This document shows positions 1 to 39,361 of a DNA stretch of 39,361 bases, piece after piece. The position numbers and the translations under genes are program-made. This stretch comes from Cyanobacteriota bacterium (GTDB taxonomy: Bacteria; Cyanobacteriota; Vampirovibrionia; Gastranaerophilales; UBA9971): the NCBI GenBank assembly GCA_022703625.1, contig JAKLDH010000011.1, forward strand, positions 1-39,361, read 5' to 3'. How positions within the stretch are numbered: the stretch's first letter is position 1; every line of letters starts with the position of its first letter. Below the pieces are notes generated by a model. The model was not told the origin of the DNA, ran no database searches, and saw nothing but the letters and a program-made list of their open reading frames with translations.

Positions 1-1
1 A

Positions 2-919
2 CGTTTACTTGATATTAAAGAAGGCAAAACCGAAAGAAAAGGCTCAGGCGAATCAGATACAATTTATGAAGCTCTTGCTAAAAGAGAAGCTTCTAAAAAG
101 CTGAATATTTTAGAAATGTTAAAAGATCAATCAGAGTACAGAATACCGATTTTAGGTCTTTTGCTCAATAAATTCAAGTATATCGACTTAATCAAGGATT
201 TGTTAAAAAAAGCGGATATAAAAATGCCTGTTGACGTAGTTTTTATAATAGCAGGAAGTTTATTCTTGCCATTTTTAGTTCTTTCCATGTTAAATAATAA
301 TCTTTTATTTTTATTAATGGGTGCAGGGGCTGCTTTTTCTCCCATTTTATTTATAAAAATGAAAATAAAAGAAAGACAAAAAGTTTTTGCTCAATTTTTT
401 CCTGATTCTTTAGGAATTATTGCCAACTCGCTAAGAGCGGGGCATTCTCTTTTAGCGGCTTTTCAGATGGTTGCGAGCGAGAGTCCTTATCCGGTAAACA
501 GGCTATTTAAAACGGTTTCTGATGAAATTTCTCTTGGAAAAGAAGTAAGAGAAGCCATGCAGGATATGAACAATTATATGCCTGACAGTCAGGATTTAAG
601 ATTTTTCGTAACAGCTGTTCTTATCCAGAAAGAAATCGGCGGAAATCTCGCAGAAATTCTTGATACATTAAATGTTACGATTAGAGAAAGAGAAAAACTT
701 ATGGGCTTAATAAGAACACAAACCGCCCAGGCGCAAATGTCAGGGCTTGTGCTTGGATTAGCTCCTGTATTCATATCAATTCTTGTTACATTAATGAACC
801 CTGCTTACATGGAGCCGCTTTTCAACACTACAATGGGCAATTTGGCTCTTTTTGGGGCTTTTATGATGTCGTTTACCGGTTTTATGATAATTCGTAAAGT
901 AACCGAAATAAGAGTTTAA
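2..919 (+). CDS. tadB: TadB-like type II/IV secretion inner-membrane protein (5' end outside window)
   Basis: Polytopic inner-membrane platform protein of the Tad (Flp) pilus machine, working with TadC and the TadA ATPase. The frame is open to the first base of the window, so the gene starts upstream; an internal ATG at 116 is probably not the start because the preceding codons (Lys/Glu/Ala-rich linker) read as normal coding sequence. A membrane pair lies roughly 75-115 residues into the visible part. It is followed by a T2SSF domain with FPDSLGIIANSLRAGHSL, then an EIGGNLAEILD motif typical of this family, and a C-terminal membrane pair. The next gene, 19 bp downstream, is tadC, which is the usual tadB-tadC order. 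Family assignment is firm; whether the pilus is complete cannot be judged because the rest of the operon lies outside. Confidence 0.9.
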   Translation, partial: RLLDIKEGKTERKGSGESDTIYEALAKREASKKLNILEMLKDQSEYRIPILGLLLNKFKYIDLIKDLLKKADIKMPVDVVFIIAGSLFLPFLVLSMLNNNLLFLLMGAGAAFSPILFIKMKIKERQKVFAQFFPDSLGIIANSLRAGHSLLAAFQMVASESPYPVNRLFKTVSDEISLGKEVREAMQDMNNYMPDSQDLRFFVTAVLIQKEIGGNLAEILDTLNVTIREREKLMGLIRTQTAQAQMSGLVLGLAPVFISILVTLMNPAYMEPLFNTTMGNLALFGAFMMSFTGFMIIRKVTEIRV

Positions 920-938
920 TTTTAAGGATAAAAATAAA

Positions 939-1868
939 ATGGAATTTATTTCTACACTAATATTAATTTCAGTAATTATTTTTATAATATATGAAGAATT
1001 TTTCGCAGAAGAAAAAGATGATTCAATCACAAGAAGATTGAAAGAGTATTCTCCTGTTCTGACGGAGGAAGAAAAGCAAAAAAAAGAAGAGCAGGATTCT
1101 GCAACTTTTATTAAAGATGCGCTTAAAAAACTTTCACAGAATGTGGCAAATAAATCAAGAAATGTTCTGGCAGAGAAACAAACACTTGCTGAAGCCGGTA
1201 TGTCGAGCGATGATGATTCATTTATAGGACATATTTCAAAAAAACTTATGTATGCTTTTATTTGTGGAGCAATGGGCGTTACTCTTGCGATGTTAACCAG
1301 TGTTTCCCCGATGAATAAATTAATGTTGATACTGTTTTTCCCGCTGTTAGGGTTTAGATTTCCTGATATGAAAATTAAAAAAATTGCAAAACAAAGGGCT
1401 GAAGAAGTTACATATACGCTTCCTGATGCTATAGACCTGTTGAGTGTTTGCGTAGAAGCCGGATTAGGCATAGATTCCGCAATTTCAAGAGTTGCAAATG
1501 AGCAGGAAACCTCTGCTCCTGTTTTATCGCAGGAATTTAAAAGGGTTGGGAAAGATATTATTACAGGTATTTCAAGATCAGATGCTCTTAAAGCGCTTGC
1601 AAAAAGGAACGGTTCTGTTGAGCTAAGGTCTTTTGTTGGTCTTTTGGTGCAGTCTGACAGGCTTGGAACAAGCATTTCGCAGTCATTAAAAGTATATTCC
1701 GATTCATTACGGGTTAAAAGAAGGCAGCGAGCAGAAGAATTAGCGTCTAAAGCCAGCATTAAAATGACAATTCCGCTTGTATTATTTATTCTTCCCGCAA
1801 CGTTTATAGTTATTCTTACACCTGCGGCATTAAGTATTCTTAAAATATTTACGCAAGGCAGTGAATAA
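939..1868 (+). CDS. tadC: TadC-like type II/IV secretion inner-membrane protein
   Basis: Second T2SSF-domain platform protein of the Tad pilus. The 309 residues have an N-terminal membrane helix (about 4-20), a charged cytoplasmic linker (25-85), a membrane pair (about 105-140), the T2SSF core starting at TLPDAIDLLSVCVEAGLG (about 160-180), and a last membrane helix near 275-300. The ATG at 939 follows an AAGGATA ribosome site. It lies 19 bp after tadB and is presumably co-transcribed. No clear terminator is seen before the convergent pgi gene 25 bp downstream, so the two transcription units meet tail to tail. The order tadB-tadC and the two related domains make the call secure; substrate and pilus role are inferred from the family. 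Confidence 0.9.
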   Translation: MEFISTLILISVIIFIIYEEFFAEEKDDSITRRLKEYSPVLTEEEKQKKEEQDSATFIKDALKKLSQNVANKSRNVLAEKQTLAEAGMSSDDDSFIGHISKKLMYAFICGAMGVTLAMLTSVSPMNKLMLILFFPLLGFRFPDMKIKKIAKQRAEEVTYTLPDAIDLLSVCVEAGLGIDSAISRVANEQETSAPVLSQEFKRVGKDIITGISRSDALKALAKRNGSVELRSFVGLLVQSDRLGTSISQSLKVYSDSLRVKRRQRAEELASKASIKMTIPLVLFILPATFIVILTPAALSILKIFTQGSE

Positions 1869-1892
1869 TATAGTTATATACTAAAAAGAAAT

Positions 1893-3290
1893 TTAATATT
1901 GGCAAATTGAGGTTACAAGTTTTTGTTCAAGCTCTTTTGCTGTTTTTTCATATCCTTTTCTTCCCATCAAAGCATAAGTATAATTTTTACCCTGCTCAAC
2001 GCCTGGCTGATTGAATGTATCAATATTATAAAGCGCGCCCGCAATGGCTGTTTGAACTTCCAGCATATAAAGAAGCTGTCCTAAATAATATTCGTTAACT
2101 TTCGGCACAAGGATATTTACATTCGGTTTTTTAAAATCGGTAACAGCAATTCTTGTTGCGTCTGCTTCAGCATTCATAAGCTTATTAACAGATTTTCCGC
2201 CTAAATATCCAACGCCTGTTTCCATAAGAACCTCAGGAATTCTTAATTCCGTATCAAAACAGCCGACTCTAATGAAATTTATAAGCTTATCGTTAGGTCC
2301 TTCGTTATAAAGCTGAATCTGAGAGTGTTGATCGGTTGCCCCTAATGCTTTTAGCGGTGTTGGTCCAATATTTGCAACGTTACCGTCAAGATCGGTTTCT
2401 TTTCCCAGAGATTCTGCCCATAACTGGACATACCAGTCTGAAACATACCTTAATCTGCTTGAATAAGGCATCATTACGGATAAATTTTTGCCTTTTTTGT
2501 CCATTAAATAATGAATAAGAGCATTTTGCGCCGCAATATTTTTTTCAACATCAGTATTTTTAAGCGCATCGTCCATCTCTCTTACGCCTTTAAGCATTTC
2601 TGAAATGTTTATTCCGGTGAGAGCAAACGGTAAAAGCCCGACGGCTGAAAATACAGAGAATCTTCCTCCTACATCATCAGGCACAATAAAGGATTTATAA
2701 CCTTTTTCGTTTGTAATTTCTCTTAAAATGCCTTTATTTCGATCAGTAGTTGTAACAATATTTTCTTTAGCGGAATCGCCCAGCTCTTTTTCAAGTCTTT
2801 CCTGTATTATCATAAAAGCTGACATTGTTTCTGCGGTTGTTCCCGACTTGGTAATTACGTTTACCAATGTTTTTTTAAGGTCTAAAACGTCAAAAAGCCC
2901 GTTAATCTGGTCAGGATCGATGTTATCGACAAAAAATATTCTTGGAAAGTCATTTCTTTGATTTTTGTCAAGGATGTTCCAATAGGGTTTTAAAAGGGCT
3001 TCGGTAATGCAAATTCCGCCGAGAGCCGAGCCGCCTATTCCTAAAACCAGTAAATTATCGAATTTACCTTTAACGCTTTGAGCATATTGGTTAATTTCTT
3101 GTATCAATTCATCCTGATAGCCAAGATTCATCCATTTAAGCCATTTCCCGTGTTGATCTTTTGAAGAATACAGCTCTGAAACAATATTTGCAATTTGTTT
3201 TTTATAATTAGAGAATTCTTTTTTGATTTCAAGCCCGTGTTCATTGCCTATTGCAGAAGCGTCCGCATTTTTCCAGTCAAAACTTATCAT
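1893..3290 (-). CDS. pgi: glucose-6-phosphate isomerase
   Basis: Interconverts glucose 6-phosphate and fructose 6-phosphate in glycolysis and gluconeogenesis (cytoplasmic). Two SIS sugar-isomerase folds are present. The family signature is visible as VGGRFSVFSAVGLLP, and the active-site segment as ATDQHSQIQLYNEGP, with its catalytic-type His. The sequence AESLGKE supplies the conserved Glu region. At 465 residues it matches the shorter bacterial (Firmicutes-type) enzymes rather than the ~550-residue E. coli type. I chose the ATG at 3290: a GGAG lies 10 nt upstream of it, whereas the TTG three codons earlier sits almost on the GGAG. It is convergent with tadC. The upstream neighbour on the same strand, a signalling protein, ends about 100 bp away. 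Confidence 0.95.
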   Translation of the reverse strand: MISFDWKNADASAIGNEHGLEIKKEFSNYKKQIANIVSELYSSKDQHGKWLKWMNLGYQDELIQEINQYAQSVKGKFDNLLVLGIGGSALGGICITEALLKPYWNILDKNQRNDFPRIFFVDNIDPDQINGLFDVLDLKKTLVNVITKSGTTAETMSAFMIIQERLEKELGDSAKENIVTTTDRNKGILREITNEKGYKSFIVPDDVGGRFSVFSAVGLLPFALTGINISEMLKGVREMDDALKNTDVEKNIAAQNALIHYLMDKKGKNLSVMMPYSSRLRYVSDWYVQLWAESLGKETDLDGNVANIGPTPLKALGATDQHSQIQLYNEGPNDKLINFIRVGCFDTELRIPEVLMETGVGYLGGKSVNKLMNAEADATRIAVTDFKKPNVNILVPKVNEYYLGQLLYMLEVQTAIAGALYNIDTFNQPGVEQGKNYTYALMGRKGYEKTAKELEQKLVTSICQY

Positions 3291-3368
3291 TTCTTTCAAA
3301 CTCCATTAATTATTTTGATTTTTATAATATCAAAAACAAAAATTTTTTTCTTCTTCTCATCGATACTT

Positions 3369-3384
3369 ATTTTGATTGGTATAG
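3369..3384. repeat. remnant terminus of the TATACCAAT element family
   Basis: The 15 bases reading TTGATTGGTATAGCA match the right terminus of the larger family-1 elements found at 5438, 10030, 17385, 36389 and 38700. It lies between pgi and the GGDEF gene, next to a weak hairpin (TTTGAT/ATCAAA) that could act as a terminator. It is probably a relic of a deleted copy. Confidence 0.5.
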
Positions 3385-3388
3385 CATA

Positions 3389-5326
3389 TTATTCATTTAT
3401 GGCAGAAGAAAATAATTCTCTTTTTGATTTAATAATACTAATGAAAATATCAACCAACCTTGCGTCCCAGACAGTCCCTCCTCCATTTTTTAAGACTTCA
3501 ACAGCTTTTTCATAAGGAAGAGCATTTCTGTAAGGACGATTGCTTATCATTGCATAAAATGAGCTTACAATAAATAAAATTCTTGCTCCTTTTGGAATAA
3601 GAGCTCCTGAAAGCTCACCCGGATAGCCTGTTCCATCCCAGTGTTCATGATAATGTTCAATTATATTAATTATATGACCGGTTGCTTTAATGGGTTTCAA
3701 AATCTCTTTTGCCGCTAAAATCGGGTTTTCTAAAACTTTTGTTTTTTCTTCTTTTGACAAAGGACCCGGTTTCAGGATTATTTCTTCAGACATTAATATT
3801 CTGCCTATGTCATAAAGCATGGTAGCAATTTTGAACTTTTCAATTTCTTCTTCCGACGTATTTGTTTTTTTACCCATTTTTACTATAACATCAAGCTTTT
3901 CGTCGACGCATCCCATGTTATAAACATTGTTATACGCTTCTGAAACGTATTTTAATATCATATAAACAAAATCCTGAAGATTAATGTCCTGATTTTCATA
4001 CACTTTAAACTTATTTACAATTTTTGAAACTTCAGAATTTTTATGTTTAAGGAGCATTTCCGTAAAAATTTCAACAATAATGTTTTTCCAATCTTCGTCT
4101 TCTTCTCTTGTTGCGACCTCAACCCTGTTTCTTCCGTTTTTCTTTGCCCTGTACATTGCCTGATCCGCCAATTCAAGCAATTCTCCCAAAGATTCGGTAT
4201 GCCTTAAAAAGGTTGCAACTCCGATACTTGCCGTAATTTTTTCTAAATCATTAACTTCGCTTTCTGCGATAGAAGCTTTAAGCCTTTCTGCGGCAACGAT
4301 TCCACCTTCAACGTCAATGCCGGGTAAAATTACCGCAAATTCTTCTCCTCCAAAACGAGCGGGAATATCAACCGATCTTGCATTTTTTCTCAGAACTTCA
4401 CCGATTCTTTTAATTGCCTCATCTCCTGTAGAGTGCCCATAATTATCATTAATCTTTTTTAAATGGTCAAGATCAAGTGATATTAGAGTAAACGGTTGAT
4501 TTAATCGTAAAGAACGCTCAACTTCGGTTGCAAGACATTGATCAAAATGTCTTCTGTTAAACAGTCCTGTAAGAGCGTCTGTCAGAGCCTGTTTTTTTAT
4601 TTGCTCAAAAAGATTTGCGATGGTTACAGCAAGCTCTATCTGACCGGCAAACAGCGTTAAAAAATTTTGCTCTGTAGGTAATATTTCATTTCTGATTGAT
4701 ATTGTGACAAAACACCCAAACGGCTTGCCTTGTACGATTATCGGGAAAATACAAATTGCTTTATTGCCTAATAACTGATCTATTTCTTTTAATTTTTCAA
4801 TTTCTATTTCCGGCGATGAATCATAAAACAGTTGGGAAAAACCTTTTATATTTTTTATTTCATTATTTTTAAGAGCCTGAACAATAGGATTTTTCTTTGC
4901 TCCTAAAGGAATATCATAAGAAAAGACTGAGCTGCAAAGAATCTGACTGATTTTTTCAGAAAATTTGTTTTCGGTTGAAGCTCTGATTTTTAATCTGCTG
5001 CCGGATTCAAAATCAAAAAGTTGAAAAACTAGGCATTGAAGGTATCCAAGCTCACTTGAAAGTCCGTTTACAACTGTTAAAAGAACTTCTGAAAGCGGTT
5101 CTGAAGAATTCATAGTGCTCCAGATATGTTTTAAGGTCAGAAGGCTTTTGTTTGCCTGATTGAGTTCTTCGGTTCTGTCAGCAATTTCTTTTTCTAAAGC
5201 AAGGTTTCTTTCAAAAATTTCCCTGTAATTTTTTCTTTCGTCAAGAACACTGCTTTCAAGAACCTGAACTTTATTGCCAAAAAGTTTTACTTTATTAACA
5301 ATGTTTTTATACCATTTTGAAGACAT
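3389..5326 (-). CDS. GAF-GGDEF protein with degenerate C-terminal HD-GYP domain
   Basis: Predicted cyclic-di-GMP signalling protein, 645 residues, no membrane segment. A coiled coil (about 25-65) leads into a GAF-like sensor (about 65-240), followed by a GGDEF diguanylate cyclase (about 245-405). The active site GGEEF lies at 326-330, and an intact inhibitory site RxxD at 317-320 suggests product feedback. The C-terminal region (about 430-640) is HD-GYP-like. It keeps HEHWDGTGYP (560-569), but the HD pair is Tyr505-Asp506, so the metal-binding His is missing and phosphodiesterase activity is doubtful. The domain may instead bind c-di-GMP or mediate contacts. The start ATG is preceded only by a weak AGGTT. 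It is transcribed alone, with repeats on both sides. The input signal is unknown. Confidence 0.9.
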   Translation of the reverse strand: MSSKWYKNIVNKVKLFGNKVQVLESSVLDERKNYREIFERNLALEKEIADRTEELNQANKSLLTLKHIWSTMNSSEPLSEVLLTVVNGLSSELGYLQCLVFQLFDFESGSRLKIRASTENKFSEKISQILCSSVFSYDIPLGAKKNPIVQALKNNEIKNIKGFSQLFYDSSPEIEIEKLKEIDQLLGNKAICIFPIIVQGKPFGCFVTISIRNEILPTEQNFLTLFAGQIELAVTIANLFEQIKKQALTDALTGLFNRRHFDQCLATEVERSLRLNQPFTLISLDLDHLKKINDNYGHSTGDEAIKRIGEVLRKNARSVDIPARFGGEEFAVILPGIDVEGGIVAAERLKASIAESEVNDLEKITASIGVATFLRHTESLGELLELADQAMYRAKKNGRNRVEVATREEDEDWKNIIVEIFTEMLLKHKNSEVSKIVNKFKVYENQDINLQDFVYMILKYVSEAYNNVYNMGCVDEKLDVIVKMGKKTNTSEEEIEKFKIATMLYDIGRILMSEEIILKPGPLSKEEKTKVLENPILAAKEILKPIKATGHIINIIEHYHEHWDGTGYPGELSGALIPKGARILFIVSSFYAMISNRPYRNALPYEKAVEVLKNGGGTVWDARLVDIFISIIKSKRELFSSAINE

Positions 5327-5437
5327 TTGAATAACCTGTTAAAAAACCTATATTTCAATTAAATTAACCAAAAACTATTAAAAATTATACTACAAAAATT
5401 TTATTATTATAGTGGTTTTATTTTCCCAACGCTCTGT

Positions 5438-5657
5438 TATACCAATTTAAATAAGTTTTCGTTAATTGGTAAAAAAGCTGATACCTACAGCCCGCGCCGC
5501 CCTGCGGGCGGCACGGGCTGAGTAAGGGTATAGCGGGTGTTTCGGCTTCGCAACATGAATGAGTTAAAACTCCCGCTTGCGCAACGAAACACCCGCTAAT
5601 TAAGGATTTACAAAAACCATCTTTTTTATTTACCGGTTTCTTTTAATGATTGGTATA
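5438..5657. repeat. family-1 MITE-like element, copy 1
   Basis: A 220-bp element bounded by TATACCAAT and ATTGGTATA. It contains two GC-rich hairpins in an AT-rich background: AGCCCGCGCCGCC pairs with a right arm carrying one base change, and AGCGGGTGTTTCG pairs with CGAAACACCCGCT. In this copy the second hairpin has about 40 extra bases in its loop. The outer parts (AAGTTTTCGTTAA, GGATTTACAAAAACC) are shared with the other copies. No coding capacity. Confidence 0.85.
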
Positions 5658-5665
5658 AGAAAGCT

Positions 5666-5735
5666 TTGCGGAATCGTCATTCTAAGGCTTTGCAGAATCG
5701 TCATTCTGAGGGCTTCAGCCCGAAGAATCTTCTTG
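5666..5735. repeat. GTCATTCTGAGG-type dispersed repeat
   Basis: The core GAATCGTCATTCTAAGG is followed immediately by a near-duplicate, GAATCGTCATTCTGAGG, which leads into a short palindrome (GGGCTTCAGCCC) and GAAGAATCTT. Related copies occur near 17576 and 18085. With the adjacent family-1 element this fills the gap between the GGDEF and TPR genes; I see no gene in it. Confidence 0.6.
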
Positions 5736-5776
5736 TATATAAGCCAAATGAAAATCAGATTTTTGTGAAACCTTAG

Positions 5777-7438
5777 CTATTCCGCTTTAAATAAAGACTT
5801 GATCCTGCCTTCAATCTCTTCGTTGTCTAATTCACAGGTTAAAGTGTTTATATCAAAAGCCATTTGGAAATATTCAGCGGCTTTAGTCAAATTGCGCATT
5901 AACTGATAAGCTCTTCCCTTGTTGTAATAGGCAAGAGTGTAATTTGGACTGTATTTTATGGCGGAATCAAACATTTTAACAGCTTCCTGAGGATTACAAC
6001 ATCCGTCAAGATATACAACACCCAGATTATTAAAAGCTATTGCGTATTCAGGATTAAGTGAAATTGATTTTTGATAAGCTACCATTGCTTCTTCAACATA
6101 ACCTTTTTCCCAAAGCAGTAAACCCAAATTACAATATATTTTGGCGGAACCGGAGTTTATTTTTACCGCGCCGCAATAAGCGTTTATGGCGTTATCCAGA
6201 TCGTTTTTGTCCTGATATGCTTCTCCTAACGCAATATAAGCGTCAATATTATTTCTGTCCATAAGTATTGAGGTCTGATACGCCACTATTGCGGCGTCTA
6301 AATTGTCTTTAATCTGATGATAAATAGCTCCTAACGCCTGAGCGACAATAGAAGTCCACTCATTGTCGGGGTTTATCATTATAGCCTGTTGATATTCATT
6401 TATTGCGCCGTCATAATCCTGAAGTTGCACTAATGCATAAGCAAGGCTGTTATGGTAAAAAGCATTTTTAGGCTCTAATTCCAGAGCTCTTTTAAAAGCG
6501 TTTATAGCGTTAAATTTGTTCTCGTTTCTTAAATACAGGTGTCCAAGTTCATAAAATACTTTTGAATTGGCGGGTTGCAGTCTTGAAATATTGCTATAGC
6601 ATTCTACAATTGCGTTTATATTTCTTTTATCGTGATTTTCAAGGGTTTCCGCAAGTTTTGCCCATAATACAACGTCATCAGGCGAGTCTTTTAAAGCATG
6701 CCTATAATATTCCACAGCTTGTTTGGGATTTTGAAGCTCTATAAACAAATCGCCTGTTCTGGAATAGAATAATTCTTTGCGACCGGTTTGTTCAGCGGCT
6801 TTTTCATATATTTCAACCGTCTTTTTATAATTACGAAGCGTTTTTTGCATATTTCCGTTTATTTTATATTTCAAAACCAACGATTTTTCAGAACACGCCT
6901 TATAAATCATTCTTATAACTTCATAATCGTATATAGACATTACAATGCCTGTTAAAACGCAATAAAAAGATTTAAATAAGTCAAAGAAATTAAATCCTGT
7001 AGTTTTTAACCGTTCAATAATTGTAGCTGCAAGAACAAGTCTTGGTCTTGCGGAACAAAATTTGCCCAGAGAAATCGCTTCCTGAAACGTTTTTTCAGCT
7101 TCAAGATATTTGCCCGCCGTTTTCAAAAAATATCCCAAATGCAACCTGGCTTTTGCTGAATAAGGAGAAAGCTCTACCGCTTTTTTACAGTGCTTTATCG
7201 CTGAATTTAAGTCAATTTCTCCTTTTTCCCACAGTAAACTTGCAAGTTTATAATGGACTTCGGAAATTTCCGGGTTTAATTTTATTGCTTCAAGATAATA
7301 AACCAAAGCTTTATCAAGGTCTTTCGCATTGGCTCTTATTAAATAATTTTCGTGCGATTTTTGCGCAAGGTCTAATATTTGATTTATATCAGCTCCTGAA
7401 AAGACAAAAATTTCCTCATGCGTATTTTCTGTTAACAT
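5777..7438 (-). CDS. tetratricopeptide-repeat protein
   Basis: A 553-residue protein made almost entirely of tetratricopeptide repeats. Two or three lie at residues 40-130, then a more hydrophobic, irregular stretch at about 150-190, then roughly eight more from about 220 to 540. Units such as AYIALGEAYQDKNDLDNAI and AFNNLGVVYLDG show the canonical spacing of small and aromatic residues. No signal peptide is present; the hydrophobic stretch could be a buried helix rather than a membrane span. TPR arrays are protein-protein scaffolds, and nothing here names the partner. The ATG has a good GAGG site 8 nt upstream. Flanked on both sides by repeat-filled gaps, it is probably a single-gene transcript. 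Specific function unknown. Confidence 0.85.
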   Translation of the reverse strand: MLTENTHEEIFVFSGADINQILDLAQKSHENYLIRANAKDLDKALVYYLEAIKLNPEISEVHYKLASLLWEKGEIDLNSAIKHCKKAVELSPYSAKARLHLGYFLKTAGKYLEAEKTFQEAISLGKFCSARPRLVLAATIIERLKTTGFNFFDLFKSFYCVLTGIVMSIYDYEVIRMIYKACSEKSLVLKYKINGNMQKTLRNYKKTVEIYEKAAEQTGRKELFYSRTGDLFIELQNPKQAVEYYRHALKDSPDDVVLWAKLAETLENHDKRNINAIVECYSNISRLQPANSKVFYELGHLYLRNENKFNAINAFKRALELEPKNAFYHNSLAYALVQLQDYDGAINEYQQAIMINPDNEWTSIVAQALGAIYHQIKDNLDAAIVAYQTSILMDRNNIDAYIALGEAYQDKNDLDNAINAYCGAVKINSGSAKIYCNLGLLLWEKGYVEEAMVAYQKSISLNPEYAIAFNNLGVVYLDGCCNPQEAVKMFDSAIKYSPNYTLAYYNKGRAYQLMRNLTKAAEYFQMAFDINTLTCELDNEEIEGRIKSLFKAE

Positions 7439-7704
7439 TAAGTTTCCTCAATTAAAAACAAATGACTGATAACAAATGAATCAGCGAATAAACTTTATTA
7501 AACCCGCTGTTTTTTTAGATTAGCCAAGTATACTTTTGTGTGGCGCATAAAATTTGTATACTCTTCCTGTTTTTTATTATCGGGAATCCTTAATAAAACT
7601 TTATTCTTTTAAATATATTTCATAATTTTGGTTGATATTTGAATAATTGTTCATTAAATACATTAAGAATGTGTTTTGTTATGATATAGCAGTAACTGCT
7701 CAGG

Positions 7705-7875
7705 TGTCATTGCGAGGAGGGGCGAAGCCCCGACGCGGCAATCTTTCAAATGTTGCTTGTAAACTATGAGCCTTTGGCTCATTTAGATAGATTCCCACGT
7801 CAGACAAGATAAAAACTACCCGCTTTTATACTGTTTTATAAGTCTTGCCCTCCTCGGAATGACATGCGAGGAGAA
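7705..7875. repeat. TCATTGCGAGGAGG-type repeat pair
   Basis: The left part carries GTCATTGCGAGGAGGGGC followed by AAGCCCCGACGCGGCAATC. The right part (about 7850-7875) carries CCTCGGAATGACATGCGAGG, giving a long imperfect inverted arrangement around a central 100 bp. A shorter relative is at 32408. Bases 7439-7704, between the TPR gene start and this repeat, hold no gene that I can see. Confidence 0.6.
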
Positions 7876-7889
7876 CCTTAGTGGCTACC

Positions 7890-7921
7890 TATACCAATCC
7901 AAATAAGTTATACCAATCAAG
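7890..7921. repeat. collapsed family-1 remnant
   Basis: The terminus TATACCAATCC with AAATAAGTT runs straight into a second terminus, TATACCAATCAA. This looks like a family-1 element whose interior has been deleted. It sits 10 bp downstream of the ABC-F stop codon. Confidence 0.5.
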
Positions 7922-7930
7922 CTTATCAGT

Positions 7931-9562
7931 CTATTTTTTTACTGCATTGTAATCGTATAAAGCGGCGCGTCTTTTCTTGATTTTTGGATCAATTATATAC
8001 TGGTCATAAGTCATTTGTTCGTTTATCCAGCCTGCCGGAGTAAGTTCAATTATTCGATTCGCTATAGATTCAATAAACTGATGGTCATGTGAAAGAAATA
8101 AAACCGTGCCGGGAAAGCTTATCAACGCATTGTTCAATGCTTCGATTGACTCTAAATCAAGGTGATTGGTGGGTTCGTCAAATATTAAAACATTTGCCCC
8201 GGTTATCATCATTTTCGAAAACATACACCGAACTTTTTCTCCGCCGGATAATACATTGATCTTTTTAAGAGATTCTTCGCCGGAAAATAACATTTTTCCT
8301 AAAAATCCTCTGATAAAATTCTCGTCTTTTTCTTTTGAATATTGACGAAGCCAATCAACTAAAGTCAGATCATTTTCAAAATATTTACTGTTATCTTTTG
8401 GGAAATATGCCTGAGTCGTTGAAACGCCCCATTTAAAGCTTCCTTTATCAGCTTTTTGTTCTCCTGTAAGAATTTGAAACAGCGTTGACGCCGCTAAATT
8501 ATCCCTTCCCACAAAAGCAATTTTTTCCCCTCTTTCAACAGTAAGACTGAAATTTTTAAATAAAACGCTGTCATCAACTGATTTAGACAGTTTTTCAATA
8601 TGCAGAATATTATCTCCCGCTTCTCTGTCAGGCTTGAATATAATATAAGGCGATCTTCTTGTGGAAGGCTTAATTTCTTCCAGAGTTAATTTGCTTAACA
8701 CGTTTTTTCTGGAAGTTGCTTGTTTTGACTTGGATGCATTCGCGCTAAACCTTGCAATAAAAGATTTTAATTCTTCCATTTTTTCTTCAGTCTTTTTGTT
8801 TTGATCCTGTTTTTGTTTTAAAGCAAGCTGACTGGATTCGCGCCAAAATGAAAAATTCCCTGTGTAAAGCTGGATTTTATTATAGTCAATATCTGCAATA
8901 TGAGTGCAAACTTTATCTAAAAACTGTCTGTCGTGAGAAACAATTATAACGGTATTTTCAAAATTTATAAGAAATTCCTCAAGCCACATAATAGTGTCAA
9001 CATCAAGGTGGTTCGTCGGTTCATCCATCAGCAGAATGTCAGGATTGCCAAATAAAGCCTGCGCAAGAAGCGCTCTGACTTTGTCTGTCCCGCTCATTTC
9101 ACTCATTAGGGAATCATGAAATTCTGTTTTAATGCCAAGGGCGTTAAGAAGCGTTCCTGCCTGAGAATCAGCTTCCCATCCGTTAAGTTCCGCAAATTCA
9201 CATTCTAATTCTGCGGCTCTGATCCCGTCTTCATTGCTGAAATCAGGCTTTAAGTAAATTGCGTCTTTTTCCCGCATAATGTCATAAAGCCTTTTATGCC
9301 CCATTATTACTGTTTCTAATACTTTGAATTCATCAAATTCAAAGTGATTTTGTTTTAATATAGCGATTCTTTTCCCCGGCGCTATAGATATATTTCCTTT
9401 CGAGGATTCTATCTCGCCTGACAGAATTTTTAAAAAGGTCGATTTTCCCGAGCCGTTTGCTCCGATTAATCCATAACAATTTCCGGGGGTAAATATTATG
9501 TTTACGTCGTTAAATAAATCACGGCTTCCAAACCTGTGCGTTAAACCGCTTACGGTGATCAT
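7931..9562 (-). CDS. ABC-F family ATPase, YbiT-like
   Basis: Soluble twin-ATPase of the ABC-F family, whose members bind ribosomes and modulate translation. Length 543. NBD1 has a good Walker A (GANGSGKST, 34-42), a degenerate signature (MSGTDK, about 156-161) and Walker B (ILLMDEPTNHLD). The linker at about 245-300 includes ASKSKQATSR. NBD2 has GRDNLAAST (352-360), where the Walker A lysine is absent, an intact LSGGEK (about 438-443) and a second DEPTNHLD. Both halves of one composite ATP site are therefore altered and the other site looks intact. There are no membrane segments. From memory, YbiT-like homologues show similar weakening, so this is probably a subfamily trait. The ATG at 9562 has AAGGA about 13 nt upstream. 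Role in translation is inferred from the family. Confidence 0.88.
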   Translation of the reverse strand: MITVSGLTHRFGSRDLFNDVNIIFTPGNCYGLIGANGSGKSTFLKILSGEIESSKGNISIAPGKRIAILKQNHFEFDEFKVLETVIMGHKRLYDIMREKDAIYLKPDFSNEDGIRAAELECEFAELNGWEADSQAGTLLNALGIKTEFHDSLMSEMSGTDKVRALLAQALFGNPDILLMDEPTNHLDVDTIMWLEEFLINFENTVIIVSHDRQFLDKVCTHIADIDYNKIQLYTGNFSFWRESSQLALKQKQDQNKKTEEKMEELKSFIARFSANASKSKQATSRKNVLSKLTLEEIKPSTRRSPYIIFKPDREAGDNILHIEKLSKSVDDSVLFKNFSLTVERGEKIAFVGRDNLAASTLFQILTGEQKADKGSFKWGVSTTQAYFPKDNSKYFENDLTLVDWLRQYSKEKDENFIRGFLGKMLFSGEESLKKINVLSGGEKVRCMFSKMMITGANVLIFDEPTNHLDLESIEALNNALISFPGTVLFLSHDHQFIESIANRIIELTPAGWINEQMTYDQYIIDPKIKKRRAALYDYNAVKK

Positions 9563-9617
9563 ATTTCTTCTATGTCCTTAATTTACTATAATCTGTGTTA
9601 AGTTTATTTTGATGTTT

Positions 9618-9720
9618 CTTCATTTTCTTTTCTTTTTGAACGCAAAAAGAAAAGAAAACGAAGCAAAAGAAAAGAAAAACTTAACCCAAAGGGACTATAC
9701 CATCGGGGGCTTTAGCCCCC
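9618..9720. other. long A/T-purine hairpin followed by a GGGGGC/GCCCCC hairpin
   Basis: Bases 9618-9638 and 9643-9663 are inverted repeats (21 bp, one mismatch, 4-nt loop) rich in TTTTC/GAAAA. A second hairpin (GGGGGC, loop TTTA, GCCCCC) lies at 9705-9720. These lie upstream of the ABC-F start and downstream of the small Lys-rich gene. The first could terminate transcription arriving on the minus strand. The ORF that can be drawn through here on the plus strand has no credible composition. Confidence 0.5.
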
Positions 9721-9781
9721 AAACCTCCTTGTCTATCAGGTTGAGTTTGGTTTTCGGAAAAACTAAAATTCGTTTATCGTA

Positions 9782-9892
9782 TTATTTTTTCTCTGTAGAT
9801 TTTTTGATTTCAATCGGAGCTTCTTTTGCGCCCTTTTTAGGTTTGTTTTGTTTAGGTTTTTTTACTTCTCTTGATCCTTTATCTTTTGCCAT
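9782..9892 (-). CDS. 36-residue Lys-rich small protein
   Basis: Encodes MAKDKGSREVKKPKQ and so on to STEKK, 36 residues with about a third lysine plus several prolines, no hydrophobic core and a strongly positive charge. The support for a real gene is a strong AAGGAG 8 nt before the ATG and the absence of any other gene in this gap. Similar tiny basic proteins with a KREVKKPKK-type segment are, from memory, scattered in other bacteria with unknown function; nucleic-acid or ribosome binding is only a guess. It lies between a family-1 element and the hairpin region, and has its own ribosome site. Confidence 0.7.
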   Translation of the reverse strand: MAKDKGSREVKKPKQNKPKKGAKEAPIEIKKSTEKK

Positions 9893-9974
9893 ATCAAACT
9901 CCTTTACGAATTGATTTAATAAATATTCCAATTCAATAGAATACTAAAACTATTATAAAATAAAAATAAAGATT

Positions 9975-10216
9975 TATACCAATCATTAAAAGAAATCGAC
10001 AAATAAAAAAGATTATTTTGGTAAATCCTTATACCAATCAATTTAAAAAACCTGTAAATAAAAAAGATGGTTTTTGTAAAGTCTTAATTAGCGGGTATTT
10101 CGGCTTTGTCAAAACACCCGCTATACCCTTACCCAGCCCGCGCCGCCCGCAGGGCGGCGCGGGCTGTAGATATTAGCTTTTTAACCAATTAACGAAAACT
10201 TATTTGGATTGGTATA
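9975..10216. repeat. family-1 MITE-like element, copy 2, with a partial second copy
   Basis: A complete copy spans 10030-10216 (TATACCAATCAATTT to GGATTGGTATA). It is preceded at 9975-10029 by the first 55 bp of another copy beginning with the same terminus, so two left ends lie in tandem. The complete copy has the hairpin AGCCCGCGCCGCC/GGCGGCGCGGGCT, and a second hairpin whose left arm carries TTTCGGC while the right arm derives from the TTTTG version. It ends 5 bp from the uvsE stop. Confidence 0.85.
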
Positions 10217-10220
10217 GCAG

Positions 10221-11144
10221 CTAAAATACATCAAGCTCATTAAATCTTTTATCCTGCTTGAACATTTCATAAACAGCAAGTACGCTTTTATCCTTATCTT
10301 TGGTTTCAAAAATTATATCGAAATCAAGATGATAATATTTCAGAAAAAACTCTGCAAATTCCTTTAAATTGATTGATTCTGAATGGCTTCCCGCTCTGGC
10401 ATTCTCTTTCTGGCTTGAATAATGAATATCGGGTAAACCGGATTTTTCATCCCAGGTTGAAAAAAACTTTTTCATAATTGCTTCAATATCTTCATCATAA
10501 GGTTTTCCGGTATTTAAAACCTTGTGATGAAGGTTATCAAAAACAAGCGGAACTCCTGTTGACTCGTTTATCCTTATAAGATCCCAAACATTATAGTTTC
10601 TATCGTCATTTTCAAGCGTAAGACGGTTTTTAAACAATTCAGGCAGCTCATTAAACACTTTTATGAATCTTTTTAGCGATTCGGGCTTATTCCCGTACAC
10701 GCCGCCTGCATGAAAAACTACCTTGCTCGTAAAATCAATATTCAAGGAATCAAGAAATTTAATATGCCATTCAAGTTCCTCTATTGAACGTCTTACAACA
10801 TCCTTGTCAGGAGAATTCAGGTAAACAATGGGATTTGGATGCATATAAACTCTGGTATCGCTTTGTTTTATGAATAAACCAATATCATCCAGCTCTTTTT
10901 TATAATCCTGACTCCATTTTATTGTATTCACAGGATGAGAAGCAAATGGAATTGTGTCAGAGCTTATTCTAAACAGTTTTATATTATTGTCCTTATTCCA
11001 TTCCAGTACTTTTTTCAAGCCGGAAAGGTTTGATGTTATTATTTCTCTTAATTTTATTTCGCTGGCATTTGCGAGCCTACACGTTTTATTAAGAGGAATT
11101 CCCGTTGTAAGGTTTATGCAGGCGTATCCAATGCGATGTTTCAT
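10221..11144 (-). CDS. uvsE: UV damage endonuclease UvsE/UVDE
   Basis: TIM-barrel, metal-dependent endonuclease that nicks 5' to UV photoproducts and starts an alternative excision repair. The N-terminus MKHRIGYACINLT is the typical family opening. The internal stretches FRISSDTIPFASHP, VVFHAGGVYGNK, LTLENDDRNYN, LVFDNLHHK and DIHYSSQ carry the conserved His/Glu/Asp metal ligands. At 307 residues it has the usual length. I prefer the ATG at 11144, which has AGGAA 7 nt upstream, over a TTG nine codons earlier. It begins about 45 bp after the dnaE stop on the same strand, so the two are probably co-transcribed, pairing replication with repair. Confidence 0.93.
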   Translation of the reverse strand: MKHRIGYACINLTTGIPLNKTCRLANASEIKLREIITSNLSGLKKVLEWNKDNNIKLFRISSDTIPFASHPVNTIKWSQDYKKELDDIGLFIKQSDTRVYMHPNPIVYLNSPDKDVVRRSIEELEWHIKFLDSLNIDFTSKVVFHAGGVYGNKPESLKRFIKVFNELPELFKNRLTLENDDRNYNVWDLIRINESTGVPLVFDNLHHKVLNTGKPYDEDIEAIMKKFFSTWDEKSGLPDIHYSSQKENARAGSHSESINLKEFAEFFLKYYHLDFDIIFETKDKDKSVLAVYEMFKQDKRFNELDVF

Positions 11145-11189
11145 GTTTAAATTCCTGTGTTTTATGGTCAAATAAAAATGAATTTCAAA

Positions 11190-14100
11190 TTAGGCGCAAT
11201 CAAGTGAACAAATTTTTACATCTGACTTAAAATGATTTCTCACAATGTTTTCAAGCTCATTATCCGCCCTGACCCAAAAACTGGAAGCAGTGATGATTTT
11301 CATAATGTTTCCATTGTTTTGTACGTTGAAAATAACCGGATCACCGCCTTTACGGCTTGCCAAAACGTCTTTTAGAGCCATTATTTCTTCAAATTTCAGT
11401 TCGTTGTCAAGATGTATATTAACTATATTGCAGTTTTCTACTTTTGAAACATCGTTAATAATAATATTAATAATGGTTTCTTCATCTCCACGATGCTGAA
11501 TTTTACCGCCTATAATAACTTTGGATTCCGGCTCAAGGCATGTCCCGCATTTATCAAGGACTTCACTGTAAGCGACAAAATCAACTTTTCCCGTTAAATC
11601 TTCCAAAATTCCAACTTTTAACATTTTGCCGGATTTTGTGTAAATCTGTTTTGTACTGGTCACAAGCCCGCATAGAGTAACTATTGCTCCTTCTGAAATT
11701 TCTTTAAGCTCCGCAATATTATGCGTTGTCAAAAATGGAAGCTGATCTTTAATGCTGGCAAGAGGATGGCTGGTTACATAAAATCCGAGATAGTCTTTCT
11801 CAAAACCTTGAATTTCAGTGTCGGTAAACTCCTCGTCAGAGCCGTTCAACTGAAAAGTAGGCGCGTTATTGCCTGCCATCATCGCAAACAGGTTCATTTG
11901 CCCGCTGACTTTGGCTTCAATTTCTCTTAATGCGGCGCTTACCGCTGAATCAAGGTTTTCTATAACCTGTTTTCGGCTTTTTTCTATTTTGGAAAAAGCT
12001 CCTGCCTTGACTAAACTCTCAAGAGTCCTTTTATTAAACTGTTTTAAGCCAATTTTTGTACAAAAATCAAAAAAAGATTTATATTCTTCTTTTTCTCTTC
12101 CCCGTATAATTTCTTCAACCACGCCTGCTCCCACGTTTTTAACAGAGCAAAGCCCAAACCTGATATTGTTTTCATCTGGCGTAAAATCCGCTTTGGACTT
12201 ATTTACATCGGGAGGAAGAACTTCGATTCCCATCTTTTGACAATCTGCAATGTATTGCTGGATTTTATCCTGGTTACTACTTACGCTGGAAAGAAGGGCG
12301 GACATATATTCAACCGGATAATGCGCTTTTAAATAGGCTGTCTGATATGCAAGAAAGGCATAGGCGGCGGAATGCGACCTGTTAAAGCAATAAGCCGCAA
12401 ATTCTATCATGGTTTCAAAGAGTTCTTCCGCCAGTTTTGGGTCTATATTGTTTTTTTGAGCCCCGGAAAGAAACATTTCCTTTTGTTTATTCATTTCTTC
12501 GGGTTTTTTCTTACCCATTGCCCGCCTTAAAATATCTGCCTGTCCAAGCGTATAGCCTGCAAGCGACTGAGCAATCTGCATTATTTGTTCCTGATATACG
12601 ATTGTTCCGTATGTATCAACTAATATGGGCTCTAAAGCAGGGTCTTTGTATTCAATTTTTTGTTTTCCGTGTTTTCTTCTGACAAAATCGCCAACCATGC
12701 CGGAATTTAGCGGACCCGGACGGAAAAGAGCAACAAGTGCGCCTAAGTCTTCAAAAACTGAAGGTCTTAAATCTTTAACCAGAGTCTTCATTCCAGACGA
12801 TTCAAGCTGAAAAACACCGTCTGTATCGCCTTTTGAGAGCATTTCATACACCGCTGAATCGTCAAGGGCAATGTTGTTAATGTCAATTTCAATGTTATGC
12901 CGCTCTTTAACAAGATTTACAGTATTACTGATGATTGTAAGGTTTCTAAGTCCGAGAAAATCCATTTTAAGCAGTCCGAGTTTCTCAAGATCACCCATTG
13001 GATAGGTTGAAATAACAGCTTTTTCTTTTGAATACTGAATCGGTACAACTTCTGTCAGAGGATCTCTTGCAATAACAACGCCTGCGGCATGTGTTCCCAC
13101 ATTAAATTTAATTCCTTCAATCGATTTAGCCAGATCAACAAGCTCTTTTACTTGTGGGTCTTTGTCATAAATCTTTTTTAAATCCATGCCTTCCTGCAAA
13201 GCATCGTCAATTTTGGTTTTTGGGATGGAAGGAATCATTTTTGCAAGCTTATCAGCATCGGCATAAGGAATATCCATTACTCTTGCAACGCTTTTAAGAG
13301 CGGCTCTCGCCGCTAAGGTTCCAAAAGTAATGATCTGACAGACTTTATCTTTGCCATAAAGCTCAGATACGTAATTTATGACCTTATCACGTTTTTCAAT
13401 GCAAAAATCTATATCAACGTCGGGCATGCTAACTCTTTCAGGGTTTAAAAACCTTTCAAAAAGGAGATTATGCCGTATTGGATCAATATCGGTAATCCCG
13501 AGCGAATACGCGACAAGGCTTCCTGCCGCTGAACCCCTGCCAGGACCAACGGGAATATTGTTTTCTCTGGCAAATTTTATAAAATCCCACACAATAAGAA
13601 AATAAGCTGAAAATCCCATTTCTCCAATGATTTTAAGCTCATATTTAAGCCTGTCTTCTATTTGCTGAGTTATTTCCTTAAATCGTTTGCTTAAACCTTC
13701 TCTGACTACTGTATCAAGGTATGATTCTTCAGTATGATTCTTTGGAATCGGGTAATAAGGCAGTAGTGATTTGCCCATATCCAGAATAAGATTGCATTTT
13801 TCCGATATTTTTACTGTATTATCAATTGCCCTGTTGAAAGTTTCCTCATCTAACCATTTAAATGCTTGTCTTAGCTCGTCAGAGTTTTTTATATAAAACT
13901 CATTATTGGCAAATTTCATTCTTGACGGGTCTTTTAACGTCTTCCCGGTTTGAAGACAGAGCAGAATATCGTGGCAAAGTGCGTCTTCCTTTTTTGTGTA
14001 GTGGCTGTCATTAGAGATTACCAGCTCAATATCAAGCTCTCGGGCTATTTTAATAAGGTTAGGATTGGTCATTTTCTGACCTTCAATCCCGTGATCCTGA

Positions 14101-14615
14101 AGCTCTATGTAAAAATCTTCTCCAAAGAGTTCTTTATAATATTTTGCGGTGTTTTTAGCTCCTTCATGATCCTTATTTAGCAGTTTTTTTGCTATTTCTC
14201 CGCTAAGACATGCCGAAAGGCAGATTAAGCCTTCTTTATGCTGTTCTAAAAGCTCCCTATTAATTCTTGGCTTATAATAGAACCCGTCTATATGGGCTAT
14301 ACTTACTAATTTTACAAGGTTTTGATACCCTTTTTTGTCCTTAGCAAGCAGTACGAGATGATAGTTTGATATTTTGTTTTTTCTATCTTCAATGTCGCCG
14401 TCTATAATATATAATTCGCACCCTATAATCGGCTTTATACCTTCTTCTTTTGCTGTTCTGTACAGTTCAACAGCTCCGTACATTACTCCATGATCTGTTA
14501 TCGCTACCGCCGGCATATTGTTTGCTTTTGCATGTTTAACAAGGTCGCTAATCCTTGTTGCTCCGTCAAGAAGGCTGTGTTCTGTGTGCAAATGAAGCGG
14601 TACGTATGGATTCAT
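11190..14615 (-). CDS. dnaE: DNA polymerase III alpha subunit
   Basis: Replicative polymerase, 1141 residues, close to the E. coli length. The N-terminal PHP domain starts with LHLHTEHSLLDG (7-18) and has AITDHG (38-43). The C-family catalytic core includes GPGRGSAAGSL (about 357-367) and PDVDIDF with Asp401/Asp403, the third catalytic Asp lying within LKMDFLGLRN. The finger region has FQLESSGM and QEQIMQIAQ. The tail has helix-hairpin-helix-like segments and an OB-fold (about 1000-1060). The start is ATG at 14615; AAGG lies about 13 nt upstream. It is followed by uvsE on the same strand. No anomalies were seen. Confidence 0.97.
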   Translation of the reverse strand: MNPYVPLHLHTEHSLLDGATRISDLVKHAKANNMPAVAITDHGVMYGAVELYRTAKEEGIKPIIGCELYIIDGDIEDRKNKISNYHLVLLAKDKKGYQNLVKLVSIAHIDGFYYKPRINRELLEQHKEGLICLSACLSGEIAKKLLNKDHEGAKNTAKYYKELFGEDFYIELQDHGIEGQKMTNPNLIKIARELDIELVISNDSHYTKKEDALCHDILLCLQTGKTLKDPSRMKFANNEFYIKNSDELRQAFKWLDEETFNRAIDNTVKISEKCNLILDMGKSLLPYYPIPKNHTEESYLDTVVREGLSKRFKEITQQIEDRLKYELKIIGEMGFSAYFLIVWDFIKFARENNIPVGPGRGSAAGSLVAYSLGITDIDPIRHNLLFERFLNPERVSMPDVDIDFCIEKRDKVINYVSELYGKDKVCQIITFGTLAARAALKSVARVMDIPYADADKLAKMIPSIPKTKIDDALQEGMDLKKIYDKDPQVKELVDLAKSIEGIKFNVGTHAAGVVIARDPLTEVVPIQYSKEKAVISTYPMGDLEKLGLLKMDFLGLRNLTIISNTVNLVKERHNIEIDINNIALDDSAVYEMLSKGDTDGVFQLESSGMKTLVKDLRPSVFEDLGALVALFRPGPLNSGMVGDFVRRKHGKQKIEYKDPALEPILVDTYGTIVYQEQIMQIAQSLAGYTLGQADILRRAMGKKKPEEMNKQKEMFLSGAQKNNIDPKLAEELFETMIEFAAYCFNRSHSAAYAFLAYQTAYLKAHYPVEYMSALLSSVSSNQDKIQQYIADCQKMGIEVLPPDVNKSKADFTPDENNIRFGLCSVKNVGAGVVEEIIRGREKEEYKSFFDFCTKIGLKQFNKRTLESLVKAGAFSKIEKSRKQVIENLDSAVSAALREIEAKVSGQMNLFAMMAGNNAPTFQLNGSDEEFTDTEIQGFEKDYLGFYVTSHPLASIKDQLPFLTTHNIAELKEISEGAIVTLCGLVTSTKQIYTKSGKMLKVGILEDLTGKVDFVAYSEVLDKCGTCLEPESKVIIGGKIQHRGDEETIINIIINDVSKVENCNIVNIHLDNELKFEEIMALKDVLASRKGGDPVIFNVQNNGNIMKIITASSFWVRADNELENIVRNHFKSDVKICSLDCA

Positions 14616-14706
14616 GTGGTTTGTACGCCTTATATTAAACTATCGTTGTGAACTGTAAAATCAGCCCGATTATCTTTCAATTAAGATTATAAAACAAAAT
14701 TTCTTT

Positions 14707-14809
14707 AGAGCGCCTCTAAAAACAAAAGAATTTTATTATTTATATCTACACACAAACCCCAATCAAATTTTATGAAAATTTCAAAAAATTGAGTTTTTAG
14801 AGGCGCCCT
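14707..14809. repeat. family-4 element with GCGCCTCTAAAAAC inverted termini
   Basis: Perfect 14-bp inverted termini, GCGCCTCTAAAAAC (14710-14723) and GTTTTTAGAGGCGC (14793-14806), flank about 70 bp of AT-rich sequence without coding potential. Single ends of the same family occur at 18340-18366, about 22466, 28690 and 35440, mostly fused to family-2 elements. It lies in the divergent gap between dnaE and the plus-strand genes. Confidence 0.7.
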
Positions 14810-14879
14810 TTACGGTTATTTCTTTTTATTTCATACTATATTATAACCAAAAATCCGAAGTTTATATGGAAATCAATTT

Positions 14880-15200
14880 ATGGAAAAAGAAAAACAACTT
14901 GAAACAATTGAGCTTATAAAAAAATCAACGGAACAAATGAAGATTGACGATATAGAAGAAAATCCCGAATCTGCTTATGAGGAATTTCAGTGTGATTGCT
15001 GCGGAGAAGTAAAAATATTGGCTGGCTCACTCTTATATAAAAGTTTTAGACTTTGCAACGACTGTGTTCTTATTGCGGAAACAGGATTTGCGCTTAATAA
15101 AATGACTGAAATTGAAGATTTATTGAATAAAATGGAAGACAAAAGGTTTGAAACCTTATATAATTCAATTTTTAACGTTGAAGAAAACAGCATGAATTAA
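14880..15200 (+). CDS. small Cys-rich (zinc-ribbon-like) hypothetical protein
   Basis: A 106-residue protein not assigned to a family. The first 35 residues are charged and helical. Then C38-x2-C41 (CDCCGE) and C59-x2-C62 (CNDC), 17 residues apart, form a plausible four-Cys zinc site. The C-terminal 40 residues look like an acidic helix. The ribosome site is weak (GGAAATC about 5-11 nt upstream of the ATG). It ends 31 bp before guaB on the same strand and may be co-transcribed with it, which does not itself indicate a shared role. It could be a regulator or an adaptor; there is no evidence for either. Confidence 0.7.
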   Translation: MEKEKQLETIELIKKSTEQMKIDDIEENPESAYEEFQCDCCGEVKILAGSLLYKSFRLCNDCVLIAETGFALNKMTEIEDLLNKMEDKRFETLYNSIFNVEENSMN

Positions 15201-15219
15201 GAAATCACACAAAATATAA

Positions 15220-16695
<1,476 letters not shown>

Positions 16696-16757
16696 ATAAC
16701 TTGAATTGCTAATTAGTCGAAACACTGAAATAACTTGAAATTTTATTATAATTTTTT

Positions 16758-16834
16758 ATGCGGCTCGCAGGCAAAGCCTGCGAGCCGCATGCTCTTAAGA
16801 AGGCGTAGCGGCTGGCTTTGCCAGCCGCTACGCC
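16758..16834. repeat. two adjacent perfect 15-bp hairpins
   Basis: 16758-16790 is ATGCGGCTCGCAGGC, loop AAA, then the exact reverse complement. 16802-16834 is GGCGTAGCGGCTGGC, loop TTT, then its exact reverse complement. Both are 15-bp stems with 3-nt loops, separated by 11 bp. They follow guaB but lack a T-run, so a simple terminator role is uncertain. The stems resemble the internal hairpins of the MITE-like elements in geometry. Confidence 0.8.
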
Positions 16835-16859
16835 AAATATAAAATTATTTATTTATAGC

Positions 16860-17001
16860 GCTCTGTTAAGTTAAATTTAAAGGATTTTATTTTTTTATCT
16901 ACCCATCCCCAACCCCTTCCCTTCAAAGGGAAGGGGCTTTTGTTTGTTTTTGGGTTTCGCTCGCTATGCTCGCTCAACCCAATGAATTAACTTAACAGAG
17001 C
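16860..17001. repeat. family-3 element with GCTCTGTTAAGTTAA inverted termini
   Basis: Perfect 15-bp inverted termini, GCTCTGTTAAGTTAA (16860-16874) and TTAACTTAACAGAGC (16987-17001), enclose about 110 bp. The interior has one GC-rich hairpin (CCCCTTCCC/GGGAAGGGG). A fragment (CGCTCTGTTA) abuts the family-1 copy at 5438. No coding capacity. Confidence 0.75.
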
Positions 17002-17002
17002 A

Positions 17003-17188
17003 ATAGTGATCATTAAAAGAAATCGGCAAATGAAAAAGATGAGTTTTATAAATCCTTAAATAGCGAATGTTTCGGCAAAGCCGAAACGCCCGCTATACCC
17101 TTACCCAGCCCGCGTCGCCCTGCGGGCGACGCGGGCTGTACATATCAGCTTTTTAACAAATTAACGAAAACTTATTTGAATTGATATA
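17003..17188. repeat. family-1 MITE-like element, copy 3 (diverged termini)
   Basis: Same layout as the other copies, but with degenerate ends (GTGATCATT; AATTGATATA). The large hairpin reads AGCCCGCGTCGCC/GGCGACGCGGGCT: the C-to-T change in the left arm is matched by G-to-A in the right arm relative to other copies. It directly abuts the family-3 element. Confidence 0.8.
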
Positions 17189-17351
17189 AATATTGTAAAG
17201 TATTGTAAAAAAAAATTAATTATTTGAAAAAATATATTTTTTCAATACTTTAACACTATAGGAAACGCAATTAATCAATCAATCATTGATAAATAAACTC
17301 TCTTCTACGACTAAAAAATTCCTTTCCTTCCCTTTCTGTAATAAAGATTTT

Positions 17352-17379
17352 AAACCCTTTTTAAAGAGGGTTTTTTTTT
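17352..17379 (+). terminator. Rho-independent terminator
   Basis: The stem AAACCCTTT pairs with a GAGGGTTT-type arm (9 bp including one G-T), has a short AT loop and is followed by nine T residues. No protein gene precedes it on the plus strand within 600 bp, so it may end an unannotated RNA. Confidence 0.65.
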
Positions 17380-17384
17380 GCGTT

Positions 17385-17571
17385 TATACCAATCAATTTA
17401 AAAAACCGTTAAATAAAAAAGATGGTTTTTATAAATCCTTAATTAGCAGGTGTTTTGCCGAAGGCAAAACACCTGCTCTACTCTTACCTAGCCCGCGCCG
17501 CCCTGCGGGCGGCGCGGGCTATAGATATTAGCTTTTTAACAAATTAACGAAAACTTATTTGGATTGGTATA
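17385..17571. repeat. family-1 MITE-like element, copy 4
   Basis: A 187-bp full copy from TATACCAATCAATTT to GGATTGGTATA. The hairpins are AGCAGGTGTTTTGCC, loop GAA, then its exact complement, and AGCCCGCGCCGCC/GGCGGCGCGGGCT. The first stem differs from other copies by a G-to-A and a matching C-to-T. An ORF can be drawn across it on the plus strand, but it is repeat sequence. Confidence 0.88.
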
Positions 17572-17575
17572 GTAC

Positions 17576-17645
17576 AACCCGAAGAATCTCCTGCTTTTGA
17601 AGCTTGGCTGCGATCCTTCGCTCTGCTTAGGATGACGGATTCGGG
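17576..17645. repeat. dispersed CCGAAGAATC / GGATGACGG repeat
   Basis: CCCGAAGAATCTCCTG on the left and GATCCTTCGCTCTGC plus GGATGACGGATTCGGG on the right form an imperfect inverted structure. Related sequences lie at 5666 and 18085. There is no gene between here and the SRP terminator. Confidence 0.5.
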
Positions 17646-17673
17646 TAATTAGCGACTCGAGTTAAATAAAAAC

Positions 17674-17709
17674 AAAAAAAGAGCCGACTTAAATTTCAGC
17701 TCTTTTTTT
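17674..17709 (-). terminator. Rho-independent terminator of the SRP RNA gene
   Basis: On the minus strand the inverted arms AAAAAAAGAGC and GCTCTTTTTTT surround a 14-nt loop and end in a T-run, immediately after the 3' closing stem of the SRP RNA. Confidence 0.85.
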
Positions 17710-17982
17710 GTTGACTGTGCCCCGCCATCGATAAGGGCAATTATGTGGTTCAGTAACTTTAATCTCCAGTCCGGAAGCCTGACAACACCCGAAAGACATG
17801 ATTTATGGCTGCTGCGTTCCCGCCCTGACCAGGTTCATCGGCTTTCGCCGCATCAGACCGAACCTTCTCAGATTAATAATTACTGTCGACCATAACTACT
17901 CAGACCTCACGGCAGGCTGTCCACCCTGCTAAAGCGATTGCAGATTCAGGGCATCGCTAGTTCCCCGTGTAGCACAGTCAAC
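17710..17982 (-). ncRNA. ffs: signal recognition particle RNA, large bacterial type with Alu domain
   Basis: About 273 nt, RNA of the signal recognition particle that guides nascent membrane and secreted proteins. The ends pair through an 11-bp stem (GTTGACTGTGC/GCACAGTCAAC). The 5' part, with ACGGGGAACTAGCGATGCCC and a CTGCAATCGCT segment, matches the Alu domain of Bacillus-type RNAs. The apical S-domain helix reads GGTCAGG, then a GCG stem closed on a GGAA tetraloop, then CGCAGCAGCC, which is the binding site for Ffh. A T-rich terminator follows directly. Upstream on the minus strand, an AT-rich stretch with AAGATATAG could be the -10 region. The exact ends are taken from the terminal stem. 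Confidence 0.93.
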
Positions 17983-18084
17983 TATATCTTATCATGAAAA
18001 ATTTTTTTACGCCTCTCTAAAAATTATAGTGATCTGTAAAAGTTTTTTGGAGTTTAATAAAAACCCCTAAAGATTGTTTTTGAG

Positions 18085-18172
18085 GGTTCGTCATTCTGAG
18101 GGCTTTAGTCCGAAGAATCTTGTTGTATTCATGCCATGAGATCCTTCGCTTCGCTCAGGATAACAGTTTTTA
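18085..18172. repeat. GTCATTCTGAGG-type dispersed repeat
   Basis: Carries GGTTCGTCATTCTGAGGGC and AGTCCGAAGAATCTTGTTG, followed by GATCCTTCGCTTCGCTCAGG. It is related to 5666-5735 and 17576-17645. The gap 17983-18364 contains only this and the next element. Confidence 0.6.
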
Positions 18173-18197
18173 CGCTTAGGATTACCTTGAAAATTAA

Positions 18198-18366
18198 TGA
18201 ATCACTGTAGTAGTATTAAATCTCCCTCCCCCTGCTTCCTCCCCAAGGGAGGGGAAGACGAATTGATAAGGGTTTTGCCGGCTACGCCGGCAAAACCCTT
18301 ATCAAAAAATAATACTCTTTTGATTGCAACTTGGTATAAAATTCTTTTGTTTTTAGAGGCGCCCTT
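18198..18366. repeat. family-2 MITE-like element, copy A, joined to a family-4 end
   Basis: A left terminus decayed around 18198-18215, a CTCCCTCCCCCT tract, then a 20-bp perfect palindrome (TTGATAAGGGTTTTGCCGGC, loop TAC, complement) and the right terminus TTGATTGCAACTTG at about 18320-18333. It runs straight into AATTCTTTTGTTTTTAGAGG, the family-4 terminus, which overlaps the stop of the next gene. Confidence 0.8.
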
Positions 18367-20095
18367 AAGATATAGTAACTTCTAAATTAACCGGTAAAAA
18401 ATTTTCCGCGCTTTTCTCAAACCAGAAACAAGGATCCTGCAAAAGACTTATTTGTAGAATATACTTGCCTTTTATCCTTGGGGTTTTAACAATAGCATGG
18501 ATTGTTCCGCTTTGTCCTTGAAAAATTGGTCTTCTAATCGGCGTCTTTTCTCCATGAATAAACATTTCGCCGTTTTCATTTAACCAATGATAACCTACAT
18601 ATACCGGATAAGGAAGAGAAGAAATCAGTTTTTCGACGCCTTTATTATGAATTGTAACAGGAATTGAAAAAGCTTCTGAATCGTTAACTTCTATTGACCG
18701 CTTTTCACAACGCATTTCAACATTTATTTTCCCTAAATTTAATTTCTTTTGTTTAAAAACATGCCTTCTTAAAAATTCATCAACATATTTTTTTAATTCA
18801 AATTTTATAAAAGCGCTCCATAAAAGAGCATTTAGTTTTTGAGGCGATATACAGTCATTTAAGCCGGTTTCTTTTTCCATAAAGAGTTTTTGTTCCGGTG
18901 TGATTTCATCTATAGGACCTGTTTGAAATAATTTTAACACTTTTTCATCAGTGCCGGGAATTTCAGAATAAGCAAATTCTTCCGTAAAATAATATTCAGA
19001 GCCGTTTTTTCTTACCCTTTTCATTTTAAGATCTTTTTCGCCCACTAAAAAGAATGGCAATCCCGCTTCTAAAGCTAATATTGTTACAGTGGAAATAGAA
19101 TTGGAAATACTATAATTATGATTTCTGATAATTTCATAAAGATTATCAATAAAATCTTTATGCAGAGCGGAACCTGCCGTTACTACTTCAAAACCGCGTT
19201 TTTTAAATTCAACGGCTTTTTCCCATAGTTCAAAATCGAATATCCCAAGACATATTTTAACAGGATGAAATTTAGGAGGTAATTCTTTTAGCTTTTGGCA
19301 AAAACTATCTATATCAAAATCCATATAGTTATTAGGCGTTCCATGAGCGGGAAATACTATTGTTCCTTTTGAATCAGGCGATTTTTCTATTTTTTTCTTT
19401 TTTCTGTAATGAATATAATGAAGCCCAAATATTGCAGGTTTTTTATTCCCTTTTTCCTGCCAATACTTTTCTGTTTGTTTATTTATAACCAGCATTAATT
19501 CTTTATTTGCATGAAGCTCTGAAGGTAAGGGTTTATAACTTGCAATCCAGCCATGATTTGCCATAAAAACATTTGGCGCCCATTTTGGAAACCCTGCATA
19601 TTCTTTTATCACCTCAGGAATTTTATAATGACTTAAAGTGTTCTCTGATATTTTATTATAAGTAATTTGTTCAAAATTATCTTTTATTTGATCTTTTAAA
19701 TTACCTGCAATAGCCGGTTCTATTAATATTGATATTGATTTTTGTTTATTAATCCTTAAAAGCAAGTCATTTACAATGGCATAAGAACTTAACGAAAGAA
19801 TCAGAATAACATCAAAATCAATAGTATTAATATTATCCAGCGTATAAGTTTTATGCTTATAAAAATTTTCGTTAACATCAACCTCAGAAAACTTTTTATC
19901 CATTACGCCTATAATATTTAATAAATTAAGGTCATAATTTTCAAATATAGCGCTTGAAAAAAGACCGGCGCCGTATATTAAAACTTTTTTATTCTTAAAC
20001 TTTTTTGCCAGCTCGTCTAATCGTTTATCGAAATTTTCTTTTTTAAGCAATTCATAAACAGTTTTATGTTCATTTGCAAGTTGATTTTTTTCCAC
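18365..20095 (-). CDS. putative surface-polysaccharide biosynthesis protein (Rossmann-like plus C-terminal Ig-like domain)
   Basis: About 576 residues, no signal peptide. The N-terminal part (about 35-130) has a Rossmann-type nucleotide motif, VLIYGAGLFSSAI. The middle (about 170-400) has FPAHGTPNNYMD and NSISTVTILALEAGLPF, reminiscent of glycosyl- or glycerophosphotransferase-type enzymes that act on cell-surface glycans. The last 100 residues (VGYHWLN, GEKTPIRRPIFQG, GKYILQISLLQD) resemble the Wzt-type beta-sandwich found at the end of several polysaccharide proteins. I chose GTG at 20095: GAGG lies 5 nt upstream, whereas a GTG six bases earlier overlaps that site. No other glycan genes adjoin. 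The exact reaction is unknown. Confidence 0.65.
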   Translation of the reverse strand: MEKNQLANEHKTVYELLKKENFDKRLDELAKKFKNKKVLIYGAGLFSSAIFENYDLNLLNIIGVMDKKFSEVDVNENFYKHKTYTLDNINTIDFDVILILSLSSYAIVNDLLLRINKQKSISILIEPAIAGNLKDQIKDNFEQITYNKISENTLSHYKIPEVIKEYAGFPKWAPNVFMANHGWIASYKPLPSELHANKELMLVINKQTEKYWQEKGNKKPAIFGLHYIHYRKKKKIEKSPDSKGTIVFPAHGTPNNYMDFDIDSFCQKLKELPPKFHPVKICLGIFDFELWEKAVEFKKRGFEVVTAGSALHKDFIDNLYEIIRNHNYSISNSISTVTILALEAGLPFFLVGEKDLKMKRVRKNGSEYYFTEEFAYSEIPGTDEKVLKLFQTGPIDEITPEQKLFMEKETGLNDCISPQKLNALLWSAFIKFELKKYVDEFLRRHVFKQKKLNLGKINVEMRCEKRSIEVNDSEAFSIPVTIHNKGVEKLISSLPYPVYVGYHWLNENGEMFIHGEKTPIRRPIFQGQSGTIHAIVKTPRIKGKYILQISLLQDPCFWFEKSAENFLPVNLEVTIS

Positions 20096-20213
20096 ATTCA
20101 CCTCTTATTAAAGGATAGTTTTGTTGTTTTTAGTATACAATTTTTTGAAAAAATCGGTAGAAACAAAAAAATCATACCTGATTTTACCAAATTCCGGAAT
20201 ATTGTAATTTTAG

Positions 20214-20312
20214 ATTAATCCAAATAAGTTTTCGTTAATTTATTGAAAAGCTAATTAAGACTTTACAAAAACAGCCTTTTTTATTTAACGATTTCTTTTT
20301 AATATCACTATA
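20214..20312. repeat. family-1 deletion derivative, copy 5
   Basis: Keeps the outer segments (ATCCAAATAAGTTTTCGTTAA; CTAATTAAGACTTTACAAAAA; TATTTAACGATTTCTTTT) but lacks both GC-rich hairpins, leaving about 100 bp with decayed ends. Apart from this and the terminator below, the gap 20096-20392 holds nothing recognisable. Confidence 0.65.
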
Positions 20313-20340
20313 ATTTGTTAAAAACTAATGAATTCAGCGC

Positions 20341-20373
20341 AAAAAAATAAAGCGATATTTAATACCGCTTTAA
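20341..20373 (-). terminator. Rho-independent terminator
   Basis: On the minus strand AAAGCG and CGCTTT pair across GTATTAAATAT, with further A-T pairs, followed by ATTTTTTT. It lies about 20 bp after the stop of the 104-residue hypothetical gene. Confidence 0.8.
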
Positions 20374-20392
20374 AAATGTTTTCTGCCTTATT

Positions 20393-20707
20393 TTAGAATA
20401 TTTCGTTTAATTTTGTTCCTTGTTTTATTTCCTGATTAATTAATTTTTCTAAGTTTCTATATTGTTCGGTTTGTTTTTTTATTCTTTCTATGCCGTTAGG
20501 ATCATTAAAGAATGTTATCAGGATTTTTTCTGTAATTTGGTCTACAATAGTATTTTGAGGTTGTGTAGACGGATCAGCGTTGAAAGACTTGAAACTTAAT
20601 TTGTCTTTACTTTTTACTTCAGACTGGGCTGGTATTTTGACAAATCTATTGTCAGACGGTGGAATATATCCAAATTGCCCTTGCTGTTTTCTGTATATAG
20701 TAGTCAT
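20393..20707 (-). CDS. hypothetical protein, 104 residues
   Basis: Not recognised. The N-terminal half (1-55) is polar and low in order, with Gln, Ser and Lys. The C-terminal half (about 56-104) looks like two amphipathic helices (IVDQITEKILITFF; IERIKKQTEQYRNLEKLI). No signal peptide, membrane span or Cys. It is a credible gene: GGAG lies 11 nt before the ATG, a terminator follows the stop, and a sigma70-like promoter with an attenuator-like hairpin lies upstream. It appears to be a single-gene transcript. Function unknown. Confidence 0.7.
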   Translation of the reverse strand: MTTIYRKQQGQFGYIPPSDNRFVKIPAQSEVKSKDKLSFKSFNADPSTQPQNTIVDQITEKILITFFNDPNGIERIKKQTEQYRNLEKLINQEIKQGTKLNEIF

Positions 20708-20810
20708 TTTTAATTAAACTCCGATTTGTTTTAATTGAGGTTGCTAACAGTGACTTTTGAATTTGGTCATTCATTATTAGTTTTCCTTTACTTTGTTCTT
20801 TTATATTCTA

Positions 20811-20833
20811 AAAAAGTGTTTTCAATACACTTT
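20811..20833 (-). terminator. attenuator-like hairpin in the leader of the 104-residue gene
   Basis: On the minus strand AAAGTGT, loop ATTGAAA, ACACTTT, followed by TTT: a short U-tailed stem just downstream of the predicted start of transcription and about 105 bp before the ATG. It could act as an attenuator or be an incidental AT-rich stem. Confidence 0.4.
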
Positions 20834-20846
20834 ATAATTTACTCTT

Positions 20847-20875
20847 AGTATTTATCAAATTTTTATATTTGTCAA
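20847..20875 (-). promoter_or_regulatory. probable sigma70 promoter
   Basis: TTGACA (minus strand, 20875-20870), a 17-bp spacer, then AATACT (20852-20847), which matches the -10 consensus at four of six positions. It points at the 104-residue gene with a leader of about 135 nt. Confidence 0.5.
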
Positions 20876-20925
20876 CCCTTTTTTCATGAATTATAACAAT
20901 CCTTGAAAAAAGGGGAATTTAATAT

Positions 20926-20995
20926 CAAGCTGCAATCAATGTAGCGCTTAATCTCTCTCCCTCTGCCCAAGGGAGGGGAAGGGAGATTTAATAAG
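20926..20995. repeat. family-2 partial element, copy F
   Basis: The left terminus CAAGCTGCAATCAATGTAG and a shortened CTCTCCCTCTGCCC tract with GGGAGGGGAAGGGAG are present. The palindrome and right terminus are missing. It lies between the 104-residue gene and the sugar-binding lipoprotein. Confidence 0.65.
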
Positions 20996-21008
20996 ATTTT
21001 TTATTTGT

Positions 21009-22271
21009 TTACCGCAACAAGTTTTTTTCAAGCTTTTTGACGAATTTTTTGTCTATAAGTTTTTTTGCTGAAGCTTCTCCAGCCCAGACAGGCTCGAGTT
21101 CGTTTTTGAGGATATCAATTAATTGTTGATAATTTTCGCTTACAGGCGTAGAGATTGACGTTTTTATCACGTCAATAAATATCTCTGAATGTAAAGGAGG
21201 CGTTTTTTTGTCTAAAAATGCCTCTGAAGAGGCAACATCAATTCTTGCAGGAGTTATAAGCCCGCTTTTTGTAAAGTTTTCAATAGAATTTTTTGAAGCA
21301 AGAAAACTGATAAAACGCCATGCCGCTTCAGGATGCTTGGTTTTAGAGCTGATTGCCCAGCCTGAAGAATCGCAACCTACAACTGAACCTGCTTTTCCGT
21401 GAGGGAAATTAATTATATCCCATTTGAAATCAACTTCTTGCCTGTATATAGGCACAAACCACCTTCCGCTGAAGTGCATAGCCAGCTTTTGTTCCATAAA
21501 AAGCTGAGCCATTGTTGCGCTTCCCGCCTCACTTTTGGTTGGAGCAACATGATATTTGTTTCTTAAGTCGGAATATAATTGAATAGCCTCGATAGATTCG
21601 GGTTTATCAAGAATAACGCTTTTTAAATCAGCGCTTATAAACCCTCCGCCGTTACTCCATAGGAAAGGTAGCCAAAATAGCGGGTTTTCCTCAAAACTTA
21701 CTCCAAAAAGATCGGTTTTTCCATCATTGTTAAAATCCTTTGTAAGCTTGTCCGCAACAGCGATAAACTCCTTAAAAGTCCAGTCTTTTGTGGGTAATGG
21801 CGCGTTATATTTTCTGAACAAGTCTTTATTGTAATAAATCACCAGAGTTGAGATATCTCTTGGAATCGCATAAAGTTTTTCTTTATATTTAAAGGCATTT
21901 AAGGCTTCAGGGAAAAAATCTTTTTGTTTAAGCTCTCTGCTCTTCTCAAGAAACCCGTTTAAATCCATAAAAATATTATTTCCGGCGTATAAAGGACCGT
22001 AAAGATTATTAATAAAGACCACATCAGGCATAAGATTAGAAGCGGCAAGCAGATGGAGTTTCTGAAAATAATTATTTGGAGTATGGATAAAATTAATGGT
22101 TATATCAGGATTTTGGCATTCAAAGTCTTCTATAAGCGGCTTTAGAATTGAAATTTCCGATTTTGATCCCCAGCTCGTAAATTTCAATTCAATTTTATCA
22201 GACTGTTTTTCGCAGCCTGTAAGAAAAAGTGTAAAAATAACTAAAAAAATTATGGATTTTATTAAACGCAT
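21009..22271 (-). CDS. extracellular sugar-binding lipoprotein (family 1 solute-binding protein)
   Basis: Periplasmic or surface-anchored binding component of an ABC sugar importer. The signal peptide ends in a lipobox LTGC with Cys20 as the lipid-modified residue. The mature part reads as a family 1 solute-binding fold: PLIEDFECQNPDITINFIHT, LMPDVVFINNLYGPLY, AIPRDISTLVIYYNKDLF and a C-terminal HPEAAWRFISFLAS, a hallmark of the maltose/glycerol-3-phosphate-type group. Length 420 is typical. The start ATG has GAGG about 7 nt upstream. No permease or ATPase gene is adjacent, so the transporter is presumably completed from elsewhere. It lies downstream of the beta-propeller gene on the same strand, with a family-2 element between. 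The sugar is unknown. Confidence 0.9.
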   Translation of the reverse strand: MRLIKSIIFLVIFTLFLTGCEKQSDKIELKFTSWGSKSEISILKPLIEDFECQNPDITINFIHTPNNYFQKLHLLAASNLMPDVVFINNLYGPLYAGNNIFMDLNGFLEKSRELKQKDFFPEALNAFKYKEKLYAIPRDISTLVIYYNKDLFRKYNAPLPTKDWTFKEFIAVADKLTKDFNNDGKTDLFGVSFEENPLFWLPFLWSNGGGFISADLKSVILDKPESIEAIQLYSDLRNKYHVAPTKSEAGSATMAQLFMEQKLAMHFSGRWFVPIYRQEVDFKWDIINFPHGKAGSVVGCDSSGWAISSKTKHPEAAWRFISFLASKNSIENFTKSGLITPARIDVASSEAFLDKKTPPLHSEIFIDVIKTSISTPVSENYQQLIDILKNELEPVWAGEASAKKLIDKKFVKKLEKNLLR

Positions 22272-22282
22272 AGAAATACCTC

Positions 22283-22414
22283 TTCAATCGAGTATTGTTT
22301 ATTTGATGTGTTTTTCGGCGGCTTTGCCGCCGAAAAACACATCAAATCTTTACTCCCTCCCCTAGAGGGGAGGGTTGGGGAGGGGTGATTTAATCCTACA
22401 CTAATTGCAACTTG
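22283..22414. repeat. family-2 MITE-like element, copy B, with an unrelated palindrome
   Basis: Right terminus CTAATTGCAACTTG and the GGGGAGGGTTGGGGAGGGG tract match the family. The hairpin position, however, holds TTTGATGTGTTTTTCGGCGG and C, loop TTT, exact complement: a different perfect palindrome from the one in copies A, C and D. The element lies in the leader of the solute-binding gene, ending about 10 bp before its ATG. Confidence 0.75.
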
Positions 22415-22501
22415 GCGCAAGCTTATGCCTCCTTTGAAGAGGGGCAGAAGGGCAGATATAAACATTAAAATCTTTTTGTTCTTAGAGGAGCTCATTTACT
22501 T

Positions 22502-23974
22502 CTATTTATCGCTGATGACGACTGAGCTGACCGTTTGAGCCACAGGAAGTCGGCTCTGGATCTTTTCAGCAGTAATATTATAAATTATAATTTCATAAGC
22601 GTCATTATTTGTGATAAGAGCTTTGCTTTCATCGTCAAACAGATTTATTTTGCCTGGAAATCCGCCGCTTTCAAGGGAAACTTTTTTTATTGCATCAAAA
22701 TTTTCGGTGTCTATTATGTTTAGCTCATCTGAACCAGCGCAAAGAATGAGAATTTTTCCTGTTTGGCGAAGAATTTTTATATCAACAGGTTTTTCGCCTG
22801 TTTGAGTTTCTTTTATTTTTTCCTGTTTTTTTAAATCATATACCGTTAAAGCGTTGTTACTTCTGCTTAAAATCAGAAGATAACGTCCAAAAACCTCTAT
22901 GCCGGAAATATTTTTAACTTTAAAAAGCTCTTTTGAAACGCCTGTTTTAAGATTTAATTGATAAACCTTTTCTGTGCGGCGGTCATTATAGAAAATAGAC
23001 TCCTCATTTTCAACAATTTGAAGCTTATCAGGATATCCTGTTACCGGAATTTCTCTGGTTACCTGCATATTTTTAAGATCAATCTCTGAAATGCTTGAAG
23101 AAAGGCTGTTTGTTACAAACGCTTTGTTTGTTCCTTTAGGCGTAATTATAGAAGAAGGCTGTTTGCCAACCTGTATTGTCTTTACAAACTCGCTGTCAAC
23201 GGTATCAACGATAAATATTTGCCCTAAAGCCGGCGCTGTCATTAGTATGTATCTTTTATCAGGGCTCATCATGTCAAAAGCGACGGACGGGAGTATAATT
23301 GACTTTTCCACCCTTCCTGTCTGGGAATTAACGATATTTAATTTGTCGTTTTTATAATTCGACACATAGAGTTTTTTATCGGCTAAAAAAGCGAATTCCG
23401 GCAATTTCACGACATATTCGGTTGTTTTACCGGTAATTTTACCTGTTTTATTGCTAACAGGCTGTTCCTGCCCAAAAAATTCAACTTCGCCCGCTTTGTC
23501 CGTTTTGGGTTTCAGAGGAATTTTGAGATCGCCAAGAATAATTTTTAACTCGGGCGGAAGCGTTAAATCCTTTGGCACAACAAGGTCTTGCGGCAAAATT
23601 CCCAGCTTTACCTTTAAAGGCATTTCCGGGCTGCTTATTAATGTCGGTTTTTCGTTGTTTTTCCTGATTATTTTCAACAAGGCAAGGTTATTATTAAAAA
23701 GCGCCATGTCCGGTTTTTGTGAAAAATCTTTTTTTGCGGGAATCGTTTGTGTTACTTCAAGGGTATTATAATTTTTTACATATACAAGAGGCAGTACCGG
23801 CAGGTAATTTGTTCCGTCAGGCAGTTCAATAAGTCCGTCAAACCTAATTTTCGCTTCGGGGAATTTTTGTTTAACATAATTCACGACATCTTCGGGAAGT
23901 TCTGCGCAAAACCCGGGACTTACGTTAAAAAATAATAATAAAAATAATAAAAATTTGATCAGATTTAGTTTCAT
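22502..23974 (-). CDS. exported YVTN-type beta-propeller protein
   Basis: A 490-residue protein with an N-terminal signal peptide (MKLNLIKFLLFLLLF, cleavage near FCA-E). A linker domain follows (about 20-200, Pro/Leu/Lys-rich). Then comes a beta-propeller of about six or seven blades, with repeating phrases such as KLYVSNYKNDKLNIVN, GKQPSSIITPKGTNKAFVTN and GEKPVDIKIL. These are YVTN-family repeats like those in YncE, often found in periplasmic or surface proteins that bind DNA or other ligands. I chose the ATG at 23974 over a TTG nine codons earlier because the signal peptide begins cleanly there. It is divergent from bioD; the 77-bp gap must hold both promoters. Function unknown. Confidence 0.8.
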   Translation of the reverse strand: MKLNLIKFLLFLLLFFNVSPGFCAELPEDVVNYVKQKFPEAKIRFDGLIELPDGTNYLPVLPLVYVKNYNTLEVTQTIPAKKDFSQKPDMALFNNNLALLKIIRKNNEKPTLISSPEMPLKVKLGILPQDLVVPKDLTLPPELKIILGDLKIPLKPKTDKAGEVEFFGQEQPVSNKTGKITGKTTEYVVKLPEFAFLADKKLYVSNYKNDKLNIVNSQTGRVEKSIILPSVAFDMMSPDKRYILMTAPALGQIFIVDTVDSEFVKTIQVGKQPSSIITPKGTNKAFVTNSLSSSISEIDLKNMQVTREIPVTGYPDKLQIVENEESIFYNDRRTEKVYQLNLKTGVSKELFKVKNISGIEVFGRYLLILSRSNNALTVYDLKKQEKIKETQTGEKPVDIKILRQTGKILILCAGSDELNIIDTENFDAIKKVSLESGGFPGKINLFDDESKALITNNDAYEIIIYNITAEKIQSRLPVAQTVSSVVISDK

Positions 23975-24051
23975 ATAAAATTTACCGTCTATTCGGAACA
24001 AGTAATATTGTATTATAATTTAATTTTATATAACAGTAGTTTAAAAAATTT

Positions 24052-24777
24052 ATGAATATTTTTATTGCGGGCACAGATACAGGAGTGGGCAAGACAGTAG
24101 TAACAGCAGGCATTGCCGCTGTTATGCAAAGCCTGGGCTATGCAATGGGTGTTTATAAGCCTGTTCAAAGCGGCGCAATTTATAAAGACGGGGAGCTTAT
24201 AGCGCCTGATATTGAATTTGTGAAATCAATCGATTCAAATATTAAAACCAAAGTGTCATATAATTTTAAGCCTGCGGTCGCTCCATCACTTGCTGCGCTT
24301 CTTGAAAATTCAAAAATTTATAAAAACAGACTGAAAATTGACTATGAGAGCATGAAAGAATGCTGTGATTTTGTGATTGTAGAAGGAGCAGGAGGCTTAC
24401 TTGTCCCTTTGTCGGATGATTTTATGGTCAGAGATCTCATAAAGTTGCTTGAATTACCGGTTTTATTAGTAGCAAGACCTGACTTGGGAACTATAAATCA
24501 TACATTGCTTACAATTGAAGCGGCAAAAGCTATTGGACTCGAGATTTTAGGAGTTATTATTTCAAATTATCCTGTTGAAACTGATGATATCGCAATAAAA
24601 ACTGCGCCTGATATTATTTCAGAGCTGACAGGAGTAAAAATTATCGGTATTTTGCCGTCTGTAAAGGAAATCAAAGAAAATAAACCCAATCAGGCTGAAG
24701 CGTTAATTGATATGGTGATTAATAATATTGATGTTCAGGAAATATTCAGGTTAAAAATCCCCAAACTTGCTTTATAA
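24052..24777 (+). CDS. bioD: dethiobiotin synthetase
   Basis: ATP-dependent closure of the ureido ring of dethiobiotin, the penultimate step of biotin synthesis. A P-loop GTDTGVGKT lies at 7-15 (Lys14). Substrate-binding VYKPVQSG (34-41) and EGAGGLLVP (about 111-119) are canonical. ARPDLGTINHTLLTIEAA is the usual dimer/active-site helix region. Length 241 is a little longer than E. coli BioD. No clear Shine-Dalgarno precedes the ATG; the upstream AT-rich gap includes TATTATAAT, a possible -10. It is followed 17 bp later by aroB, probably in one transcript. The other bio genes are not here. Confidence 0.94.
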   Translation: MNIFIAGTDTGVGKTVVTAGIAAVMQSLGYAMGVYKPVQSGAIYKDGELIAPDIEFVKSIDSNIKTKVSYNFKPAVAPSLAALLENSKIYKNRLKIDYESMKECCDFVIVEGAGGLLVPLSDDFMVRDLIKLLELPVLLVARPDLGTINHTLLTIEAAKAIGLEILGVIISNYPVETDDIAIKTAPDIISELTGVKIIGILPSVKEIKENKPNQAEALIDMVINNIDVQEIFRLKIPKLAL

Positions 24778-24794
24778 TCTAAAAGGAAGACAAA

Positions 24795-25913
24795 ATGCAT
24801 ACTGTAAACGTTGAAATACAGGCAAATAAGCCATATAATTACCCTATTTTCATAGGTAACGGCATTCTTGAAAAGGCAGGAAGCTATTTAAAAAGATATA
24901 TAAAGGCGAAAAAACTTCTTATTGTTTCAAATCAAACTGTATATTCATTATATGGAGAACAAGTCAAAAAATCCCTTTTGGCAGAAGGTTTTAATGTCGA
25001 AATTTTATTATTGCCGGAGGGAGAGCGGCATAAAAACATTAATTCTCTGGAAAAAATCTGGACAAAAGCGATTCAATATAAACTTGAGCGAAAAGATGCC
25101 ATAATTGCCTTTGGTGGAGGAGTAACAGGCGATGTTACAGGCTTTGCCGCCGCAACTTATTTGAGAGGAATTGATTTTGCGCAAATTCCAACCACTCTTC
25201 TTGCGCAGGTCGACTCTTCTGTGGGTGGAAAAGTGGCTGTAAATCACCAATTAGGCAAAAATTTAATCGGAAACTTTTATCAACCAAAGATAGTTATAGC
25301 CGATACAGCCGTATTAAGTTCTCTACCATTGACAGAGCTAAAGGTTGGTCTTGCGGAAGTCCTTAAATACGGCTTTATAGAAAAAACTTGCGGCTTAAAT
25401 AAGATTAATAGTTCTTTTATAGATTTTTTAGAAAAAAATAAAGATTTAATATTCTCTCTTAACCCTTCCATTCTTGAAGAATTGGTAAAATATTGTTGTG
25501 AATTAAAAGCATGTGTGGTTAATAAAGATGAAAAAGAATCAGGATTAAGAGCTATATTGAATTTTGGTCATACGATAGGGCATGCTATAGAAAAATGCTA
25601 CGGCTATAACAATATTAATCATGGAGAAGCAGTTGCAATTGGAATGAAGGGGGCATTTTTTATTGCGGGAGCTAAAAATCTTATTGATGAAAATTATGTT
25701 CAAAAGAGTATAAACCTGCTTGATGATTATAAAATGAGCTATAAAATAGACAAAAATTTCACTCCTGATGACTTATATGAGTCTATGCAGGTGGATAAAA
25801 AGGTTCAGGCGGGAAAAATTCGTTTTATTTTACCTGTTAGTCCTTCAGAAGTAAGAATTTTTGATGATATATCCAAAGAAGAAGCAATAACAGCAATTAA
25901 AACATTATATTAA
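24795..25913 (+). CDS. aroB: 3-dehydroquinate synthase
   Basis: Converts DAHP to 3-dehydroquinate, second step of the shikimate pathway, using NAD and a divalent metal. The NAD-binding GGGVTGD lies at 107-113, followed by TTLLAQVDSSVGGK. The metal ligands are Glu188 (GLAEVLKYG), His259 (NFGHTIGHA) and His276 (INHGEAVAIGM). Length 372 is standard. AAGGAAG precedes the ATG by about 6 nt. It is likely co-transcribed with bioD; the pairing is not a known functional unit and may be chance. A truncated family-1 element follows the stop at once. Confidence 0.96.
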   Translation: MHTVNVEIQANKPYNYPIFIGNGILEKAGSYLKRYIKAKKLLIVSNQTVYSLYGEQVKKSLLAEGFNVEILLLPEGERHKNINSLEKIWTKAIQYKLERKDAIIAFGGGVTGDVTGFAAATYLRGIDFAQIPTTLLAQVDSSVGGKVAVNHQLGKNLIGNFYQPKIVIADTAVLSSLPLTELKVGLAEVLKYGFIEKTCGLNKINSSFIDFLEKNKDLIFSLNPSILEELVKYCCELKACVVNKDEKESGLRAILNFGHTIGHAIEKCYGYNNINHGEAVAIGMKGAFFIAGAKNLIDENYVQKSINLLDDYKMSYKIDKNFTPDDLYESMQVDKKVQAGKIRFILPVSPSEVRIFDDISKEEAITAIKTLY

Positions 25914-25914
25914 G

Positions 25915-26002
25915 TTGGGTTGCTAATTACAAAAAAGATAGTTTGTGTAAATCCTTGATTAGCTTTTTAACAAATTAACGAAAACTTATTTGGATTAGTA
26001 TA
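25915..26002. repeat. family-1 truncated element, copy 6
   Basis: Retains GGTTGCTAATTACAAAAAAG, a GTAAATCCTTGATTAGC segment and the right end TTAACGAAAACTTATTTGG plus ATTAGTATAGCA. Both hairpins are missing. It lies between the convergent aroB and the exported hypothetical gene. Confidence 0.65.
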
Positions 26003-26016
26003 GCAACTTAGGTATA

Positions 26017-26838
26017 TTAAAATATATATAAATACAAGGATAAGTTTGATATTGGCTTATTTTCGTCTGTAAACTCTTTCATCATAAGCTTAATCGTCTT
26101 TTTATCAAAATAAATATTTATAAATTGACCGGATTCAAGAGTAAAATTCTTGCCTTTTTGCGTAAGCATGCTTAAAGTTACGGCTGGAGTTGCGTCAAAA
26201 GCTCTTTTAGCGCATGTTTGAGTCATGGCGGCATTTTCATCAGGCTTAAGAATCCCTGATATAACGCCTGTTAACATTCCTGCTCCCGTACTAATCCCCC
26301 AAACAGCATATTTTGCCAGAGAAGAAGTCTGTCCCAGAACAAGGGAGCTTCCTGAAGAAATTATTGAAGACGGCAGCTTTGAAATTATTGTATCTTTAAT
26401 TTTTTTTGCGTCCGGAGCATATATATCAGTAACAAAAGGCGGCGTTAACACAGTTGTTTTGCCTGAAGGATCGGTGATTTTATTTATTGAAATTCTGATA
26501 TATGAGTTTTTATAAATAAATCCGGATTTGTTAACTTTAATTATCTCTCCTGACAGCATACTTCCTGAAGGTATAATGATAATATTGTCATTAATAAAGA
26601 TATTATCCATAATTTCAGCGTTAAAACTATCGCCAGGCAAGGATTTCTCGACATTAAGACTTGTTTTAAGAACAGTAAGTATTTGTTGAGATTTAGGAAT
26701 TTCAGAAAAGCTCTTTGTAGTGGGATTATTTTTGTTAATGTCCTCTTTAATGCTTGTTGCCATTGAAAAAGAGAATGTTGAAAAGCTTAATACAATGCTA
26801 CACAGGAATAATGGGAATATTTTTTTTAATTTTTTCAT
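26017..26838 (-). CDS. exported hypothetical protein
   Basis: A 273-residue protein with an N-terminal signal peptide (about 1-27, MKKLKKIFPLFLCSIVLSFS). After it comes a beta-rich region: NVEKSLPGDSFNAEIMDNI then IIIPSGSMLSGEIIKV. This resembles the small domain in which a protein sets limits such as 'IP.G....G.V', seen in various VirB10-like or envelope proteins of unknown role. A glycine- and serine-rich hydrophobic stretch (about 155-200) might be a membrane hairpin. There is no strong ribosome site. It is convergent with aroB. Localisation is probably envelope; function unknown. Confidence 0.65.
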   Translation of the reverse strand: MKKLKKIFPLFLCSIVLSFSTFSFSMATSIKEDINKNNPTTKSFSEIPKSQQILTVLKTSLNVEKSLPGDSFNAEIMDNIFINDNIIIIPSGSMLSGEIIKVNKSGFIYKNSYIRISINKITDPSGKTTVLTPPFVTDIYAPDAKKIKDTIISKLPSSIISSGSSLVLGQTSSLAKYAVWGISTGAGMLTGVISGILKPDENAAMTQTCAKRAFDATPAVTLSMLTQKGKNFTLESGQFINIYFDKKTIKLMMKEFTDENKPISNLSLYLYIF

Positions 26839-26962
26839 TAGAATTTTTTAAATTACTTATAGTATAAGGTAGCATTTTTCTGTAAAAAATTTCCAATAGT
26901 TTGATATAAAAAAATATTTTGTTTATCATAAAACAGAAGTTATTTATCGTTTGTGCGCGCTC

Positions 26963-27871
26963 ATGAAATTAAAAGAAATATACAATTCTCCCGATACCGT
27001 TATATCTTTTGAGGTGTTTCCTCCGAAAAGCCTGACGCAGGCAGATCAGGACAGCAAAATAGAAGCTTTAACGCTGGAATTAAAAAGCTTGTCAAAATAT
27101 AATCCTTCTTTTATCTCTGTAACGTATGGAGCAGGAGGAAGCACGAGAGAAACGACTCTGAATTTAGTGTTAAAAATAAAAAAAGAGCTAAATATTCAGC
27201 CCATGCCGCATTTTACCTGCGTCGGGTCAACAAAAAGCGAAATTTTACAATATATAAAACAATTTGAAATCAACGGCATAAATAATATTCTTGCTTTAAG
27301 GGGTGATCCGCCAAAAGGAGAAGGAAAATTCGTAAAGCTGGAAGATGGATTTGGCTATGCTAATGAGCTTGTGGAGTTTATAAAATCAAAAACGGACCTG
27401 GGAATAGGAGTTGCAGGCTATCCTGAATGTCATCAAGAATGTTGTTCATTAGAAGTAGACATTCAAAACCTGAAAAGAAAAGTTGAAAGCGGGGCAGAGG
27501 CAATTATAACCCAGCTTTTTTATGTTAATGATCGTTATTTTGATTTTGTGGAAAAAGCCCAAAGACAAGGCATAAATGTCCCTATAATTCCTGGAATTCT
27601 TCCTGTTACAAGCTATAATCAGATTGAAAAAACTGTTACGCTTGCAGGATGTGAACTTCCTGCTGATTTCAAACAAAAACTTGAAAAACACAAAGATAAT
27701 GCGGAAGCGATAAAGCAAATTGGGCTTGAATTTGCGGCAAGTCAATGCCGTGAGCTTATAAGGCATGGCACTCAGGGTATGCATTTTTATACGCTGAATA
27801 AGGCTTTTGCCGTTGACTGGATTTTAAAAGAGCTGGAAATAAATACTAAAAATGAATATACTGGCGTTTGA
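26963..27871 (+). CDS. metF: methylenetetrahydrofolate reductase
   Basis: FAD enzyme reducing 5,10-methylene-THF to 5-methyl-THF for methionine synthesis. TIM barrel with SFEVFPPKS (catalytic-type Glu17), FISVTYGAGGS, HFTCVGSTK, NNILALRGDPP and FVTQ-type segment AIITQLFYVNDRYFDF; the C-terminal GMHFYTLN is typical. About 302 residues from the ATG at 26963; a TTG four codons earlier is possible but starts with an unlikely sequence, and neither start has a clear Shine-Dalgarno. Its stop codon overlaps the start of tsaB by 20 bp, so the two are translationally coupled. In many bacteria the product feeds MetH, which needs cobalamin; no methionine synthase is in this window. Confidence 0.95.
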   Translation: MKLKEIYNSPDTVISFEVFPPKSLTQADQDSKIEALTLELKSLSKYNPSFISVTYGAGGSTRETTLNLVLKIKKELNIQPMPHFTCVGSTKSEILQYIKQFEINGINNILALRGDPPKGEGKFVKLEDGFGYANELVEFIKSKTDLGIGVAGYPECHQECCSLEVDIQNLKRKVESGAEAIITQLFYVNDRYFDFVEKAQRQGINVPIIPGILPVTSYNQIEKTVTLAGCELPADFKQKLEKHKDNAEAIKQIGLEFAASQCRELIRHGTQGMHFYTLNKAFAVDWILKELEINTKNEYTGV

Positions 27872-28535
27872 TACAAGTTTTAACATAATGTATGTTACTT
27901 TAGGCAAGGATAATACTATTCTTGATTCCCGTAAAATTAAGAGTACAGAGCAAAATTATAATTCAGCATATCTTGTTTCAACCATAGCAGATATTTTGAA
28001 AGAAAATAACCTTGTAATGAAAGATATTGAGGCTTTAGGGGTAAATATCGGTCCGGGAAGTTTTACGGGGCTTAGGGCTTCTGTTACTGTTGCAAGAGTA
28101 ATCGCCCAGCAGTTAGACATTCCAGTTGCAGGAATTCCTTCTTTTCAGATATATTCAGAGTTAAACAAGACAGAAAAACAGACTTTTTGTATAATGGACG
28201 CAAGAAGAGGCATGGCTTATATTGCGGTTTATGACCAAAATTCAGAGCCAATCCTGCAACCATGCGTAGTTGAATATGAAAAAGCTCTGGAGATGGCGCA
28301 AAGCGAAGATTTTTTTATAATTTCAGATGACAGAATGGCGAAACAACTTGAAGAAAAAAGTTTGCATTTTTTGAATTTTTACGAAAACGAAGAGGATTTT
28401 GGGGTTTTTCTTCTAAAACAAACTCTTAAATGCTTGCAAGCGCAGGATTCTATGGAATTTAACTGGCGCAAATTAAAGCCGCTGTATATTCAGCCACCTG
28501 CGATAACAATTGCAAACAAGAATAATATTACTTGA
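27852..28535 (+). CDS. tsaB: tRNA t6A37 threonylcarbamoyltransferase complex subunit TsaB
   Basis: Partner of TsaD in making N6-threonylcarbamoyladenosine at tRNA position 37. The 227 residues start with the ASKHA-type MNILAFDTS. The signature GVNIGPGSFTGLRASVTVAR lies at about 63-82, and VAGIPSFQIY follows, with the divergent C-terminal half usual for TsaB (catalytically inactive relative of TsaD). The gene begins inside the end of metF and has no own ribosome site, consistent with coupling. Its TGA stop lies at the very edge of a family-2 element (AGTTGCAATCAA starts at the last base), so the element may have supplied or displaced the stop. Confidence 0.94.
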   Translation: MNILAFDTSFNIMYVTLGKDNTILDSRKIKSTEQNYNSAYLVSTIADILKENNLVMKDIEALGVNIGPGSFTGLRASVTVARVIAQQLDIPVAGIPSFQIYSELNKTEKQTFCIMDARRGMAYIAVYDQNSEPILQPCVVEYEKALEMAQSEDFFIISDDRMAKQLEEKSLHFLNFYENEEDFGVFLLKQTLKCLQAQDSMEFNWRKLKPLYIQPPAITIANKNNIT

Positions 28536-28671
28536 GTTGCAATCAAAAGAGTATTATTTTTTGATAAGGTTTTTGCCGGCTACGCCGGCAAAAACCTTAT
28601 CAACTCTTCTTCCCCTCCCTTGGGGAGGGGGCAGGGAGAGGGAGATTTAATACTACATTGATTGCAACTTG
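28535..28671. repeat. family-2 MITE-like element, copy C
   Basis: AGTTGCAATCAAAAG on the left and TTGATTGCAACTTG on the right. The palindrome TTGATAAGGTTTTTGCCGGC, loop TAC, complement, is followed by GGGGAGGGGGCAGGGAGAGG. The orientation is opposite to copies A and D. It fills the gap between the convergent tsaB and SpoIID genes and may serve both as a terminator. A family-4 end (CTCCTCTAAAAATATA) follows. Confidence 0.85.
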
Positions 28672-28714
28672 GTATTAGGTTATTATAAGGCTCCTCTAAA
28701 AATATATGAAAATT

Positions 28715-30403
28715 TCAATCAGCCCTGTTAAAGACCTCAACCCAGGCTTTAACGCTTTTTCCCTCGAAATTATCATCAATTGAATAATAAACTATCTCAT
28801 TTATACCCTTTTTTATATATTTATCCAGCGAAATCCTTACTTTCTTTGCTTCAAGCTCTTTTTTGCCTAAAGATACTTTTTTTGAATTGATCATAAAATT
28901 AAAACTTTCAATTCCTTCGAAATTCTCAATAAAAAGCTCAGCCTTGTCTTTTGGAGAATAAAACCGCTGTTTTACAGGAAGGGTATTGTATTCGGACGTG
29001 AGATACACAGGCCACGTTCCTATTGCAACATCATTATAATAACGTTGCAAAATTTGATCGTAAGAATAGCCATTTTGTGACATATAGCTTGCCCCGAACT
29101 GGCTCATTCCAACACCATGCCCGAATCCTCCGCCAAAAGCCTTAAGTCTTACAAGATATCCGTCTTTATCAGCATAATTTTCAAAAACCAAATTTGCAGA
29201 CGGAAGCGCGCTCCCGTCTTTTTTCAATATTCTTCTTATCAAAAGCTCTTTTTTTATTGTCCATTCGCCTCTATCTGTTTTTATGGATATTTCAAAGGCT
29301 TTGCCCGCCACTCCACGTTTTGGAACGTCTACTCGTTTGATTTTCCCAATATCAGTCGCATTTCCAACTTTAGGCGAAATCAAATCAGAGAAACGATAAC
29401 TGCGTAAGTTATCATTTAAGACCTTTCTAAGCTCTTCGCCTGTCCATTCCCTTGTCCATCTGTAGTATCTGGACTTTACGTCAAACGTTGCAGGGCTTGT
29501 GGTATAAAATTCCCGAGCATTTTTCTCGTTGTTTAAAACGGGAATCCCCTCTGTATCAGGCTTGCCTTTAAGATAGGGAAGCGGTTTTGCGGGAAAAATC
29601 TCTCCGCCGGGCTCTGAAAAAGCGTTTTCATAACTTTCAGTATATCCTCCGGCTGTTGAGCTGTATAAAGCAAGGATAACGTCGCCTTCATACAAGGCAA
29701 CCAGCCCTTTTGTCATTTCTATCGCTTCATTGGATTTTGGTTCTTCCGTATTGAATCCAAAATAAACTTGTGATTGAACTGAATCACAGACGTCAAAATG
29801 AGAAAATCTTTTAACCCTTGGTCTTATTGCATAATTTCTTGCGGCAATTGCTTGCGCCTTAAGAGCTTCCATTCCAAAATGGGTCGGGAGTTCGTTTGGC
29901 ACTACGCCTTTTAAATAATCTTCAAGCGGCAAAACGTTCACAAGTGATAATTGAGTTTCTTTGCGGGGAAATTTGGCTATTTCAAAAACTCCACGGTAAG
30001 CCGCCTGTTTCCCTTTTCTTTTCAGGTTAACGACTTGAATAGGCTGATTTTCCGAGGATTTTACAACTATTGGTCCAACAATATTTTCGGAAACTTTTTC
30101 ATTATTTTTAGATATTTTAAAAACGGTTTTTTCTATTTCAAATTTTAAAATCTCTCCGGCAGAGGTTTCATGAATTTTCAAGTTTAAAAATTTGTCAAAA
30201 ACCTCAAGTTTTCCGCCTGAAGTTAGGCTTATTTCTTTATGGTCAAGTTTTTGAAAATCATTTGAGCTTATGCCTACCCTGATTAACTCTTCAGTCCTTG
30301 ATGAAGTATAATTTTCCTCACATCCGCCGCTTGAAACTGTAAATACCACAAAAATTAAAGCCGCTATTAAATATAAGTTAAACTTTTTTAAAACCATCAG
30401 CAT
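28715..30403 (-). CDS. SpoIID/LytB-domain protein, putative peptidoglycan lytic enzyme
   Basis: A 562-residue envelope protein. An N-terminal hydrophobic signal (8-25) ends in SSGGC, which is a poor lipobox. The SpoIID core (about 150-300) has VLPLEDYLKGVVPNELP with Glu171 at the position of the catalytic Glu of SpoIID, EALKAQAIAARNYA, and the YSSTAGGYTE motif. A second conserved block, GGGFGHGVGMSQFGA (423-437), is followed by YDQILQRYYNDV. The last 100 residues are a separate domain. In Bacillus, SpoIID trims denuded peptidoglycan during engulfment; homologues in non-sporulating bacteria are thought to remodel wall. The start ATG has AAGGAC 8 nt upstream. Transcribed alone, flanked by two repeat elements. 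Confidence 0.9.
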   Translation of the reverse strand: MLMVLKKFNLYLIAALIFVVFTVSSGGCEENYTSSRTEELIRVGISSNDFQKLDHKEISLTSGGKLEVFDKFLNLKIHETSAGEILKFEIEKTVFKISKNNEKVSENIVGPIVVKSSENQPIQVVNLKRKGKQAAYRGVFEIAKFPRKETQLSLVNVLPLEDYLKGVVPNELPTHFGMEALKAQAIAARNYAIRPRVKRFSHFDVCDSVQSQVYFGFNTEEPKSNEAIEMTKGLVALYEGDVILALYSSTAGGYTESYENAFSEPGGEIFPAKPLPYLKGKPDTEGIPVLNNEKNAREFYTTSPATFDVKSRYYRWTREWTGEELRKVLNDNLRSYRFSDLISPKVGNATDIGKIKRVDVPKRGVAGKAFEISIKTDRGEWTIKKELLIRRILKKDGSALPSANLVFENYADKDGYLVRLKAFGGGFGHGVGMSQFGASYMSQNGYSYDQILQRYYNDVAIGTWPVYLTSEYNTLPVKQRFYSPKDKAELFIENFEGIESFNFMINSKKVSLGKKELEAKKVRISLDKYIKKGINEIVYYSIDDNFEGKSVKAWVEVFNRAD

Positions 30404-30433
30404 ACATTATTGTCCTTTTTTTTAATTTTATAC

Positions 30434-30619
30434 TATATCAATTATTGAAAGAAATCGACAAATGAAAAAGATGTTTTTTGTAAACCCTTAATTAGCGGGT
30501 GTTTTGCCTTCGGCAAAACACCCGCTATACTCTTACTCAGCCATCGCCGCCCGAAGGGCGGCGAGGGCTGTACATATCAGCTTTTTAACAACTTAACGAA
30601 AACTTCTTTGGATTGGTAT
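30434..30619. repeat. family-1 MITE-like element, copy 7
   Basis: From TATATCAAT to GGATTGGTAT, 186 bp. Hairpins: AGCGGGTGTTTTGCC, loop TTC, exact complement; and AGCCATCGCCGCC with GGCGGCGAGGGCT, which has a mismatch in the outer stem. It lies just upstream of the SpoIID gene start and the divergent rqcP-eno unit. Confidence 0.85.
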
Positions 30620-30703
30620 GTCATGTTTTTTATAACGCTACTCTTTTTTTTATATTTTTTTTGTTGTAAATTAAACAATAATTAATAATGGATTTTTATA
30701 AAA

Positions 30704-32306
<1,603 letters not shown>

Positions 32307-32334
32307 AGAAAAAAAATCGGATTTTTATTGAATT

Positions 32335-32375
32335 GTTATAGTTATGGGGCGGCTTTGTCGCCCCATAACTATAAC
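32335..32375 (+). terminator. 17-bp hairpin, probable eno terminator
   Basis: GTTATAGTTATGGGGCG (32335-32351), 7-nt loop GCTTTGT, and the exact complement (32359-32375). A run of Ts does not follow, so it may be a transcript-stabilising structure or one of the palindromic repeats rather than a classic terminator. Confidence 0.5.
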
Positions 32376-32407
32376 CGATAACGCCTAATATATACTGCTT
32401 TTCTGGT

Positions 32408-32452
32408 TGTCATGCGAGGAGGGGCTCTGTCCCGACGCGGCAATCTATCCCT
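32408..32452. repeat. TCATGCGAGGAGG-type repeat
   Basis: GTTGTCATGCGAGGAGGGGC and CCCGACGCGGCAATC match the 7705 repeat. Together with the next element this fills the gap between eno and tRNA-Thr. Confidence 0.55.
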
Positions 32453-32472
32453 TTTGGATGAAATGCTTATAC

Positions 32473-32612
32473 CAAGTTGCAATCAATGTAGTATTAAATC
32501 TCCCTCCCCCTGCCCCCTCCCCAAGGGAGGGGAAGAAGATGTTGATAAGGGTTTTGCCGGCGTAGCCGGCAAAACCCTTATCAAAAAATAGTACTCTTTT
32601 GATTGCAACTTG
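32473..32612. repeat. family-2 MITE-like element, copy D (complete)
   Basis: The best complete copy, 140 bp. The left terminus CAAGTTGCAATCAA and right terminus TTGATTGCAACTTG are exact inverted repeats. Between them lie a CTCCCTCCCCCTGCCCCCTC tract and the palindrome TTGATAAGGGTTTTGCCGGC, loop GTA, exact complement. No coding capacity. Confidence 0.9.
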
Positions 32613-32640
32613 TTATTAGTATATAAAACAAAAAAACGAG

Positions 32641-32713
32641 AGCCAGCAAAGGGAGTCGAACCCTTGACCTACGGTTTACGAAACCGTTGCTCTGCCGACT
32701 GAGCTATGCTGGC
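32641..32713 (-). tRNA. tRNA-Thr (anticodon CGT)
   Basis: 73 nt. Acceptor stem GCCAGCA/TGCTGGC, D arm GCTC...GAGC, anticodon stem ACGGT/ACCGT with loop TTCGTAA giving anticodon CGT (reads ACG), and T arm AAGGG/CCCTT with TTCGACT. CCA is not encoded. It begins 7 bp before the stop of the minus-strand hypothetical gene, close enough to be read through from it. Confidence 0.97.
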
Positions 32714-32719
32714 AAATTA

Positions 32720-34072
32720 TTAATCATATATAAACGGCGGACCATTTTTAATTTCTTCTATAATACCATTATATTTTAATTTTAAATTTTCTTTATTGCT
32801 GAAATCCTTCCCTGAAAGTATTTTGTACTCATCTATTAACGGTTTAACAGCAACTTCTTTTTTTGTGATAAAGTTTTTAAGCTCAACTCCCACCAATTTA
32901 TCATGCATATTAAGATCAGTTTCCGCATTCGCTTTTTTAACCTGAGTTTCTTTATGAGCCTCGACAAATTTTGATCCGGCATATCCTAATCCGCTTACTG
33001 TGGCTAAACCTGCAAATAAACTTCCTGTAAATTTAGACGGATTCATTATCATGTTGTATAAATGTCCTGAAACATCATCTAAATAAGCAAAAACCGTTGG
33101 TTTGCCGTTTTTATTTCCATACATTTCATGCGCCGGCGCCCAGGAACTTTCTTTTACTCCCGAAGAAGACGTTTTTTGAGCGGCATCATCTATTATTTGT
33201 CCAATGGTTCTGATATTTTTCATTGTCTTTTTTATTAAAAATACTGACGCTGCAACAGCTCCCACAGCTATGCCAATGCCTGGCAAGCTTGTAAGAGGCT
33301 TTGACTGACTATTAAAGCTTTCTTTATCCTGTTTATTGCCTGCAAAAGAAATATTTTGCGCTTTATTTATTGTATCAAGCTCTTTTGTTTTTTCATCAGT
33401 CAAATAACGAACAATTTGTTTTTTCCCCGAAAAACTCCTTGTTTCAATATCAATCATATTTTCCTGAAAATTTCTTTGAATATCCGCTTCCCGCTTTTTA
33501 ACCCAGATTTCTTTCATCCCGTCAACCGTGTTTTTTAAAACAAAAGCCGCAGAAGAAAAAGTTATTACAGCCATTGCCCCGAGTATTTTTTTCAAACTCG
33601 GGTCCCTTAACGCTTCATAAGCCGCATATTGACTTTCTGTCTTTATATTTATATTCGGCGGCAGAATAGGTCCTTTTTCATTATCATTAAATATTTTTTT
33701 AACGCCTCTGAATATCTTTGAAACAAATCCATTTTCAATAGCTTCAGGATTGAGTTTTTTCTTGTAAAAACCTGCAAGCGCTCCTGTTGCAAGAGCTCCT
33801 GCTCCAAGAACTCCCAGTGGGATTCCTGCCATTGAAATAAATGTTTTTTCCGCGTTTCTGTTATCTTTATCATAGTTTTTTTTAAGCTCTTTTGGCAGTG
33901 ATGAGTTTATAAATACAGAGTCTTCATTTTCTCTGCCATTTATATAAGTATCTGTAATAAAACCTTTTTGAACGGCTTTTAATCCTTTATCAGGGCGTTG
34001 ACGCTGATTCGTGGCTGAATAACCTTCTGTTCTCGACTTTATATCGGCATTATGATGTATATTATTTACCAT
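32720..34072 (-). CDS. hypothetical protein with four hydrophobic segments
   Basis: A 450-residue protein not recognised. It has a polar N-terminus (1-75) and about four hydrophobic, Gly/Ala-rich segments: around 85-105 (VLGAGALATGALAG), 165-185, 270-290 (GIGIAVGAVAASVFLIKK) and 350-370 (SLFAGLATVSGLGYAG). Each is followed by a charged helical stretch, so it looks like a multi-span or glycine-zipper membrane protein with intervening cytoplasmic parts. No signal peptide and no catalytic motif. The ATG overlaps the end of the upstream gene, and GAGG lies 8 nt upstream of it, inside that gene: the two are surely one transcript. It is probably lineage-restricted; function unknown. Confidence 0.75.
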   Translation of the reverse strand: MVNNIHHNADIKSRTEGYSATNQRQRPDKGLKAVQKGFITDTYINGRENEDSVFINSSLPKELKKNYDKDNRNAEKTFISMAGIPLGVLGAGALATGALAGFYKKKLNPEAIENGFVSKIFRGVKKIFNDNEKGPILPPNINIKTESQYAAYEALRDPSLKKILGAMAVITFSSAAFVLKNTVDGMKEIWVKKREADIQRNFQENMIDIETRSFSGKKQIVRYLTDEKTKELDTINKAQNISFAGNKQDKESFNSQSKPLTSLPGIGIAVGAVAASVFLIKKTMKNIRTIGQIIDDAAQKTSSSGVKESSWAPAHEMYGNKNGKPTVFAYLDDVSGHLYNMIMNPSKFTGSLFAGLATVSGLGYAGSKFVEAHKETQVKKANAETDLNMHDKLVGVELKNFITKKEVAVKPLIDEYKILSGKDFSNKENLKLKYNGIIEEIKNGPPFIYD

Positions 34073-34926
34073 CTGTTTTTCCTCTTGTCTTTTTTGTCTT
34101 GTTTTTGTTTGCCCTGATCAGTATTTTCGTCTGTTATAAAGTTGACCATATTAAGAAATTTTTTGATTTTTTCTTTTAAAGACTCGATTTTTTCTAATAA
34201 GGAATCGTGAAAAAGCTGTCTTTTTTGGTTAAAGATCATAATTAACCGGTTTAGAACTTCTGATTCAACGATTTTGACCATTATTTTTTTTATATTTTCA
34301 CGGATTAAATGTTCTGTAAGTTTTATTTTTTCACCCAGCATTGCGGTTAATTTTTCGACAACTCCTATTAACTTTGTTAGCGAATGATTTATAACGTTAA
34401 TAACCTTATTCAAGCTTTCCATCGCAGGCTTAAAGCTTGTTATAACCTGTTGAGTTAAATTTGATATCGCATTAGTCAGGTTTGCAATTTGAATCTGGGT
34501 CGCGCTTCTTAATGCGGCTAATTTTTGTAAAAGTTCTGAAGATTCAAATTTTTGAATAAGAACGTTATTTTCTCTTGCCAGTTGAAGAAGCTTGCGGTCT
34601 TCAGCAGTCATAAACTCAGCCATTTTGAGTCTTGTCCAGACGTAATAAGCTTCACCCCACGACATGCCGGTTCTTTTGGCTACAGTTCCGCCGCCACCAC
34701 CGCCGCCTCCGGCTTTGCCCATGCACAAAGGGCATGATCCTCCAGGCGCGCCATGCGGACATTTAGTTTCGCCTTGAACAGCATTATTGTATTGCATTAT
34801 TTGTTGAGCATTATTATTTCTTCTCATAAGAGCATTTTGAGAAGAATACCCGTTATTATACAGGTTATTTCTGTTATGATAGTCGTAATAACTTTTGTTA
34901 TTTATATTTAAAGAATAGCCGGACAA
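34066..34926 (-). CDS. hypothetical protein with CPHG...CPLC motif and coiled coil
   Basis: About 286 residues from TTG at 34926, chosen because GGAGGAG lies 6 nt upstream; a GTG five codons earlier would start inside that ribosome site. The N-terminus is Asn/Tyr-rich. A possible zinc knuckle C-x-H-x6-C-x2-C (CPHGAPGGSCPLC, about 56-68) is followed by a run of eight glycines (about 73-80). The rest (about 95-260) is long amphipathic helix, likely coiled coil, and the tail is Lys-rich. No signal peptide or membrane segment is clear. From memory, similar CPHG...CP-x-C motifs occur in proteins of Gastranaerophilales-type bacteria, but I cannot name a function. It overlaps the next gene by 7 bp; a cobalamin riboswitch lies about 195 bp upstream. 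Confidence 0.75.
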   Translation of the reverse strand: MSGYSLNINNKSYYDYHNRNNLYNNGYSSQNALMRRNNNAQQIMQYNNAVQGETKCPHGAPGGSCPLCMGKAGGGGGGGGTVAKRTGMSWGEAYYVWTRLKMAEFMTAEDRKLLQLARENNVLIQKFESSELLQKLAALRSATQIQIANLTNAISNLTQQVITSFKPAMESLNKVINVINHSLTKLIGVVEKLTAMLGEKIKLTEHLIRENIKKIMVKIVESEVLNRLIMIFNQKRQLFHDSLLEKIESLKEKIKKFLNMVNFITDENTDQGKQKQDKKDKRKNRW

Positions 34927-34994
34927 ATTAATCTCCTCCACAATATAAATTTATATTGCGATAAACCAAATTTTATAGTAGAAAACTTTTATTT

Positions 34995-35065
34995 TTACCC
35001 CAAATACGACAAAAACTGCGTTTTATCAAAACCGACAGTTTTCAAAATTAATAAAATATGTTCAT
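34995..35065 (-). pseudogene. possible relic of the original riboswitch-controlled gene
   Basis: Directly after the riboswitch, GAGGGGAG precedes an ATG at 35065 by about 4 nt, but this frame stops after five codons. In a neighbouring frame, a TTG at 35045 opens a 16-codon stretch (LKTVGFDKTQFLSYLG) before a stop at 34995-34997. The pattern would fit the first codons of a frameshifted and deleted gene, or a short leader peptide. The sequence is too short for a family call. Confidence 0.25.
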
Positions 35066-35120
35066 TTTTCTCCCCTCTCGTGCTCGCAAGAATATTATAT
35101 TAAATGCCTGATAGCTCTTT

Positions 35121-35247
35121 ATAAACAGGTATTCTGACTTGGGACATGTTTTAAATTATCGGCGTTTTTTTGTTTAAACCGCTTAAAACATACAATCCCA
35201 TACAGCTGCGGCACAGTCACGGAATTACACCGTGTTCCCCTGTTTAT
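35121..35247 (-). promoter_or_regulatory. cobalamin (B12) riboswitch
   Basis: On the minus strand the closing stem is CCTGTTTAT-type: 35121-35129 pairs with 35239-35247 over 9 bp. The 5' half carries GGGGAACACGGTGTAATTCC, then GTGACTGTGCCGCAGCTGT, which matches the conserved B12-box region. The 3' half carries AAGTCAGAATACCTG. All the main conserved blocks are in order with normal spacing. Such RNAs switch off B12 synthesis, import or B12-independent isozymes when adenosylcobalamin is high. The next gene on this strand begins about 195 bp downstream and has no known B12 link. Confidence 0.92.
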
Positions 35248-35312
35248 GGGTTTTATAATATCATAAGAGCAATTTTTGTCAAAATTTTGCCTATAAACTG
35301 CATCTCTAATAT

Positions 35313-35463
35313 CAAGTTGCAATCAAAAGAGTAATTTTTTTTTGATAAGGTTTTTACCGGCTGCGCCGGTAAAAACCTTATCAACTCTTCTTCCCCTCCC
35401 TTGGGGAGGGGGCAGGGGGAGGGAGATATAAATAATAAAATTCTTTTATTTTTAGCGCCCCTA
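35313..35463. repeat. family-2 MITE-like element, copy E, joined to a family-4 end
   Basis: Left terminus CAAGTTGCAATCAAAAG, palindrome TTGATAAGGTTTTTACCGGC with loop TGC and its complement, then GGGGAGGGGGCAGGGGGAGG. The right terminus is replaced by AATTCTTTTATTTTTAGCG, a family-4 end. It lies just upstream of the riboswitch. The rest of 35464-35754 is AT-rich leader sequence with no gene. Confidence 0.85.
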
Positions 35464-35754
35464 AGTTTATTAAGAAACATTAAGCATCGATTCCGCCCAA
35501 AAGCAATTTTTTTCAAATGATTGTTTTTATAATAATAAGAGGAAAAGGTGAAAGAGAAATATTCTATTAACAATAGGTAAAGGGGTTTAAACAGATTTAA
35601 CATCATTAATAGTTATTAAAACTTATTTTTCAGGTTATTAAAACTGAAAAAGGGACATTAAGTCTATAAAAAAGGCATCGTATAAAAAACGAAAGCTTAA
35701 AAATAAGACTAAATGGTTATTTGAGGTGAAAGAGGAAAAAGAGGAGAGAGAGTT

Positions 35755-36219
35755 ATGAGTAATTTTTTATCACTTAGCGCAAGAAGTAATGGTTTTGGAC
35801 AATATTCAGCGTCTAGAATAGGGTATAATTCAGAAACAGGACAATTTAGAGCAGCATTTAGGTCTGGATCAACTCCTTTTGGTCAGTTAAGCTCATCTAA
35901 TCCATATCAAAACAATCTTTTCGCAGGGAATTATAACGGAACGAACTTATTTAACGCGCAAATGCAAAATCCTTTTATGAATGCCCAGTTTACAGGAATT
36001 AATAATCATTCTACCGGCACAAGAATAGGCGCATATTCAGGACAGAATCCGTTTGGAAATTTCAACGGCATAATGGCTTCCGGCGATGATTTGAATTTCA
36101 TGGGACAAAGAAATGTAAGTGTAGATACACCAAATTTCCACGGAAATCGTTCAACCACCTGGCTTGAAGATGATGATAATTATTACAGAATTAGACAGAC
36201 ACAAGGTGTATGGGCATAA
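35755..36219 (+). CDS. Asn/Gly/Ser/Phe-rich low-complexity protein
   Basis: 154 residues, unrecognised. Composition is dominated by Asn, Gly, Ser and Phe with motifs like GQYSASRIGYNSETGQF, NPFMNAQFTG and QNPFGNFNG. There is no signal peptide, membrane span or Cys. The C-terminal 25 residues (TTWLEDDDNYYRIRQ) are more ordered and acidic-aromatic. It could form a surface or self-assembling structure, but nothing shows this. A strong purine-rich site (GAGGAGAGAGAG) precedes the ATG. A clear terminator follows at 36347, so it is a single-gene transcript. The gene is likely lineage-restricted. Confidence 0.7.
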   Translation: MSNFLSLSARSNGFGQYSASRIGYNSETGQFRAAFRSGSTPFGQLSSSNPYQNNLFAGNYNGTNLFNAQMQNPFMNAQFTGINNHSTGTRIGAYSGQNPFGNFNGIMASGDDLNFMGQRNVSVDTPNFHGNRSTTWLEDDDNYYRIRQTQGVWA

Positions 36220-36346
36220 AGATTTTATATATTAAACAACAAATTATTAATATGATTATTTGCTTAATAACAAGCCAAATAGCTTAAAAGCAGGCATATT
36301 AATGATTGTTTAAAAAGTTCTCCTCAAAGAATATTTCACGCTCTTA

Positions 36347-36378
36347 AGATAAGGGATTTTCCCCTTATCTTTTTTTTT
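36347..36378 (+). terminator. Rho-independent terminator
   Basis: AGATAAGGG (36347-36355), loop ATTTTC, CCCTTATCT (36362-36370), then eight Ts. It closes the transcript of the Asn/Gly-rich gene. Confidence 0.92.
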
Positions 36379-36388
36379 GTCTGTTACT

Positions 36389-36559
36389 TATACCAATCAA
36401 TTTTAAAAACCGTTAAATAAAAAAAGATGGTTTTTGTAAATCCTTAATAGGGCGGGTGTTTTGCCGAAAGCAAAACACCCGCCCTATCCTTACCCAGCCC
36501 GCGTCGCCCGCAGGCATCAGCTTTTTAACAAATTAACGAAAACTTATTTGGATTGGTAT
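36389..36559. repeat. family-1 MITE-like element, copy 8 (one hairpin truncated)
   Basis: From TATACCAATCAATTTT to GGATTGGTAT, 171 bp. The hairpin GGGCGGGTGTTTTGC, loop CGAAA, exact complement is intact. The second hairpin keeps only AGCCCGCGTCGCCCGCAGG, so one arm has been lost. Confidence 0.85.
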
Positions 36560-36613
36560 GATTGTAAATTAATGTAAACAAGTTGTGAGTTTTATATCTT
36601 CAATATAGCAATT

Positions 36614-36642
36614 TTGACATGTAAATATTCTTTATAGATATA
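36614..36642 (+). promoter_or_regulatory. possible promoter of the subtilase gene
   Basis: TTGACA (36614-36619), a 17-bp spacer and GATATA, within an AT-rich stretch; other nearby -10 choices (TATATA) exist. It gives a leader of about 80 nt before the gene with its strong AGGAGG site. Confidence 0.4.
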
Positions 36643-36728
36643 TAAAAAATAACCATAAAAATACATGCGGTATAAAAGTATTTAAAAATAGAACGCTTAG
36701 TAAAAAATTATATTTTAGGAGGAAATTT

Positions 36729-38618
36729 ATGGACATTAGCGGTATTGGATCATTAACAACACAAGATTATTTGAAAGAACAGGAAACTCAAAGCTCTTCA
36801 ATAGTCAATGAAGTGGGACAAGGCAGTATTTTTAATAATACCGCGGTTGATGCTAATGTTAATACTGATACGGATTATACTTCTGTATATTATGAAAAAA
36901 CAGAAGCGGTTAAATCCGACAGTTCTATCGCAACACAGGCAGAAGAAGCGAATCCTTTTGTTACATCTGCAAGCTCGCAGGACATATCAAATACAGCGGA
37001 AACTCAATCAAGCAGCAGTACCCCCGCAGATTACGGGCTTAGCGAAGGCGGCACAGGCGAAGGCGGAAATCATGACGCTTTTGATAATGGCGGAGTTCAT
37101 GTAGTTGATATAGATGATTTTAACGGCGACGGCGATGTTGATACAGATGGCGACGGAAAAGCCGATACCGATCATGGAGATATAACAGCCGAAATAATCG
37201 GGGATCGCTCTGATACAGCAGATATTACAACTGAAAAAATCAATGTGGCCGGTGAAGATGGAAACATAGCCTTTTCAGATTTAAAAGAAGAACTTGAAAA
37301 CGTCGAAGAAAGAGTTGATAACGGTGAAGATATTGATGTTGTAAATTTATCAATAGGCGCGTCAGTTTCTATAGATGACCTTAAAGAATATACAGGACTA
37401 GACGATTTAACCGTAGAAAATATTAACGGCAGAGAAACTGAAATTCAAGATGCGATGAGAGCTAAACTCGAAGATGAAAATCTTAACGTTACCGAAAAAG
37501 AATTTATAGAAGATTATTTAGGCATTATAGATTCTCTTAACCGCCTTGAAGATAAAGGAACAGATGTATACATAGCCGCCGGCAATGCGGGAGCAGATGC
37601 GGTAAACCTTTTAGCGGTCGCTGAAAATGCTGATGTAGTAGCGGCTGTCGATGAAGACGGACAACTGACCGATTATACGCAAGTTGCGGGAGCAGACACA
37701 ATAGGTCAGGGTCATATTGATTTTAAAGCTGATCATGGCGACAATTTAGGCAAAGGAATAGATTTTGATTTTAGCGGCAAAGTTACTGCGCCTCCAGGAC
37801 TGACAGGCTCAGATGGAACTTCATGGGCAGCGCCTGATGCGGCGGCAAGACTTATCTCTGATCAACAAGCTGAAAGAAACACTGTAAGTATTGTTTCAGG
37901 ACAACAAATGGAAAATTCAGAAATTGCCCCTGAACATGCCTGTCTTGGTTCAATAAAAGTCGACGGTGAAGACCGTGATGTATTCTTAAGAGGAAGAGAT
38001 GTTGATGATCCGAATGGTACATGGGGTCAAAATACTGACCCTGAATACTGGGAAGCAGTATATAATATGAGCGAGGAAGAAATCGCTCAAGAACTTAAAA
38101 ACGGTAATTTAAATGTGGTAGTCATCGGCAGAAATCCTGACGGCACTCTTAATAATGATACAAAAGAAACTTTAACTTATGATGAAGCGGTTGAAAGAGG
38201 AATTATAGAACCATTTGCCGTTAATAATTCCACAGAACCCGAAGATATAAAGACAGAGGAAAACACTCAGAGCCCAGTTCCTATAAATAATCGGAATATT
38301 TGGCACAATTATTATTATAACAGAACAGGTAATATTTATCCTTATAATCCCCAAACAGATAGCAGTCAATATCTTTCCGGGCATGCTTTAGGCGGGTTTA
38401 ACCCAATGACGCCAAATGCCGGAGGATTTGGAAGTTTAACTACCGCAAGCAAATCTTCTTCGGATAAAACCGATACTGATCTTATAAAACAAGCCATGTT
38501 CGCCTTGGCTAACGCAGGTTATGTAACGCCAGGAATATATAATGCGCTTGATAAAGATCAAAAAAGCCAGATTGATGATAAAATTGGTCCAATTGACTGG
38601 GCAAGCTGGCATCATTAA
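36729..38618 (+). CDS. subtilisin-family serine protease with Ca-loop-like insertion, no signal peptide
   Basis: 629-residue S8-type protein. The N-terminal 100 residues are Ser/Thr/Asn-rich and disordered. The catalytic triad is plausibly Asp127 (VHVVDID), His149 (DTDHGD) and Ser365 (SDGTSWAAP). Oxyanion Asn286 lies in YIAAGNAGAD, and the substrate strand is NLSIG (206-210). Between Asp127 and His149 runs an Asp/Gly stretch, DFNGDGDVDTDGDGKADTD, which looks like EF-hand or dockerin-type calcium loops and brings the two residues within 22 positions. The last 120 residues are a separate Asn/Tyr/Pro-rich tail. No N-terminal signal or membrane helix is visible, so any export would be non-Sec. 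AGGAGG lies 7 nt before the ATG, and a terminator follows. Activity is unproven. Confidence 0.8.
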   Translation: MDISGIGSLTTQDYLKEQETQSSSIVNEVGQGSIFNNTAVDANVNTDTDYTSVYYEKTEAVKSDSSIATQAEEANPFVTSASSQDISNTAETQSSSSTPADYGLSEGGTGEGGNHDAFDNGGVHVVDIDDFNGDGDVDTDGDGKADTDHGDITAEIIGDRSDTADITTEKINVAGEDGNIAFSDLKEELENVEERVDNGEDIDVVNLSIGASVSIDDLKEYTGLDDLTVENINGRETEIQDAMRAKLEDENLNVTEKEFIEDYLGIIDSLNRLEDKGTDVYIAAGNAGADAVNLLAVAENADVVAAVDEDGQLTDYTQVAGADTIGQGHIDFKADHGDNLGKGIDFDFSGKVTAPPGLTGSDGTSWAAPDAAARLISDQQAERNTVSIVSGQQMENSEIAPEHACLGSIKVDGEDRDVFLRGRDVDDPNGTWGQNTDPEYWEAVYNMSEEEIAQELKNGNLNVVVIGRNPDGTLNNDTKETLTYDEAVERGIIEPFAVNNSTEPEDIKTEENTQSPVPINNRNIWHNYYYNRTGNIYPYNPQTDSSQYLSGHALGGFNPMTPNAGGFGSLTTASKSSSDKTDTDLIKQAMFALANAGYVTPGIYNALDKDQKSQIDDKIGPIDWASWHH

Positions 38619-38643
38619 TAAACTGACAGTTTAAATAATTTTG

Positions 38644-38680
38644 AGAAAGGATGATTAATATTAATTATCCTTTCTTTTTT
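38644..38680 (+). terminator. Rho-independent terminator
   Basis: AGAAAGGAT (38644-38652) pairs with ATCCTTTCT (38667-38675); the loop itself contains an ATTAAT/ATTAAT palindrome. It is followed by TTTTT and lies 26 bp after the subtilase stop. Confidence 0.88.
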
Positions 38681-38699
38681 ATTGTATAACTTGAATTAC

Positions 38700-38886
38700 T
38701 ATACCAATCTCAATAAGTTTTCGTTAATTGGTTAAAAAGCTGATACCTACAGCCCGCGCCGCCCTGCGGGCGGCGCGGGCTGGGTAAGGGTATAGCGGGT
38801 GTTTTGCCTTCGGCAAAACACCCGCTAATTAAGGATTTACAAAAACTATCTTTTTTATTTAACGGTTTTTTAAATTGATTGGTATA
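38700..38886. repeat. family-1 MITE-like element, copy 9 (complete, reversed orientation)
   Basis: From TATACCAATCTCAATAAG to TTGATTGGTATA, 187 bp. AGCCCGCGCCGCC, loop CTGCG, exact complement, and AGCGGGTGTTTTGCC, loop TTC, exact complement. It has the same orientation as copy 1 and the opposite orientation to copies 2, 4, 7 and 8. The ORF on the minus strand here is only repeat sequence. Confidence 0.9.
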
Positions 38887-38926
38887 GCAATTCGATTTAA
38901 TTTCTTTTAAATATCCGTTCAAGCTA

Positions 38927-39361
38927 TTAAGGCTCTTCAGGAGGTATAATCTCGCCGTTTTCGTCTAAGATTTCTTCTTCAGGAGGTATAATCTCGCCGT
39001 TTTCGTCTAAGATTTCTTCATCAGGAGGTATAATTTCGCCGTTTTCGTCTAAGATTTCTTCTTCAGGAGGTATAATCTCGCCGTTTTCGTCTAAGATTTC
39101 TTCATCAGGAGGTATAATCTCGCCGTTTTCGTCCAAGATTTCTTCATCAGGAGGTATAATCTCGCCGTTTTCGTCCAAGATTTCTTCATCAGGAGGTATA
39201 ATCTCGCCGTTTTCGTCTAAGATTTCTTCGTCAGGAGGTATAATCTCGCCGTTTTCGTCCAAGATTTCTTCATCAGGAGGTATAATCTCGCCGTTTTCGT
39301 CCAAGATTTCTTCATCAGGAGGTATAATCTCGCCGTTTTCGTCCAAGATTTCTTCATCAGG
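38927..39361 (-). CDS. acidic 14-residue tandem-repeat protein, C-terminal part
   Basis: The frame is open to the end of the window, so the start lies outside. The visible part consists of about ten copies of a 14-residue unit, DENGEIIPPDEEIL, differing only by Asp/Glu at one position, and it ends EEILDENGEIIPPEEP before the stop. The unit has about six acidic residues and no basic one, giving an extreme negative charge, and its Pro-Pro and Gly suggest an extended rod. Such arrays are typical of surface stalks or spacers, but with the N-terminus unseen neither localisation nor function can be claimed. There is no ATG in the visible part; an internal TTG is part of each repeat, not a start. 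Confidence 0.8.
   Translation of the reverse strand, partial: PDEEILDENGEIIPPDEEILDENGEIIPPDEEILDENGEIIPPDEEILDENGEIIPPDEEILDENGEIIPPDEEILDENGEIIPPDEEILDENGEIIPPEEEILDENGEIIPPDEEILDENGEIIPPEEEILDENGEIIPPEEP
38933..39361. repeat. 42-bp tandem repeat array
   Basis: About ten head-to-tail 42-bp units, continuing past the window end. Units differ at a few positions only: GTCTAA versus GTCCAA (synonymous), CTTCATCAG versus CTTCTTCAG (Asp/Glu) and one ATTTCG. This near-identity suggests recent expansion by slippage or unequal recombination. Confidence 0.92.

Follow-up and report, generated by a model that had tools for sequence, protein, structure and literature searches.

The cobalamin riboswitch analysed here almost certainly controls a two-gene operon, and the same arrangement of switch, gene 1 and gene 2 recurs throughout the bacterial order Gastranaerophilales. 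Members of this order live in the gut, and here they are represented almost exclusively by assembled genomes. Our overall reading, which we consider probable, is that a working, B12-repressed riboswitch governs a near-universal operon of the Gastranaerophilales B12 regulon, and that this operon may encode a cobamide-acquisition complex. The DNA examined, hereafter the window, is the whole stretch of 39,361 nucleotides (positions 1 to 39,361, forward strand, of contig JAKLDH010000011.1, order Gastranaerophilales).

A complete cobalamin riboswitch ahead of a gene pair

An earlier note on this DNA, made from the letters alone, described a complete cobalamin riboswitch with a perfect closing stem and proposed an Rfam/Infernal search to confirm the family. 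This search was run: cmscan assigns the element to RF00174 with a score of 51.6 bits (E 3.7e-10), above the gathering score of 31.5, and our own model R1 gives it 36.3 bits. The aptamer core folds as the expected four-way junction, closed by a perfect stem of 8 bp (TAAACAGG/CCTGTTTA), in agreement with that description. It is the only RF00174 match in the window's genome, and a near-consensus promoter-like site lies immediately 5' of it (Table 1).

Two other elements of the window were recorded. A 20-bp inverted repeat with a 3-nt loop (35342-35384), terminator-like on the plus strand, separates the riboswitch from the gene on the opposite strand, and a bacterial large SRP RNA is found at 17715-17977 (139 bits).

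Table 1. Features of the riboswitch, leader and gene pair in the window
Feature	Position	Strand	Basis or remarks
Promoter-like TTGACA-16-TATTAT, extended -10	35255..35282	-	11/12 consensus matches, promoter scan
Cobalamin riboswitch aptamer, RF00174	35107..35278 (core 35120-35247)	-	cmscan, own model R1, fold
L5 half of L5-L13 kissing loop, CTGTGCCGC	35208..35216	-	covariation with L13, 86 loci
P13 hairpin, TTCTTG[CGAGCA]CGAGAG	35075..35092	-	fold; loop is L13, 3' arm overlaps uORF Shine-Dalgarno
Putative Shine-Dalgarno of uORF, GAGGGGAG	35070..35077	-	sequence
Putative 5-codon uORF MNIFY*, ATG AAC ATA TTT TAT TAA	35048..35065	-	sequence; relatives have other short uORFs in the same place
Terminator-like hairpin, AACTGTCGGTTTTGATAAAACGCAGTT	35014..35040	-	starts 7 nt past uORF stop; weak, -5.0 kcal/mol
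Inverted repeat CAATATAAATTTATATTG and gene 1 Shine-Dalgarno GGAGGAG	34933..34958	-	sequence
Gene 1, TTG start (in-frame GTG at 34941)	34066..34926	-	CPHGxPxGxCPxC motif, Gly-rich stretch, long helices
Gene 2, 450 aa	32720..34072	-	about 4 TM segments, internal duplication, conserved C-terminus EIKNGPPFxY

Switch and gene pair are linked across Gastranaerophilales

Comparing this locus among related genomes, a check also suggested in the earlier note, reveals the order switch, gene 1, gene 2 throughout Gastranaerophilales. Of 10 genomes belonging to the same family, 9 have a relative of gene 1, and the RF00174 matches of the order lie immediately 5' of these genes. We scored 192 genomes of the order: 176 have gene 1 and 181 a match to R1; both occur in 174 genomes, neither in 9, the gene only in 2 and the switch only in 7 (Fisher P 7e-10). 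Among the switch-only genomes, the contig of one ends right after the switch (G133), and others have the switch at different targets, namely metE (G011), OprB, CobT-like or radical-SAM genes (G012), TonB receptors (G017, G018) and nrdDG (G184). In genus g37, both switch and gene 1 are absent from all four genomes.

At the level of individual loci, a pattern search places the B12 box 105-450 nt ahead of the CPHG codons at 111 of 126 distinct gene 1 loci. The model finds an aptamer at 13 of the remaining 15, giving 124 of 126 in all, with L006 and L090 lacking any. A class-wide search for gene 1 outside the order found none, all matches falling inside Gastranaerophilales. A search for related loci with a single protein of family f1 returned nothing; queries from family f2 did find loci. 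The relatives that bear a name are Candidatus Gastranaerophilales / Melainabacteria.

Covariation was assessed with model R1 and alignment A4. Both were built from 27 compact aptamers alone, since MAFFT put the 3' half of the long f1 aptamers in the wrong place. In A4, paired columns hold 45 both-side changes compared to 17.9 after shuffling, mainly in P4, with P3 weakly supported. The first pairs of L5-L13 are Watson-Crick in 72 of 86 loci, compared to 42.3 expected with re-dealt partners; none of 5000 permutations scored as high, and P values from permutations, here and below, overstate the effect because related genomes are not independent. More specifically, CTGCC is found with GCAG, GTGCC with GCAC or GCAT, TAGCC with GCTT or GCTG, and CAGCC with GCTG; several of these pair types recur, and shared ancestry inflates the count. 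The L5-L13 covariation therefore indicates that selection acts on the switch.

A different expression platform is typical of family f2. GAGGA in the 5' strand of the aptamer, TCCTC in the leader and GAGGA ahead of the start codon occur together in 67 of 104 non-f1 loci. A three-way permutation of aptamer, anti-Shine-Dalgarno and Shine-Dalgarno sequences gave 4.74 paired bases compared to 4.54, with 1 of 300 permutations as high; this covariation is slight because nearly all loci use AGAGGA. The switches of the order resemble RF00174 (class I/II) in the conserved core, B12 box, four-way junction, L5-L13 kissing loop and translational platform. They differ in that the f2 versions are only ~62-69 nt long and mostly score below the Rfam gathering score, and in that their targets lie outside known B12 families.

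These results bear on two readings offered in the earlier note. According to the first, the original B12 gene was lost, leaving the switch as an orphan relic and the downstream genes on a new promoter. Such a history would fit the window, where no recognisable B12 gene is adjacent, but it is refuted by synteny and covariation: the same gene pair lies behind the switch across the order, the kissing loop covaries and the platforms are conserved. Furthermore, the promoter ahead of the aptamer is intact, and the proposed new promoter, TATAAAAT (34977-34970), has no -35 partner and no minus-strand match in the promoter scan, so we rejected it. We therefore regard an orphan switch as extremely improbable. 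For the second reading, a new B12-responsive function, there is support as far as regulation goes, in the form of a new B12-responsive operon.

A uORF and a terminator-like hairpin follow the aptamer

In leaders of family f1, P13, with the loop CGAGCA, shares sequence with the Shine-Dalgarno of a uORF, and in the window the overlap of its 3' arm is seen both in the sequence and in the fold. Stem variants of P13 among relatives are CTTG/CGAG, CTTG/CAAG and CTAG/CTAG. The terminator-like hairpin behind the window's uORF has a short T run and is absent from the terminator-scan output. A uORF together with such a hairpin is found in six f1 operon leaders. The uORFs are unrelated and 5-8 codons long (MNIFY in the window, and MNKIS, MSGYT, MNIFCLT, MIITYL and MVVRITYL), and the hairpins, each with a T run, begin no more than ~10 nt after the uORF stop, with energies of -5.0 to -21.9 kcal/mol, the strongest in G009. 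The same layout is present ahead of OprB-cbiM (G002) and of cobT-like and OprB genes in two of three leaders of G012, in which the uORF on contig C126 was scored as 2 codons by the script and a longer one in that leader is possible. In G008 (L009/L018), uORF and hairpin are both lost and P13 directly adjoins the start region of gene 1; this deletion constitutes a natural test of direct control.

The stretch directly after the aptamer had been described as a frameshifted 5' relic with a GAGGGGAG site. That site is real (35077-35070), but it appears to serve the uORF and not a decayed B12 gene. Judged by its recurrence in relatives with unrelated uORF sequences, the supposed relic is better read as a putative riboswitch-controlled uORF followed by a terminator-like hairpin.

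The switch very probably acts in the OFF direction. Transcription would start just before the aptamer. With cobamide bound, L5 would kiss L13, P13 would close and the Shine-Dalgarno of the uORF would be masked; with the uORF untranslated, the hairpin right behind it could form and transcription would stop ahead of gene 1. With no cobamide, the uORF would be translated and the ribosome at its stop codon would cover the start of the hairpin, allowing polymerase to go on through both overlapping genes. We infer that ribosomes translating the uORF keep the terminator from forming in this manner, and we give such uORF attenuation in the window a somewhat better than even chance. Control in family f2 would be more direct, the TCCTC anti-Shine-Dalgarno pairing with either the 5' strand of the aptamer or the Shine-Dalgarno of gene 1.

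Riboswitches with uORFs are known from Mycobacterium tuberculosis (PMC11260477; PMC12810186), where B12 and Mbox switches use uORFs with reinitiation or Rho. More specifically, the ppe2 and metE switches are B12 OFF switches with a short uORF, and the ppe2 switch masks the Shine-Dalgarno of its uORF and relays the signal to a gene of uncertain function (PMC11260477). The window resembles ppe2 in combining a short uORF with a B12 switch whose OFF direction we infer. It differs in that the ppe2 uORF overlaps its gene (AUGA) and works by reinitiation, whereas the stop of the window uORF lies ~120 nt from the start of gene 1, which has its own Shine-Dalgarno, with the terminator-like hairpin in between. 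It is possible, though we think it improbable, that the switch controls the operon through Rho-dependent termination or termination-reinitiation from the uORF and not through an intrinsic terminator. The Mycobacterium precedents and the weakness of the window hairpin point in this direction; the ~120-nt spacing with a separate Shine-Dalgarno, and the recurrence of T-run hairpins just past the uORF stop in relatives, argue against it.

Two conserved proteins without a known family

The two genes downstream of the switch, previously described as a CPHG-motif coiled-coil protein and a protein with multiple hydrophobic segments, are both real open reading frames without a known family. They overlap by 7 nt in the window and overlap or nearly abut in almost all of 98 loci scored. 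In gene 1, the C, H, C and C of the motif CPHG..G.CP.C are invariant among relatives, a CHCC-type metal-ligand motif combined with a coiled coil. In gene 2, a unit consisting of a hydrophobic segment and a long helix is duplicated (hhalign, E 2.6e-15).

Neither window protein has a significant match in Pfam, NCBIfam or PADLOC, and PHROGs matches are weak and unrelated. Over all these resources, with the PDB by sequence and Foldseek added, matches were at most weak coiled-coil or chance ones; in PADLOC, which covers anti-phage defence systems, one f2 gene 1 has a weak coiled-coil match to ZorA (4e-4). The AlphaFold model of gene 1 is of too low quality for interpretation (mean pLDDT 55); that of gene 2 has a mean pLDDT of 63.5 and finds nothing at E 0.001 with Foldseek. 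No resemblance to a transporter or to a fold that binds B12 is seen in either protein, as far as such poor models can tell.

Other genes accompany the pair in some genomes. A conserved third gene of 160-220 aa, with no Pfam match, lies behind gene 2 at 89 of 100 loci (most of L107-L119; L142-L221); it is typical of f2, being present in most f2 loci and in none of the 8 f1 loci examined. At the fourth position, about half of loci L142-L221 encode a protein beginning MGMAASQARFLGLTARK that looks structural or surface-type. Genomes of f1 contain a weak second match to gene 1 (G000:C5:506-976, L093; also L092-L099), restricted to the helical part and mostly in frames of ~200 aa.

The operon belongs to a B12 regulon and may serve cobamide acquisition

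Elsewhere in the order, the same switch precedes nrdD-nrdG, metE, btuB-btuC (FecCD; L134) and OprB-cbiM, and the operon therefore belongs to a real B12 regulon, whose targets make sense as functions needed at low cobamide. OprB-family porins lie directly behind a B12 riboswitch at L129:1081-3090 and L133:2567-3985, with cbiM alongside in G002, which suggests a porin route for cobalt or cobamide.

We compared this regulon with the B12 enzymes and importers of the 192 genomes. NrdJ is present at a strong score in 138, the window's genome included. The presence of PF02310 alone is misleading: IMP dehydrogenase also matches, at about 5e-5, and weak PF02310 matches were for this reason not counted as B12 enzymes. 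A TonB plug reaches the cut-off in 15 genomes, and strong FecCD matches occur in those same 15; 12 genomes combine the operon with a TonB receptor. The window's genome has neither PF07715 nor PF01032, and the operon proteins have no Pfam match. In an importer search covering TonB and FecCD only, 130 NrdJ genomes have no such importer, and 125 of them carry gene 1; the five exceptions are G002 (which has OprB-cbiM), G011, G012, G101 and G133 (contig end). Because the operon is carried by these 125 of 130 genomes, our leading guess for its function, held tentatively and at somewhat less than even confidence, is cobamide acquisition: gene 1 and gene 2 would together make up a complex aiding the cell in acquiring cobamide under shortage. 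Gene 1 is also kept in 45 genomes without a clear NrdJ, three of which (G041, G091, G126) have no match to any B12-binding domain either, and these three are awkward for a pure uptake role. The 12 genomes that combine the operon with a TonB receptor also count against acquisition, as does the lack of any resemblance to a transporter.

The same genomes could be accommodated if cobamide were a signal of the gut surroundings and the operon acted otherwise at the cell envelope, for example in a contact or stress response. The architecture of coiled coil plus membrane protein and the third gene following in most f2 loci would also fit, but operon and switch are lost together in g37, whose four genomes also lack NrdJ, and the remaining regulon is classic B12 metabolism. 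We consider such a signalling role unlikely.

Rather less unlikely, though still short of probable, is a B12-independent backup that replaces or supports a B12-requiring step at low cobamide, as metE does for metH and nrdDG for nrdJ. Both nrdDG and metE, the other common switch targets in the order, are such backups, and 8 of 100 loci have nrdD close to the operon on the opposite strand; yet neither gene 1 nor gene 2 has an enzyme-like domain, and a 4-TM protein paired with a coiled coil would make an odd isozyme. The operon thus shares with the nrdDG and metE operons the same switch, the same order and the same expected OFF logic, but those encode known enzymes whereas gene 1 and gene 2 have no enzyme family. 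Returning to cobamide acquisition, the closest comparison is BtuB-BtuCDF, which is under the same switch within the order (L134) and meets the need proposed for the operon; the operon differs in that it encodes neither a TonB receptor nor a FecCD permease, nor any BtuF-like sequence.

Discussion

Our search of the literature found no paper describing the B12-switched operon or its leader. At its most specific, our proposal is that gene 1 and gene 2 are a new type of TonB-independent cobamide acquisition complex in nearly all Gastranaerophilales, under a minimal cobalamin riboswitch and, in one family, a relay from riboswitch through uORF to intrinsic terminator; in this full form we hold it to be less likely than not.

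Most genomes searched have NrdJ and no recognised TonB/FecCD B12 importer, and an operon that is B12-switched across the order would be a direct and testable candidate for filling this gap. The leader, in turn, suggests how a riboswitch of the translational kind might influence transcription, by means of a tiny uORF and a terminator.
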